From: Rhodanobacter sp. T12-5
GTDB taxonomy: Bacteria > Pseudomonadota > Gammaproteobacteria > Xanthomonadales > Rhodanobacteraceae
Assembly (NCBI RefSeq): GCF_008329435.1
Contig: NZ_NPKN01000007.1
Coordinates: forward strand, 1 to 64,000
Length of the DNA: 64,000 bases
Direction of reading: 5' to 3'
Position numbers and translations under genes: made by a program. Below, piece after piece: positions 1 through 64,000 of the stretch (position 1 is its first letter; the number at the start of each line of letters is the position of its first letter). The notes below the pieces were generated by a model. It was not told the DNA's origin, made no database searches, and saw only the letters and a program-made list of their open reading frames with translations.

Positions 1-2
1 AG

Positions 3-122
3 GCACGGTCCGACGTCTTTGACTACATCGAACGCTTCCACAATCCCCGAATGCAACGCAGAATCGAGGTTCGGGATCGGGCCTTCACGGCCTTAACTCA
101 ACTGTCCGCGAAAACGGGGTAG
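3..122 (+). pseudogene. C-terminal tail of an IS3-family transposase (fragment)
   Basis: Frame 3 reads an open segment from the window edge to a TAG at 120-122. It contains the stretch SDVFDYIERFHNPR, the well-known C-terminal end of IS3-family OrfB (DDE integrase type) transposases, followed by a basic segment ending SAKTG. The rest of the gene lies left of the window, or has been lost. The tail lies directly against, and partly overlaps on the opposite strand, the broken end of the neighbouring IS110-type transposase. That suggests one element inserted into or recombined with the other. I call it a fragment because only about 39 codons are visible; whether the full gene is intact outside the window cannot be judged. 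Confidence 0.75.
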
Positions 123-900
123 AACCCCTGGAGTGCTGAGTCGGCACCACACCCAGCCAGGCGGCCAGTTGCCGTCCATTCCGAAACTCCCGTGCGTTGC
201 CGATGCTGGCGACCATCGCATCGACGGTGATCGGCCCCACGCCGACAATCGCGCCGATCCGCATGCACCGCACGTCCTGTCGCGCGTGAGCGTCGATGCG
301 TGCACCGCACGCGTCGATGGCCGCGTGCAACTGCGCCCAGTGGGCGCTGAGGTCGTGCAGCAACTCGATGAACTCGCCAGGCAGTGCCGCCGCCCCATCG
401 AGATCCACCAGCACGCGGCGCAGAGCCGCATCGCTTTTCGCCACCACGATGCCGAACTCGGCCAGCAGGCCGCGCAAGCGGTTGCCGACCGCCAGCGACT
501 CGGTCTTGTAGCCCTCGCGCACCCGATGCCACGCCAGCCGCGCCTGCTGATCGACATCCTTGACCGGCACGAAGCGCATGTTGCCCTGCCGGGCCGCGGT
601 GGCGATCGCCTCGGCGTCGTTGCGATCGTTCTTGGCCGTGCGGCTCTTGCGGAACGGGGTGACGAACTGCGCCGCCATCAGGCGCGGCTGCAGACCGTAC
701 TCCAGGCAACGGCGCCCCCAATGATGCGCCCCACTGCACGCCTCCATCGCCACCACCGTGCCGGGCGGCCGCTGGGCCAGCCACAGCGCAAACGCCTCGC
801 GTCCCAGATCCCGCCGGCCCAGCACGTGGCCGGCCGCATCCATCTCACACACCGAAAACACGCTCTTCGCCAAGTCCACGCCAATGGTTATAGTGCTCAT
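85..900 (-). pseudogene. IS110/IS1111-family transposase, C-terminally truncated
   Basis: The 271-residue reading frame has the IS110 N-terminal RuvC-like DEDD domain: VDLAKSVF with D9, AMEACSGAHHW with E53, and NDRNDAEAIA with D92 and D95. It then enters the C-terminal Transposase_20 domain (GVGPITVDAMVASIG, QLAAWLGVVPTQHS). Family members run to about 330-340 residues and continue with a SGGK-type motif and an RGD segment. Here the similarity ends at TQHS and the last dozen residues are translated from the antisense of the IS3 tail. The catalytic part of the C-terminal domain is therefore missing and the protein is probably inactive. The start ATG at 900 is the family's usual position. The element is a remnant that can no longer move by itself. 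Confidence 0.85.
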
Positions 901-981
901 GGAGACTTCCTCTTCTGCTGACGGTTGTGTCGCAACACCATCATGGCCCTCGAGGCCGAAAGGGGAGGAAGTCTCTTTTTA
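128..981 (-). mobile_element. Truncated IS110/IS1111-type insertion sequence lying in an attC site
   Basis: The element reads on the minus strand. Its upstream end abuts a sequence at 982-1029 that matches the 3' part of an integron attC site, at the point where the R'' box should begin. A sub-group called IS1111-attC is known to target attC sites, and the position fits that behaviour. The downstream end is missing: transposase similarity stops near position 128, where IS3-derived sequence begins. In IS1111 elements the guide (bridge/seeker) RNA lies at the transposase 3' side, so that part is probably lost here. The exact ends are estimates, because IS110 elements lack clear terminal repeats and duplications. 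Confidence 0.7.
902..975. other. Perfect 11-bp inverted repeat enclosing smaller hairpins, upstream of the IS110 transposase
   Basis: GAGACTTCCTC at 902-912 is the exact reverse complement of GAGGAAGTCTC at 965-975. The 52-nt interval holds two small stems, around 926-936 (GTTG/CAAC) and 946-957 (GGCC/GGCC). The region is the non-coding 5' end of the IS. Structured non-coding ends of IS110 elements can encode the guide RNA (IS110 group) or carry subterminal inverted repeats used in circle formation (IS1111 group). Which applies here is unknown. Confidence 0.45.
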
Positions 982-1029
982 CTCGTTCAAGGCGGACGGC
1001 TTCGCCGCCGCTTAACTCCAGCGTTAGAT
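982..1029 (+). other. Partial attC recombination site (R'' box replaced by the IS end)
   Basis: From CTCGTTC at 982 to the R' core box GTTAGAT at 1023-1029, this stretch aligns nearly base for base with the complete attC at 1383-1439. It keeps the imperfect stem around GGCGGACGG and the GCTTAACT segment. The R'' box expected just upstream is replaced by the pyrimidine-rich end of the IS. Cassette recombination would cut after G1023, so the next cassette starts at 1024. Confidence 0.8.
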
Positions 1030-1032
1030 CCC

Positions 1033-1437
1033 ATGAAATCATCTCGGCTCGGCAAACTAGAAGCACAACTTTCGGCCGCCGAGACGTCGCTGTTCGACTT
1101 GCTTGCGCAGGCGCTTCCTCGCGTAGTTCACTCCGGCGAGATGCTCTTCTTCAACCCCACCTTTCTGCCGGACACTATCCAGCCTCATTGGCTACCTCAA
1201 GAGAGCGAGGAGCTCCTGTCCCTCGCCAGCGACTCAGTGTCATTACGTGAAGAGCTGGGCTTGCCCGTAGTTGGCACGGTTGGCCAGCTTTACCTTTCTG
1301 CGTGCAGCGAATCGGCAAACCACGCCAATGGCAATCGGCGCGGGCCTCGGCAGCTAGCAACGTGGTTGCTTGGCGAGCTGAGGTCTAACATCTCGTTCGA
1401 GGCGGACGGCTACGCCGCCGCTCAACTTAAGCGTTAG
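1033..1437 (+). CDS. Integron cassette protein of unknown function (134 aa)
   Basis: The ATG at 1033 lies only nine bases inside the cassette boundary at 1023/1024, which is typical of gene cassettes. The stop TAG at 1435-1437 lies inside the R' box of the following attC, so the last residues (SFEADGYAAAQLKR) are encoded by the recombination site itself, another common cassette trait. The frame stays open upstream to 925, but that part runs through the IS and the attC, so I reject it. I do not recognise the protein. It has a predicted helical N-terminus with a Leu-rich segment (SLFDLLAQALPRVV), no signal peptide and no membrane span. No promoter is visible close to it; expression may depend on upstream cassettes or the IS. 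Confidence 0.7.
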   Translation: MKSSRLGKLEAQLSAAETSLFDLLAQALPRVVHSGEMLFFNPTFLPDTIQPHWLPQESEELLSLASDSVSLREELGLPVVGTVGQLYLSACSESANHANGNRRGPRQLATWLLGELRSNISFEADGYAAAQLKR

Positions 1438-1439
1438 GC
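1383..1439 (+). other. Complete integron attC site (57 bp)
   Basis: It begins with R'' GTCTAAC (1383-1389, consensus RYYYAAC) and ends with R' GTTAGGC (1433-1439, consensus GTTRRRY). Between them lies an imperfect palindrome, TTCGAGGCGGACGG pairing with CCGCCGCTCAA. The layout strongly resembles the aadA-type attC. Two near-identical attC copies in a row suggest a chromosomal integron array. No further attC is visible up to about 3.9 kb, so the array appears to end here. The 1440-1528 stretch after it shows nothing recognisable. Confidence 0.88.
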
Positions 1440-1528
1440 GGCGCAGCGTTTCATCCTGCTTCAAATGGTCGTTGGCGGCCGCGTTACGTTCACGGCTTCT
1501 CTCACCATCAGGGCAGCTTCGGCGGGTT

Positions 1529-2146
1529 CTACCCCGTCTTCTTGCGCAACCCCTCGGCCTCCAGCGCCGCTTGCACCGCGGGGCGCTCCGCCACGCGCTG
1601 CTGGAATGCCATCAGCGCGGTGAATCCGGACAGATCCAGCTCGACGTGCCTGGCCCAGTTGGTGACCGTGAAAAGGTAGGCGTCCGCTGCGGTGAAATGG
1701 TCGCCCAGCAGCCACGGCTGCTTCGCCAGCACGTCTTCGATCAACTGGTAGCGCTTGAGCAGGTATGCCTTGCGCTCGGCGCGGGTGGCCTCGGGCGTGT
1801 CGGGCTTGAACAACGGGCTGTAGGTCTTGTGGATCTCGGAGTTGATGTAGCCCAGCATTTCCTGCAGGCGGTAGCGCGCCAGCGTGCCGTTGGCGGGCGC
1901 CAGGCCGCTCTCGGGCTTGAGGTCGGCCAAGTACTGCACGATCGCCGGACCTTCGGTCAGCAGTTCGCCATTGTCCAGCGCCAGCGCCGGCACGTAGCCC
2001 TTCGGGTTGACCTGCCAGAAATCCGCGCCGCCCTCGGTGCGTTTGGCCTTGCCGTCGACCTTCTCCAGCGACAGCGCGATGCCGGCTTCCAGCGCCACGA
2101 TGTGCGGCGACAACGAGCAGGCGCCCGCCGAGTAATAGAGCTTCAT
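1529..2146 (-). CDS. gstA: Beta-class glutathione S-transferase
   Basis: The 205-residue protein is full length for the bacterial beta class. Its thioredoxin-like N-terminal domain (about 1-80) has the active-site Cys10 in GACSLSPH, the cis-Pro segment GYVPAL near residue 52 and the Glu-containing LLTEGPAIVQYL. The all-helical C-terminal domain follows, with His106 in SEIHKTYSP, a residue conserved in this class. The resemblance to E. coli GstA is close along its length. It conjugates glutathione to electrophiles in the cytoplasm. It is transcribed away from the HxlR-type regulator at 2316, from which it is 169 bp distant. Such pairs often form a regulator/target unit for electrophile or oxidative stress; that link is inferred from arrangement only. 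Confidence 0.9.
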   Translation of the reverse strand: MKLYYSAGACSLSPHIVALEAGIALSLEKVDGKAKRTEGGADFWQVNPKGYVPALALDNGELLTEGPAIVQYLADLKPESGLAPANGTLARYRLQEMLGYINSEIHKTYSPLFKPDTPEATRAERKAYLLKRYQLIEDVLAKQPWLLGDHFTAADAYLFTVTNWARHVELDLSGFTALMAFQQRVAERPAVQAALEAEGLRKKTG

Positions 2147-2240
2147 GCGTTTTCTCCGTGATGGGGAAGTGGGGAAGAACCACCGCCGCGGCTACACGCA
2201 CCACAACGATGCCGGCATGCTAGCCATCATGGTTACTTAT

Positions 2241-2282
2241 GGATACCACCTAACCAGCGGTTAGCGTAAAAATGTAGTATCC
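2241..2282. promoter_or_regulatory. Candidate operator between gstA and the HxlR regulator
   Basis: CTAACC-AGC-GGTTAG at 2250-2264 is a perfect 6-3-6 palindrome, flanked by GGATAC (2241-2246) and GTATCC (2277-2282), which are also reverse complements. The region sits between the two divergent starts and is AT-richer than its surroundings. A dimeric winged-helix regulator such as HxlR could bind here and control both genes. This is inference from symmetry and position. Confidence 0.5.
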
Positions 2283-2315
2283 GTCGGGTTACCGCACTCT
2301 CCCGAGGCAATTCCG

Positions 2316-2750
2316 ATGGGCCTGCCCGTACGCAAGAGCAAGGTCGCCGCGCCGCCGGCCTGCCCGCTCACCGAAAGCCTCGCGCTGCTGCGCGGTGCAT
2401 GGGCGCCGAACGTGGTCTGGTACCTGAGCGCCGAGCCGCGCCGCTTCGGCGAACTGCGTCACGACATCCCGCGCATCTCCGCGCGCGTGTTGAGCGCGCG
2501 GCTGCGCGAGCTGGAATCGCGCGGGCTGGTGACGCGGCGCGTGCTGGCCACCTCGCCGCCGTCGGCCGAGTACGCGCTTACGCCGCTCGGCCGCGAACTG
2601 CTGCCGGCGATCCAGGCGCTGGCCAGCGTGGGCCGGAAACTGATCGAGGAATGGGAGGAAGGCCGATCGAAACGTGCGTCCGCAGCCGCACGCACGCGCA
2701 CGAAACCTGCCGTGACCGGCCGCCGGAAACATCCGACGACCAGCCCGTGA
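2316..2750 (+). CDS. HxlR-family winged-helix transcriptional regulator
   Basis: The 144-residue protein has the HxlR domain over about residues 16-110: CPLTESLALLRGAW, a wing and recognition region (RFGELRHDIPRISARVLS), and the typical RLRELESRGLVTR. The Cys in the N-terminal CP motif (residue 16) is the redox-sensing position in several family members that respond to quinones or electrophiles. The C-terminus is a basic tail rich in Lys and Arg (about 115-144) that is not part of the domain. It is divergent from gstA with a palindromic region between them, so regulation of gstA and of itself is likely but unproven. Confidence 0.85.
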   Translation: MGLPVRKSKVAAPPACPLTESLALLRGAWAPNVVWYLSAEPRRFGELRHDIPRISARVLSARLRELESRGLVTRRVLATSPPSAEYALTPLGRELLPAIQALASVGRKLIEEWEEGRSKRASAAARTRTKPAVTGRRKHPTTSP

Positions 2751-2756
2751 GCCCGC

Positions 2757-3695
2757 TCAGACTTCGTCCGAACCTTCGTTGACACCCTCGAACAGGAAGG
2801 TCGACAAATAGCGTTCGCCGGTATCGGGCAGCATCGCCAGCAGCACCGAACCGGCGGGCGCGTCCTTTGCCACGTCGAGCGCGGCGGCCAGCGTGGCGCC
2901 GGAAGAGATACCGGTGAAGATGCCTTCGCGTTGCGCCAGTGCGCGCGAGGTGTCGCGGGCCAGCACGTCATCGATAAGCACGATGCGGTCGACCACCTTC
3001 GGGTTCAGCACGGCCGGCACGAAGTCCGGGGTCCAGCCCTGGATCTTGTGCGGCTGCCACTCCTTGCCGGAGAGCAACGCGGCACCCGTCGGCTCGGTGG
3101 CGATGACCTGCACTTCCGGGCGGGCCACTTTCAGCACCTCGCCGACACCGGTCAGCGTGCCGCCGGTACCCCAGCCGCTGACGAAGTAATCCAGCCGGCG
3201 TCCGGCGAAGTCGCGCAGGATTTCCGGCCCGGTGGTCTGTCGGTGATACGCCGGGTTGGCAGGGTTTTCGAATTGGTTGGTGAAGAACCAGCCATGCTTC
3301 TGCGCCAGTTCCACGGCCTTCTCCACCATGCCGGTGCCACGGGCTGCACCGGGCGTCAGCACGACCTTGCCGCCGTAGGCGCGGATCAGCTTGCGTCGTT
3401 CGATCGAGAACGTGTCCGACATCACCGCCACGAACGGATAGCCGCGTGCGGCGCAGACGGCGGCCAGCGCCACGCCGGTGTTGCCCGAGGTGGCTTCGAT
3501 CACGGTCTGGCCGGGCTTCAGCGTGCCGCGCTGTTCGGCGTCGAGGATGATCGCCAGCGCGAGGCGGTCCTTCACCGAGCCGGCCGGGTTGAACGCCTCC
3601 ACCTTCACGTAGAGTTCGACGTGTTTCGGCGCCAACTGATGGAGACGGACGATCGGCGTGTTGCCGATGGTGTCGAGGATGCTGTCGTGGATCAT
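2757..3695 (-). CDS. cysK: Cysteine synthase (O-acetylserine sulfhydrylase)
   Basis: A pyridoxal-phosphate enzyme making L-cysteine from O-acetylserine and sulfide. From the ATG at 3695 it is 312 residues. Lys42 in NPAGSVKDR binds PLP, SGNTG binds the substrate carboxylate, and GTGGTLTG binds the cofactor phosphate. The end, LPDTGERYLST, is characteristic of the family. The frame is open to 3749, but the extra residues have no family resemblance, and the start at 3695 gives the usual DSILDTIGNTPIV beginning. CysK versus CysM subtype cannot be settled by eye; the ERYLST ending favours CysK. It converges on the HxlR gene, with only six bases between the two stops. Confidence 0.9.
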   Translation of the reverse strand: MIHDSILDTIGNTPIVRLHQLAPKHVELYVKVEAFNPAGSVKDRLALAIILDAEQRGTLKPGQTVIEATSGNTGVALAAVCAARGYPFVAVMSDTFSIERRKLIRAYGGKVVLTPGAARGTGMVEKAVELAQKHGWFFTNQFENPANPAYHRQTTGPEILRDFAGRRLDYFVSGWGTGGTLTGVGEVLKVARPEVQVIATEPTGAALLSGKEWQPHKIQGWTPDFVPAVLNPKVVDRIVLIDDVLARDTSRALAQREGIFTGISSGATLAAALDVAKDAPAGSVLLAMLPDTGERYLSTFLFEGVNEGSDEV

Positions 3696-3900
3696 GGGAG
3701 AGTTTCCGGCAGGCAGGAGTGAATGAAAGAAACGGGCGGCAGGCATCATGCGCCTGCAAAAGTGAAATTATTCGTCAGGCATGGTGCACGGCGGTCAGCA
3801 CGTCGGCCGCCATCGACACGGCCCGATCCGGTGCATGCAAAGGGTGCACGGTGGCCGGTGACGCAGGCATTGCGATGATACGGCCAGACCCGCCCGCCGT

Positions 3901-3906
3901 TACAAT
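3901..3906 (+). promoter_or_regulatory. Putative -10 box just before roxA
   Basis: TACAAT lies six bases before the roxA ATG, which would place transcription start on or next to the start codon and give a leaderless or nearly leaderless mRNA. No convincing -35 element is seen at the right spacing. Low-confidence prediction. Confidence 0.35.
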
Positions 3907-3912
3907 GAGCGA

Positions 3913-5109
3913 ATGACCAAACCCATCGTTTTCCCCATCGAAGTCCGCGGTTCCGCCAGTCGACCACTGGGCATGTCGCCTGCCCGCTTCCTGCGCGACT
4001 ACTGGCAGAAACGTCCGCTGCTGATTCGCCAAGCCTTCCCGAACTTCCAGCCACCGCTGCAACCGGACGATCTTGCCGGCCTGGCGTGCGAACCGGCCGC
4101 CCTGGCCCGCCTGATCGTGCACGACGAAAAGCGCGACCGCTGGCACGTCAATCCCGGCCCGCTCGGCGAAGCCGATTTCGCCAAGACCCCGGACAGCAAC
4201 TGGACCCTGCTGGTGCAGGATGTCGACAAGTGGGATGCGGATGTCGCCGGCCTGCTGCAGCACTTCAGCTTCCTGCCGAGCTGGCGCGTGGATGACGTGA
4301 TGGTGTCCTACGCCGAACCCGGCGGTGGCGTCGGCGCCCATGTCGACCAGTACGACGTGTTCCTGCTGCAGGGCCTGGGCCAACGGCACTGGGCTATAAG
4401 CGACGACCCGATGGCGCCCAAGGCGTTTCGCCACGACGTCGAGCTCAAGCAACTCGCGCATTTCGAGCCCACCCACGAATGGCTGCTGGAGCCGGGCGAC
4501 ATGCTGTACCTGCCGCCGGGGGTGCCGCACGACGGCGTCGCCTTCGGCGGCCCGTGCATGACGTTCTCGATCGGCATGCGTGCACCTTCGCAGGCAGAAC
4601 TCACCGGCGATCTGGCCGACCACATCGCCGAACACCTGCCGGAAGAACTGCGTTACGCCGACCCCGACCTGAAGCCGGCGAAGGCTACCGGCGAAATCGA
4701 CCGCGCCGCGATCGAACGGCTGAAGGACGCACTGCCGTTTGCTGCCGCGCTGCGTGACGACATGCTGTACGACTGGTTCGGTCGCTTCATCACACGCTAC
4801 CGCAACGCGCAGATTCCGGCGCCGCTGGAAAAGCCGCTGGACGCCGCCGCCCTGACCAGGCAACTCGACGCCGGCGCGCAGTTGCTGCGTCATCCGTGGT
4901 CGCGGCTGGCCTGGAGCCACGGCAAATCCGGCTGCACGCTGTATGTCAGCGGCCATGCCTACCCGGCCACGCCCGCGCTGGCTCAGCAATTGTGCGAGCA
5001 GCGCGAACTCGTCGTGCACGGCAAGCCGGATGCCGTCGAACGCGCCTTGCTGCTGGCCCTGGTCAATGACGGCCACCTGTTGCCGAGCAAGTCCCGCCGA
5101 CGTCGATGA
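3913..5109 (+). CDS. roxA: Ribosomal protein uL16 arginine 3-hydroxylase (cupin, RoxA/YcfD family)
   Basis: A 398-residue JmjC-type cupin. The N-terminal catalytic domain has the iron ligands H143 and D145 in GAHVDQYDVFLLQ and the distal H206 in PPGVPHDG. These correspond to the 2-oxoglutarate/Fe(II) site of the E. coli YcfD ribosomal oxygenase, which hydroxylates an arginine of ribosomal protein L16. RHWAI and the dimerisation and winged-helix-like C-terminal half are also family features. Length agrees with the family. It overlaps the next gene by four bases (ATGA), so the two are likely co-translated. Its own -10 box may be at 3901. Confidence 0.88.
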   Translation: MTKPIVFPIEVRGSASRPLGMSPARFLRDYWQKRPLLIRQAFPNFQPPLQPDDLAGLACEPAALARLIVHDEKRDRWHVNPGPLGEADFAKTPDSNWTLLVQDVDKWDADVAGLLQHFSFLPSWRVDDVMVSYAEPGGGVGAHVDQYDVFLLQGLGQRHWAISDDPMAPKAFRHDVELKQLAHFEPTHEWLLEPGDMLYLPPGVPHDGVAFGGPCMTFSIGMRAPSQAELTGDLADHIAEHLPEELRYADPDLKPAKATGEIDRAAIERLKDALPFAAALRDDMLYDWFGRFITRYRNAQIPAPLEKPLDAAALTRQLDAGAQLLRHPWSRLAWSHGKSGCTLYVSGHAYPATPALAQQLCEQRELVVHGKPDAVERALLLALVNDGHLLPSKSRRRR

Positions 5110-6056
5110 AACTGCAGAACTTCCACGTCGAGTCCGCCGACTGGTCGCGCGAAGACCAGCGTGCCGCGTTGCTCGATCTGCGTTACACCGTGTTCGTGCA
5201 GGAACAAGGCGTACCGGAGCAACGCGAGCGCGACGGACTGGACGGGGAGTGCTGGCACGTGCTGGCGCGCGACGAAGCCGGGCGACCGATCGGCTGCGGC
5301 CGACTTACGCCCGCACACAAGATCGGCCGCATGGCGGTATCGCAGGAATGGCGCGGCCGCGGTGTCGGCGTGGCCATGCTTCGCGAGTTGATCGCGCGTG
5401 CCCGCGCGCTGGGCTGGCCGGAGGTGGCGCTGGATGCCCAGGTTGGCGCGATCGGCTTCTATGAACGCGAAGGCTTCGTGGCCCATGGGGCCGAGTTCGA
5501 GGATGCCGGGCTTGCCCATCGCGCCATGCAGCTTGCTCTTCCGGTCGACGGCGGTGCCGCGCAACCGTTGCGCGACACCGGCGCGCTGCCTGCCGGCACA
5601 CCGGGCGACACGGCCAGGGCTCGACTGCAGCTCCTGGGCGAGGCCCGTCATCGGCTGGCGATCTACTTGCCGCTGCTGGGAAATGACGTTTACGCCAGCG
5701 AGGAAGAACTGGCCGAGTTGCGACGCATCGCGATCTCCGGCCGTAGCGCGCAGATCCGGATCCTGCTGCACGACCCGGCCAGCGCGCTGCACAACGACCA
5801 CAGGCTGATCGCATTGGCGCAGCGGCTGTCCAGCGCAATCCAGATCCGCATGCCGGTCGAGGAGGCAGACCTGAACTACGCGTCGTCCTTTCTGCTCAAT
5901 GACGCCGGCGGCTACCTCTTCCTTCCGGACGCCGCCCGTGCGCAAGGTCGCGCTGCGCGCCACGACCGCGCCGGCCAGGCGCCGCTGCAGCAGCATTTCG
6001 ACGAAGTGTGGGAACGCGCCGAGCGCGCCAGCGCGCTGCAGATCCTGGATATCTAG
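5106..6056 (+). CDS. GNAT-family N-acetyltransferase with an extra C-terminal domain
   Basis: Residues 1-145 form a GNAT domain: RYTVFVQEQGVPE at the N-terminus, the acetyl-CoA loop QEWRGRGVG (80-88), and ALDAQVGAIGFYEREGF. Simple enzymes of this ElaA/YjcF-like type are about 150 residues long. Here a further 170 residues follow (about 150-316) with an Ala/Gly-rich linker and a globular region containing IYLPLLGNDVYASEEEL and IRILLHDP, somewhat like a nucleotidyl- or phosphodiesterase-type fold. I do not recognise that half with confidence. Substrate unknown. The start overlaps the roxA stop, implying joint expression and perhaps a related role in modifying ribosomal or other proteins (inference). 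Confidence 0.75.
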   Translation: MKLQNFHVESADWSREDQRAALLDLRYTVFVQEQGVPEQRERDGLDGECWHVLARDEAGRPIGCGRLTPAHKIGRMAVSQEWRGRGVGVAMLRELIARARALGWPEVALDAQVGAIGFYEREGFVAHGAEFEDAGLAHRAMQLALPVDGGAAQPLRDTGALPAGTPGDTARARLQLLGEARHRLAIYLPLLGNDVYASEEELAELRRIAISGRSAQIRILLHDPASALHNDHRLIALAQRLSSAIQIRMPVEEADLNYASSFLLNDAGGYLFLPDAARAQGRAARHDRAGQAPLQQHFDEVWERAERASALQILDI

Positions 6057-6224
6057 CGATGCGGGGATGGAGCCCGGGCAAATACGGCGCCACCGACCGA
6101 ACGTCTGCGGGCATTGGCCGTCGAAGGCGATCGGGCGGAAGCCGCAAAACGCACGAAAGCGCTGATAAATGCGAAGCGAGCCCGATCCGGGCCCGGCGGC
6201 GGATCGTCCCGCGCCACAATCGGG

Positions 6225-6255
6225 TTGCCGCGTTGCAGCAGCGCAAGGCTATAAT
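6225..6255 (+). promoter_or_regulatory. Putative sigma-70 promoter of sucAB-lpd
   Basis: A perfect -10 box TATAAT at 6250-6255 is preceded by TTGCCG at 6225-6230 (19-bp spacing). It is the only good match in the 283-bp gap before sucA. It gives a leader of about 80 nt to the ATG at 6340 or about 115 nt to the GTG at 6376. The rest of the gap (6057-6224) shows no other recognisable element. Confidence 0.6.
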
Positions 6256-6339
6256 TGTGGAGATTCTCCCCAGCCATCCGTGCCAGCGGTCTGTCGGGCT
6301 TGAAAACCGACGGAAAACCGCGACCTCAAGGTCACACGG

Positions 6340-9216
6340 ATGGCTGAAAAGCATCCCTTCCCTGCCGGTGGTGACGTGACTACAAACCTGATCCGCGAGT
6401 TCTTCGAATCTTCCCAACTCGCAGGCGGCAATGCCGACTACGTCGAATCACTCTACGACGCCTGGTTGGCCGATACTTCGTCGGTGCCGGCCGAATGGGC
6501 CAGCTATTTCGAGACCTTCAAGGGCCGCGAATCGGGGGATGTCTCCCATGTCGCGGCCATTGCGCGTATCGAGGCGGCGCAGAAACAGCGCCACAACGGC
6601 GCCACCGCCGTGCCGATGAGCGACGAGCACGCGCGCAAGCAGGCTGGCGTGCTGCGCCTGCTCACCGCCTACCGCTCGCGCGGCCACCTCGCCGCCGATC
6701 TCGACCCACTCGGCCTGACCGAAAAGATGACCGCGCCCGATCTGGGCCTGGCCTTCCACGGCCTGTCCGATGCCGACCTCGATACCGAATTCGACACCGG
6801 CAATTACGCGGGTGGCGGCCACCGCCTGAAGCTGCGCGAGCTGCTGGCCCGCTTGCAGAAAACCTACGCCAGCACGATCGGCGCCGAGTTCATGCACATC
6901 AGCAACCATGAACAACGCAACTGGATCTACAGCCGACTCGAACAGCGCGCTGGACAGAGCGGCCTGGACAAGGCCGGCAAGCAGCGCGTGCTGGACGGCC
7001 TCACCGCCGCCGAGGGCCTGGAACGCTACCTGCACACGAAGTACGTGGGCCAGAAGCGCTTTTCGCTGGAAGGCGGCGACAGCCTGATCCCGATGATCGA
7101 CGACGTGGTGCGCGAGGCTGGCGACAACGGCGTCAAGGAGCTGGTGATCGGCATGGCCCATCGCGGTCGGCTCAACGTGCTGGTCAACATCCTGGGCAAG
7201 CCTCCCAAGACCCTGTTCGACGAATTCGAAGGCAAGTTCGAGCATCCGGACGACCCGGCACATTCCGGCGACGTGAAGTACCACATGGGCTTCTCCGCCG
7301 ACGTCAAGACGCCCAAGGGCGGCGTGCACGTGGCGCTGGCGTTCAACCCGTCGCACCTGGAGATCGTCAACCCGGTGGTTTGCGGTTCGGTGCACGCGCG
7401 CCAGACCCGCCGCCGCGACACCTTGCACACGCAATCGATGGCCGTGCTGATCCACGGCGACGCCGCCTTCGCCGGGCAAGGCGTCAACATGGAACTGCTG
7501 AACATGTCGCAGGCGCGCGGATTCAAGATCGGCGGCAGCCTGCACATCGTGATCAACAACCAGGTCGGCTTCACCACCTCCAATCCGCAGGACGCCCGTT
7601 CCACCATGTACTGCACCGACCTGGCCAAGATGGTCAACGCGCCGGTGCTGCACGTGAACGGCGACGACCCGGAAGCGGTGATCGAGGTCACCCGGCTGGC
7701 CTACGCGTTCCGCAAGCAGTTCCGCCGCGATGTGGTGATCGACCTGGTCTGCTACCGCCGCCACGGCCACAACGAAGCCGACGAGCCGGCGGCGACCCAG
7801 CCGGTGATGTACCAGATCATCCGCAAGCGCCCGACCACGCGCGACCTGTACCAGCAGCAGTTGGTGAAGGACGGCGTGCTGGCCGAGGGCGATGCCCAGA
7901 AGCAGTTCGAGGCCTACCGCGACCGGCTCGAAGCGGGCGCGCCGATGACCGAGCTAGACACCTCGCCGCGCCGCGATGGCCATGTCGACTGGGCACGTTT
8001 CCTTGGCGGCAAGCTGTCCGCGCCGACCGACACCACGGTGCCGAAGAAAAAGCTTCAGGAGCTCTCCGACAAGATCCTCACCCTGCCCGCCGACATCACC
8101 CTGCAGGCGCGCGTGGCGAAGATCTACGACGACCGCCGCAAGATGGCCGCCGGCGAGCAGCCGGCCGACTGGGGATTTGCCGAGAACCTCGCCTACGCCA
8201 CCCTCGTCGACGCCGGCCACGACATGCGTCTGGTCGGCCAGGATTCCGGCCGCGGCACGTTCTTCCACCGTCATGCGGTCCTGCACGACCAGAAGGACGG
8301 CCACACCTACATGCCGCTGGCGACCGTCCGCGCGGGCGCCGACGTCGAGGTGATCGACTCGCTGCTCAGCGAAGAGGCGGTGATGGCGTTCGAGTATGGC
8401 CACTCCACCACCGACCCGGACACGCTCAATATCTGGGAAGCCCAGTTCGGCGACTTCGCCAACGGCGCGCAGGTGGTGATCGACCAGTTCATCAGCTCCG
8501 GCGAAGCCAAATGGAACCGGCTGTGCGGCCTGGTGCTGCTGCTGCCGCACGGCTACGAAGGCCAGGGCCCGGAGCATTCCTCCGCGCGTCTCGAACGCTT
8601 CCTGCAACTGTGCGCGTTCGACAACATGCAGGTCTGCGTGCCGACCACGCCAGCGCAGGATTTCCACATGATCCGCCGACAGATGCTGCGCGCCGCGCGC
8701 AAGCCGCTGATCGTGATGACGCCGAAATCGTTGCTGCGCCACAAGCTGGCGGTGTCATCGCTGGACGAGCTGGCCAACGGCAGTTTCCAGTTGGTGATCG
8801 GCGAACATCGCGAGCTGGCGGCGAAGAAGGTCCGGCGCGTGGTGCTGTGCTCCGGCAAGGTCTACTACGATCTGCTGGAAGAAGCCGGCAAGCGCGAGCT
8901 GAAAGACGTCGCCATCGTGCGTGTCGAGCAGCTCTACCCGTTCCCGCGCGCCGAAGTCACGGCCGAGCTGGACAAGTACCCGACCGCCAAGGAAGTGATC
9001 TGGTGCCAGGAAGAGCCGATGAACCAGGGTGCCTGGTTCCAGATCCGTCACCACCTGCAGGCCTGCATCGGCAGCAAGCACAGCCTTTCGTACGCGGGCC
9101 GCGCGCGCTCGCCGGCACCGGCAGCCGGCCACCTCAATACCCATAACGTCGAACAGACAGCACTTGTCGAACAGGCGCTCGTCGCGGCCGTCGGCACCGA
9201 CCACTCCGCAGAATAA
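6340..9216 (+). CDS. sucA: 2-oxoglutarate dehydrogenase E1 component
   Basis: The thiamine-diphosphate E1o subunit decarboxylates 2-oxoglutarate and passes the succinyl group to SucB in the TCA cycle. At 958 residues it has the family length. Visible features: the N-terminal E2-binding helix (SQLAGGNADYVESLYDAW), the active-site GMAHRGRLNVL, the FNPSHLEIVNPVV segment, and the TPP/Mg motif starting GDAAFAGQG and ending INNQVGFTT. The pyrimidine-binding half follows (GQDSGRGTFFHRHAVLHDQ and LLPHGYEGQGPEHSSARLER). ATG 6340 has a weak AAGGT upstream. An in-frame GTG at 6376 (VTTNLIREFFESS) would match the family start equally well, so the first 12 residues are uncertain. Confidence 0.95.
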   Translation: MAEKHPFPAGGDVTTNLIREFFESSQLAGGNADYVESLYDAWLADTSSVPAEWASYFETFKGRESGDVSHVAAIARIEAAQKQRHNGATAVPMSDEHARKQAGVLRLLTAYRSRGHLAADLDPLGLTEKMTAPDLGLAFHGLSDADLDTEFDTGNYAGGGHRLKLRELLARLQKTYASTIGAEFMHISNHEQRNWIYSRLEQRAGQSGLDKAGKQRVLDGLTAAEGLERYLHTKYVGQKRFSLEGGDSLIPMIDDVVREAGDNGVKELVIGMAHRGRLNVLVNILGKPPKTLFDEFEGKFEHPDDPAHSGDVKYHMGFSADVKTPKGGVHVALAFNPSHLEIVNPVVCGSVHARQTRRRDTLHTQSMAVLIHGDAAFAGQGVNMELLNMSQARGFKIGGSLHIVINNQVGFTTSNPQDARSTMYCTDLAKMVNAPVLHVNGDDPEAVIEVTRLAYAFRKQFRRDVVIDLVCYRRHGHNEADEPAATQPVMYQIIRKRPTTRDLYQQQLVKDGVLAEGDAQKQFEAYRDRLEAGAPMTELDTSPRRDGHVDWARFLGGKLSAPTDTTVPKKKLQELSDKILTLPADITLQARVAKIYDDRRKMAAGEQPADWGFAENLAYATLVDAGHDMRLVGQDSGRGTFFHRHAVLHDQKDGHTYMPLATVRAGADVEVIDSLLSEEAVMAFEYGHSTTDPDTLNIWEAQFGDFANGAQVVIDQFISSGEAKWNRLCGLVLLLPHGYEGQGPEHSSARLERFLQLCAFDNMQVCVPTTPAQDFHMIRRQMLRAARKPLIVMTPKSLLRHKLAVSSLDELANGSFQLVIGEHRELAAKKVRRVVLCSGKVYYDLLEEAGKRELKDVAIVRVEQLYPFPRAEVTAELDKYPTAKEVIWCQEEPMNQGAWFQIRHHLQACIGSKHSLSYAGRARSPAPAAGHLNTHNVEQTALVEQALVAAVGTDHSAE

Positions 9217-9230
9217 AAGAAACTTAGAGT

Positions 9231-9253
9231 GCGGCCATGGATGGCCGCTTTTT
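9231..9253 (+). terminator. Hairpin with U-run between sucA and sucB (attenuator-like)
   Basis: GCGGCCA-TGGA-TGGCCGC forms a perfect 7-bp stem with a TGGA loop, followed at once by TTTTT. By form it is an intrinsic terminator just after the sucA stop, inside an operon whose next gene follows 80 bp later. It may lower sucB-lpd expression relative to sucA or protect the sucA 3' end. The loop in the RNA is AUGGAU, which also resembles an RsmA/CsrA site. Confidence 0.65.
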
Positions 9254-9260
9254 GACCTTA

Positions 9261-9278
9261 GCGTTCAGGGATGAACGC
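9261..9278 (+). promoter_or_regulatory. GGA-loop hairpin in the sucB leader (possible RsmA/CsrA site)
   Basis: GCGTTCA-GGGA-TGAACGC is a perfect 7-bp stem whose RNA loop and flanks read CAGGGAUG, a match to the CARGGAUG core of the CsrA/RsmA selection consensus. It ends nine bases before the AAGGA ribosome-binding site of sucB. Function is inferred. Confidence 0.4.
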
Positions 9279-9296
9279 ACTAATTAAGGAAATCTC

Positions 9297-10505
9297 ATGT
9301 CCATCGAACTCAAAGTCCCCGTCCTGCCCGAGTCGGTTTCCGACGCCACCATCGCGACCTGGCACAAGAAAGCCGGCGACGCGGTGAAGCGCGACGAGAA
9401 CCTGGTCGACCTCGAAACCGACAAGGTCGTGCTGGAAGTGCCCTCGCCGGTCGACGGCGTGCTGAAGGAAATCCGCCACGAAGTCGGCGACACGGTGAAC
9501 AGCGAGCAGATCATCGCGATCATCGAGGAAGGTGCCGCCGCCGCAGCGCCGGCCCCGGCCGCTGCTGCGCCCGCCCCCGCGGCCGCCGCTCCTGCGCCGG
9601 CTGCGCCGAAAACCGCCGCGAAAGGCACCGAGGATCTCTCCCCGGCCGGCCTGCGTGTCGCCACCGAAGAAAAAATCGATCCGTCCAAGGTCGCCGGCAC
9701 CGGCCGCGACGGTCGCGTGACCAAGGAAGACCTGGTCAACTACGGCAAGGGCGGCACGGCTGCCCCGGCCGCCGCTGCACCAGCCGCGAAGCCGACCCCG
9801 GGTTCGCGCCCGGAAGAACGCGTACCGATGACGCGCATGCGCGCACGCATCGCCGAGCGCCTGATGCAGTCGAAGAACTCGATCGCCATGCTCACCTCGT
9901 TCAACGAAGTGAACCTGGCCGAAGTGGTGAAGATGCGCAAGGCACTCGGCGATGCGTTCCAGAAGGAACACGGCATCAAGCTCGGCTTCATGAGCTTCTT
10001 CGTCAAGGCGGCCGCCGAAGCGCTGAAGCGCTACCCGTTCGTCAACGCCTCGGTCGACGGCAACGACGTGATCTACCACGGCTACCAGGACATCTCGATC
10101 GCCGTGTCCACCGACAAGGGCCTGGTCACGCCGGTGCTGCGTGACGTGCAGGACATGAGGTTCGCCGACGTCGAGCAGGGCATCGCCGACTACGCCACCA
10201 AGGCGCGCGCGAACAAGCTGTCGCTGGACGACCTGCAGGGCGGCACGTTCACCATCACCAACGGCGGCACCTTCGGTTCGCTGCTGTCGACCCCGATCGT
10301 GAACCCGCCGCAGAGCGCGATCCTCGGCATGCACACGATCAAGGAACGCCCGATCGTCGAGAACGGCCAGATGATCGCCGCGCCGATGATGTACATCGCG
10401 CTGTCCTACGACCACCGCATCATCGACGGCAAGGACGCGGTGCTGTTCCTGGTCGACATCAAGAACCAGTTGGAGAACCCGCAGCGGATGTTGCTGGGCC
10501 TGTAA
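9297..10505 (+). CDS. sucB: Dihydrolipoyllysine succinyltransferase (E2 of 2-oxoglutarate dehydrogenase)
   Basis: A 402-residue E2o core protein. The N-terminal lipoyl domain carries the lipoylated Lys43 in LETDKVVLE. An Ala/Pro-rich swinging linker spans about residues 79-103. The peripheral subunit-binding domain lies at about 107-145 ([25 protein letters not shown]), and after a second Ala-rich linker comes the catalytic domain with SYDHRIIDG (His373, Asp377). TAAGGAAATCTC precedes the ATG, a strong ribosome-binding site. It transfers the succinyl group from SucA to CoA. It is the middle gene of sucA-sucB-lpd. Confidence 0.96.
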
Positions 10506-10514
10506 ACGCTTGAA

Positions 10515-12073
<1,559 letters not shown>

Positions 12074-12136
12074 GGCCCGCGCAGGACCAACGCGGCCCGC
12101 TCGTGGCGACATGGGCGGGTCGCTCTTTTTCAGAAA

Positions 12137-12213
12137 TGAGTGGAGAGAAGTGAGAAACGAGAGAGAGCATGCAAGCGCACACTCTTTTCTCACTCCTCTC
12201 CACTCTCCACTCA
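12137..12213. repeat. Dispersed palindromic repeat, copy 1
   Basis: A purine-rich left arm starting TGAGTGGAGAGAAGTGAG is mirrored by a pyrimidine-rich right arm ending in CTCTCCACTCA, giving a long imperfect hairpin. The left 33 bp recur with one or two changes at 27895-27927. Both copies lie in short intergenic gaps directly upstream of a start codon. Confidence 0.7.
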
Positions 12214-12222
12214 GGTAAGCCC

Positions 12223-12819
12223 ATGCCCCAACCCACCGCCATCTGCGTCTACTGCGGCTCCAGCAGCGGCAGGCATCCCGAGTACGCCGAGCAGGCGCGC
12301 GCCTTCGGTACGGAAATGGCCCGGCGCGGTATCGCGCTGGTCTACGGCGGCGGCAAGGTCGGCCTGATGGGCGTGGTGGCCGACGCGGTGCTCGCCGGCG
12401 GCGGCAAGGTCATCGGGGTGATTCCTCGCCAGCTGGTGGAACTCGAAGTGGCCCATCCCGGCCTGAGCGAGCTGGTGGTCGTCGAGACCATGCACCAGCG
12501 CAAGACGCGCATGTACGAGCTGTCCGAAGCGTTCGTCGCACTGCCCGGCGGCTTCGGCACGATGGACGAGATGTTCGAGATGCTGACCTGGGCCCAGCTC
12601 GGCCTTCACCGTTATCCCTGCGCCTTCCTCGACGTGCGCGGCTATTACCGCGACCTGCGCACGATGATGGAGCACATGGTCGACGAGAACTTCGTGCGCC
12701 CCGAGCAGCGCGACAGCATCTGGTTCGGCGATGACATGACCGCCCTTTTCGACTGGATGCAAACGTACGAGGGCAGCTACATTCCCAAACGGATCGATAC
12801 CAGCAGCGTCAGCGCCTGA
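12223..12819 (+). CDS. LOG-family protein (nucleoside 5'-monophosphate phosphoribohydrolase type)
   Basis: A 198-residue Rossmann-fold protein with the two LOG signatures: MHQRKTRM (90-97) and PGGFGTMDE (108-116). Members hydrolyse N6-modified AMP (cytokinin monophosphates) or other nucleotides to base and ribose 5-phosphate; the substrate in this organism is unknown. I chose the ATG at 12223 because CAGGTAA precedes it and because MPQPTAICVYCGSSSG is the usual family start. The frame is open upstream to 12169, but only through the palindromic repeat. The downstream reductase gene begins 22 bp after the stop, so a two-gene unit is possible. Confidence 0.85.
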   Translation: MPQPTAICVYCGSSSGRHPEYAEQARAFGTEMARRGIALVYGGGKVGLMGVVADAVLAGGGKVIGVIPRQLVELEVAHPGLSELVVVETMHQRKTRMYELSEAFVALPGGFGTMDEMFEMLTWAQLGLHRYPCAFLDVRGYYRDLRTMMEHMVDENFVRPEQRDSIWFGDDMTALFDWMQTYEGSYIPKRIDTSSVSA

Positions 12820-12841
12820 ACGACCGCCACGGGAGATCACG

Positions 12842-13840
12842 ATGACCGTTTTCCGTTCCTTTCGCATCCACAACGACGACACCGGCCACCGCGCCGGCAT
12901 CGAAACCGTGGACACCGATGCGCTGTCGCCAGGTGAAGTTCTGGTCAAGACGGCGTACTCGTCGGTCAACTACAAGGACGCGCTGGCCGGCACCGGCAAG
13001 GGCCGGATATTGCGCACCTATCCGCTCAACGGCGGCATCGACGTGGCCGGCCACGTGGTCGCCTCGACCGACCCGTCCTTCAGGGAAGGCGACGCGGTGC
13101 TGTGCACCGGCAGTGGCCTGTCCGAGACCCGTGACGGCGGCTACGGCGAATACGCGCGCCTCGACGCGCGCTGGACGATCCCGTTACCGGCCGGGCTGAG
13201 CCTGCGCGAGAGCATGATCATCGGCACCGCCGGCTTCACCGCCGCGCTCGCCGTGCTGCGCATGCAGGACAACCGGCAGACGCCATCGCTGGGACCGATC
13301 GCGATCACCGGCGCCAGCGGCGGCGTCGGCATGCTGGCGATCGACATTTTCAGCCGCGCCGGCTACGAGGTGCACGCGATCAGCGGCAAGGCCGACCACT
13401 TCGATTTCCTGCGCGGCCTCGGCGCCAGCGAGTGCATCGACCGACATCAACTCGTCTTCAGCGGCAAGCCGATGGATTCGGCCCGCTTCGGCGGCGCGCT
13501 GGACAATGTCGGCGGCAGCACACTGAGCGGCCTGCTGCCGCTGGTCAACCCCTACGGCAATGTGGCGATCTGCGGCAATGCCGGCGGTATTGCATTCGAC
13601 AGCACGGTGATGCCGTTCATCATTCGCGGCGTGAGTCTGCTCGGCATCGCCTCGGCAGGCACCGCCCGCGACCTCCGTGACCGCATCTGGCAGCACCTGG
13701 CCAGTGACTGGAAACCACAGCATCTGGATCGCATCGCCACTCGCGAAATCGGCCTCGACGAACTGCCGGGAATTTTTGGGCGTATGCTCGCTGGCGATTC
13801 GTTCGGGCGTACGCTGGTGCGCATCGGCAACACGATTTGA
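12842..13840 (+). CDS. acuI: Zinc-independent quinone/acryloyl-CoA reductase, YhdH/AcuI type
   Basis: A 332-residue medium-chain dehydrogenase/reductase. YSSVNYKDALAGTG and NGGIDVAGHV are hallmarks of the YhdH/AcuI branch, which lacks the zinc-binding cysteines of alcohol dehydrogenases. GASGGVGMLAI near residue 160 is the NADPH-binding glycine motif. Characterised members reduce acryloyl-CoA to propionyl-CoA, clearing a toxic electrophile; others are annotated as quinone oxidoreductases. The exact substrate here is not proven. A GGGAG ribosome-binding site lies a few bases before the ATG, and the LOG gene ends just upstream. Confidence 0.82.
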   Translation: MTVFRSFRIHNDDTGHRAGIETVDTDALSPGEVLVKTAYSSVNYKDALAGTGKGRILRTYPLNGGIDVAGHVVASTDPSFREGDAVLCTGSGLSETRDGGYGEYARLDARWTIPLPAGLSLRESMIIGTAGFTAALAVLRMQDNRQTPSLGPIAITGASGGVGMLAIDIFSRAGYEVHAISGKADHFDFLRGLGASECIDRHQLVFSGKPMDSARFGGALDNVGGSTLSGLLPLVNPYGNVAICGNAGGIAFDSTVMPFIIRGVSLLGIASAGTARDLRDRIWQHLASDWKPQHLDRIATREIGLDELPGIFGRMLAGDSFGRTLVRIGNTI

Positions 13841-13909
13841 CGAACCCGCGCTTGGAAGTACCGTCACCACGGCTTAGAATCAACGAAACTCGAAGGGGAC
13901 CTTTACCTT

Positions 13910-14275
13910 ATGGCACGCATCCTGATCGTCGACGACTCCCCGTCACAATTGCTGGGCATCAAGCGGATCGTCGAAAAACTCGGGCATGAAACCCTTTCCG
14001 CCGAAGATGGTGCCGCCGGTGTCGAAGTGGCCAAACAGGAAAAGCCCGACCTGATCCTGATGGACGTGGTGATGCCCAACCTCAACGGTTTCCAGGCGAC
14101 CCGCACCATCAGCAAGAATCCCGATACGGCTCATATCCCGATCATCCTGGTGACCACCAAGGATCAGGAAACCGACAAGGTCTGGGGCATGCGCCAAGGT
14201 GCCAAGGCCTATGTGACCAAGCCGATCAAGGAAGAGGATCTGGTCAAGGCCTTGCAGGAGTTCCTGCCCGGCTGA
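13910..14275 (+). CDS. pilH: Single-domain response regulator, PilH-like (twitching motility)
   Basis: A 121-residue CheY-type receiver with no output domain. D8 and D9 (VDDS) form the acidic pocket, D52 (LILMDVVMP) is the phosphate acceptor, and K104 (YVTKP) is the conserved lysine. The segments MARILIVDDSP and VTTKDQETDKVWG match PilH of Pseudomonas, a chemosensory regulator of type IV pilus twitching, more closely than CheY or PilG. The other chp/pil genes are not next to it. AAGGGGACC precedes the start. A strong hairpin terminator follows, so it is probably transcribed alone. Confidence 0.85.
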   Translation: MARILIVDDSPSQLLGIKRIVEKLGHETLSAEDGAAGVEVAKQEKPDLILMDVVMPNLNGFQATRTISKNPDTAHIPIILVTTKDQETDKVWGMRQGAKAYVTKPIKEEDLVKALQEFLPG

Positions 14276-14300
14276 TTGTTTCGCTGGGTCTGGAAAAAGG

Positions 14301-14329
14301 ACGGCGCCCGCAGGCGCCGTTTTCATTTT
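14301..14329. terminator. Bidirectional intrinsic terminator between pilH and cbpA
   Basis: ACGGCGCC-CGCA-GGCGCCGT (14301-14320) is a perfect 8-bp stem with TTTCATTTT after it and AAAAAGG before it. It therefore has a U-tract for both converging transcripts. Confidence 0.85.
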
Positions 14330-14349
14330 CCCGGTCTGGCTTTCGCCGC

Positions 14350-15249
14350 TCAGCGGCGCGGATCGAAGTCCCTGAAGTGTTCACCCAGGGCCTCGTAGGC
14401 CGCCTTCTGCTCGTCATTCTCGGGCACCGGCGCGCGAATCGACAATTCCACCAGTTGATCGCCCGGGTGCGCGCCCGGCATGCCGCGTCCCTTCAGGCGC
14501 AGCTTGCGTCCCGACTGCGAACCGGCGGGAATGCGCAGGTCAACCGTCCCGGCAAGAGTCGGTACCGGCACGGTCGCCCCCAGCGCCGCTTCCCAGGGGG
14601 TGATCGGCAGCACATGCACCACGTTGCGGCCGTCCAGACGGAAACGCGGATCGTCGCGGATGCCGATTTCCAGCAACAGGTCGCCCTTCGGCCCACCGGC
14701 CATGCCGGCCTGGCCCTGACCGGACAGGCGGATCACCTGGCCAGGCTGGATACCTGCGGGAATCTTCACTTCCAGCACGCGCTCGCCGCCGGCCGGATCC
14801 TGCATCGCCAGACGGGTACGGCCGCCGTCGAATGCCGTTTTCAGATCGATTTGCACCGAAGCTTGCACATCCCGGCCGCGGCGCGGACGAGGTTGGCCAC
14901 GAGGCCCGCCGGCCGCGCCCCGCCCGAACAGGCTCTCGAAAAAATCGCTGAAGTCGCCGTCGCCGCCATCACCGAAACCCTGGCTCTGGCCCTGCCAGCC
15001 CGGCGGTGGCCGGAACTGCTCGCCCTGCCGATAGCCGCCGGCGCGCAACTGATCGTAGGAACGCCGCTTCTCGGCATCCTTGAGCACCTCGTTGGCCTCG
15101 TTGACCGACTTGAATTTCTCCTCCGCGCCGGCTTCCTTGTTCTTGTCCGGATGGTATTTGCGCGCCAGCTTGCGATACGCCGCCTTGATCTCGGCCTCGC
15201 TCGCATCGGGCTTCACGCCCAGGATCTCGTAATAGTCTTTGAATTCCAC
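14350..15249 (-). CDS. cbpA: DnaJ-class co-chaperone CbpA-like
   Basis: A 299-residue J-domain protein without the zinc-finger cysteines of DnaJ, as in CbpA. The J domain (about 3-68) has YYEILGV and the HPD motif that stimulates DnaK. A Gly/Phe-rich linker ([19 protein letters not shown]) precedes two C-terminal beta-domains that bind clients ([33 protein letters not shown]). I chose the GTG at 15249 because GGGAG lies nine bases upstream and [12 protein letters not shown] matches the family start; another GTG at 15267 is possible. It lies just downstream of hsp20 on the same strand, so the two probably form a heat-shock pair. Confidence 0.88.
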
Positions 15250-15320
15250 TCGCCACTCCCGACTCACGCAAAACCCGCGACAGATCGCTCCGTCGCGGGA
15301 TGTACCGCCACACTCCTGGC

Positions 15321-15770
15321 TCAGTGGCTCGTGTTGATGGTAATGCGTCGCGGCGTTGCCTGTGCCTTCTTCGGTATCACGATTTCCAGCACGCCGAAAC
15401 GGCCGTTCGCAGTGATGCCCTCGGCATCGGCGCTGTCCGGCAGGGCAAAGCGGCGATGGAAGGCACCCCGGGCACGCTCCACGCGGGTGAACTTGCCGTT
15501 CGACTCGGCGCTGCCGGCCTCGCGCTCACCCTTGATGGTCAGGATGCCCTTTTCCATGCTCACCTCGATCTGCGCCGGATCCACACCAGGAATGTCCGCG
15601 AGGATCACAAAACGCTGCTCGTCCTCGCGAATGTCCACGCGCGGTGCCCACTGACTGGTGACGACGTTGGATGCGTCGCTGTCTTCCGGCTGCAGGAAAC
15701 GATCGAATACTTGCCGTACTTCCTCGGGCAGGCCGTTGGTGTTCCAGATGCCATGACGAACCGGATTCAT
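15321..15770 (-). CDS. Small heat-shock protein (Hsp20/alpha-crystallin)
   Basis: A 149-residue protein with the alpha-crystallin domain over about residues 45-140: [32 protein letters not shown], and the A-x-x-x-N-G-x-x-x-x-x-x-P segment [20 protein letters not shown]. It holds unfolding proteins in a refoldable state. The start at 15770 has GAGGAG about eight bases upstream; the open frame extends to 15875 but with no family match. It heads toward cbpA with a 71-bp gap. No clear sigma-32 promoter was identified in the 133-bp gap to the divergent peroxiredoxin gene. Confidence 0.9.
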
Positions 15771-15903
15771 CGCATGTCTCCTCAGGTTGAATTGCGGCCC
15801 ATCGCCGCTTGCCGGGAAAATAGGTGCTGTGACCGACGATTCAAGGCGACATTCCGGTACCGCCCGAATTAGCATTCAGGTCTCCCCCCGGATCCGAGAC
15901 CCC

Positions 15904-16395
15904 ATGAGCATCCAACCCGGCGACACGATTCCCGACACGGCCATCCAGCTCATCGACGGCGATATCCAGCCCAGCCAGACCGGCACGCTGTTCGCCGGAC
16001 GCAAGGTGCTGCTGTTCGGCGTACCTGGCGCATTCACGCCCACCTGTTCGAACAAGCACCTGCCCGGCTACTCGGCGCACTACTCCGAGTTCCGCGCACT
16101 GGGCACCGACGTGATGTGCCTGGCGGTGAACGACGGCTACGTGATGCAGGCCTGGGCGGCTTCGCAACAGGTACCCGCCGGCCTGCTGATGTTGGCCGAC
16201 GGCAATGCCAGTTTCACCCGCGCGCTCGGGCTGGAGCTGGACGGCAGCGCCTTCGGCATGGGCCTGCGCACGCGCCGCTTTGCGCTATACGCGGAAGATG
16301 GCGTGGTGCGTATGGTCCATGTCGAGGCACCCGGCGAGTTGCGCGTCTCCAGCGCCGAGGCGATGTTGGCGGCGATCACGGCGATCACCCACTGA
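15904..16395 (+). CDS. Peroxiredoxin (Prx5 type)
   Basis: A 163-residue thiol peroxidase of the Prx5 branch. GVPGAFTPTCSNKHLPG carries the peroxidatic Cys, and CLAVNDGYVMQAWA and LGLELDGS are typical family segments. It reduces hydrogen peroxide or alkyl peroxides using glutathione or thioredoxin/glutaredoxin. A start at 15904 gives the standard MSIQPGDTIPD opening; the reading frame upstream to 15787 belongs to the gap shared with hsp20. It is divergent from hsp20, a plausible shared stress region. A terminator follows at 16420. Confidence 0.87.
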   Translation: MSIQPGDTIPDTAIQLIDGDIQPSQTGTLFAGRKVLLFGVPGAFTPTCSNKHLPGYSAHYSEFRALGTDVMCLAVNDGYVMQAWAASQQVPAGLLMLADGNASFTRALGLELDGSAFGMGLRTRRFALYAEDGVVRMVHVEAPGELRVSSAEAMLAAITAITH

Positions 16396-16419
16396 GACGG
16401 CCACCCTGCCCCTGCAATG

Positions 16420-16447
16420 AAAAACCCCGGCATCGCCGGGGGTTTTC
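16420..16447. terminator. Bidirectional terminator between the peroxiredoxin gene and gyrA
   Basis: AAAAACCCCGGC-ATC-GCCGGGGGTTTT (16420-16446) forms a long GC stem with A-run before and T-run after, serving both converging genes. Confidence 0.88.
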
Positions 16448-16465
16448 GATCAAGCCTGCATCAGC

Positions 16466-19087
16466 TTACTCATCGGTGCCTACTGCTTCGACGCCACTGG
16501 AACTGGAGCCGTCGTCACCGGTCGGTACATTGGCATCGGTAGCCACGGCATCCTCGCCGTTGTCCTCTTCCGCGTCCAGCCGCATCACGCTGACCAGTGT
16601 CTCGTCCTTGGGCAGGCGAATCAGGGTGACACCCTGGGTATTGCGGCCGAGCTGCGAGACTTCCGCCACCCGAGTACGCACCAGCGTTCCCTGGTCGGAG
16701 ATCAGCATCAGTTCGTGCGCCTCGGTGACCTGTACCGCAGCGACGAGTGCACCATTGCGCTCGGAGCACTGGATGCCGATCACGCCCTGGGTACCGCGAC
16801 CCTTCTTGGTGAACTCGACCAGCTGGGTGCGCTTGCCGTAGCCACGCTCGGTCGCGGTGAGGATGTCGCCGTCGGCGGCCACGATCAGCGATACCACGTG
16901 GGCGTCCTTGGCCAGCTTCATGCCGCGCACGCCGGCCGCCGTGCGGCCCATCGAGCGCACGGTGTTTTCGTCGAAACGATTGACCTTGCCGTTGGAGGCG
17001 AACAGCAGGATGTCGCTGTTGCCATCGGTGAGTTCGACATTGACCAGGGCGTCGTCGTCGTGAAGCTTGATCGCGAGCTTGCCCCTCTGCAGCTGGAACG
17101 CGAACTCGGTCAACGGCGTCTTCTTCACCGTGCCTCGTTTCGTGGCAAAAAACACGAAACGATCCTCGCCGTACTCGCGGATCGGCAACACCGCCTGCAC
17201 TTTCTCGCCTTCGCCCAACGGCAACAGGTTGATGATCGGCTTGCCGCGCGCGCCCGGACCGGATTCGGGGATCTGGTAGACCTTCTGCCAGTAGACCCGG
17301 CCGGTGCTGGTGAACGTGAGCAGGGTGTCATGCGTGTTGACCACCCACAACTGCTCGACGACGTCCTCGTCCTTCAAGGCAGAAGCCGAACGCCCCTTGC
17401 CGCCGCGCTTCTGCGAGCGGTAGGTGCTGGCCGGCTGCCGCTTGATATAGCCGGTGTGCGACAACGTCACGACCATGTCTTCCGGCGCAATCAGGTCCAG
17501 GACGTTGAGATCTTCCTGCGAATGCTGGATTTCGGTGCGGCGGGCATCGCCGAATTCGGCCTTGACCGCATCGAGCTCGCTGCGGATCACCTCGAGCAGA
17601 CGCTGGGGATTTTCCAGGATTTCGATGAGGCCGCGGATGGCTTCGAGGATCTGCCGGTACTCGTCGGAAAGCTTCTCCTGTTCCAGCCCGGTCAGGCGAT
17701 GCAGACGCATCGCCAGGATTTCCAGTGCCTGCGCTTCGGACAGCTGGTAACCGTCGGCCTTCAGGCCATCACGCGGATCCATGTCCTCCGGTCGCGATGC
17801 ATCGGCACCGGTCGCCGACAACAGCGCACGCACGAGGCCTGCCTCCCAGTGACGCGCCACCATGCGCTCGCGCGCCTCGGCCGGCGACGACGAGGTCTTG
17901 ATCAGCTCGATCATCTCGTCGATGTTGGCCAGCGCGACGGTCAAGCCTTCGAGGATGTGCGCGCGGGCACGCGCCTTGCGCAGTTCGAAGATGGTGCGAC
18001 GGGTAACCACTTCGCGCCGATGGCGGATGAACGCTTCGAGGATGTCCTTGAGGTTCAGCAGCCGCGGCTGGCCGTCCAGCAGCGCCACCATGTTGATGCC
18101 GAACGTCACCTGCATCTGGGTCTGCTGGAACAGGTTGTTCAGCACCACGTCGCCCATCGCATCCTTGCGGATCTCGATGACGATGCGCATGCCGTCCTTG
18201 TCGGATTCGTCGCGCAGTTCGCTGATGCCTTCGAGCTTCTTTTCCTTCACCAGCTCGGCGATCTTCTCGATCAGCCGCGCCTTGTTCACCTGGTACGGCA
18301 GCTCATGGACGATGATCGTCTCGCGGCCGTTCGACTCGGTCTCGATTTCGGCCCTGGCACGCACCAGGATGCGGCCGCGACCGGTGCGGTACGCCTCGAT
18401 GATGCCGGACGAACCGTTGATGATGCCCTGGGTGGGAAAGTCCGGGCCGGGGATGTAGTGCATCAATTCGTCGATCGAGAGCGCGGGCTCGTCGATCAGC
18501 GCAATCGTTGCCGCAATCACCTCGTTGAGGTTGTGCGGCGGGATATTGGTGGCCATGCCCACGGCAATACCGGCCGAACCGTTGATCAGCAGGTTCGGCA
18601 CGCGCGACGGCAGCACCAGCGGTTCGCGCTCGCTTTCGTCGTAGTTGAAGCCGAAATCGACGGTGTCCTTGTCGATGTCGGCAAGCAGCTCGTGGGTGAG
18701 CCGCGACATGCGCACTTCGGTGTAACGCATCGCGGCGGCGTTGTCGCCGTCGACCGAACCGAAGTTGCCCTGGCCGTCTACCAGCATGTAGCGCAGCGAG
18801 AACGGCTGCGCCATGCGCACGATCGCGTCGTATACCGACTGATCGCCATGCGGATGGTATTTACCGATCACGTCACCGACTACGCGGGCCGACTTCTTGT
18901 ATGGCTTGTTGTACACATTGCCCAGTTCATTCATCGCGAACAGCACGCGACGATGCACGGGTTTCAGGCCATCGCGTACATCCGGGAGGGCGCGGCCCAC
19001 GATCACGCTCATGGCGTAATCGAGATAGCTCTGGCGCATCTCGTCTTCGATGTTGACACGAATGATTTCTTTGGCGAGTTCTGCCAT
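16466..19087 (-). CDS. gyrA: DNA gyrase subunit A
   Basis: The 873-residue subunit cuts and rejoins DNA during negative supercoiling. The catalytic Tyr122 is in RYTEVRM. The quinolone-resistance region reads [13 protein letters not shown], with Gln at the position of E. coli Ser83 and Asp at 87. The C-terminal beta-pinwheel contains the GyrA-box region [11 protein letters not shown], which distinguishes it from ParC. It ends in an acidic Asp/Glu/Ser tail (about 840-873). AAGGAAGCC precedes the ATG. It is transcribed on its own, from the 310-bp gap after mtnA toward the shared terminator. Confidence 0.97.
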
Positions 19088-19170
19088 GAATCGGCTTCCT
19101 TGATGACAAAAAAAGGACGCTGGCGCCGCGCCTCCAGCGCATGCGCAAGCGACCCGAAATCAACTCGCTG

Positions 19171-19176
19171 ATTGTA
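19171..19176 (-). promoter_or_regulatory. Putative gyrA promoter -10 box in the 310-bp mtnA-gyrA gap
   Basis: On the minus strand TACAAT lies about 85 bp before the gyrA start, preceded by TGT. The -35 region is poor. The remainder of the gap (19088-19397) holds no tRNA, repeat or convincing small gene that I can see. Confidence 0.35.
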
Positions 19177-19397
19177 ACACGGAGAGCCGCGAAACGACAG
19201 GATTTAGTTGTTTGAAATCAATGAGTTGCACTGGCGTTTCGCAGTACGTGGAAAGCGCCCCGCAGACTGCTGAAAATTTGATCAGAAGTGGACGTGACAA
19301 TGTAGCCCTGACAGGCGCGGACAGCCGCCTCGCCGACTGCCAAATCCGGCAACACGATGGGTTCAGGGCACCCTTGCAAAGGCTCGAGGCAGTGCGC

Positions 19398-20447
19398 TCA
19401 CCAACCAAACATTGCCTGCATCGAGATGCTGTTCGGCCGCTCGATCACCCCACGCTCGGTGACGATCGCATCGATAAGTTCGGCGGGCGCCACGTCGAAC
19501 ACCGGGTTCCATGCCTGCGCACCATCGACCACGGTACGTTTGCCGGCCGTGTTCAGCAGTTCGGTCGCGTCGCGCAGCTCGATCTCGATTTCCTCGCCGG
19601 AACCGGTCGCCATGTCGACGGTCGAGGACGGTGCCACCACCATGAATTTCACGCCGTGGTATTTCGCGGCGATCGCCAGTTGGTAAGTGCCGATCTTGTT
19701 CGCGGTATCTCCGTTCGCGGCGATGCGGTCGGCACCCACGATCACCCATTGCACGTCACCGGATTTCATCAGGTGCGCAGCAGCGGAATCGGCGATCAAT
19801 TGGGCCGGGATTCCGTCGTGCACCAGCTCCCACATGGTCAGCCGCGCACCCTGCTGCCATGGCCGGGTTTCGCCGGCATAGACGCGCGCAATCCGCCCCG
19901 CCGCCACGCCCGCACGGATCACGCCCAGCGCCGTGCCGTAACCGGCGGTGGCCAGCGAGCCCGTATTGCAATGGGTCAGCACACCCGAACCGGCGGTGAT
20001 CAGTGAAGCGCCCAGCTCACCCATGTGACGATTGGCAGCCAGGTCTTCGTCCTGGATCGCCTGCGCCTCGCACACCAGTGCGTCGGCATCGGCACCGGCG
20101 GCGATACGCCTCTTCATCCGATCCAATGCCCACATCAAGTTCACCGCCGTGGGACGTGCGGCACGCAACATTGCCAACACGGGCTCCAGCGCCGCTCCCT
20201 GCCGCGCGGCCATCGCCACGCCCCAGGCTGCAGCGATGCCGATGGCCGGCGCTCCACGCACCACCAGATCGCGGATCGCCTGGGTGACCTGATCCGCGTC
20301 GCGGCAATCGATCCAGCGTTCTTCAGCCGGCAGCAGGCGCTGATCGAGCAGTCGCAAATGATCTCCCTGCCACTGCACGGCACGGATGGAATCGTGTTCG
20401 CGGGTCGGCGTCGGCGAAATCGTCATTGGCTGTCGGGCTGCATGCAT
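19398..20447 (-). CDS. mtnA: Methylthioribose-1-phosphate isomerase
   Basis: A 349-residue eIF2B-like sugar-phosphate isomerase of the methionine salvage pathway, converting 5-methylthioribose 1-phosphate to the ribulose form. [28 protein letters not shown] with Cys160, and [19 protein letters not shown] with Asp240 form the active site. The start at 20447 puts these residues at the same numbers as in the Bacillus enzyme, but a second ATG at 20426 is possible and neither has a good ribosome-binding site. No other mtn genes are nearby. Confidence 0.92.
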
Positions 20448-20537
20448 GAAAAAGGAAAGCGTAGCATGCGCCCGGGCACGTTCGGCCGCTCTGCGACCGT
20501 CTTATAGTTGTCCCGACGACACCACGGGAGTACGCGC

Positions 20538-21467
20538 ATGACGAGCGGCAATCGCCACCCGAACCGCACAACCGGTTGGCACCTTTCGCTCGTCCTGGGC
20601 CTGCTCGGCGCGAGCATGATCGTGCGTGCGACCGCGGCGCCGATCACGACTGCCGCAGTGCCATGGACGCCGCCGCACATTGCATCGGAGTTGTTCGAGT
20701 CGCACGGCGCCTTTGATCCCGAACACGGCGACTTCTATTTCGTGCGCAGCTCACCGAGCTTCCGCGGCTGGCGAATCATGGTCAGCCACTGCAACGCCGA
20801 CGGCTGGGGCACACCTGTCGATGCCAGCTTCGCAGGTGATGGCGTGGAGGCCGATCCCTTCATTACCTCCGATGGCAAACGCCTGTATTTCATCTCCACC
20901 CGTTCGACCGATGGCCAGAAGCACAAGGATCTCGACATCTGGGAGGTCGATCGCGGCGATGAGGGCAACTGGGGCGAGCCGCGACGGTTGCCGCCGCCGG
21001 TCAATTCGCGCAGACAGGAGTGGTTTCCGCGCCCTGGAGCGGACGGCTGGCTGTACTTCGGTTCCGGGCGCCCGGGCGGTTTCGGCAAGACCGATATCTG
21101 GCGTGCCCGCGAAGATCGCCCGGGCCATTGGCAGGTGGAGAACCTGGGCAAGGCGATCAATACGCCGGGCGATGAGTATGAACCACTACCCTCACCCGAC
21201 GGCCAGCGGCTGATCGTGATGGCCGATGGCGGCCTGTACCAGAGCGAGCGCCAAGAGAATGGCTGGAGCGAGCGCCGCAGCCTCGGGCCGGCGGTGAACG
21301 TCAACGGCAGCGAAATCGGCGCGGCATTCTCGCCAAGCGGAAAATCCCTGCTGTTCTCGCGCGACACAAAGGAGCCGCGCTCCGGCGAGTTCTACGTCTG
21401 GCAGCCGGACGGTGCCGAAGCGTGGCCGCCGGCGTGCCCGGCCAAGGGGCGCGTTGCCTCGGATTGA
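20538..21467 (+). CDS. Exported beta-propeller-like protein (PD40/TolB-type repeats), function unknown
   Basis: From the ATG at 20538 (GGGAG nine bases upstream) it is 309 residues. A basic N-terminus followed by WHLSLVLGLLGASMIV and an Ala-rich cleavage-like region (ATAAP) looks like a signal peptide. The mature part carries at least four PD40/WD40-like blade motifs: DPFITSDGKRLYFIS, PRPGADGWLYFGS, PLPSPDGQRLIVM and AAFSPSGKSLLFS. GKTDIW and similar segments are common in OmpA-linked or TolB-like propellers. It is probably periplasmic and binds a protein or glycan partner. A TATAGT box lies at 20503-20508. It is divergent from mtnA. Confidence 0.7.
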   Translation: MTSGNRHPNRTTGWHLSLVLGLLGASMIVRATAAPITTAAVPWTPPHIASELFESHGAFDPEHGDFYFVRSSPSFRGWRIMVSHCNADGWGTPVDASFAGDGVEADPFITSDGKRLYFISTRSTDGQKHKDLDIWEVDRGDEGNWGEPRRLPPPVNSRRQEWFPRPGADGWLYFGSGRPGGFGKTDIWRAREDRPGHWQVENLGKAINTPGDEYEPLPSPDGQRLIVMADGGLYQSERQENGWSERRSLGPAVNVNGSEIGAAFSPSGKSLLFSRDTKEPRSGEFYVWQPDGAEAWPPACPAKGRVASD

Positions 21468-21469
21468 GT

Positions 21470-21562
21470 GCGATTCCTGCCTTCGCGGGAATGACGATGG
21501 TGGGGTGATGGGCTGGCGTGCCAGTTCTTTTGTTTGGTCATTCCTGCGAAGGCAGGAATCGC
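21470..21562. repeat. Inverted REP-like pair between the propeller gene and phaC
   Basis: GCGATTCCTGCC at 21470 and GGCAGGAATCGC ending at 21562 are reverse complements. The stems extend inward (TTCGCGGGAATGAC versus GGTCATTCCTGCGAA). This ATTCCTGC..GCGGGAATGA pattern is a very common bacterial intergenic palindrome. It sits between two converging genes and could end or stabilise both transcripts. Confidence 0.8.
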
Positions 21563-21604
21563 TCTTGAACGCGGAGCTGACCACCCACCTTCATCGCGCT
21601 GAAC

Positions 21605-22675
21605 TCAGCGGGACCGCTCCGCCAACCACTGGTGAATCGCCGGCGGCACTTCGCGTTGTGCGCGCCCGGACACGTAGATGCCGATGTGGCCACCCTTGAA
21701 CGCGAGCTGGGTGTAGTCGGTGGTACCCACGTGCTTGCCCAACGCGCGCGACGCGTCCGGCGGCACCAGATGATCCTGCTCGGCGAAGATGTTCAGTACC
21801 GGCTGGGTGATCATGCCCAGATCGACCGGCTGGCCGCCGATCTGAAGCGTACCCTTGACCAGCTTGTTGCCCTGGTAGAAATCCTTGATGAACTGGCGGA
21901 ACGCCTCGCCAGCCTGGTCGGGTGAATCGAAGATCCAGCGCTCCATGCGCAGGAAGTTTTCCAGCTCGGTCGGGTTGTCGAGAATGTCGACCAGGCCGAT
22001 GTACTTCTGCTGGTTCAGTCGCACCGGCTTCAGCGTAAGGTAGACGTAGTTCATCAGCCCGGCGGGGATATTGCCCATGGTGTCGACGAACAGGTCCACA
22101 TCCATGTTGCGGCACCAGCTCGACAGCATGTTGTCCGGTGTGTGGAAATCCACCGGCGTGACCATGGTGATCAGGTTCTTCACCTTGTCCGCGTGCAGCG
22201 CGGTATAGCACAGCGAGAACGCGCCACCCTGGCAGATGCCGAGCAGGTTGATCGCATCGAGATCGTGACGTTTGCGCACCGCATCGACGCAGCGGTCGAG
22301 ATAGCCATTGATGTAGTCGTCCAGGGTCAGCCAGCGATCGGCGCCATCGGGATAGCCCCAGTCGATCAGGTAGACGTCCTCACCTTGCTCGAGCAGGTTG
22401 CGCACCATCGAACGGTCGGCTTGCAGGTCGGTCATCCACACCGTGTTGACCAGTGCGTAGACGATCAGCAATGGCGTCTTCGATTTGGCCTGGCCGTGCC
22501 CGGTGAAATGCCACACCTTCAGCTTGTCCTCGCTGTAGACCAGCTCGCGCGGGGTGTTCGCGTACTCGGGCTCGTGCATGCTGCGCAGATGGCCCATGCC
22601 GGCGGCGAGCTTGCGCTGGAACGCGGCGATATCGCCAAGGGCCTTGGTCGGGTCGATGCGCAATGGCGTGTACAT
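21605..22675 (-). CDS. phaC: Class III polyhydroxyalkanoate synthase, catalytic subunit
   Basis: A 356-residue alpha/beta-hydrolase, the size of class III PhaC (class I enzymes are about 560-600). The lipase-like box GICQGG holds the nucleophile Cys148; the Asp is in FAEQDHLVPP and the His in FKGGHIG. It polymerises 3-hydroxyacyl-CoA into storage granules together with PhaE. The start follows the phaE stop by 12 bases, with AAGGAG between them, so the two genes are an operon phaE-phaC. No phaA, phaB or phasin genes are in the window. Confidence 0.93.
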   Translation of the reverse strand: MYTPLRIDPTKALGDIAAFQRKLAAGMGHLRSMHEPEYANTPRELVYSEDKLKVWHFTGHGQAKSKTPLLIVYALVNTVWMTDLQADRSMVRNLLEQGEDVYLIDWGYPDGADRWLTLDDYINGYLDRCVDAVRKRHDLDAINLLGICQGGAFSLCYTALHADKVKNLITMVTPVDFHTPDNMLSSWCRNMDVDLFVDTMGNIPAGLMNYVYLTLKPVRLNQQKYIGLVDILDNPTELENFLRMERWIFDSPDQAGEAFRQFIKDFYQGNKLVKGTLQIGGQPVDLGMITQPVLNIFAEQDHLVPPDASRALGKHVGTTDYTQLAFKGGHIGIYVSGRAQREVPPAIHQWLAERSR

Positions 22676-22687
22676 GGCGATGTCTCC

Positions 22688-23779
22688 TTACTTGCGCTTG
22701 CGCGGACTGGGGCGGGATTTGGATGCGGCAGCAGGCTTGGCCTTGCCGGCCACCGTCGTGCGGACCTTTGCCGGAGTTTTCGAAACGGACTTCTTTACCG
22801 CCGAAGTCGATCGTTTGATCGAAGCAACCTTCTTCACCACGGGTGCTACCTTGGCCCCGTTCGCAACCTGGCGCTTCAGCGCAGAAAGTTCGCGACGCAG
22901 CGCCATGATCTCGTCGGCACGATCTTCGGTCGCCGTTGCCTGGCTGGCGCGAAATTCACGGCGCAAGGCCTGCAATCGCTCGCCGAGGCTCGACACCTCG
23001 CTGCGCGTCGGCATGCCGAGTTGCTGGCAGAACTGTTCGGTCTGCTGTTGCTGCATCTGGCGCACGCGCATCTGCGTATTGACCATGTTGCCGTAGACCT
23101 CGCGAAACTCATCGGTCAGCGCGATCTCGGCATACGCCTCTTCAGCGGCGTCCACCCACAAGTCGTACAGCGCCTTCAGCGAGTCGATCTGGCGGCCCGG
23201 CTCGGCACGCTCCGCCAACTTGTCCTGCAGGCGCTGCATCGCCTGTGCGTTGGAACGCTGAATCAACGCCTGATAACGCGCTGAAGCCTGCAACGATTCC
23301 AGCACGGCAGCCGCCATCGCCTGCTGCTTCATTTGTTGTTCGCGATCCTGACCAAACGCCGGCGTCGGCCCATGCGCACCCGGCAGGTCGCCAAAGCCGC
23401 CGTGCTGCGCCGCCTGCATCCAGGATTGCCACTGCCGCGCAAAGCCTTCCGCGCCAGCACTGTCGATGCCGCCGAACGCCTGTGCAAACGGCTGGCTGGC
23501 GCCACCGAACAGTTGCTGCAGTTGCTGACGCCAATCCACTGGCTGGGCCGCGGCACCGTTGAGGGCGGCGCCCTGCATCCAGTCGAAATAACCCTTCAGA
23601 CCAGCCAGCGTGCGTTCCAAAGTGTCGTTGCCGGAAGTCGCCGCTGTCGGCGACGTGAAGAACGGATTGGCAGCGGCAGGTTGGGGTTGCTGCTGTTGCA
23701 ACTGGCGTGTCCAGGCATCCCATGATTGCTGCGCCAGCGACTGGTAGTCCCTGATGAAATCGTTTGCCGGGTCGGCCAT
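22688..23779 (-). CDS. phaE: Class III polyhydroxyalkanoate synthase subunit PhaE
   Basis: A 363-residue partner of PhaC. It has the poly(R)-hydroxyalkanoic acid synthase PhaE domain, with Gln/Ala-rich N-terminal helices (SLAQQSWDAWTRQLQQQQ) and the central LYDLWVDAAEEAYAE segment. Predicted coiled-coil helices follow (about 230-310). The last 50 or so residues are a Lys/Ala/Ser/Pro-rich tail (KKVASIKRSTSAVKKS, SRPSPRKRK) resembling histone H1 or PhaF-type DNA-binding tails. I start at the ATG at 23779, with GAGGA upstream, rather than 23797. The tail could tie granules to the nucleoid (inference). Confidence 0.88.
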   Translation of the reverse strand: MADPANDFIRDYQSLAQQSWDAWTRQLQQQQPQPAAANPFFTSPTAATSGNDTLERTLAGLKGYFDWMQGAALNGAAAQPVDWRQQLQQLFGGASQPFAQAFGGIDSAGAEGFARQWQSWMQAAQHGGFGDLPGAHGPTPAFGQDREQQMKQQAMAAAVLESLQASARYQALIQRSNAQAMQRLQDKLAERAEPGRQIDSLKALYDLWVDAAEEAYAEIALTDEFREVYGNMVNTQMRVRQMQQQQTEQFCQQLGMPTRSEVSSLGERLQALRREFRASQATATEDRADEIMALRRELSALKRQVANGAKVAPVVKKVASIKRSTSAVKKSVSKTPAKVRTTVAGKAKPAAASKSRPSPRKRK

Positions 23780-23854
23780 CGGTACATCCTCGTACAAGGT
23801 CCATCCATCCTAGCAAAAGCGTGTGTCACAAAATCACCCTGCCAGAACGCACAA

Positions 23855-23874
23855 GGCCCGGCATGCGCCGGGCC
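23855..23874 (-). terminator. Hairpin after pnp
   Basis: GGCCCGGC-ATGC-GCCGGGCC is a perfect 8-bp stem 30 bp past the pnp stop. The T-run on the minus strand is weak (TTGTG), so it may be a 3'-end stabiliser or Rho-assisted terminator. Confidence 0.5.
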
Positions 23875-23903
23875 CTGTGAAATCGCATCTTGCAAGGAAA
23901 AAC

Positions 23904-26018
23904 TCAGGCAGTGGCACCGCCTGCGCGCTCGTCCTCGGTCACTGCCTTCATCGACAGGCGGATGCGGCCCTGCTTGTCGACTTCGAGCACCTTGACCTTG
24001 ACGATGTCGCCTTCCTTGAGCTTGTCCGAAACCTTCTCGACGCGCTCGTCGGAGATCTGCGACACGTGCACCAGACCATCCTTGCCCGGCATGATCGTGA
24101 CGAATGCACCGAAGTCCATCAGCTTGGCGACCTTGCCTTCGTAGATGCGACCCGGCTCGACGTCGGAGACGATCTGCTCGATGCGCTTCTTCGCCGCTTC
24201 GCCCGCCTCGCGATTGACCGAGCCGACGATGATGGTGCCGTCGTCGCTGATGTCGATCGTGGTGCCGGTCTCTTCGGTGATCGAACGGATCGTGGCGCCG
24301 CCCTTGCCGATCACTTCGCGGATCTTGTCCGGGTGGATCTTGATGGTGATCAGACGCGGGGCGTATTCGCTCATTTCGGTGCGAGCTGTGGTGAGCGCCT
24401 TGCTCATCTCGCCGAGGATATGCAGGCGGCCACGCTTGGCCTGTTCCAGCGCCACCTTCATGATCTCTTCGGTGATGCCGTCGATCTTGATGTCCATCTG
24501 CAGCGCGGAAATGCCGTCGGCACTGCCGGCCACCTTGAAATCCATGTCGCCGAGATGATCCTCGTCGCCCAGGATGTCGGACAGCACCACGAAGTCGCCG
24601 CCTTCCTTGACCAGACCCATCGCGATACCGGCCACCGGCGCCTTCAGCGGCACGCCGGCATCCATCATCGCCAGCGAGGAGCCGCACACCGAAGCCATCG
24701 ACGAGGAACCGTTGGACTCGGTGATTTCCGAGACCACGCGCACCACGTACGGGAATTCCTCGATTGTCGGCTTCACCGCCTGCACGCCACGCTTGGCGAG
24801 ACGGCCGTGGCCGATCTCGCGACGCTTCGGGGCGCCAAAACGACCGGCCTCACCCACCGAGAACGGCGGGAAGTTGTAGTGGAACAGGAACGGATCCTTC
24901 GACTCGCCGCCCGGCGCGTCGATGATCTGCGCGTCGCGCGTGGTGCCCAGCGTGATCACGACCAGAGCCTGCGTCTCGCCGCGGGTGAACAGCGCCGAAC
25001 CATGCGTACGCGGCAGCACGCCGACACGGGCGGTGATCGCGCGCACGTCGTCGAGCTGGCGGCCGTCTATGCGCACCTTGGTCTTCAGCACGCTGTCGCG
25101 CATGGTGTGGTATTCGAGTTCCTCGAATTCCTTGGCCATCGCGGCGGTGGACCAGCCGTTTTCTTCGGCCTGTGCCTTGAGCCCGGCCAGCACGTCGGCC
25201 TTGATCGCGGAGATCGCGTCGCGACGCTCTAGCTTGTCACGCACCTGGAACGCTGCAGCCAGCTGATCGCCGACCGCGCCCTTGACGGCAGCGACCAGCG
25301 ACTCGTTGCGCGCCGGCGCCTGCCAGTCCCACGACGGCTTGCCGGCCTCGGTGGCCAGTTCGGCGATCGCGCGGATCGCGGTCTGCATCTGCTGGTGGCC
25401 GAACATCACTGCGCCGAGCATTACGTCCTCGGACAGCAGCTTGGCTTCGGATTCCACCATCAGCACGGCACCGGCGGTACCGGCGACGACCAGGTCCAGT
25501 TCGGAGGTCTTCAGTTCGGTGGCCGACGGGTTCAGCAGGTACTTGCCGTTGGCGTAGCCGACGCGGGCAGCGCCGATCGGACCCTTGAACGGGATGCCGG
25601 CCAGGCTCAGCGCGGCGGAGGCGCCGAGCAGCGCCACGATGTCGCCGTCAACTTCCGGATTCAGCGAGACAACCTGCGCGATGACCTGCACTTCGTTCTT
25701 GAAGTCATCCGGGAACAGCGGGCGCACCGGACGATCGATCAGGCGCGAGGTCAGCGTCTCCTTCTCGGTCGGACGGCCTTCGCGCTTGAAGAAACCGCCG
25801 GGAATGCGGCCGGCGGAATAGAACTTCTCGACGTAATCGACAGTGAGCGGGAAGAAATCCTGGCCTTCCTTCTGCTTGGTCGCGGCAACGGCGGTGACCA
25901 GCACCACGGTGCCGCCCATGCTGGCCATGACCGCACCGGATGCCTGGCGGGCAATTTCGCCCGTCTCCAGCGTGACTTCGTGATTACCGTACTGGAATGA
26001 CTTGGTTACTTTTGCCAC
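23904..26018 (-). CDS. pnp: Polyribonucleotide nucleotidyltransferase (PNPase)
   Basis: A 704-residue phosphorolytic 3'-5' exoribonuclease of the RNA degradosome. Two RNase PH-type domains (about 1-210 and 310-550, joined by the helical domain) are followed by a KH domain ([17 protein letters not shown]) and an S1 domain ([17 protein letters not shown]). The start codon is GTG at 26018, with AGGAA nine bases upstream. rpsO lies 84 bp upstream on the same strand, the usual rpsO-pnp arrangement. The hairpins in that gap are candidate sites for RNase III/PNPase autocontrol, as in E. coli. Confidence 0.96.
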
Positions 26019-26047
26019 GTGCTTAATTCCTGATCTGATTGAGAAGT

Positions 26048-26097
26048 GCGCCCACGGATGGGCGCCTCTTGATCTGTGCGTTCATGGATGAACGCAC
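26048..26097 (-). promoter_or_regulatory. Two perfect tetraloop hairpins between rpsO and pnp
   Basis: On the pnp transcript the first is GTGCGTTCA-TCCA-TGAACGCAC (26076-26097, 9-bp stem) and the second GCGCCCA-TCCG-TGGGCGC (26048-26065, 7-bp stem). The first is followed by AGATC rather than a U-run, so neither is a typical terminator. The position matches the rpsO terminator and RNase III leader region of E. coli pnp. Confidence 0.6.
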
Positions 26098-26102
26098 GCG
26101 AA

Positions 26103-26372
26103 TTACCGACGCAGGCCGAGGCGTTCGATCAGGGTCTGGTAGCGCGCGAGATCGCGATCCTTCAGGTAGCTGAGCAGACGCTTGCGCTGGTTGACCAGCT
26201 TCAGCAGGCCACGGCGGGAATGGTGATCCTGCTTGTGTTCCTTGAAGTGGCCGGTGAGGTGGTCGATGCGGGCGGACAGCAGCGCCACCTGGACTTCGGT
26301 CGAACCGGTGTCGTTCGGCACGCGGCCGAAATCAGCAATGATCTTGCCGGTCTGTTCTGCGGTAAGAGACAT
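26103..26372 (-). CDS. rpsO: 30S ribosomal protein S15 (uS15)
   Basis: From the ATG at 26372 the protein is 89 residues, exactly the family size. It contains [20 protein letters not shown] and [10 protein letters not shown]-type segments (here [13 protein letters not shown]) that bind 16S rRNA. AAGGAA precedes the start; the open frame to 26420 adds 16 residues that run into a large hairpin and are not expected. It is transcribed with pnp, probably from a promoter at 26480-26509. Confidence 0.97.
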
Positions 26373-26398
26373 GGATATACGTTCCTTGGAAAGGCGAT

Positions 26399-26446
26399 GC
26401 GAAGCTTGTGCTTGCATCATCGCGATGACGCAAGCACAAGCTTCGC
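26399..26446. repeat. Long near-perfect hairpin upstream of rpsO
   Basis: A 17-bp perfect stem, GCGAAGCTTGTGCTTGC (26399-26415) with GCAAGCACAAGCTTCGC (26430-26446), encloses TCATCG/CGATGA, which can extend the stem by six pairs past a single mismatch. It lies in the rpsO leader, between the predicted promoter and the ribosome-binding site, on the minus strand. No U-run follows in either direction. Confidence 0.75.
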
Positions 26447-26479
26447 CTAGATGAATGAAAGCGTTGAAATAACTTGTCT

Positions 26480-26509
26480 ATTCTACTGATGGGAGCGGTG
26501 TTACAACAA
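26480..26509 (-). promoter_or_regulatory. Putative promoter of rpsO-pnp
   Basis: On the minus strand TTGTTG (26504-26509) and TAGAAT (26480-26485) are separated by 18 bp. They sit just after the truB stop. The leader would be about 100 nt and include the long hairpin at 26399. Confidence 0.5.
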
Positions 26510-26538
26510 GTGCGCAGCCGGTTATCGGCGCAAATTCC

Positions 26539-27465
26539 TCAGTCTGGCGGCAGGTTGAAGCCACGCAGGACGCGCGCGCGGCCCTCATCGTCCGGTTCCA
26601 GCAGTGCCAGCAATGCACCATCGCTGGCAAATGCCGCACATCTACCCACTTCCTGCAGGCCCGGCAGGACAATCTGCTGGCCGCGTGAGATCGCCATGCT
26701 CTGTGTTTCGTCCAGATGCAGGACGGGTAGATCGGACAAGCCGGCCGAGACCGGCAGCAAGTGCGCCAGCAAGGCTTCATCGCCCTGCTCCGCCGCCTGC
26801 TGCAATTGTTCCAGCGTCACCATCTGCGGTTCGCGGAACGGTTCGACCCAGATCCGGCGCAACGCGGTCAGGTGCGCGCCGCAGCCGAGGTCTTCGCCCA
26901 GATCCACCGCCAGCGAACGCACATAGGTGCCGGAACCGCACTCCACCAGAAGTTGCAGCGTGTGACCCTCGCGCGCCAGCAGATCGAGCCGGTATACATC
27001 CACCTCGCGCGGTGGCACCTCGACGGTTTCGCCGCGGCGCGCCTTCACATACAGCCGCTCGCCATCCTGCTTCAGCGCCGAATACATCGGTGGTACCTGC
27101 AGGATGTGGCCGCGCAATCTGGCCAGCGCCGATTCGATCGTGGTTTCGTCGAGCTCGGGTACCGCACGCTGCTGCACGACCTCGCCTTCGCTGTCGGCGG
27201 TCTCGGTGGTGAGGCCAAGCCGGCACTCGGCCAGATACGCCTTGCGCGCGCCGAGCAGGCTGCCGGCCAGTTTGGTCGCTTCGCCGAAACACAGCGGGAG
27301 CAGGCCGGTGGCCAGCGGATCGAGCGCACCGGTGTGGCCGCCCTTGGCCGCACGCAGCAGTTTGCGCACGGCCTGCAGCGCCTGGTTGGAACTCAGGCCC
27401 GAGGGCTTGTCGAGCAACACGATGCCATGCAGTTGGCGGTATTGAATACGCGGCAGACGACTCAT
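26539..27465 (-). CDS. truB: tRNA pseudouridine(55) synthase
   Basis: A 308-residue enzyme making the T-loop pseudouridine of tRNAs. DKPSGLSSNQAL opens the protein, and GHTGALDPLATGLL carries the catalytic Asp. YSALKQDGERLY and CGSGTYVRSLA are further family motifs, and a PUA-like region ends the protein (VGRCAAFASDGALLAL). It follows rbfA by 27 bp in the rimP-nusA-infB-rbfA-truB order. Confidence 0.95.
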   Translation of the reverse strand: MSRLPRIQYRQLHGIVLLDKPSGLSSNQALQAVRKLLRAAKGGHTGALDPLATGLLPLCFGEATKLAGSLLGARKAYLAECRLGLTTETADSEGEVVQQRAVPELDETTIESALARLRGHILQVPPMYSALKQDGERLYVKARRGETVEVPPREVDVYRLDLLAREGHTLQLLVECGSGTYVRSLAVDLGEDLGCGAHLTALRRIWVEPFREPQMVTLEQLQQAAEQGDEALLAHLLPVSAGLSDLPVLHLDETQSMAISRGQQIVLPGLQEVGRCAAFASDGALLALLEPDDEGRARVLRGFNLPPD

Positions 27466-27492
27466 CGGTTCAGCGATACCCAGCGTGGCGTC

Positions 27493-27876
27493 TCAATCCT
27501 GCTTGCCGCCATCCGGCGCAGCCAGGTCGCGCGCCTGCTGGCGCAGCAGCGACTCGATGCGCTCGCCCTTGTCGACCGAGTCGTCGTACTTGAACTTGAG
27601 CTCCGGCACCCGGCGCATGCGCATGCCGCTGTGCGCCAGCGCGTGGCGGATCTCGTGACCCATCTCGTTCAACGCCTTCACCGCGGGAAGCCCCTGTTCG
27701 GGCATCAGCGCAGTAACCCACACCGTGGCCCAATCCAGGTCACGGGTGATCTCCACATCCGACACGCTGACCGACGGCAAGCCGTGATCGCGCACCGCCG
27801 CATGCACCAGCAAGCCAAGCTCACGGCGCAGCTCGGCACCAATGCGGTCAGTACGTTTGAAATCGCGGGAAGGCAT
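27493..27876 (-). CDS. rbfA: Ribosome-binding factor A
   Basis: A 127-residue KH-fold protein needed for late 30S maturation and cold growth. MPSRDFKRTDRIGAELRREL, VSVSDVEITRDLDWATVWV and the MRRVPELKFKYDDS segment match the family. I start at the ATG at 27876; the frame reaches 27939, but only through the dispersed repeat placed between infB and rbfA. The ribosome-binding site is weak (AGG in CTCAGGTTTTCC), which the repeat insertion may explain. Confidence 0.93.
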   Translation of the reverse strand: MPSRDFKRTDRIGAELRRELGLLVHAAVRDHGLPSVSVSDVEITRDLDWATVWVTALMPEQGLPAVKALNEMGHEIRHALAHSGMRMRRVPELKFKYDDSVDKGERIESLLRQQARDLAAPDGGKQD

Positions 27877-27894
27877 GAGGGAAAACCTGAGTAG

Positions 27895-27968
27895 TGAGTG
27901 GAGAGGAGTGAGAAACGAGAGAGAGCGTTTGCGCCCCACTCATTTCCCACTCCTGCGCACTCGTTTCT
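27895..27968. repeat. Dispersed palindromic repeat, copy 2 (infB-rbfA gap)
   Basis: The left 33 bp, starting TGAGTGGAGAGGAGTGAG and ending in a GAGAGAGAGC run, repeat 12137-12169 almost exactly. The right arm (CACTCATTTCCCACTCC) differs from copy 1 but is again pyrimidine-rich and complementary to the left arm. It fills almost the whole gap between the infB stop and the rbfA start. Confidence 0.7.
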
Positions 27969-27971
27969 GCT

Positions 27972-30794
<2,823 letters not shown>

Positions 30795-30868
30795 CGTGTT
30801 CTTTGCTCCGCCGTTCCCGCGCTTATCATCTGTGCGGCATTGTCTGCGCCGCCACCTCCATCCGTGGT

Positions 30869-30912
30869 GAAAGGTTCAGGAGAACCTTTCCTGGCACACC
30901 CATCCAGGGTGT
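30869..30912 (-). promoter_or_regulatory. Two hairpins between nusA and infB
   Basis: On the transcript, ACACCC-TGGAT-GGGTGT (30896-30912) is followed by GAAAGGTTC-TCCT-GAACCTTTC (30869-30890, 9-bp stem). No U-run follows. The first loop carries GGA like the sucB leader hairpin. They may pause RNA polymerase, process the mRNA, or serve as protein-binding sites. Confidence 0.5.
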
Positions 30913-30924
30913 TGCCGTCCGCGG

Positions 30925-32430
30925 TTAGCCGCCTTTCTCCAGTCGCGCGATCATCGGCGCACGCGCGGCCATGATGAGGGCTGCAGCCCGCTCTTCATCC
31001 ATGCCCTCGATATCGATCAGGTCGTCCACCGCCAGATCCGCCAGATCGTCGACCGTGCTCACTTCACGGGCAGCCAAGGCATAGGCCGTCGTTTCGTCCA
31101 TGCCTTCCAGCGCCAGCAGCTCTTCGGAAGGCTGATGCTCGTCGACGCCCTCCTCCACCGCCAGGGCCTCGGTCAGCAGCGCATCGCGGGCACGGGCGCG
31201 CAGTTCCTCGACGATGTCCTCGTCGAAGCCCTCCACTGCCAGCAGCTCGGCGCTGGGCACGTAGGCGATTTCCTCGACGCTGGAGAAACCCTCCTGCACG
31301 AGGATAACGGCAATCTCCTGATCCACTTCGAGCTTGTCCATGAACAGCGCCCGCGCGGCGTCCTGCTCGGACTCGCTCTTGGCGGTGACCTGGTCCTGGG
31401 TCATCACGTTGAGCTGCCAGCCGGTCAGCTTGCTGGCGAGACGCACGTTCTGGCCGCCCCGGCCGATCGCCTGGGACAGCTTGTCCTCGGCCACCGCGAT
31501 GTCCATCGAGTGCTTTTCCTCGTCCATGATGATGGACTGCACTTCCGCCGGCGCCATCGCGTTGATGACGTACTGCGCCTGGTTCTCGTGCCACAGGATG
31601 ATGTCGACGCGTTCGCCGTTGAGGTCGTTGGAGACCGCCTGCACGCGCGAACCGCGCATGCCGATGCAGGCACCGATCGGATCGGTGCGGCTGTCATGGG
31701 CCAGCACGGCGATCTTGGCGCGGTCGCCCGGATCGCGGGCGCAGCCCTTGATCTCGACCAGGCCCTGGCCGACTTCCGGCACTTCCAGCTTGAACAGCTC
31801 GATCATGAATTCCGGCGCGGCACGCGACACGAACAGCTGCGGACCGCGGGCCTCGGAACGCACTTCGTACAGATAACCACGCACGCGGTCGCCGACGCGG
31901 GCCGACTCGCGCGGAATCGTCTTGTCGCGCGGGATGAACGCCTCGGCATTGCTGCCCAGGTCCAGGTAGATGTTGCCGCGCTCGACGCGCTTGACGATGC
32001 CGGTGACCAGCTCGCCCACGCGATCGGCGAACGCATCGACCACCTGCTGGCGCTCGGCTTCGCGCACGCGCTGCACGATCACCTGCTTGGCGGCCTGCGC
32101 GGCGATGCGACCGAACTCGGCGTTCTCGACCTGCTGCTCGATATACTGGCCCACTTCGGCGTCGGCGCGCTCGTCCAGCGCGTCCATCAGGCGCAGTTGG
32201 TACGACGGCGATTCCATCTCGCCGTCGTCGGCGATGATTTCCCAGCGACGGAACGTCTCGTATTCGCCGGTGTTGTGATCGATCGACACGCGGATGTCGG
32301 GCTCCTCTTCCGGATAGCGTTTCTTCGCGGCGGAAGCCAGCGCGGCCTCCATCGCCTCGAAAATCACTTCCAGCGGCACGCCCTTTTCATTGGCAACCGC
32401 GTCGACGACCAGCAAAAGTTCTTTGCTCAT
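30925..32430 (-). CDS. nusA: Transcription termination/antitermination factor NusA
   Basis: A 501-residue RNA polymerase-associated protein. It has the N-terminal RNAP-binding domain (LLVVDAVANEKGV), an S1 domain near 135-200, two KH domains (about 200-345, with CIGMRGSRVQAVSNDL and RGGQNVRLASKL), and two acidic repeats at the C-terminus (about 365-490), as in gammaproteobacteria. The start at 32430 has GGAG upstream and gives MSKELLLVV; seven extra codons upstream are less likely. It lies 48 bp downstream of rimP. Confidence 0.96.
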   Translation of the reverse strand: MSKELLLVVDAVANEKGVPLEVIFEAMEAALASAAKKRYPEEEPDIRVSIDHNTGEYETFRRWEIIADDGEMESPSYQLRLMDALDERADAEVGQYIEQQVENAEFGRIAAQAAKQVIVQRVREAERQQVVDAFADRVGELVTGIVKRVERGNIYLDLGSNAEAFIPRDKTIPRESARVGDRVRGYLYEVRSEARGPQLFVSRAAPEFMIELFKLEVPEVGQGLVEIKGCARDPGDRAKIAVLAHDSRTDPIGACIGMRGSRVQAVSNDLNGERVDIILWHENQAQYVINAMAPAEVQSIIMDEEKHSMDIAVAEDKLSQAIGRGGQNVRLASKLTGWQLNVMTQDQVTAKSESEQDAARALFMDKLEVDQEIAVILVQEGFSSVEEIAYVPSAELLAVEGFDEDIVEELRARARDALLTEALAVEEGVDEHQPSEELLALEGMDETTAYALAAREVSTVDDLADLAVDDLIDIEGMDEERAAALIMAARAPMIARLEKGG

Positions 32431-32478
32431 TGCAGCAACTCCATAGGACACCCAACGGTGTCCACCAAATCTGACGGA

Positions 32479-33024
32479 TTATTCTTTCGCGGCCTTGGGG
32501 GCCGTTGTCTTGCCGCCGCGCTTGGGCTGCGGCGCATAACCAAGCGCCACCCAGTCCGGCACCACACGCGCACTTTCCACCAGCGCGTGCTCGAATTCGA
32601 ATGTCTTGCCTTCGGCTTCCAGCACGATGTGTTCGCCTTCCACCGACACCAGCTTGCCGCGCAGGCGACGACGCCCTTCCAGCATGGTCTTCAACAACAA
32701 CTTCACTTCCTGTCCGCTGGCCCGCGCAAACTGTGCAGCGGTGAACAACGGGCGATCCAGTCCTGGCGAGGAAACCTCCAGCACGTAATGGCCGGGGATC
32801 GGGTCCTCCACGTCGAGCAGGGCGGACAATTCGCGGCTGGCGGTCTCGCAATCCTCGATACCGACTTCGCGCCGCTCGCCGTCGCCCGCTTCCTTGTCGA
32901 GCAAGTCCAGATAGACGCGCAGGGTACTCTGCCCGTGCGACGGGGTGAACTCCACGCCAAGGCATTCCAGGCCCAGATCGGCCAGTACCCCGGTGAAGCG
33001 TTGTGCCAGTGCCTGTGTATCCAT
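32479..33024 (-). CDS. rimP: Ribosome maturation factor RimP
   Basis: A 181-residue 30S assembly factor (YhbC family). The N-terminal domain has [20 protein letters not shown] and the family motif [17 protein letters not shown]; the C-terminal Sm-like domain follows and ends in a Lys-rich tail. The start at 33024 has AAAGG upstream. It is first of the rimP-nusA-infB-rbfA-truB series. Confidence 0.94.
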
Positions 33025-33060
33025 GGGTTGCCTTTCCGACTCGCTCTCCGAACCGCAGAA

Positions 33061-33088
33061 ACAAAAAATGGGCTCCAACGGCCCATTT
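33061..33088 (-). terminator. Intrinsic terminator just upstream of rimP
   Basis: On the minus strand AAATGGGC and GCCCATTT pair around a seven-base loop and are followed by TTTTTTGT. It lies between the initiator tRNA terminator and rimP, so rimP transcription either reads through two terminators or starts from an unseen local promoter. Confidence 0.7.
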
Positions 33089-33175
33089 CCTTATCTCGCC
33101 GATGTCCCTCCTCATGCAGCTCTTTCCGGTGCGCAGGGCTGCCGAAGCAACCAGGCACGACGCATCCGTGCGCCC

Positions 33176-33201
33176 AACAAAAAAGCCTCACGAGGAGGCT
33201 T
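33176..33201 (-). terminator. Terminator of the initiator tRNA gene
   Basis: AAGCCTC-CTCGT-GAGGCTT followed by TTTTGTT on the minus strand, 20 bp after the tRNA 3' end. Strong intrinsic form. Confidence 0.85.
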
Positions 33202-33220
33202 TCTTGCATCAAGAAAGATC

Positions 33221-33297
33221 TGGTAGCGGGGGCAGGATTCGAACCTGCGACCTTCGGGTTATGAGCCCGACGAGCTGCCAGACTGCTCCACCCCGCA
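33221..33297 (-). tRNA. Initiator tRNA-fMet (anticodon CAU)
   Basis: A 77-nt cloverleaf read on the minus strand. The anticodon loop is CTCATAA, and the anticodon stem has the three consecutive G:C pairs (GGG/CCC) that mark initiators. The D stem is GAGC/GCTC with A11:U24, the T arm is GCAGG-TTCGAAT-CCTGC, and CCA is encoded. The acceptor end reads TGCGGGG and CCCCGCTACCA, so position 1 is U and position 72 is U. This is a mismatch like the usual C1:A72 of initiators but of a different kind. It lies upstream of rimP-nusA-infB in the same direction, as metY does in E. coli. Confidence 0.96.
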
Positions 33298-33310
33298 TCA
33301 GAGTCCGAAG

Positions 33311-33339
33311 AGTCTACCGGGGTGGCCGGTTTCTTGCAA
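33311..33339 (-). promoter_or_regulatory. Promoter of the initiator tRNA gene
   Basis: TTGCAA (33334-33339) and TAGACT (33311-33316) on the minus strand with ideal 17-bp spacing. The predicted transcription start is about seven bases before the mature 5' end. It lies between the nuoN stop and the tRNA. Confidence 0.7.
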
Positions 33340-33367
33340 GCCTTGTCGTGAACAAATCCATCGTTGC

Positions 33368-34822
33368 TCAGAGACCGAACGCACGTCGGCACCAGCCGAG
33401 CAGCGGTCCCCAGTACATGCCCAGCACCAATAGCGACAATGCATTCAGCGACAGCACCACGCGCAGCGGCTTGTCCCGTTGCACCTGCAGCGCACTGTCT
33501 TCGGCCGGCTTGTCGAAGTACATCACCTTGACCACGTACAGGTAGTAGTACAGGCCGATGATGGCAAACACGATGCCGACGATGGCCAGCCACAGCATAT
33601 TCGCGTGGATCGCCGCCTCCAGCACCAGCACCTTGGCCCAGAAGCCGAACAGCGGCGGCACGCCGGCCAGCGAGAACATCGCCAGCAGCATCAGGAACGC
33701 CATCCACGGCGACTTCTGGTTGAGCCCCTTCAGGTCGGCGATTTCCTCGCACTCGAAACCCGCCCGGGTCAGCGCCAGCATCACGCCGAACGCGGCCACG
33801 CCCATCAGCGCGTAGCAGATCGCGTAGAACATCGCAGCGGCATAGCCTTCCGGGCCGGCGGCGGAAAGGCCGAGCAACAGGTAGCCCATGTGCGAGATGG
33901 TCGAATACGCCAGCATGCGCTTGAGGTTGGTCTGCACGATTGCGACCAGGTTGCCGATCGCCAGCGAAGCCACCGCCAGCACGGCCAGCATCAGCTGCCA
34001 GTGGTGCGACAGGTCGCCCATGCCGGCATCGAGCAGGCGGTAGGCCATGCCGAACGCCGCCAGCTTCGAGCCTGAAGCGATGAAGGTGGTGACCGGGGTG
34101 GGCGCACCCTGGTAGACGTCGGGAATCCACATGTGGAACGGTGCGGCACCCAGCTTGAAGCCGATGCCCACGATCATGAAGATCAATCCGAACAACAGCA
34201 GGGTCGGCGCCGTGGTGTAGCTCATCACGTTGTGCAACTGGGCCAGGTCCAGGCTTGGAGTGCCACCCATGCCCGAAGCGCCGTAAACCATCGACATGCC
34301 GTACAGCAGCATGCCCGAGGCCAGCGCGCCCAGCACGAAGTACTTGATCGCCGCTTCCGGCGGCAACTTGGCATCGCGGTTCAGCGCCACCAGCGCATAC
34401 GACGACAACGACAACAATTCCAGACCCAGGTAGACGGTCACCAGGTTGCCGGCCGAGACCAGCAGCATGATGCCGATCACCGCGAAGATCATCAGCGTAT
34501 AGAACTCGCCGCCAAGCAGCTTGCGGTCGATCAGGTACGGCCGCGCGTAGACGAACACCATGGCCGTGGTGCCCAGCGCGAAGACCTTGAGGATCTCGGC
34601 TACGTCGTCGCGCACGAACATGCCGCCGAACGCGGTGATCGCCTGCTCCGGCTGGCCGGCGATCACCAGATAGATCGCAACCAGCAATACCGCGATCGAG
34701 ATCCAGTGCAGCAGCGGCCGCTGCTCCGATTTCATGAAAGCGTCCAGCAACAGCAGCAGGCACGCTGCCGCCACCAGGTAGAACTCCGGCAACAGGATCA
34801 GGATGTCATTGATGGTTGGCAT
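33368..34822 (-). CDS. nuoN: NADH-quinone oxidoreductase subunit N
   Basis: A 484-residue polytopic antiporter-like subunit of the complex I membrane arm, with about 14 hydrophobic spans. HMWIPDVYQGAPTPVTTFI contains the conserved Lys/His region of the proton channel family, and KRMLAYSTISHMGY is the second signature. It is the last gene of the 14-gene nuo operon. It starts 12 bp after the nuoM stop and ends 70 bp before the initiator tRNA. Confidence 0.95.
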   Translation of the reverse strand: MPTINDILILLPEFYLVAAACLLLLLDAFMKSEQRPLLHWISIAVLLVAIYLVIAGQPEQAITAFGGMFVRDDVAEILKVFALGTTAMVFVYARPYLIDRKLLGGEFYTLMIFAVIGIMLLVSAGNLVTVYLGLELLSLSSYALVALNRDAKLPPEAAIKYFVLGALASGMLLYGMSMVYGASGMGGTPSLDLAQLHNVMSYTTAPTLLLFGLIFMIVGIGFKLGAAPFHMWIPDVYQGAPTPVTTFIASGSKLAAFGMAYRLLDAGMGDLSHHWQLMLAVLAVASLAIGNLVAIVQTNLKRMLAYSTISHMGYLLLGLSAAGPEGYAAAMFYAICYALMGVAAFGVMLALTRAGFECEEIADLKGLNQKSPWMAFLMLLAMFSLAGVPPLFGFWAKVLVLEAAIHANMLWLAIVGIVFAIIGLYYYLYVVKVMYFDKPAEDSALQVQRDKPLRVVLSLNALSLLVLGMYWGPLLGWCRRAFGL

Positions 34823-34834
34823 GTTCGATCCCGA

Positions 34835-36343
34835 TCAAATCTTGTGAATGGCAAGCTGTCGCACCAGTTGCGACACCGAGCTGTCCATCAGGTGGACCAG
34901 CGGCTGCGGCCAGATGCCCAGCGCCAGCACGGCAGCGGCAAAGGCCACCAGCACGAACGTCTCGCGGCCGTTGATTTCCTTCATCTCGGCCACGTGCGGG
35001 TTGGTGATCTCGCCCCACAGCACGCGCTTGACCAGCCACAGCGTGTAGGCCGCACCGATGATCAGCGTGAACGCGGCGAACAGTGCGATCCAGGGGTTGG
35101 CGGCAAAGCTGGCCAGGATCACCATGAACTCGCCGACGAAACCGCTGGTGCCCGGCAGGCCGCAATTGGCCATCGCGAACAGCACGTAGAAGAAGCCGAA
35201 CCACGGCATCACGTTGATGACGCCGCCGTAATCCTTGATCTGGCGCGTGTGCAAGCGGTCGTACATCACGCCGATGCAGGTGAACATCGCGCCGGAAACG
35301 AAGCCGTGCGAGATCATCTGGATCATCGCGCCCTGCATGCCGAGCAGCGCCATGTCGGTGCTGCCCTGCTCGCGCACCAGCGCGAACGCGATGAAGATGC
35401 CCAGGGTGACGAAGCCCATGTGGGCCACCGACGAATACGCCACCAGCTTTTTCATGTCCTCCTGCACCAGCGCGACATAGCCGATGTAGACGATCGCAAT
35501 GAGGCTGAGCGCGATGATCAGCCAGGCGAAGTGCGCACCTGCGTCCGGCACGATCGGCAGGATGAAGCGAAGCATTCCGTACGTGCCGACCTTCAGCATC
35601 ACCGCGGCCAGCACCACCGAGCCTCCGGTCGGTGCCTCGACGTGGGCATCCGGCAGCCAGGTGTGCACCGGCACCATCGGCACCTTGATCGCGAACGCGA
35701 TCAGGAACGCGAAGAAGATCCAGGCTTGCTCCTTGAACGTCAGCGGCAGCGCCGCCAGCGTGGCCAGGTCGAACGTGTGCGCCTTCTGATACAGATACAG
35801 CAGCGCGATCAGCATGAAGACCGAGCCGAAGAACGTGTAGATGAAGAACTTCAGCGTCGCATACACACGGCGAGGACCACCCCATATGCCGATCAGGATG
35901 AACATCGGGATCAGGATCGCCTCGAACAGCGCATAGAACAGCAGTGCGTCGGTGGCGCAGAACACGCCGATCAGCAGGCCTTCCAGCATCAGCATCGCGG
36001 CCATGTACTGGTGCGGCTTGTCCTGGATGACCTCCCAGGCGCCCGCGATCACCAGGATGCCGACGAAGGTGGTCATCACGATCAGCGCCACCGAGATGCC
36101 GTCGACCGCCAGCCCGTAATGCACGCCCCACGAAGCGATCCACAAGTAGCTTTCGGCCAGCTGCATGCCGCCCGCATCGGCGTTGTACTGCAGCAGCAGG
36201 AACAGGCTGACCACGAAGGTCAGCACGGCCACCAGCATCGACAGCCAGCGGGCCAGGTTGGGTCGCGCCGCGCCGGCGAGCAACACCGGGATGGCACCGA
36301 CGACGGGTAGCCAGATCAGCAGGCTGAGCAAGTGATTGAACAT
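34835..36343 (-). CDS. nuoM: NADH-quinone oxidoreductase subunit M
   Basis: A 502-residue antiporter-like subunit of the proton-pumping arm. ALFEAILIPMFI has the essential Glu of the fifth helix region; HTWLPDAHVEAPTGGSV and KKLVAYSSVAHMGFV are the two family signatures. I start at the ATG at 36343 (MFNHLLSLLIWLPV), which follows the nuoL stop by 14 bp. The upstream open frame to 36391 overlaps nuoL and lacks resemblance. Confidence 0.95.
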   Translation of the reverse strand: MFNHLLSLLIWLPVVGAIPVLLAGAARPNLARWLSMLVAVLTFVVSLFLLLQYNADAGGMQLAESYLWIASWGVHYGLAVDGISVALIVMTTFVGILVIAGAWEVIQDKPHQYMAAMLMLEGLLIGVFCATDALLFYALFEAILIPMFILIGIWGGPRRVYATLKFFIYTFFGSVFMLIALLYLYQKAHTFDLATLAALPLTFKEQAWIFFAFLIAFAIKVPMVPVHTWLPDAHVEAPTGGSVVLAAVMLKVGTYGMLRFILPIVPDAGAHFAWLIIALSLIAIVYIGYVALVQEDMKKLVAYSSVAHMGFVTLGIFIAFALVREQGSTDMALLGMQGAMIQMISHGFVSGAMFTCIGVMYDRLHTRQIKDYGGVINVMPWFGFFYVLFAMANCGLPGTSGFVGEFMVILASFAANPWIALFAAFTLIIGAAYTLWLVKRVLWGEITNPHVAEMKEINGRETFVLVAFAAAVLALGIWPQPLVHLMDSSVSQLVRQLAIHKI

Positions 36344-36357
36344 GGATCCCGTTTCCC

Positions 36358-38418
<2,061 letters not shown>

Positions 38419-38422
38419 GTGT

Positions 38423-38728
38423 TCAGCCCTTCATGCTGTCGATGTCGGCGATGTTGATCGTGCTGCGCGTACGGAACAGCAGCACCAGGATCGCCAGGCC
38501 GATGGCAGCTTCTGCCGCGGCCACGGTGAGGATGAAGAACACGAAAACCTGCCCCGAGACGTCGCCGAGGAAACGCGAAAACGCCACGAAGTTCATGTTC
38601 ACGGCGAGCAGCATCAGCTCGATCGACATCAGCAGCACGATCACGTTCTTGCGGTTGATGAACAGGCCGGCGACGGCGATGCAGAACAGCACCGCGCCAA
38701 GCACGATGTAGTGTGCGAGCGAGATCAT
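38423..38728 (-). CDS. nuoK: NADH-quinone oxidoreductase subunit K
   Basis: A 101-residue, three-helix membrane subunit. The conserved membrane glutamates that carry protons are visible in [13 protein letters not shown] (Glu37) and [12 protein letters not shown]. It overlaps the nuoJ stop by four bases (ATGA). Confidence 0.95.
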
Positions 38729-39372
38729 GGCTGCGACTCCTGTGGAACGGTCGGTTCATCGGGGCGGACGGCGGCCATCTTCACGATGCGGACGCGATCG
38801 CGCGGATTGACCTTGACCTGCTGGCTGGCCGACTCGTGGCGCGCATCGGCACGCTCGCGCAAGGTCAGCGCCACGGCCGCCACGATGCCCACGGTGAGGA
38901 TCAGCGCGGCGATCTCGAACGGCAACAGGAACTTGGTGTACAGCGCGTGGCCCAGCCACTCGATGTTGTTCGACATGCCGGCGGCGATGGCGGGGTTGGC
39001 GCCCATCACCTGCGCATGCATCGCGCGCACGCCGATCAGGCCGAGCATCTCCACCAGCATCACCACGGCCACGATCAGGCCGACGGGAAGGAACTTGACG
39101 AAGCCTTCGCGCATCTTCTCCTGGTCGATGTCGAGCATCATCACCACGAACAGGAACAGCACCATCACCGCGCCGACGTAGACCACGATCAGCGCCAGCG
39201 CGAGGAATTCGGCTTCCAGCAGCAGCCACAGGCAGGCCGCGCTGAAGAAGGTAAGCACCAGCGCCAGCACCGCATGCACGGTGTTCTTCAGGGTGATCAC
39301 CGACAGCGCCGCAGCGACGGTGACGAAGCCGAAGGCGTAGAAACAGATGAGTTGTAACAGTTGGGGATTCAT
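38725..39372 (-). CDS. nuoJ: NADH-quinone oxidoreductase subunit J
   Basis: A 215-residue membrane subunit with five hydrophobic spans. [16 protein letters not shown] and [18 protein letters not shown] (the distorted third-helix region) are family hallmarks. The C-terminal 45 residues are polar and less conserved. It follows nuoI by 9 bp. Confidence 0.94.
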
Positions 39373-39381
39373 CGTCAGGCC

Positions 39382-39873
39382 TCAGCGGTACGCCGCGTCT
39401 TGCGCGCGGTCAGCGGCGATCTGCTGTTCGAAGCGATCGCCGATGGCCAACAGTTGCTGCTTGGTCACCACGTTCTCGCCACGGTGTTCGAAGTGGTATT
39501 CGTGGATCGAGGTCTCCACGATCGAATCGACCGGGCAACTCTCTTCGCAGAAACCGCAGAAGATGCACTTGAACAGGTCGATGTCGTAGCGCGTGGTGCG
39601 GCGCTGGCCGTCGCTCTCGCGCGGTGCCGAGTCGATGGTGATCGCCAGCGCCGGGCACACCGCTTCGCACAGCTTGCAGGCGATGCAGCGCTCCTCGCCG
39701 TTCGCATAACGACGAAGCGCGTGCAGGCCGCGGAAACGGTTCGACTTGGGGATGTGCTCCATCGGGTAGCGCATCGTGTATTTCGGCTTGAACAGATAGC
39801 GCAGGGTCAGACCCATGCCCTGGAACAGCTCGACCAGCAGCAGGCTCTTGAAGTAACCGGTAACGCGATTCAT
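39382..39873 (-). CDS. nuoI: NADH-quinone oxidoreductase subunit I
   Basis: A 163-residue ferredoxin-like subunit carrying clusters N6a and N6b. Two 4Fe-4S motifs are plain: [12 protein letters not shown] and [12 protein letters not shown]. It relays electrons from NuoG toward NuoB. It starts three bases after the nuoH stop. Confidence 0.96.
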
Positions 39874-39876
39874 GGC

Positions 39877-40905
39877 TTATGCCCCCACGCCGATGCTGAC
39901 GATGCCCCAGTACTTCAGGCAGCCCGCCACGAAAACCCACGCGATGGCGATGGGAATGAACACCTTCCAGCCCAGCCGCATGATCTGGTCGTAGCGGTAG
40001 CGGGGAAAGGTGGCGCGGAACCACAGGAACATGAAGGAGAACAGGAACGCCTTGATGAACAGCCAGATGAAGCCACCATGCCCGATGAATCCCCACGAGG
40101 GCGGGAACGGCGACAGCCAGCCGCCCATGAACAGGATCGCGGCGAGGAAGCTCACCAGGATCATGTTGGCGTACTCGGCCAGGAAGAACAACGCGAACGC
40201 CGAGCCGGAATATTCCACGTGGAAACCGGCCACGATCTCCGACTCGCCCTCGGCCACGTCGAACGGCGCGCGGTTGGTTTCGGCCACGCCGGAGATGAAA
40301 TAGACCACGAACACCGGCAGCAGCGGCAACCAGAACCAGTCGAAGATGCCCTTTCTGCCGGCCTGCGCGTTGACGATCTCGGTGAGATTCAACGAACCGG
40401 CCAGCACCAGCACGCAGACCAGGCACAGGCCCATTGCCAGTTCGTAGGAGATCACCTGCGCCGCCGAACGCATCGCGCCGAGCAGCGCGTAGCGCGAGTT
40501 GGAAGCCCAGCCGGCGATGATGATGCCGTACACGCCCATCGAGGTCATCGCCAGCAGGTACAACACGCCGGCGTTGGCGTTGGACAGCACCATTTTTCCG
40601 CTGAACGGAATCACCGCCCACGCCGCCAGCGCCGGCACCAGCGCGATCATCGGCGCCATGTAGTACAGGAAGCGGTTCGCCTTGGTCGGCAGGATCACTT
40701 CCTTGATCAGCAGCTTGGTCACGTCCGCGAAGGCCTGCAGCAGGCCGAACGGACCGACCTTGTTCGGCCCCATGCGGACGTGCATCCAGCCCAGGACCTT
40801 GCGTTCCCAATACACGAACATCGCCACCGCGATGACCAGTGGCAACACGATGCACAGGATGTAGATGATCGGCCACACGAGCTGGTTGATGAATTGATCA
40901 GCCAT
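39877..40905 (-). CDS. nuoH: NADH-quinone oxidoreductase subunit H
   Basis: A 342-residue membrane subunit that forms part of the quinone tunnel. Typical segments are [38 protein letters not shown] and [19 protein letters not shown]. The start at 40905 ([14 protein letters not shown]) lies five bases after the nuoG stop; the longer open frame to 40986 is an overlap with nuoG and I reject it. Confidence 0.96.
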
Positions 40906-40910
40906 GATGC

Positions 40911-43235
40911 TTATGCCCTGCTCAGGGTGATGGCCGCGCCATACGGCGGCAGCGTGGCGGTGAGATCCTGGGCAGCCTCGATCCATGCCGCACCATCCGG
41001 CACGGCGGCATCGATCGCCAGCGGCAGCAGCACATCGGCGACGCGCACCTCGTCACCGGCGGCCAGCCCCTGGCGACCGGCTTCATCCGCATTCAGGCGT
41101 ACCGCGGGAGCGCGGTTGAGCGGATGGGCATTCAATGCCGTCGCACGCCGCAGCACCGCATCGCCGCGATAGATCGGCCAGGTGGCCAGGCGGGTAAGCG
41201 CACCCGCGGCCTTGCGTTCGGCGAGTTCGTTTCGCGGCGTCGACGCACGCTCGGCGATGCCGTCGCGCAGGCCGGCAAGATCGTCGAACTCGAAGCCTGC
41301 CAACTGCAGGGTGCCGCCCAATGCGCGCAGCACCTTCCAGCCCGGACGAACCTGGCCGGGCGCCTTGGCGCCGGCAGCGACGCCCTGCGCCAGACCATCG
41401 ACGTTGACCAGGGTCGCGTCGATCTCCGGCAGCAGCGCGATCGGCAGGATCACGTCGGCCACGTCGCGCAATGCGGCGCTGGCGTAGGCACTGAATGCCA
41501 CCACCTGGTCGGCGTCATGCAAGGCCTTCAATGTCGCGGCGCCGTCGGCGAAATCGTGCGGCGGCTCGACGCCGTACAGCAGGTAACTCTTGCGCGACTG
41601 CGCCAGCATCGCCTGCGCATCCAGTCCGCCGTTGCCCGGCAGCACGCCGAGCTTGCCGAGGCCGATCGCATTCGCGCCGACCGGCAGTTCGTCGTAGCCG
41701 GCGCCGGTGGCGTCGGCGATGAAGCGGGCCAGCGCACGCAACCAGGATGCCTGCGGATGGGTTACCGCGGCTTCGCCGAGGATCACCACCGCCCTGCCCG
41801 ACTTCAATGCGGCAATGGCCTCGCTGTCACCTTCGTCGCTCTGAGCAGCGTTGATCGCATCGGCCAATGCCGCTGGCGCGCCCGCTCCGGCAGCAACCGC
41901 TGCCCTGGCCAGCGACAGCAGCGCGTCGACCAGCGCCTGCGGCGCCACCACGGCTTCACCGGCCAGCTTGTAGTTGAAATCGAAATGCGCGGGATTGACC
42001 GTATAGACCTTGGCGCCCTTCTTCACCGCCTGATGCAGGCGATGGTTGACCAGCGGCATCTCGTGGCGCAGGTCGGAACCGACCAGCAGCGCGGTCCTGA
42101 CCTGATCGAGTTCGGACACCGGCAGCGTGAACGACCGCGCCACGGCATTGTCGGCAAAGTCGAGCTGGCGCAGGCGATGATCGACGTGCGCGCTGCCCAG
42201 GCCACGGGCCAGCCGCATCAGCAGGTCGCCCTCCTCGTTCGAGGTGGCCGGATGCACCAGGATGCCAAGCTCGCTGCCCGGCGCCTTTTTCAGCGCTTCG
42301 CCGGCAAACTGCAGGGCGTCTTCCCAGGTGGTCGCCTGCCACTGGCCGTTGCGCTTCACCTCCGGCGCGCCGATGCGATCGGCCGCGTACATGCCCTGGT
42401 GGCTGTAACGGTCGCGATCGGACAGCCAGCATTCGTTGATCGATTCGTTGTCGCGCGGCACCGTGCGCAGCACTTCACCGCGGCGCGTATGCAGCCAAAG
42501 GTTGGAGCCGAGCGCATCGTGGTAGCCGATCGACGGCTTGGCGATCAGCTCCCAGGCACGTGCCTTGAACTGGAACGGCTTGTTGGTCAGCGCGCCGACC
42601 GGGCAGACATCAATGATGTTGCCGGACAGTTCGGTCTCGACCGTCTTGCCGATATAAGTGCCAATCTGCAGGTTTTCGCCACGGCTCATGCCGCCCAGCT
42701 CGTAGGTGCCGGCGATCTCGCTGGTGAAGCGCACGCAGCGCGTGCACTGGATGCAGCGGGTCATCTCGGTGGCGACCAGCGGCCCGATGTTCTCGTCGGC
42801 GACGGTGCGCTTGCGCTCGGTGAAGCGCGAGACGCTGCGGCCGTAGCCCAACGCCACGTCCTGCAGCTCGCACTCGCCGCCCTGGTCGCAGATCGGGCAG
42901 TCCAGCGGATGGTTGATCAGCAGGAATTCCATCACGTCTTTCTGGAACTTCAGCGCCTTGTCCGAGCGCGTCATCACCTTCATGCCATCCGCTACCGGAG
43001 TGGCACACGCCGGCTGCGGCTTGGGCATCAGCTTGCCGCCCATCTCCACGTCGACCAGGCACATGCGGCAGTTCGCGGCGATCGGCAGCTTGCGGTGGTA
43101 GCAGAAACGCGGGATCGACACGCCGATCGCGTCGGCGGCCTCGATGATCATCGCGCCCTTGCGGATCTGCGTCGGCTTGCCGTCGACCTCGATGTTGATC
43201 AGGTCGGGCGCGGTGCTGGTCGGCTGCGCACTCAT
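40911..43235 (-). CDS. nuoG: NADH-quinone oxidoreductase subunit G
   Basis: The 774-residue subunit is the electron wire of the peripheral arm. The N-terminal ferredoxin domain has CRMCLVDVE and the His-containing [18 protein letters not shown]; then [10 protein letters not shown] and CPVGALTNK bind further Fe-S clusters. The rest is a degenerate molybdopterin-oxidoreductase-like domain, Ala-rich toward the end. The start at 43235 overlaps the nuoF stop by four bases. An apparent 1224-residue frame to 44585 continues antisense to no family and is only an in-frame extension through nuoF. Confidence 0.95.
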
Positions 43236-44557
43236 GCAGCAACTCCACTGTTGGTTTCGGCGAGCTTGTCCTCGACCATCGAGCGACCGTGCTGCACGAA
43301 GTATTCGAACTCGTTCCAGAAGCGCGCAAGGAAACCCTGCACCGGCCATGCTGCGGCTTCGCCGAATGCGCAGATGGTATGGCCTTCGATCTGACCGGCG
43401 ATCGCCTTCAGGCGATGCAGGTCTTCGTCGGTGCCCTTGCCTTCGACGATGCGCGACAGCACGCGGTACATCCAGCCAGTGCCTTCGCGGCACGGCGTGC
43501 ATTGACCGCAGGATTCGGCCATGTAGAAGCGTGCGATGCGATGGCAGACCCGAACCATGCAGGTGGTTTCGTCCATCACGATGACCGCGCCGGAGCCCAA
43601 ACCCGAGCCGGCCTTCTGCAGGCAGTCGTAGTCCATCGTGCTGTCGAGCATGATGTCGGCCGGGAGCACCTTCATCGAGGACCCGCCGGGGATCACCGCC
43701 TTCAGCTTGTGGCCGTTGCGCACGCCACCGGCCATTTCCAGCAGATCCTTGAACGGTGTGCCCAGACGGATTTCGAAGTTGCCCGGATTGTTGACGTGGC
43801 CGGAGACCGAAAAGATTTTCGGACCGCCATTGTTGGGCTTGCCGAGGTTCAGAAACCAGTCGGCGCCGTTGCGCAGGATCGCCGGTACCGAGGCATAGGT
43901 TTCGGTGTTGTTGATCGTGGTCGGCTTGCCGTAAAGGCCGAAATTGGCCGGGAACGGCGGCTTGAAGCGCGGCTGGCCCTTTTTGCCCTCCAGCGATTCC
44001 ATCAACGCGGTTTCCTCGCCACAGATGTAGGCGCCGGCGCCAAGTGCGTTGTAAATATCCACGTCGATGCCGCTGCCCTGCACGTTCTTGCCCAGCAGGC
44101 CGGCCGCGTACGCTTCCTTCAATGCTTCTTCGAGATGTTCGTACGGCTCGTGGTGGAATTCGCCGCGCAGGTAGTTGTAGGCCACGCTCGAGCCGGTGCA
44201 ATAACAGGCGATCGCCATGCCCTCGATCACCGCGTGCGGGTTGTAGCGGAGGATGTCGCGATCCTTGGCAGTACCCGGCTCGGACTCGTCCGAGTTGCAC
44301 AGGATGTACTTCTGCATGTCGCCCTTCGGCATGAAGGACCACTTCAAGCCGGTCGGGAAACCCGCGCCGCCGCGGCCGCGCAGGCTGCTCTTCTTGATCT
44401 CGTCGACCAGCGATGCCGGATCGGGTTTCTCGGCGAGGATCTTCTTCCACGCCTTGTAGCCGTCGACCTGGAGATAGCTGTCCATCGCCCACGGCTTGTC
44501 GAAATGCAGCGTGGTGTAGACGACCTGGTGTTCCTTGGGTGCGGATCCGACAGCCAT
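43232..44557 (-). CDS. nuoF: NADH-quinone oxidoreductase subunit F
   Basis: The 441-residue FMN- and NADH-binding subunit is the electron entry point of complex [19 protein letters not shown] binds [14 protein letters not shown] and [19 protein letters not shown] line the FMN site, and [10 protein letters not shown] provides the N3 4Fe-4S cluster. The start overlaps the nuoE stop by one base (TGATG). Confidence 0.97.
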
Positions 44558-45126
44558 CAGTGCTTTCCCTCGGCGTCATGGGCATGCGCGGGACCGTCGA
44601 TGCTCAGACCGTCGAGGATCTCGTCGAGCTTCTCGATGGTGAGCCGCTCGTGATAGTGGCCGTTCACCGTCATCGCCGGTGCGTAGACGCAGGCAGCGAT
44701 GCATTCCTCTTCCTGCTTCAGGTAGATCCGGCCATCCGGCGTGCTCTCGCCCGTCTTGATGCCGAGCTTGTTCTCGCAGTGGCGCACCAGGCCTTCGGCG
44801 CCGTTGAGCCAGCACGAGATGTTGGTGCAGATCGCCACGTTGTTGCGGCCGACCGGTTTGGTCTCCAGCATCGAATAGAAACTGGCCACCTCGTAGGCCC
44901 AGATCGCCGGCAGGTCGAGATACTTCGCGACCGCGGTGATCAGTTCGTCGGTGAGGAAGCCCTTGTTCTGCTCCTGCGCGCCGAACAGCGCCTGGATCAG
45001 CGCCGAACGTTTGCGGTCCGGCGGGAACTTGGCCACCCATGCATCGATGTGCTGGCGGGTGTGATCGGTAAGTACGGCGAGGGGATCGACGTTCCTTACC
45101 TGCTCGAAATGTCCGGTGGCTTTCAT
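44557..45126 (-). CDS. nuoE: NADH-quinone oxidoreductase subunit E
   Basis: The 189-residue thioredoxin-fold subunit binds the N1a 2Fe-2S cluster. Four cysteines are seen in CTNISC and [21 protein letters not shown] is the helical-domain signature. The last 15 residues ([13 protein letters not shown]) are His-rich and probably flexible. It follows nuoD by 21 bp. Confidence 0.95.
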
Positions 45127-45147
45127 GCGTTTCTCCGTCGTGCCGGC

Positions 45148-46401
45148 TCAGCGATCCACTTCGCCGAACACGAGGTCGTAGGTACCGATCATGGCCACCA
45201 CGTCGGCGAGCATGTGGCCGCGCACGATGGTGTCCATGGATGAAAGATGGGCGAAGCCCGGTGCGCGCAGGTGCACGCGGAACGGCTTGTTGGCACCGTC
45301 CGAAACCAGGTAGCAGCCGAACTCGCCCTTGGGCGCCTCGACCGCGGCATAGGTTTCGCCGGCCGGCACGCAGTAGCCCTCGGTGAACAGCTTGAAGTGG
45401 TGGATCATGGCTTCCATGTCCTCCTTCATCTCGACCCGCGACGGCGGAGCGACCTTGAAGTTCTTCACCATCACCGGGCCCGGATTGGCCTTCAGCCACT
45501 GTACGCACTGGCGGATGATCCGGTTGGACTGGCGCATCTCCTCCACCCGAACCAGGTAGCGGTCGTAGCAGTCGCCGTTGACGCCGACGGGAATGTCGAA
45601 ATCCATCTCGGCGTACTTCGCGTACGGCTGCTTCTTGCGCAGGTCCCACTCGACGCCGGAGCCGCGCAGCATCGCGCCGGTCATGCCCCACTGCTGGGCC
45701 AGTTCCGGGCTGACCACGCCGATACCGACGGTGCGCTGCTTCCAGATGCGGTTGGTGGTGAGCAGTTCCTCGTACTCGTCCACCTTGGTCGGAAAGTCGG
45801 CGGTGAATGCTTCGAGGAAATCGAGCATCGAACCTTCGCGCCAGCTGTTGATGCGCTTGAGGTCGGCGCCCTTGTGCCAGGGCGACTCGCGGTATTTCGA
45901 CATCTGCTCGGGCAGGTCGCGGTAGACGCCGCCGGGACGGTAGTACGTGGCGTGCATGCGCGCGCCCGAGACCGCCTCGTAGACGTCCATCAGCTCTTCG
46001 CGCTCGCGGAACGCGTACAGGATCACCGCCATCGCACCGAGGTCGAGCGCGTTCGAACCGATCCACATCAGGTGGTTCAGGATGCGGGTGATCTCGTCGA
46101 ACATGGTGCGGATGTACTGCGCACGCTCCGGCGCCTCGATCCCCAGCAGGTTCTCGATCGCCTTCACGTAGGCGTGCTCGTTGCACATCATCGAGACGTA
46201 GTCGAGCCGGTCCATGTAGCCGATCGACTGGTTGAACGGCTTGGACTCGGCCAGCTTCTCGGTGCCGCGATGCAGCAGACCCACGTGCGGGTCGGCGCGG
46301 ACGATGGTTTCGCCGTCCATCTCCATCACCAGGCGCAGCACGCCGTGCGCGGCCGGATGCTGCGGGCCGAAGTTCATGGTGTAGTTGCGGATTTCCTGCA
46401 T
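45148..46401 (-). CDS. nuoD: NADH-quinone oxidoreductase subunit D
   Basis: The 417-residue 49-kDa-type subunit shapes the quinone site. [14 protein letters not shown] has the His pair near the quinone headgroup, and [10 protein letters not shown] and the C-terminal DLVFGEVDR are family ends. I start at 46401 ([11 protein letters not shown]), two bases after the nuoC stop, with GGGAG upstream; a start at 46419 would overlap nuoC. NuoC and NuoD are separate proteins here, unlike the E. coli fusion. Confidence 0.95.
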
Positions 46402-46403
46402 GC

Positions 46404-47138
46404 TCAATTCTCCCGCCACTTGTCGGCGGCTTCAGCCCGCGCCTGCACCAGGTCGGCGTCGTCGCGGATGGTGCGCGGCACCAGCACGCGCGGCTCGATC
46501 GACACCGGCTCGTAGATCACCCGCTTCTGCTCGGGGTCGTAACGCACCTCGACGTTGCCGATCAGCGGGAAGTCCTTGCGGAACGGATGGCCGACGAAAC
46601 CGTAGTCGGTGAGGATGCGGCGAAGGTCCGGATGGCCATCGAAGATGATGCCGTACAGGTCGAACGTCTCGCGCTCGAACCAGTTCACGCCCGGCCAGAC
46701 CAGGGTCAGCGACGGGATCATCGGAAGGCTGTCGTCCTCGCAGAACACGCGCAGCCGCAGGCGGCGGTTGTGCTGGATCGACAACAGCTGGATCACCGCG
46801 GCGTAGCGGCGCGGCTGGTTCTCGCCGTTGCCGCGCGGGCGTCCGGCCCAATCGAAACGCCCCTGGGCCTGACCTTCCACGCCACGTGAGAAACCGGTAC
46901 CGGAAACGGTCTCGGTATCCCACTCGGTCTGGCCGTAGCCGAGGTAGTCGATGCCGCACAGGTCGATCAGTTCGCTGAAGCGGAACGCCGGCTCGTCGCG
47001 CAGCGCGGTGGCCACCGCGACCAGGTCGGCGGCGCCCAGCTCGGCGACGGTCTCGTTGCGCGATGTGCTGATGGCCAGCGTATCGCCGAATCGCGCGGCG
47101 AGCTGCTCGGCCAGCGAGGTCTTTGGGGTGTCGGTCAT
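46404..47138 (-). CDS. nuoC: NADH-quinone oxidoreductase subunit C
   Basis: A 244-residue 30-kDa-type subunit. [19 protein letters not shown] and [15 protein letters not shown] are the family signature at the subunit interface. An insertion at about residues 78-110, rich in Gly, Arg and Gln ([15 protein letters not shown]), interrupts the N-terminal half compared with shorter homologues. It follows nuoB by 25 bp. Confidence 0.94.
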
Positions 47139-47163
47139 GGGCTGCGCCTTCAGGGTGTGCCGC

Positions 47164-47721
47164 TCAAGAGCGCGCGATGGTGCTGGTGCGGCGGATCTTC
47201 TTCTGCAACTGCAGGATGCCGTGGATCAGCGCCTCGGCCGTGGGCGGGCAGCCCGGCACGTAGATGTCCACCGGCACGATGCGGTCGCAACCGCGCACCA
47301 CCGAATAGGAGTAGTGGTAGTAACCACCGCCGTTGGCGCAGCTGCCCATCGAGATGACCCACTTCGGCTCCGGCATCTGGTCGTAGACCTTGCGCAGGGC
47401 CGGGGCCATCTTGTTGACCAGGGTGCCGGCGACGATCATCACGTCGGACTGGCGCGGGCTGGGGCGGAAGATGACGCCGTAGCGATCGAGGTCCAGCCGC
47501 GACATGCCGGCGTGCATCATCTCGACCGCGCAGCAGGCCAGGCCGAACGTCATCGGCCACATCGAACCGGTACGCGCCCAGTTCATCAGCGCGTCGATGC
47601 TGGTGGTGGCGAAACCGCGCTGCACCACCGGGTTGTCGCCGGCCGGACGCAGGATGTCGTCGACCAGGTTCAACGGCTCCGGGTTGTGCATCACCCGGCT
47701 GACGGAATCGATCACTCCCAT
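47164..47721 (-). CDS. nuoB: NADH-quinone oxidoreductase subunit B
   Basis: The 185-residue PSST-type subunit carries cluster N2, the last electron carrier before quinone. The ligands are the adjacent cysteines in [10 protein letters not shown], then GSCANGG and VPGCPPTAE. It starts at 47721 with AAGGGAG upstream and overlaps the end of nuoA by ten bases. The longer frame to 47832 is nuoA in another phase. Confidence 0.97.
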
Positions 47722-48068
47722 TCGAGTGCTCCCTTCTTCCACACATAGGCGAAGCCGACCACCAGAAGCAGCAGGAACAGCCCCATTTCGATCATCGCGA
47801 TCATGCCGATCTGCTGGAACACCACCGCCCACGGAAACAGGAAGGCGATTTCCAGGTCGAAGATGATGAACAGGATGGCGAGCAGGTAGTAGCGCACGTC
47901 AAAGCGCATGCGGGCATCTTCGAATGCCTCGAAACCGCACTCGTAAGGCGCAAGTTTTTCCGCCTCGGGACGGCGCGGACCGGCCAGCAGACCAACCGCC
48001 AGCAGCACCAGGCCAAGCCCGGTAGCAACGCCGATGAACAACAGGACAGGCCAGTATTCGGCAAGCAC
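47712..48068 (-). CDS. nuoA: NADH-quinone oxidoreductase subunit A
   Basis: The 118-residue, three-helix membrane subunit is the first gene of the operon. [16 protein letters not shown] and [18 protein letters not shown] are family signatures in the flexible loop and second helix. The start codon is GTG at 48068 with GGAGG about 12 bases upstream, which is longer spacing than ideal. Confidence 0.94.
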
Positions 48069-48242
48069 GATGCAACTTACCTCCGCACCCGTGGGCGCAT
48101 CAGTGACCGTGGAGAATGACGCAACTCACGGTCCGGCGATTTCGATTCGGCTGGGGTTGCGTCGCCATGGGCGGCGTAGCCACGCTTGAGGCAAGGGCCG
48201 CAAACGTCCGATGTTCCGCAAGATGATTTCGCGAATCCACCC

Positions 48243-48270
48243 ATTGTATCAGTGCGTTTGAGCACAACAA
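48243..48270 (-). promoter_or_regulatory. Putative nuo operon promoter
   Basis: On the minus strand TTGTTG (48265-48270) and TACAAT (48243-48248) are 16 bp apart, and TGA before TACAAT makes an extended -10. It would give a leader of about 165 nt. That leader contains one hairpin, GACCGTG/CACGGTC (48105-48111 with 48127-48133). I looked for a tRNA or secG in this gap (48069-48330) and saw none. Confidence 0.6.
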
Positions 48271-48330
48271 GCCTTGACGGGCGACCGCATGCGAATTATC
48301 GCAATGTATCGCCGCCGATCCGGAGCGGCT

Positions 48331-48684
48331 TCACATCGTATGCGTGGCGCGCTCGGACGAAAGCGTACCTGCGAGGATGTTCTCGATCCGGCTGCGCGCG
48401 GCTTCGGCGTCGCTGGATTCGTTGAAGTGAATGCCGATGCCGGCGGTTCGGTTGCCCTGGGCACCGAGCGGGCTGATCCAGACGACCTTGCCCACCACCG
48501 ACATCCGCTCGGTTTCTTCAGCCAGGGTCACCAGCAACACCACTTCGTCACCGAGTGCATAGGATTGCGCAGTCGGTGCAAACAATCCGCCATGCTTGAG
48601 GAACGGCATGTACGCGTTGTACAGCGACGGTGCGTCCTTGATTTTCAGCGAAATGATGCCCTGACGGGCGGCCATCGGTTTCAT
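48331..48684 (-). CDS. pilZ: Type IV pilus assembly protein PilZ
   Basis: A 117-residue single PilZ domain matching the pilus-biogenesis PilZ of Pseudomonas and Xanthomonas: ARQGIISLKIKD, LYNAYMPFLKHGGLF, and GAQGNRTAGIGIHF. The RxxxR and D/NxSxxG residues that bind c-di-GMP in other PilZ domains are not present at the N-terminus, as in the original PilZ, so it probably acts by binding pilus proteins (PilB, FimX). It is usually next to holB; here two genes lie between. It follows the GGDEF-EAL gene by about 120 bp. Confidence 0.9.
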   Translation of the reverse strand: MKPMAARQGIISLKIKDAPSLYNAYMPFLKHGGLFAPTAQSYALGDEVVLLVTLAEETERMSVVGKVVWISPLGAQGNRTAGIGIHFNESSDAEAARSRIENILAGTLSSERATHTM

Positions 48685-48805
48685 GCTCGGCTCCTGCCGG
48701 GTGATCGAAGCACCCGGGCGATGGCTGTGATCTTAGATCTTGTGGCGCGCGTGCACCACAGGCCACGGCGGTGCGACAGTCGATACGAGGTTGCGGCAAC
48801 GTGCA

Positions 48806-51667
48806 TCACTGGTCGGTCAACAGCGACTGGCGTTCGTTGACCAGCTGGCTCCACGAATCGGGCGGCACCCAGTTGGCGACCCATGCGGGGATCGCCTCGG
48901 CAGGCATCGGCCGCGAAATCGAAAACCCCTGCAGTTGATGGCAACCGAGCGAGGCCAGCAGGTCGCCCTGTGCGGCTGTCTCGACGCCCTCGGCGATCAC
49001 CGTCTTGGCCAGCATGCGTGCCGTGGTGATCACCCCCGCAGCGATTGCCATGTTGCGGTCGTCGCCGAGGATGTTGCGCACGAAACTCTGGTCCAGCTTG
49101 ATGTGTTCGATGTCGAGCTGCTGGATATGGCTCAGCGAAGCACTGCCCGTGCCAAAATCGTCCAGCCCGACGCGGATGCCGCGACGGCGGCATTCTTCGA
49201 TGACAGCCTTTGCCCGCGCGTGATCCATCGAGGGGCCGGTTTCGGTCACTTCGATACCGAAGCCCACGTCCATCACGCCCGGATAGGCCTCGAGTACCGC
49301 ATCGATGTCGCTGAAGAAGGCCGGATGCAGCAGGTGCCGGGTGCTGATGTTGATCGAGACCGGAATCGAGATGCCGAATTGCATCCACGACTGGCATTGG
49401 CGCAACGCCTCGTCCAGCACATAGCGGCCGATCGGCCGCGCCAGTTGCGGGTCGTCCAGCACGTGCATGAAGTTGGCCGGCTCGATCAACCCCAGCTCGT
49501 CGTCCTGCAGCCGCAGCAACGCCTCCATCCCTGCCACGCCCTGCGGCCCCGGCAGACCGTCGATGTAGACGATCGGCTGGAACAACAGCCGCAGGCGGGA
49601 TTGCACCAGCGCCTGGGCAATCCGTTCGCGCATCGCCTGCAGGCGCAGTTGTTCCAGTTCCATGGCCGGCTCGTACAGCGCACCGCGATCCTTGCCGTCC
49701 TCCTTCGCGGCATACATGGCCAGGTCGGCGTGCCGGACCAGGCCTTCGGCGTCGGATTCGTCAAGCGGAAACAGGGTCCAGCCGATGCTGGCCGACAGGT
49801 AAAGCTGCTCTCCCAGCAGATTGAACGGCAACCGCAATGCCTGCAGGATGCAGCGGCTGATGACATCCAGCTGTTCGCGGCTGTCGAGACCCGGAATCAC
49901 CAGTGCGAATTCATCGCCGCCAAAACGGGCCAGTACATCGTCTTCGCGCAGCATGCCGAGGACCCGCGCCGACGCCTCCGCCAACACGCGGTCGCCACCT
50001 CCGTGGCCGACGCTGTCGTTGACGCTCTTGAAGCGGTCGAGGTCGAGCACGCCGACCGCCAGCAGGGAATGCGGTTTCGTGGCCCGCGTTCGCGCCTGCT
50101 CCAGCAGTTCGAACAGCAGCCTCCGGTTCGGCAAACCCGTGACCACGTCGTAGAAGGCCAGCCGCTCGACCCGCGCTTCATGCATTTTCTGTTCGGTGAT
50201 GTCGCGCTGATGCCACAAACGTCCTTGCAGCAGGCCGTCGACCCGGATGGGAGTGAAATCGCGCAGGAAGATGCGCCCGTCCTTCATCGCCACTTCATCG
50301 CCGGTAATCGGCTCATCGGCGGCCAGGATCTGCTGGATCCTGTTCCATTCCTGCTCGGGATCCCTGTAGGCCTGCATCACCTGCGCATACATGACTTCCG
50401 CCGGCCGCCCCTCGAGTTCGGCCGGCGTCTCGTCCAGGCCAAACAAGGCACAAAAAGCCTCGTTGGCAAACTTCACCCGGCGATCCTTGGACAACACCAG
50501 GATACCGGCATGCTGTTTCGACAGGATGGTCCGGAAATGCTGCAGGTTGAAACGCAATTCCTGCTCGGCCAACAAGCGCGCGACGTGGCTGCGCTGCACC
50601 TGGATGCCGAGGCCCAGCTCGACGGCCATTTCCGAAAAGACCTGAACTTCGACCGGGCCGAACGCATCCGGCGTCGCTGCGCCGACCACGAAAACACCGA
50701 CGATCGCCTCATCCACCCGCAGCGGCAGCGCCAGCAACGTCGCGACGCCTGACATTGCCGGTGTTTCGTCATTCGCGGGCGACGGCGATCCTACGTGGGC
50801 CTCGCCACGCGACAGTGCCATCGCCACTGCATCGCCGGCATCGACAGCGGCATCAGCCACCCAATCCCGTCGGAGAATGCTCCCGATGGCATCGCCAAGC
50901 CCTTCCTGCGCACACAATTGCAGGCCTGCCTCGGCGCCTGTTCCGAGCAAGCCGATCCAGGCTACCGAATACCCGCCTGTCCGTCGGGCCACGCGGCAGG
51001 CTTCGGCCAGCAAGGTCTGCTCGTCCACGCTGTGCGTGACGAGCTTGATCATCTCGCTGAGCAACCGCAGCGCGCGCCGCTGGCGCGCCTCTTCCTTTAC
51101 CGACTGCAGCAGACGTGCGCGTTGCTCGTGAGCCTCCATCCCGAGCCCGATGCTCGATGCCGCCTGTTGCAGAAACTCGACCATCGATGAAGAGAAGAAG
51201 CCGGCGTGGGACGCGCGTATCACCAGCGCAGCACACACCTCGCCAAACTTCAGGACCGGCACGGCCACCGCGGCGACGACCCCATGACGCACGTAAGCCT
51301 GACGGAACATCTCCAGCCCCGGGGTACGGCGAATATCCGCCTCAACCTGCGGCTGACCGTTCCAGAATGGCGGACGCGCCATCGAAAACGGGATGCGATC
51401 CGGGTAGATGTCGACACTTTCCGCCGGCGGGCGGGCAGGTGCGATGCGGTGGAGCCAACCATTGCCGCGATCCAGTTCTCCCACCATCACCAGCCGGGCG
51501 CCGATTCGCCGTTCGAGGACTTCGATGACAGCTTCGTAAAGGATCGAAGGCTCCAATGAGCGCACCAGCAGTTGCCCGATCTCGGACAGCGCGGCGTAGA
51601 AGCTTTCGCTGGATGCGGGTACCGCTCCTGGCTTGACCTGTATCAAATTCTGATCCGGGTTGTGCAT
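48806..51667 (-). CDS. GAF-GAF-PAS-GGDEF-EAL protein (cyclic di-GMP enzyme)
   Basis: A 953-residue soluble protein with no membrane span. Two GAF domains (about 27-180 and 205-360) and a PAS domain (about 368-490) precede a GGDEF domain, whose active loop GGDEF is at residues 583-587 with an inhibitory RxxD (RED-D) five residues before it. The EAL domain has Glu715 in MEALLRL, INIST, EVTETG, DDFGTGSASL, IKLDQSF and AEGVET. Both catalytic sites look intact, so it may make or break c-di-GMP, or one activity may dominate. The signal is unknown. It lies upstream of pilZ on the same strand, which suggests pilus or motility control (inference). Confidence 0.9.
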   Translation of the reverse strand: MHNPDQNLIQVKPGAVPASSESFYAALSEIGQLLVRSLEPSILYEAVIEVLERRIGARLVMVGELDRGNGWLHRIAPARPPAESVDIYPDRIPFSMARPPFWNGQPQVEADIRRTPGLEMFRQAYVRHGVVAAVAVPVLKFGEVCAALVIRASHAGFFSSSMVEFLQQAASSIGLGMEAHEQRARLLQSVKEEARQRRALRLLSEMIKLVTHSVDEQTLLAEACRVARRTGGYSVAWIGLLGTGAEAGLQLCAQEGLGDAIGSILRRDWVADAAVDAGDAVAMALSRGEAHVGSPSPANDETPAMSGVATLLALPLRVDEAIVGVFVVGAATPDAFGPVEVQVFSEMAVELGLGIQVQRSHVARLLAEQELRFNLQHFRTILSKQHAGILVLSKDRRVKFANEAFCALFGLDETPAELEGRPAEVMYAQVMQAYRDPEQEWNRIQQILAADEPITGDEVAMKDGRIFLRDFTPIRVDGLLQGRLWHQRDITEQKMHEARVERLAFYDVVTGLPNRRLLFELLEQARTRATKPHSLLAVGVLDLDRFKSVNDSVGHGGGDRVLAEASARVLGMLREDDVLARFGGDEFALVIPGLDSREQLDVISRCILQALRLPFNLLGEQLYLSASIGWTLFPLDESDAEGLVRHADLAMYAAKEDGKDRGALYEPAMELEQLRLQAMRERIAQALVQSRLRLLFQPIVYIDGLPGPQGVAGMEALLRLQDDELGLIEPANFMHVLDDPQLARPIGRYVLDEALRQCQSWMQFGISIPVSINISTRHLLHPAFFSDIDAVLEAYPGVMDVGFGIEVTETGPSMDHARAKAVIEECRRRGIRVGLDDFGTGSASLSHIQQLDIEHIKLDQSFVRNILGDDRNMAIAAGVITTARMLAKTVIAEGVETAAQGDLLASLGCHQLQGFSISRPMPAEAIPAWVANWVPPDSWSQLVNERQSLLTDQ

Positions 51668-51815
51668 TCACATGACCAGCCAGCTGAACGGAATGGGTCG
51701 CTACTGCCGCGATGGACCTGATGGTGTTGCTGGCTCTCGGGCTGGCACAGGCAAGGGACGATGTCGGTCCCCGCCCGGCATCGTCATCCCCATTGGAGCC
51801 AACAAGCTAGCCCTG

Positions 51816-52796
51816 TCAATCGACCGGTGCAAGAGGTGCTGCAGCCGGCTCGGGAGCGGCGGTGCATTCGCACCAGCCCCAGTGATCGAAGATCCACAGT
51901 GAAGGCAGGGTCAGCGCCAGCCTTGCGAAAAGCGGCCGGCCTTCTGCCGTGGCCGCCGAGGGCAAGTGGAACCAGCCATCGCGGTCGCGCCGCAGGGGCG
52001 CCTCGTGCCAGCGCCAGCTGTGCTTTCCTGACGGGCCGATCGTGCTCAGCCGCAACCACGGCCGCAGCCACACCGGCGGGCGCCAGGGCAACACGGCATG
52101 GCTGTCGGCAGGGGTTCCCGATACCGATGCATAACGTTCGGGCCGGGTTGCCAGACGCCGCAGGCGCCCACTGCTCAGCGCCATCTGGCTGTGATGGGCC
52201 GCCAAAGCCGCGCGCTTGTTCGCCGCTTGCGTCGGCGTGCCGCGAATTTCAATCGACGCACCGGTCCGCCCGCGGCCATGCACCAGGTAGGTCAGCAGCG
52301 ACGGTGGCTCGGGCTGTGTGGCCAAGGCCAATCGCACCAATACGTGAGCCGAGCCATGGTCCGGGTGACGGTCTTCGATCGAGGGCGCTGCCACCAGGCT
52401 GGGACGAAATTGCCCGATCGCGGCGGCCATTTCCGCCACCAACTCGCTGCCAGGCCGAAGCAGGACATCGGTAACGCCCATATCGGGCCAGTCCAGCGCC
52501 TGCAAAGCTTCCAGCGGAACGTCGAGACATTCCAGCGCGCGCAACATCTCCGCACGCCGACGGCGCCCCCAGCGCTGGCGATCCGCCGCACCGATCCGCA
52601 CGCGCCGCTCCAACCAGCGTTGCGGCCAGGGATTGTTGTCACCGGCGGTCAGCAACACGATCCGCACTTCGCCACCGGCCGCCCGAACTTGCTGGATCAG
52701 CAGGCCGGTCGCAATGCTTTCATCATCCGGATGCGGCACGACCACCAGCAGACGCGTGCATGCGGAGAACGCCGGCAAGCCGACCTCCGCCAGCAT
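51816..52796 (-). CDS. PIG-L/LmbE-family deacetylase
   Basis: About 326 residues from the ATG at 52796. PHPDDESIATG near residues 21-31 and DRHPDHGSAH further on are the zinc-binding motifs of LmbE-type N-acetylglucosaminide deacetylases. The last 130 residues are an Arg/Trp-rich extension (WRPPVWLRPWLRLS, WSLWIFDHWGWCE type) of unknown role. Neither the ATG nor a GTG at 52835, which would overlap the holB stop, has a clear ribosome-binding site. It probably acts on an N-acetylated sugar or glycolipid; the substrate cannot be told from sequence. Confidence 0.72.
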   Translation of the reverse strand: MLAEVGLPAFSACTRLLVVVPHPDDESIATGLLIQQVRAAGGEVRIVLLTAGDNNPWPQRWLERRVRIGAADRQRWGRRRRAEMLRALECLDVPLEALQALDWPDMGVTDVLLRPGSELVAEMAAAIGQFRPSLVAAPSIEDRHPDHGSAHVLVRLALATQPEPPSLLTYLVHGRGRTGASIEIRGTPTQAANKRAALAAHHSQMALSSGRLRRLATRPERYASVSGTPADSHAVLPWRPPVWLRPWLRLSTIGPSGKHSWRWHEAPLRRDRDGWFHLPSAATAEGRPLFARLALTLPSLWIFDHWGWCECTAAPEPAAAPLAPVD

Positions 52797-52825
52797 TGAA
52801 GGCAGCGCATCCGGGGCGGCCTTGT

Positions 52826-53761
52826 TCAATGCCACTGCGCCAGCAGTTCCAGCAGCAGCAGATCTCCACGCAGCGGGCCACGCAGACTTTCGCGGGTACG
52901 GTTGACCGCGCCATGCCAATGGCCGAGCGCTTCCACGTCCATCGCGCTGGCCAGCGGGCCGGCATTTCCCGTGGTGCGCGCCCTGATCTCGTCCGCGCTG
53001 GCCTGCGCGGCGAACCACAATCGTTGGGCGGGTTCGTTGTCCAGCCAGCGCTTGACCACCTCGGTCGGCTGGCCACGGCCAGCCGCCAGCGCAGCCAGAT
53101 CCTTGCGCACTTCGAGCCGCCGTTCGAGCGCACCTTCCCGGGACCAGGCAACAGCCAGGCCAGGATTGCCGCCCGCGGCAGCGAGTGCCGCCGCGGCGTC
53201 GCGCACGCCTTCGGCCTGCAGCCAGGCCAGGGCATCGGCGCTCGGCGGCACATGAAATTCGATGCGCTGGCAGCGGCTGCGGATGGTTTGCGGCAGGCGC
53301 CACGGCGCGTCGGCCAGCAGGACGAGCATGGTCTGCGCGGAAGGCTCTTCCAGCGTTTTCAGCAACGCGTTGGCGGCCGCCGGATTCATTGCATCTGCTG
53401 GATCGATGATCGCCACCTGCCAGCCGCCGAACTGGCTGCTCATCGCCAGCCGCGCCGACAGTTCACGGACCTGGTCGACCACGATCTCACTGCGCTGAAC
53501 GCCATCCTTGCGCAGGCCGAAGCTGAGCGGGATCACGTCCGGATGCGTGCCCGCAGCCAGCAGCTGGCAACTGCGGCAATGCCCGCAGGCGTCGCCGTCG
53601 ATCGGTTCGCTGCACAGCAGCCCGGTGACGAAGCGCCGGGCGAACTCACGCTTGCCCAGGCCGGTGGCCCCACACAGCAACAAGGCGTGCGGCAGCGCGT
53701 CGCGTTGGCGGCGCGCCTGCAGACGTGTCCAATGTTCGGCATGCCAGGGCAACCCGTTCAT
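52826..53761 (-). CDS. holB: DNA polymerase III subunit delta'
   Basis: A 311-residue clamp-loader subunit. GATGLGKREF (31-40) is the Walker A-like loop, CGHCRSC with an upstream Cys binds zinc, TLEEPS and RSRCQRIEF are the delta' signatures. It helps load the sliding clamp at the replication fork. The start overlaps the tmk stop (ATGA). Confidence 0.92.
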   Translation of the reverse strand: MNGLPWHAEHWTRLQARRQRDALPHALLLCGATGLGKREFARRFVTGLLCSEPIDGDACGHCRSCQLLAAGTHPDVIPLSFGLRKDGVQRSEIVVDQVRELSARLAMSSQFGGWQVAIIDPADAMNPAAANALLKTLEEPSAQTMLVLLADAPWRLPQTIRSRCQRIEFHVPPSADALAWLQAEGVRDAAAALAAAGGNPGLAVAWSREGALERRLEVRKDLAALAAGRGQPTEVVKRWLDNEPAQRLWFAAQASADEIRARTTGNAGPLASAMDVEALGHWHGAVNRTRESLRGPLRGDLLLLELLAQWH

Positions 53762-54399
53762 GGTTGTGGTTCTCCGAGCAGGGGCATCAAGGCCCGCGTC
53801 GCCGCCAGCAGTACGGCAGCCGGTGTCTCGCTGGCGTCAATCACCCGGAAACGATCGGGATCGGTCGCGGCACGTTCGCGATAACTCGCGCGCACCCGCT
53901 CGAAGAAGGCATCCGCCTCGCTCTCGATACGATCGGCGTCGCCGCGGCCGGCAGCGCGGGCGCGGCCGGTCGCCACCGGCAGGTCCAGCAGCAAGGTCAG
54001 GTCGGGTTTCACACCATGGCAAGCCCAGCGTTCCAGCTCGGCGATGCGCTCTGTCGGCTGGCCGCGGCCCCCGCCCTGGTAGGCGTAGCTGGCATCGGCG
54101 TAGCGGTCGCACAACACCCATCGGCCAGCGCCAAGCGCTGGCTCGATCACTTCACGCACCAGTTGTGCGCGCGAAGCAAACATCAACAACAACTCGGTCT
54201 CGGCAGCCAGCTCATGCTGGGCCGGATCAAGCACGATGGCGCGCACGGCTTCTCCGACGCTGGTGCCGCCGGGCTCGCGTGTCTGCACCAATGCGATGCC
54301 GTGCTGCTCGATGCATGCGCGCAGGCCGGCCAGCAAGGTGCTTTTGCCGGCGCCTTCGCCGCCTTCGAGACTGATGAATTTCCCGCGCGCGGTCGTCAT
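53758..54399 (-). CDS. tmk: Thymidylate kinase
   Basis: A 213-residue dTMP kinase for DNA precursor supply. The P-loop GGEGAGKST lies at 13-21, TREPGGT is the dTMP-binding DRX-type segment, and the lid region has Gly/Arg-rich GRARAAGRGDADRIE. The start overlaps the mltG stop by four bases, so mltG-tmk-holB are translationally linked. Confidence 0.94.
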   Translation of the reverse strand: MTTARGKFISLEGGEGAGKSTLLAGLRACIEQHGIALVQTREPGGTSVGEAVRAIVLDPAQHELAAETELLLMFASRAQLVREVIEPALGAGRWVLCDRYADASYAYQGGGRGQPTERIAELERWACHGVKPDLTLLLDLPVATGRARAAGRGDADRIESEADAFFERVRASYRERAATDPDRFRVIDASETPAAVLLAATRALMPLLGEPQP

Positions 54400-55433
54400 C
54401 GGCAATGCTTCCGCTGGTAGCAGTCGACGTTGCGATTGTGTTCCTCCAGCGAACTGGAAAACACGTGCCCGCCATCGCCGCGCGCAACGAAATACAGCGC
54501 ATCGCCGGCGGCCGGGTGCAGCGCCGCCTCGATGGCCGGCTTGCCCGGCAGGGCGATCGGCGTCGGCGGCAGGCCGGGGCGGGTATAGGTGTTGTACGGC
54601 GTGTCGGTGGTGAGGTCGCTCTTGCGGATATTGCCCGCGTAGCGGGCGCCCATGCCGTAGATCACGCTGGGATCGGTCTGCAGCAGCATGTGGTCCTGCA
54701 GGCGCCGCACGAACACACCGGCGATCCGGGCACGCTCGGCAGGCAGGCCGGTTTCCTTCTCCACGATCGACGCCAGGATCAGCGCATCGTATGGCGTGGC
54801 CAGCGGCAGATCCTTCGCGCGGCCGGCCCACAATTCGGCGAGTGTCTTCACCATGGCCGCGTGCGCACGTCTGAGGATATCCAGGTCGCTGTCGCCTTTG
54901 ACATAGGCATAGGTCTCCGGCAGGAAGCGCCCCTCCGGCGCTTCACCGCCGGCACCGATCTTTTGCATGATCGCCGCGTTGTCGAGCCCGGCGCTGTCGT
55001 GATTCAACTTCTCGGCCCTGGTCAGCGCCTGGCGTAGCTCGGCAAAGGTCCAGCCATCGACGATGGTGAAATTTCGCTGCAGCACCTTGCCTGCCGCCAT
55101 GTTGGCGAGCAGCTGGCGCGGCGTGAGACCCGGCTCGATCGCGTACTCGCCGGCATGCAGTTTGCCGGCAACGCGCATCTGCTCCGCCAGCAGGCGCCAG
55201 TACCACGGATTGGCCTTGCTGAGACCACGTTCGCGCAACTCGCCCACGATGCCCTTGAAGCTGCTGCCACGGCTGATGTCGATGCTGTCGCCTTGCCGCG
55301 CGACGTTCAGCGGCGTGGCGCCGAAACGGGTGTAGTCGTTCCATCCGTAGATCAGCGCGCCCACCGCTGCCAGCAATACGAGCAGCAACAGCATCCGCGA
55401 CAACACGCGTCCGCGCATCGGTTTGTCACTCAT
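54396..55433 (-). CDS. mltG: Endolytic murein transglycosylase MltG (YceG)
   Basis: A 345-residue inner-membrane enzyme that cuts nascent glycan strands. A short cytoplasmic N-terminus is followed by a transmembrane helix at about 13-31 (LLLLVLLAAVGALIYGW). A LysM-like region and the YceG domain come next, with ASIVEKETG (Glu225, Glu227) at the active site. The start at 55433 overlaps the pabC end by eight bases; the longer frame to 55577 reads through pabC. Confidence 0.93.
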   Translation of the reverse strand: MSDKPMRGRVLSRMLLLLVLLAAVGALIYGWNDYTRFGATPLNVARQGDSIDISRGSSFKGIVGELRERGLSKANPWYWRLLAEQMRVAGKLHAGEYAIEPGLTPRQLLANMAAGKVLQRNFTIVDGWTFAELRQALTRAEKLNHDSAGLDNAAIMQKIGAGGEAPEGRFLPETYAYVKGDSDLDILRRAHAAMVKTLAELWAGRAKDLPLATPYDALILASIVEKETGLPAERARIAGVFVRRLQDHMLLQTDPSVIYGMGARYAGNIRKSDLTTDTPYNTYTRPGLPPTPIALPGKPAIEAALHPAAGDALYFVARGDGGHVFSSSLEEHNRNVDCYQRKHCR

Positions 55434-56255
55434 CCGCCCTGCTCCATCGTAGTCCCAGATTGCGCCAATGCCGCTGCAGCTGATGGGTCGTCGCCCCCGG
55501 CGCATAACTGCGGTCGTCCAGCGAACGTACCGGCACGATTCCACGCACGCTCGAGCTGAGAAAGATCTCGCTGGCATCCAGCAACCTTTCCAGTGTCAGC
55601 TCGCCGATCCGCGCCTGCGGACACGTCGCCAGCACTTCGGCGCGGGCCACCCCGGCCACGCCGCAGCGATCCAGCGCCGGTGTCAGCAGCTCGCCGTCGA
55701 CCACGGCGAACAGATTGGCCATGGTCGCCGAAATCACCCTGTCATGGCTATCGCGCAGCACGCCCTCGGTGATCGCCGGATCGTTCCATTCGGCACGTGC
55801 CAGCACTTGTTCGAGCCGATTCAGGTGCTTGATGCCGGCCAGCAGCGGCTGTTCTCCCAACCGGATCTCGCACACGCGCATGCGAATGCCCTGCGCGTAG
55901 TCCGCAGCAACCACCGGCGGTGGCGCAAACGCGGCCACCACCCGCGTCGGCCTCGGCGATGCCGGCAAGACGTAGCCGCGCTCGCCGGAACCGCGGGTGA
56001 TGGTGATCCGCACTACCGCTTGCGCCATGTCGTTGGTGACGGCCAGCGCTTCGCACCACAGTTGCGCAGTGTCCGGCGCCGGTATCTGCAAGCGCGCGCA
56101 GCTTTCGATCAGCCGTTGCATGTGGCGCGACCAAAGTGGCGCCGACGCGCCAATCAGGCGGATGCTCTCGAACAAGCCATCGCCATATGCCAGGCCACGA
56201 TCCAGCGCCGGCAATTGTTCCGACACCAGACCGTTGACCAGCATGCGCGGCGTCA

Positions 56256-56256
<1 letters not shown>
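55426..56256 (-). CDS. pabC: Aminodeoxychorismate lyase
   Basis: A 276-residue fold-type IV PLP enzyme that forms p-aminobenzoate for folate. ALDRGLAYGDGLFES is the family start signature and Lys143 in GIKHLNRLEQ is the PLP lysine. The start and the pabB stop share base 56256. The operon order pabB-pabC-mltG-tmk-holB is typical of the fab/pab region in gammaproteobacteria. Confidence 0.93.
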
Positions 56257-57602
<1,346 letters not shown>

Positions 57603-57604
57603 GC

Positions 57605-58843
57605 TCAGACGCGGCGGAAGGCCAGCGTGCCGTTGGTGCCGCCGAAGCCGAACGAATTGGAGATCGCCACGTCGAGCTTCGCTTCGCGCGCGGTGTTCGC
57701 CACGAAGTCGAGATCGCAGCCTTCGCCCGGCTCGTCGAGATTGATCGTCGGCGGCATCACCTGATCGCGCAGCGCCAGGATGCTGAAGATCGCCTCGACG
57801 CCGCCGGCCGCACCGAGCAGATGGCCGGTGGTCGACTTGGTCGAACTCATCGCCAGCTTGTAGGCGTGATCACCGAACACCTTCTTCGCCGCCATCACCT
57901 CGCCCAGGTCGCCCAGCGGCGTGGAGGTGCCGTGCGCATTGATGTACTGCACGTCCGTCGGATTGAGGCCGGCATCGTCCAGTGCGGTCTGGATGCAGCG
58001 TGCCGCACCTTCGCCACCCTCGCTCGGCGCAGTCATGTGGAACGCGTCGCCGCTCATGCCGAAACCGACCAGCTCGGCGTAGATGCGCGCGCCGCGGGCC
58101 TTGGCATGCTCGTACTCTTCCAGCATCAGCACGCCGGCGCCATCGGACAGCACGAAGCCGTCGCGATCCTTGTCCCACGGCCGGCTGGCCTTGGTCGGCT
58201 CATCGTTGCGGGTGGACATCGCCTTGGCCGAGCAGAAGCCGGCCATCGCGGTGCCGGTGGTGGCGAATTCGGCACCGCCGGCGATCATCGCGTCGGCATC
58301 GCCGTACTGGATCATCCGTGCGGCCAGGCCGATGTTGTGCGCGCCGGTGGTGCAGGCGGTGACGCAGGCGATGTTCGGACCCTTCAGGCCGAACATGATG
58401 GAAAGCTGACCCGAGGCCATGTTGATGATCGAGCTGGGCACGTAGAACGGCGAAACCCGGCGCGGGCCCTTCGCCGCCAGCTCCAGCGTGGTCGCCTCGA
58501 TCGTGTACAGGCCGCCGATGCCGGCACCGACCGCCACGCCGATGCGCGGCGCGTTCGCCTCGGTTACGTCCAGCCCGGAATCACGCAAGGCCTGGGTACC
58601 TGCGGCCACGCCGTAGTGGATGAACGGGTCCATTTTCTTGACGTCCTTCAACGGCATCCACTGCGCAGGATCGAAGCCGCTGACCTGGCCGGCGATGCGC
58701 GTGGAATAAGCGGAGGTGTCGAAATGGGTGACCGGGCCGATCCCGCTGACGCCCTTGAGAACACGATCCCAGGCGCTGGCGATGTCGTTGCCGACCGGCG
58801 AGATGATGCCCATGCCGGTCACTACCACACGTCGCTTGCTCAT
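57605..58843 (-). CDS. fabF: Beta-ketoacyl-ACP synthase II
   Basis: A 412-residue condensing enzyme of fatty-acid elongation. Cys164 in [10 protein letters not shown] is the acyl acceptor; the two His are in [10 protein letters not shown] and [12 protein letters not shown]. It starts 239 bp after the acpP stop, beyond a terminator, so it may have its own promoter or depend on read-through. Confidence 0.96.
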
Positions 58844-58980
58844 GCTGATGTTCCTTACGTGATTGCGTGGATCTGCCGTTGCCGACAGCCGTCCCGCGCC
58901 GACCGCGGAGACGTCGTCCGGCCCTGCCTGGCGCGCATCCTGTGCACCATACGGGTTCGGACGTTACAAAATGCAGAAAC

Positions 58981-59004
58981 GAAAACTGCGCCGGGAAGGC
59001 GCAG
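58981..59004 (-). terminator. Terminator between acpP and fabF
   Basis: CTGCGCC-TTCCC-GGCGCAG followed by TTTTCGTTT on the minus strand. It would stop most acpP messages and keep fabF lower. A second stem, CTGGCC/GGCCAG, lies at about 59030-59052. Confidence 0.75.
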
Positions 59005-59082
59005 CGTTCGGTCTCGCCGCGGTAGTCGACTGGCCCAAACCACGCAGGCCAGTCTGACCAACAGCGAACAATGGTGTGCCGA

Positions 59083-59322
59083 TCAATCCTTGGAGTGGGC
59101 CTTGATGTAATCGACGGCCTGCTGCACGGTGGTGATCTTCTCGGCGTCTTCGTCGGGAATCTCGGTCTCGAACTCTTCCTCGAGCGCCATCACCAGTTCC
59201 ACCGTGTCCAGCGAATCTGCGCCCAGATCGTCCACGAACGAAGCGTTCGCCGTGACTTCATCCTCTTTCACGCCCAACTGCTCGATGACGATTTTCTTCA
59301 CGCGCTCTTCGATGGTGCTCAT
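59083..59322 (-). CDS. acpP: Acyl carrier protein
   Basis: A 78-residue acidic four-helix protein carrying growing acyl chains. Ser37 in [12 protein letters not shown] takes the phosphopantetheine group. I start at the ATG at 59322 ([12 protein letters not shown]) with GAGAGG upstream; the frame runs on to 59391 without resemblance. It is likely strongly expressed from its own promoter. Confidence 0.97.
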
Positions 59323-59389
59323 GTTGCCCATACCTCTCAAGGAGTAATTGTTTGTCTGTGCCGGCGTAATGCCTGCAAAAGGCCGGCGC

Positions 59390-59395
59390 ATTGTA
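59390..59395 (-). promoter_or_regulatory. Putative -10 box of acpP
   Basis: TACAAT on the minus strand about 70 bp before the acpP start; the -35 match is poor. Just after the fabG stop, TTGTCGCC and GGCGACAA (59475-59482 with 59498-59505) form a stem without a U-run. Confidence 0.35.
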
Positions 59396-59510
59396 GTGGC
59401 TAAACCGCGAGGCCGCCACGATTCGCCGGTGATACCCGGACGCAGCGTCCTGTGAAACCGACGCGAAGGCGCAATTGTCGCCTAAAACGCGTCTGCTGGC
59501 GACAACTGCC

Positions 59511-60254
59511 TTACGCCATGTACATGCCGCCATTGACGTGCAGCGTTTCGCCGGTGATGTAGGCCGCGGCCGGTGAAGCGAGAAAGCCGACCGCCTTGGC
59601 GATGTCCGACACCTCGCCCAGTCGCCCCAGCGCGATCTGGCCGAGCAGCGCCTGCTTCGAGGTCTCCGGCAGCGCGCGGGTCATGTCGGTGTCGATGAAG
59701 CCCGGCGCCACCACGTTGACGGTGATGCCGCGGGTACCGATTTCCCGTGCCAGCGACTTGGAGAAGGCGATGACACCCGCCTTGGCCGCCGCATAGTTGG
59801 ACTGGCCCGGATTGCCGGTGAGTCCGATCACCGAGGCGATCGAGATGATGCGGCCCTTCCTCGCCTTCATCATGCCGCGCATCACCGCCTTGGAGGTGCG
59901 ATAGACCGAGCTGAGGTTGGTGTCGATGATCGCCTGCCAGTCCTCGTCCTTCATGCGCATCAGCAGTTGGTCGCGGGTGATGCCTGCGTTGTTGACAAGG
60001 ATCGAGACCGCGCCGAATTCCTTCGCGATACCGTCGATCAGCGCCTCGACCGCAGCACTGTCGGTGACGTTCAGCACGCGGCCGTGGCCACCGTGGGCGG
60101 CCAGTCGCTCGCCGATCGCGACAGCGCCGCTCTCGCTGGTGGCCGTGCCGATGACGGTCGCGCCCATCGCCGCCAGCTCATCCGCGATCGCCGCACCGAT
60201 GCCGCGGCTCGCGCCGGTAACCAGCGCGATTTCACCTTGCAATGAATTGCTCAT
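59511..60254 (-). CDS. fabG: 3-oxoacyl-ACP reductase
   Basis: A 247-residue NADPH-dependent short-chain dehydrogenase of fatty-acid synthesis. TGASRGIG (13-20) binds NADPH, NNAG lies at 88-91, and Ser141, Tyr154 and Lys158 (SNYAAAKAG) form the active site. The end HVNGGMYMA is typical. It follows fabD by 39 bp. Confidence 0.95.
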   Translation of the reverse strand: MSNSLQGEIALVTGASRGIGAAIADELAAMGATVIGTATSESGAVAIGERLAAHGGHGRVLNVTDSAAVEALIDGIAKEFGAVSILVNNAGITRDQLLMRMKDEDWQAIIDTNLSSVYRTSKAVMRGMMKARKGRIISIASVIGLTGNPGQSNYAAAKAGVIAFSKSLAREIGTRGITVNVVAPGFIDTDMTRALPETSKQALLGQIALGRLGEVSDIAKAVGFLASPAAAYITGETLHVNGGMYMA

Positions 60255-60293
60255 TTGAATCTTTCCTTCGGGTGATTTTCCGTAAACGTACGC

Positions 60294-61241
60294 TTACGCC
60301 CATTCGGTGCGGGCGGCTTCCAGGTCGGCCGGCGCTCCGATCGCGCGTGCCTCGATGTTCTTGTCGATACGCTTGATCAAGCCGGCCAGCACCTTGCCCG
60401 GACCGCATTCGGCAATGCGCGTGGCGCCGCCGGCGGCCAACGCCTGCACGCACTCGGTCCAGCGCACCGGCAGATACAGCTGCCGCTGCAACGCACCGCG
60501 GATCTCCTCGACGCTGCCGTAGCTTCGTGCTTCGGCATTCTGGATCACCGGAATCGAGGGCGGCTGCCAATCGATCGAAGCCATCCGCTCGCCCAGCCGG
60601 TCGGCCGCCTCGCGCATCAAGGCGCAATGCGACGGCACCGACACGGCCAGCTTGATCGCCTTCTTCACGCCCAGCTCGGCAAGCCTCGCCAGTGCGCGAT
60701 CGACCGCCTCGGCGTTGCCGGCGATCACCAGCTGTCCCGGAGAATTGAAGTTGGCCGGCGACACCACCTGGCCCTGCGCCACTTCCTCGCACACCGAGGC
60801 GATCTGTGCATCGTCGCCACCGAGGATCGCCGCCATCGCGCCGACGCCGGCCGGCACCGCCGCCTGCATCAACCGGCCGCGCTCGGCCACCAGCGCCGCC
60901 GCGTCATGCAACGACAGAGCGCCGGCGCATACCAGCGCGCTGTACTCGCCCAGACTGTGGCCGGCCAGCTGCACCGGCTGCGCGCCGCCGAGCTTCTGCC
61001 ACACCCGCCATACCGCAACACTGGCTGCGAGCAAGGCCGGCTGGGTGTTCTCGGTGCGGTTGAGCTGGTCTTCCGGTCCTTGTGCGCTCAAGTGCCACAG
61101 ATCGAGACCGGCGCCCTGGGAGGCCTCCTCAAAGGTCGCCTGCACCTCGGCATGCGCGGCGGCCAGTTCGGCCAGCATGCCGACCGATTGCGAACCCTGG
61201 CCGGGAAAAACAAAAGCGAGCGAAGCGGACGGTGAACTCAT
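60294..61241 (-). CDS. fabD: Malonyl-CoA:ACP transacylase
   Basis: A 315-residue enzyme that loads malonyl groups on ACP. VFPGQGSQ opens the domain, Ser96 in GHSLGEYSAL is the nucleophile, and the His is in VPSHCALM. The start at 61241 (MSSPSASLAFVFPGQG) avoids an 18-residue extension with no family match. It follows fabH, separated by a hairpin. Confidence 0.95.
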   Translation of the reverse strand: MSSPSASLAFVFPGQGSQSVGMLAELAAAHAEVQATFEEASQGAGLDLWHLSAQGPEDQLNRTENTQPALLAASVAVWRVWQKLGGAQPVQLAGHSLGEYSALVCAGALSLHDAAALVAERGRLMQAAVPAGVGAMAAILGGDDAQIASVCEEVAQGQVVSPANFNSPGQLVIAGNAEAVDRALARLAELGVKKAIKLAVSVPSHCALMREAADRLGERMASIDWQPPSIPVIQNAEARSYGSVEEIRGALQRQLYLPVRWTECVQALAAGGATRIAECGPGKVLAGLIKRIDKNIEARAIGAPADLEAARTEWA

Positions 61242-61327
61242 GGATACGCGAATTCCATCGACGAAAACCGACATGGTGCCAGCATCACCGCCCATACGCA
61301 GCTGTATCCGCCTGGCGCGGCCAAAAG

Positions 61328-61355
61328 CACGATGCCGCCCGAAGGCGGCATCGTG
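61328..61355 (-). terminator. UUCG-capped hairpin between fabH and fabD
   Basis: On the minus strand a perfect 12-bp stem, CACGATGCCGCC with GGCGGCATCGTG, is capped by TTCG and followed by CTTTTGG. A strong, stable hairpin that may end part of the fabH transcript. Confidence 0.75.
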
Positions 61356-61377
61356 GAGAAACCCGAATCATCGTGGC

Positions 61378-62352
61378 TCAGTAGCGCAGCAGTGCCGAGG
61401 CCCAGGTGAAACCGCCGCCGAACGCTTCCAGCAGGAGGTTCTGGCCGCGCTGCACCTTGCCCGAACGCACCGCATAGTCCAGCGCCAGCGGGACCGAACC
61501 GGACGAAGTATTCGCATGCTTGTCGACCGTCACGATCACCCGCTCCATCGACATGTTCAGTCGCTTGGCGGTCGCCTCGATGATGCGCAGGTTGGCCTGG
61601 TGCGGGATCAGCCAGTCGATCTGCGACTCGTCCATGCCGGCGGCCTGCAGGGTCTCGCCGACCAGCGCGTCGAGCGTCTTCACTGCGACCTTGAACACCT
61701 CGCGGCCGGCCATGTTGATGCGCACGCCGTGGTTCGGTTCGTCCTTGAAACCGACCGATACGCCGACCGGGTTGTACAGCAGATGCTTGTAGCCGCCATC
61801 GGCGTGCAGGCAGGTGGCGTAGATGCCCGGTTCGTCGGAGGCTTCCAGCACCACCGCGCCGGCACCGTCACCGAACAGCACGCAACTCTGGCGATCGGTC
61901 CAGTCGACCATCCGTGTCAGTGTTTCCGCGCCGATCACCAGCACCTTCTTCGACTGCCCGCTGCGAATGAACTTGTCGGCAATGCCCAGCGCATAGACGA
62001 AGCCCGAGCAGGCGGCATTGACGTCGAATGCTGCGCAGCCGTTCGCGCCCAGGCGATGCTGCACCAGACAGGCGGTGGACGGGAAAATGATGTCCGGCGT
62101 AGTGGTGCCGAGGATTATCAGGTCGAGTTCGGACGCCTTGACGCCCGCCGCTTCCAGTGCGCGCTGCGCGGCAACGAAAGCCAGGTCGCCGGTGGTCTCG
62201 CCGTCAGCGGCAATGTGGCGTTGGCGGATGCCGGTGCGGGTGTGGATCCACTCGTCACTGGTGTCGACGATTTTTTCGAGATCGGCGTTGGTTACCACAC
62301 GCTCGGGCAGCGCGCTGCCGGTGGCGATGATGCGGGCGTAGATCTGGGCCAT
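61378..62352 (-). CDS. fabH: Beta-ketoacyl-ACP synthase III
   Basis: A 324-residue enzyme that starts fatty-acid synthesis by joining acetyl-CoA and malonyl-ACP. Cys115 in NAACSGFVYAL is the nucleophile; the His and Asn are in PHQANLRIIEA and KHANTSSGSVPLAL. FGGGFTWASALLRY ends the protein. It is followed by fabD, fabG and acpP in the standard order. Confidence 0.96.
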   Translation of the reverse strand: MAQIYARIIATGSALPERVVTNADLEKIVDTSDEWIHTRTGIRQRHIAADGETTGDLAFVAAQRALEAAGVKASELDLIILGTTTPDIIFPSTACLVQHRLGANGCAAFDVNAACSGFVYALGIADKFIRSGQSKKVLVIGAETLTRMVDWTDRQSCVLFGDGAGAVVLEASDEPGIYATCLHADGGYKHLLYNPVGVSVGFKDEPNHGVRINMAGREVFKVAVKTLDALVGETLQAAGMDESQIDWLIPHQANLRIIEATAKRLNMSMERVIVTVDKHANTSSGSVPLALDYAVRSGKVQRGQNLLLEAFGGGFTWASALLRY

Positions 62353-62421
62353 TCAACTATCCGTCGGAGAAAACAGTGGATCGAACGCCGAACGTTACGG
62401 TCTGGCGTCTCTGAACGCAAA

Positions 62422-62441
62422 ACGGCGCGTCGCCGCGCCGT
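62422..62441 (-). terminator. Terminator after rpmF
   Basis: ACGGCGCG-GCGA-CGCGCCGT followed by TTTTGCG on the minus strand, about 50 bp after the rpmF stop. A weaker stem, GGAACCCC with AGGGGTTTCC (62461-62480), lies in between. fabH may therefore have its own promoter in 62353-62421. Confidence 0.72.
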
Positions 62442-62488
62442 CCAGCATGATCATCTGCCGGAAACCCCTGGGGGTTCCGCGGAACCGA

Positions 62489-62683
62489 TCAATCCTCGAC
62501 CGACACTGCGCCCTTGGTCTCGATCACCTTCTTGCCGCGATAGTAGCCATCCTTGGTGACGTGATGGCGCAGGTGCACCTCGCCACTGGTCGGATCAGTG
62601 GATAACTGCACGGTCTTCAGCGCGTCGTGCGCACGACGCATGCCGCGGGTGGACGGGGTACGGCGGCTCTTGGCAACTGCCAT
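62489..62683 (-). CDS. rpmF: 50S ribosomal protein L32 (bL32)
   Basis: A 64-residue protein starting [20 protein letters not shown], as in the family. It has no cysteines, so it is the zinc-free form. It is co-transcribed with yceD, as in most gammaproteobacteria. Confidence 0.96.
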
Positions 62684-62765
62684 GGTAGTTCTCCAACTGA
62701 AACTTGATGATTGAAACTGGTGATCTGTTTCGACATGACCCGGATCGGATGAGCCGGGTCGGCGG

Positions 62766-63284
62766 TTACTTCTTCAGTTCGCGCAACACCGCGAACGGAT
62801 TTTCGGAGTGCCCCTCGCCGGCATGCATCTGTTCCGGGTCGTGGCCTGTCACTTCATCGGGCAGGCTGCTGTCCGGGTTGACCGGAACCAGCGGCAGCGC
62901 CAACAGCAATTCGTCTTCAATCACATCGGCCGGACTCAATCGGCCATCCTCGGCCACCAGCAGCGGTTCGCAATCAGGCGGCAACCCGGCCTCGTCGCGC
63001 TCCAGTTTGATCAGGCCGAGCCGGGTGTCCACGGTGACCGGCAATGCAAACGGTTCCAGCGTGCGCTGACAAACCACCGTCAGAGAAGCTCGCGCACGAA
63101 CGTCGACATAACTGATACCGAGACTGTCGCGCCCGAAATCCAGCTCGAACTGCACGTCGCCGCCGGTGTCTGCCAGCACTTCGCACAGGCGTGACAGGGT
63201 CGCGATGGGAAGCGCTCCCTCGAACGAACGCCGCGCCGAAACCATGCGCCAAGCGTCCACGGACTCTGGCAGTGTCACGGACAT
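62766..63284 (-). CDS. yceD: YceD/DUF177 family protein (rRNA accumulation factor)
   Basis: A 172-residue protein. [14 protein letters not shown] with its Cys and the acidic [12 protein letters not shown] segment are the DUF177 signature. It is upstream of rpmF and is linked in other bacteria to 23S rRNA and ribosome assembly. A Glu/His-rich C-terminal segment ([18 protein letters not shown]) precedes the conserved [11 protein letters not shown] end. Confidence 0.9.
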
Positions 63285-63428
63285 AATCGCGGAATGTTAG
63301 GTTCGAAACCGCCTCAAGTCAACCGGGACAGCGTCTGAATGGCCCAATCCCTGGCCGACCCCGCGTATTTTGCCTGATCCGGCCCCGATGCGGCAGACTG
63401 ATTCCCTTCGCCGCCTGAGCCGCTGCCC

Positions 63429-63884
63429 TTGAACTTCTATCTGACGCTCGGTACAGCCGTACTGCTGGCGCTGCTGGTTGCCATCGTGATCACGGCGCTG
63501 CTGCTGCGCCGACGCCAGTTCCGGCGCGGCAACAGCCTCAACACCCTGCTTGATCTGGCCGACCGGCTGGAGGCCGATCTCAAGACGTGTCGATCCGGCC
63601 TGCAACAGGCGCACGCCGTGATGTCGCTCAACCCCGACCTGCCCGCCGCCAGCGAGCAGGATGCGCAGCACGCGATCGATGCCGGCTTGCGCGCGTTATT
63701 GCAGCAACGGCTGTGGATCCGCGATCGTTCGCCCCGTGCCAGCCAGCACGAACTGGATGAAGCGGCCACTTCGATGCGCAGCACGCGCGATCGCCTGAAG
63801 CCCCTGTTGCAGGCCCTCACCCAGGCCCAGAGCGATCTCAACAGCGCCATGCGCGAACACATCCGCCGCGAGTCGGATACATGA
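63429..63884 (+). CDS. Small membrane-anchored protein of unknown function
   Basis: A 151-residue frame starting at a TTG at 63429, with no clear ribosome-binding site. A single hydrophobic helix near the N-terminus (LGTAVLLALLVAIVITALLL) followed by RRRQFRR suggests an N-out, C-in anchor. The rest is predicted helical, possibly coiled-coil (about 45-145), with regular Leu/Ala heptads. I do not recognise a family. Its stop overlaps the next start (ATGA), so it is co-translated with the Maf/YceF gene. Confidence 0.6.
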   Translation: MNFYLTLGTAVLLALLVAIVITALLLRRRQFRRGNSLNTLLDLADRLEADLKTCRSGLQQAHAVMSLNPDLPAASEQDAQHAIDAGLRALLQQRLWIRDRSPRASQHELDEAATSMRSTRDRLKPLLQALTQAQSDLNSAMREHIRRESDT

Positions 63885-64000
63885 GTCCGAACGACCTGAC
63901 GCCGCCCCGACTCGTGCTGGGCTCGACTTCGCGCTACCGCGCCGAACTTCTGCGCCGACTGGCGGCGGACTTCGAGCAATCCGCCCCGGGCACCGACGAG
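63881..64000 (+). CDS. yceF: Maf/YceF-family nucleotide pyrophosphatase (partial, runs off the window)
   Basis: The first 40 residues are visible: PRLVLGSTSRYRAELLRRL matches the YceF branch of Maf house-cleaning enzymes, in which SRYR corresponds to the nucleotide-binding SPRR of Maf. YceF removes m7GTP and similar modified nucleotides. It adjoins yceD-rpmF on the opposite strand, a neighbourhood common in gammaproteobacteria. The rest lies beyond the edge. Confidence 0.85.
   Translation, partial: MSPNDLTPPRLVLGSTSRYRAELLRRLAADFEQSAPGTDE

What the first reader, a model, noticed from the sequence alone, without database searches (positions are those of the whole stretch)
1..1439. End of a chromosomal integron array with an IS1111-type element inside an attC site
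Two attC-like sites about 410 bp apart share nearly the same sequence, with a cassette gene between them. The upstream site is cut exactly where the R'' box should start by the end of an IS110/IS1111-type element. IS1111-attC elements are known to target attC sites, and the fit is close. The neighbouring sequence is an IS3 tail, so this is a cassette array edge shaped by mobile elements. The cassette and its two sites are unlikely to be chance: both core boxes match their consensus.
Basis: partly seen in the sequence, partly recalled or inferred. Interest (0 to 1): 0.7.

Follow-up and report, generated by a model that had tools for sequence, protein, structure and literature searches.

The report
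Integron array end with broken IS
This is the far end of a second, integrase-less gene-cassette array in a bacterium related to Rhodanobacter, in which a dead transposon fragment sits inside one cassette recombination site; each piece is of a known kind, but the array seems to have kept its own integration site although the integrase gene lies elsewhere in the genome.

Summary
A covariance model from 18 attC sites outside the window finds exactly two sites in 64 kb: 1376-1437, and 969-1027 without its 1L box. DNA at 128-981 is the left part of an IS1111-family element (tnp residues 1-257), cut at 127/128 by the right end of an IS3-type element. Of 80 relatives examined, 29 share its left end; 25 of these fit a short attC flank pattern and 17 have a model hit across the end. 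In 24 of 29 the region after tnp carries two target-matching stretches in the published IS1111 seekRNA order. The window copy has lost that region and its right end.

The array most likely belongs to a locus between purB and a GST gene, neighbours in 20 of the 24 congeners with that GST. The purB side, on contig C19, has an intI stub, an attI and two attC sites; the genome's only intI above cut-off is on C12. The purB attI core equals the C12 one (53/53); the flank does not (111/183). So: a split, partly decayed chromosomal integron, a new member of known kinds. That IntI serves the purB attI in trans is possible, unproved.

The parts
1..127 (+). Right end of an IS3-type element: last 39 codons of its ORF (stop 120-122) and the terminal repeat ending GGGGTAGAACCC
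Evidence: identical over 127-129 bp to two other right ends, C17:251013-251141 and C19:206683-206809; three identical left ends at C19:1, C5:1 and the end of C13.
128..981 (-). Left part of an IS1111-family element; tnp codons 1-257 (130-900); the rest of tnp, the noncoding region and the right end are missing
   Evidence: Pfam PF01548, PF02371; 18 relatives with both ends found measure about 1492-1553 bp; the only match of this tnp in the genome
967..975 (.). Subterminal repeat GGAAGTCTC of the IS left end; the element ends at 981 (TAAAAAG on its own strand)
   Evidence: same left end in 29 of 80 loci; right-end counterparts in 18 of 29, found with a pattern that asks for them
982..1029 (+). 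attC site 1 without its 1L box; 1R GTTAGAT at 1023-1029 kept
   Evidence: model R1 hit 969-1027, 65.5 bits, E 8.5e-15
1033..1437 (+). Cassette ORF, 134 codons, running into attC site 2; function unknown
   Evidence: no Pfam match; against the arrays fetched, tblastn matched only its C-terminal, mostly attC-encoded, part
1383..1439 (+). attC site 2, complete: 1L GTCTAAC 1383-1389, 1R GTTAGGC 1433-1439
   Evidence: model R1 hit 1376-1437, 79.7 bits, E 1.5e-18; fold
1524..1537 (.). 14 bp equal to the IS3-type terminal repeat, overlapping the last codons of GST; possible scar of another such end
   Evidence: inverted repeat pair I2; GST ends in KTG here, in AAA, ALA or TVA in the 8 relatives looked at
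1529..2146 (-). GST gene bounding the array on the right
   Evidence: Pfam GST_C, GST_N; next to and convergent with purB in 20 congeners

Best explanation
The window begins in the distal end of a cassette array of a chromosomal integron lying between purB and a GST gene in a Rhodanobacter-type genome. Inferred order: purB, stub of intI, attI, cassette 1, attC, cassette 2, attC, broken cassette 3, one IS3-type copy, left part of an IS1111 element, attC without 1L, cassette, complete attC, GST. The IS1111 element entered attC just inside the 1L box; RNA guidance is inferred from its relatives and from published IS1111 work. An IS3-type element now joins broken cassette 3 to the middle of the IS1111 element, so the DNA between was lost (inferred). 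The IS1111 copy cannot move on its own, the interrupted attC has no 1L box to pair with 1R, and the cassette beside it is probably locked in (inferred). The genome's only intI above cut-off is on another contig; whether it still acts on the purB attI is open.
For: attC sites by a model built without them. intI on C12. attI and intI stub at purB on C19. IS3-type left end at C19:1 and right end at C17:1. purB and GST neighbours and convergent in 20 of 24 congeners with an orthologous GST; attC sites in that interval in 3 of the 20 (G003, G001, G008) and behind purB in G014. IS relatives: left end shared by 29 of 80 loci, 25 of 29 with the flank pattern, 17 of 29 with a model hit across the end. 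Two target-matching stretches in the order given in PMC11187229 in 24 of 29, in 0 of 51 distant relatives and in 0 of 5800 shuffles.
Against: The join of C19:1 to C17:1 rests on synteny with other species: both contigs stop inside the IS3-type repeat, three identical left and three right ends exist, and no target duplication pairs them, so a rearrangement between copies in this strain is not excluded. In 17 of 20 purB-GST intervals there is no attC hit; 4 of 24 congeners do not have the two genes together, 2 of these only because they lie on different contigs. The fold test is not diagnostic.
Confidence: 0.85

Rival explanations
1. The array is a plain CALIN, a dead relic with no remaining use of its attI or attC sites.
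For: No intI above cut-off on C17 or beside purB; among the congeners no intI match (E up to 1e-60) lies on the purB contig within 200 kb of purB, though contig breaks could hide one; the IS1111 insertion, the truncation and the possible end scar look like decay; at purB of G009 and G047 only the intI stub, no attI core and no attC hit, is left.
Against: The purB attI core is 53/53 identical to the C12 core while the flank is 111/183; attC 2 is complete; cassette 2 behind purB has a 61% homologue in the C12 array.
Confidence: 0.4
2. The IS1111 fragment lies beside the attC by chance, not by attC targeting.
For: Only one junction survives here; L059 has the same left end without an attC-like flank; 12 of 29 relatives have no model hit across the end at E up to 0.1.
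Against: 25 of 29 relatives fit the flank pattern at the same base and orientation and three more miss it by one base; 17 of 29 have a model hit there although the model is of Rhodanobacter-type sites.
Confidence: 0.03
3. C17:1 is the end of another array, for example that on C8 or C12, brought next to GST by recombination between IS3-type copies.
For: Three identical IS3-type copies with flanks that do not pair; a diverged left end (85%) lies at C8:750895-751017, inside the C8 attC region.
Against: GST is the usual neighbour of purB and both gene ends face the gap; purB carries the proximal part of an array that stops at an IS3-type left end.
Confidence: 0.1

Closest known systems
IS1111-attC group of insertion sequences (Tetu and Holmes 2008; Post and Hall 2009; seen only as citations, and in passages of papers that cite them)
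   Same: IS1111-type DEDD transposase, subterminal repeats, entry at one end of attC in one orientation, noncoding region after tnp (the last two in relatives)
   Different: The 5000 best plasmid hits are all under 60% identical (capped). The clade enters beside 1L. Of 16 distant elements whose two flanks were printed, four (L117, L120, L125, L131) have an attC-like body on the other side by eye. The window copy is a fragment. No named member was compared.
seekRNA systems of ISKpn4 and ISPst6 (PMC11187229, abstract and passages seen)
   Same: Top-strand complement 5' of the bottom-strand match in the region after tnp; both named elements target one end of attC
   Different: No RNA was measured; the stretches are read from sequence, in relatives only
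CALIN, as in Xanthomonas (PMC12444791) and Shewanella (PMC9229058), passages seen
   Same: attC sites without adjacent intI; conserved chromosomal places in Xanthomonas; in the first paper's words such arrays can be mobilized in trans by a functional IntI
   Different: Here the intI-less array is inferred to have its own attI and the first codons of intI; the passages seen describe neither

Membership tests
Integron cassette array | attC sites with 1L and 1R boxes and an imperfect palindrome | tested here: met
   two model hits, one complete and one without 1L
Integron cassette array | adjacent integron integrase gene | tested here: not met
   the only intI above cut-off lies on C12; at purB only a stub
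Integron cassette array | attI at the proximal end | tested here: inconclusive
   attI behind purB on C19; its link to C17 is by synteny only
CALIN | at least two attC sites without a nearby intI | tested here: met
   two sites in the window, one of them broken; two on C19
IS1111 family | DEDD transposase | tested here: met
   PF01548, PF02371
IS1111 family | subterminal inverted repeats | tested here: inconclusive
   left one present; right one deleted here, found in 18 of 29 relatives by a pattern that asks for it
IS1111 family | long noncoding region with seekRNA downstream of tnp | tested here: inconclusive
   deleted in the window; both target-matching stretches in 24 of 29 relatives
IS1111-attC group | insertion at a fixed place in attC, one orientation | tested here: met
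   25 of 29 by flank pattern, 17 of 29 by model
IS1111-attC group | transposase within the published group's tree | not tested
   the 2008 founding paper is not held; no named member's sequence was compared

The most novel reading that the evidence does not exclude
One integron integrase serves more than one attI: the purB locus is an integron platform without integrase whose attI core is kept identical to the active one by use or exchange, giving the genome a second capture site; a third attI-like core lies on C8. (That IntI can move attC cassettes of integrase-less arrays in trans is already stated in print, PMC12444791; the second attI is the bold part.)
Probability: 0.35. Interest if true: 0.6.

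Novelty: new member of a known kind. Interest (0 to 1): 0.38.

Why it matters
It shows how a chromosomal integron can be split over several loci and worn down by site-specific and ordinary insertion sequences. It also points to a clade of attC-entering IS1111 elements with readable guide stretches, and to a natural test of whether one integrase can feed a second attI elsewhere in the chromosome.

Tried and rejected
Rfam search of 1-3000 gave nothing up to E 0.1. Pairing the three IS3-type copies by target duplications failed: left flanks AAGC, CACG, CAAT against right flanks CTGG, CTAC, GCAT. attI exchange tested in G003: 49/53 within that genome, no better than 49/53 for the G000 purB attI against the G003 intI-linked attI, so the 53/53 signal rests on G000 alone. 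Folding energies of attC did not discriminate: a complete C12 site did not form the outer stem in its best fold, the top strand of site 2 did, and my C19 control (L018:556-606) was cut so short that it lacked most of its 1L box. Right ends of IS relatives were found with a pattern that itself asks for GTTA, so 18 of 29 is no independent evidence for the right flank. The patterns for the two target-matching stretches were written after looking; the shuffle and distant-relative controls were run afterwards (mononucleotide shuffles).

Full report
Observation. The two attC-like repeats are real. To test them against chance I aligned 18 attC sites, none from the window, from this genome's other contigs and three congeners, built a covariance model and searched the 64 kb on both strands: two hits at E up to 1, both at the reported places. 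Site 2 (1383-1439) is complete. Site 1 lacks its 1L box and the two bases after it. Folding is weak evidence: the bottom strand of site 2 forms an outer stem, spacer and apical stem with extrahelical bases (z -1.34, 22 of 200 shuffles as good); the remnant of site 1 forms the apical stem and a small other hairpin (z -1.08, 24 of 200); but a complete C12 site did not form the outer stem in its best fold, and the top strand of site 2 folds as well as the bottom one.

The IS. Of these 80, 29 (64-91% identical) have the left end TAAAAAG within 200 bases before tnp; the other 51 (42-55%) do not. By record title 22 of the 29 are Lysobacterales, 6 are MAGs named only Proteobacteria or Gammaproteobacteria, one is an Akkermansiaceae MAG (assignment of genera to the order is recalled). 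Of the 29, 25 fit the pattern T[TC]GANNGAG before the left end, L064, L068 and L090 miss it by one base, and L059 has no attC-like flank. Model R1, made from Rhodanobacter-type sites, has a hit across the left end in 17 of 29 at E up to 0.1 and none there in 12, of which L079 is at a locus end.

Guide stretches. In 18 of 29 a right end was found, by a pattern that presupposes GTTA; these elements measure about 1492-1553 bp; 15 of the 18 have a tnp frame of 347-365 codons, L067, L085 and L087 are broken earlier. After the tnp match, 26 of 29 have CTGACTAAC or CTGTCTAAC, complementary to the GTTAG side of the target, and 25 of 29 a stretch like GAATGAATGAG, matching the other side; 24 have both, always in this order, 59-64 nt apart. 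Both, 55-70 nt apart, occur in 0 of 5800 shuffled copies and 0 of the 51 distant relatives. The order is the one reported for IS1111 seekRNAs (PMC11187229, passages). That they guide insertion is inferred. For 16 of the 51 distant loci both flanks were printed: four (L117, L120, L125, L131) show an attC-like body on the right side, so they appear to use the other end of attC, while L092, L095 and L105 have GTTAGGC on the right, as in the window's clade (read by eye; 35 not examined).

The window copy keeps 854 bp and ends at 127/128, where an IS3-type right end begins. It is the only match of this element in the genome, apart from the attC part and two 35-43 bp matches, so it is very unlikely to move on its own.

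Which array. The only intI above the family cut-off is at C12:734706-735644, with attI and seven attC hits beside it. The start of C19, read toward the contig end, is purB, a stub of about 16 intI codons, attI, two cassettes each with attC, and a third cassette gene broken by an IS3-type left end. purB is my naming from sequence, by recall; no family search was run on it. Of 44 congeners searched, 24 have a GST at least 74% identical; purB and GST are neighbours and convergent in 20 of the 24, with gaps of 53-6465 bp. In G013 and G059 they lie on different contigs, in G056 about 48 kb and in G043 about 424 kb apart. Hence C19:1 and C17:1 most likely were the two sides of one IS3-type copy in one locus. 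In the 20 fetched intervals attC hits occur in G003, G001 and G008, not in the other 17. The intI stub is seen in the purB flank of G000, G003, G009, G013 and G047, and in a variant form in G014: 6 of 30 flanks examined (G000 included; a purB match was found in 44 of 45 genomes, and loci were returned for 30). An attI core is seen in G000, G003 and G014.

attI. The last 53 bp of the purB attI equal the C12 attI (53/53) while the columns before are 111/183 identical; in the other 14 pairs of the six sites compared the core is 83-94% identical. This fits exchange or shared selection by one IntI, but cores are conserved anyway and it is one genome's signal: G003 does not show it beyond the last bases. 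A third attI-like core lies on C8.

Organism. G016 and G019, of the same genus as the window, have matches at the same places as L063 and L066 (Dyella sp. S184) and L062 (a Rhodanobacter MAG), so the genus is Rhodanobacter or close to it (inference).

Literature. The search for Rhodanobacter with integron and attC gave one paper; the passage seen lists intI taxa. PMC12444791 states that CALIN arrays can be mobilized in trans by a functional IntI; PMC9229058 found no IS interrupting attC in Shewanella (passages). PMC11616780 reports ISPa21 of the IS1111 group in cassettes (passages). The founding IS1111-attC paper is not held. In the searches I saw no listing or passage that describes an intI-less array with its own attI; I did not read these papers in full and claim no more than that.

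Verdict. Real, correctly read by the first stage, and ordinary in its parts; the array without integrase that seems to keep an attI is the point worth a test.

Noticed in passing
window 1524-1537: 14 bp equal to the IS3-type terminal repeat overlap the GST stop; the GST C-terminus differs here from the 8 relatives looked at.
   Followed up: partly
L014:13100-13150: The last attC of the C12 array is preceded by GGATGTCTTTTACTCG, like the IS1111 left end GGAAGTCTCTTTTTACTCG; perhaps a decayed second insertion.
   Followed up: partly
L015:15770-15803: attI-like core at the start of the C8 array, again without intI there.
   Followed up: partly
L254-L273: In 20 intI regions fetched, DNA beyond intI is shared by two groups: ten regions (G009b, G052, G022, G060, G042, G043, G003, G001, G056, G044), and G000 with G021 and G014; the latter seems to hold an elongation-factor-like gene (by eye).
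   Followed up: partly
L117, L120, L125, L131: Distant IS1111 elements appear to enter the other end of attC, so the place of entry seems to differ between clades (by eye).
   Followed up: partly
L018:655-846 and L014:13848-14072: Cassette 2 behind purB and a cassette of the C12 array encode homologous proteins, 61% identical over 75 residues.
   Followed up: partly
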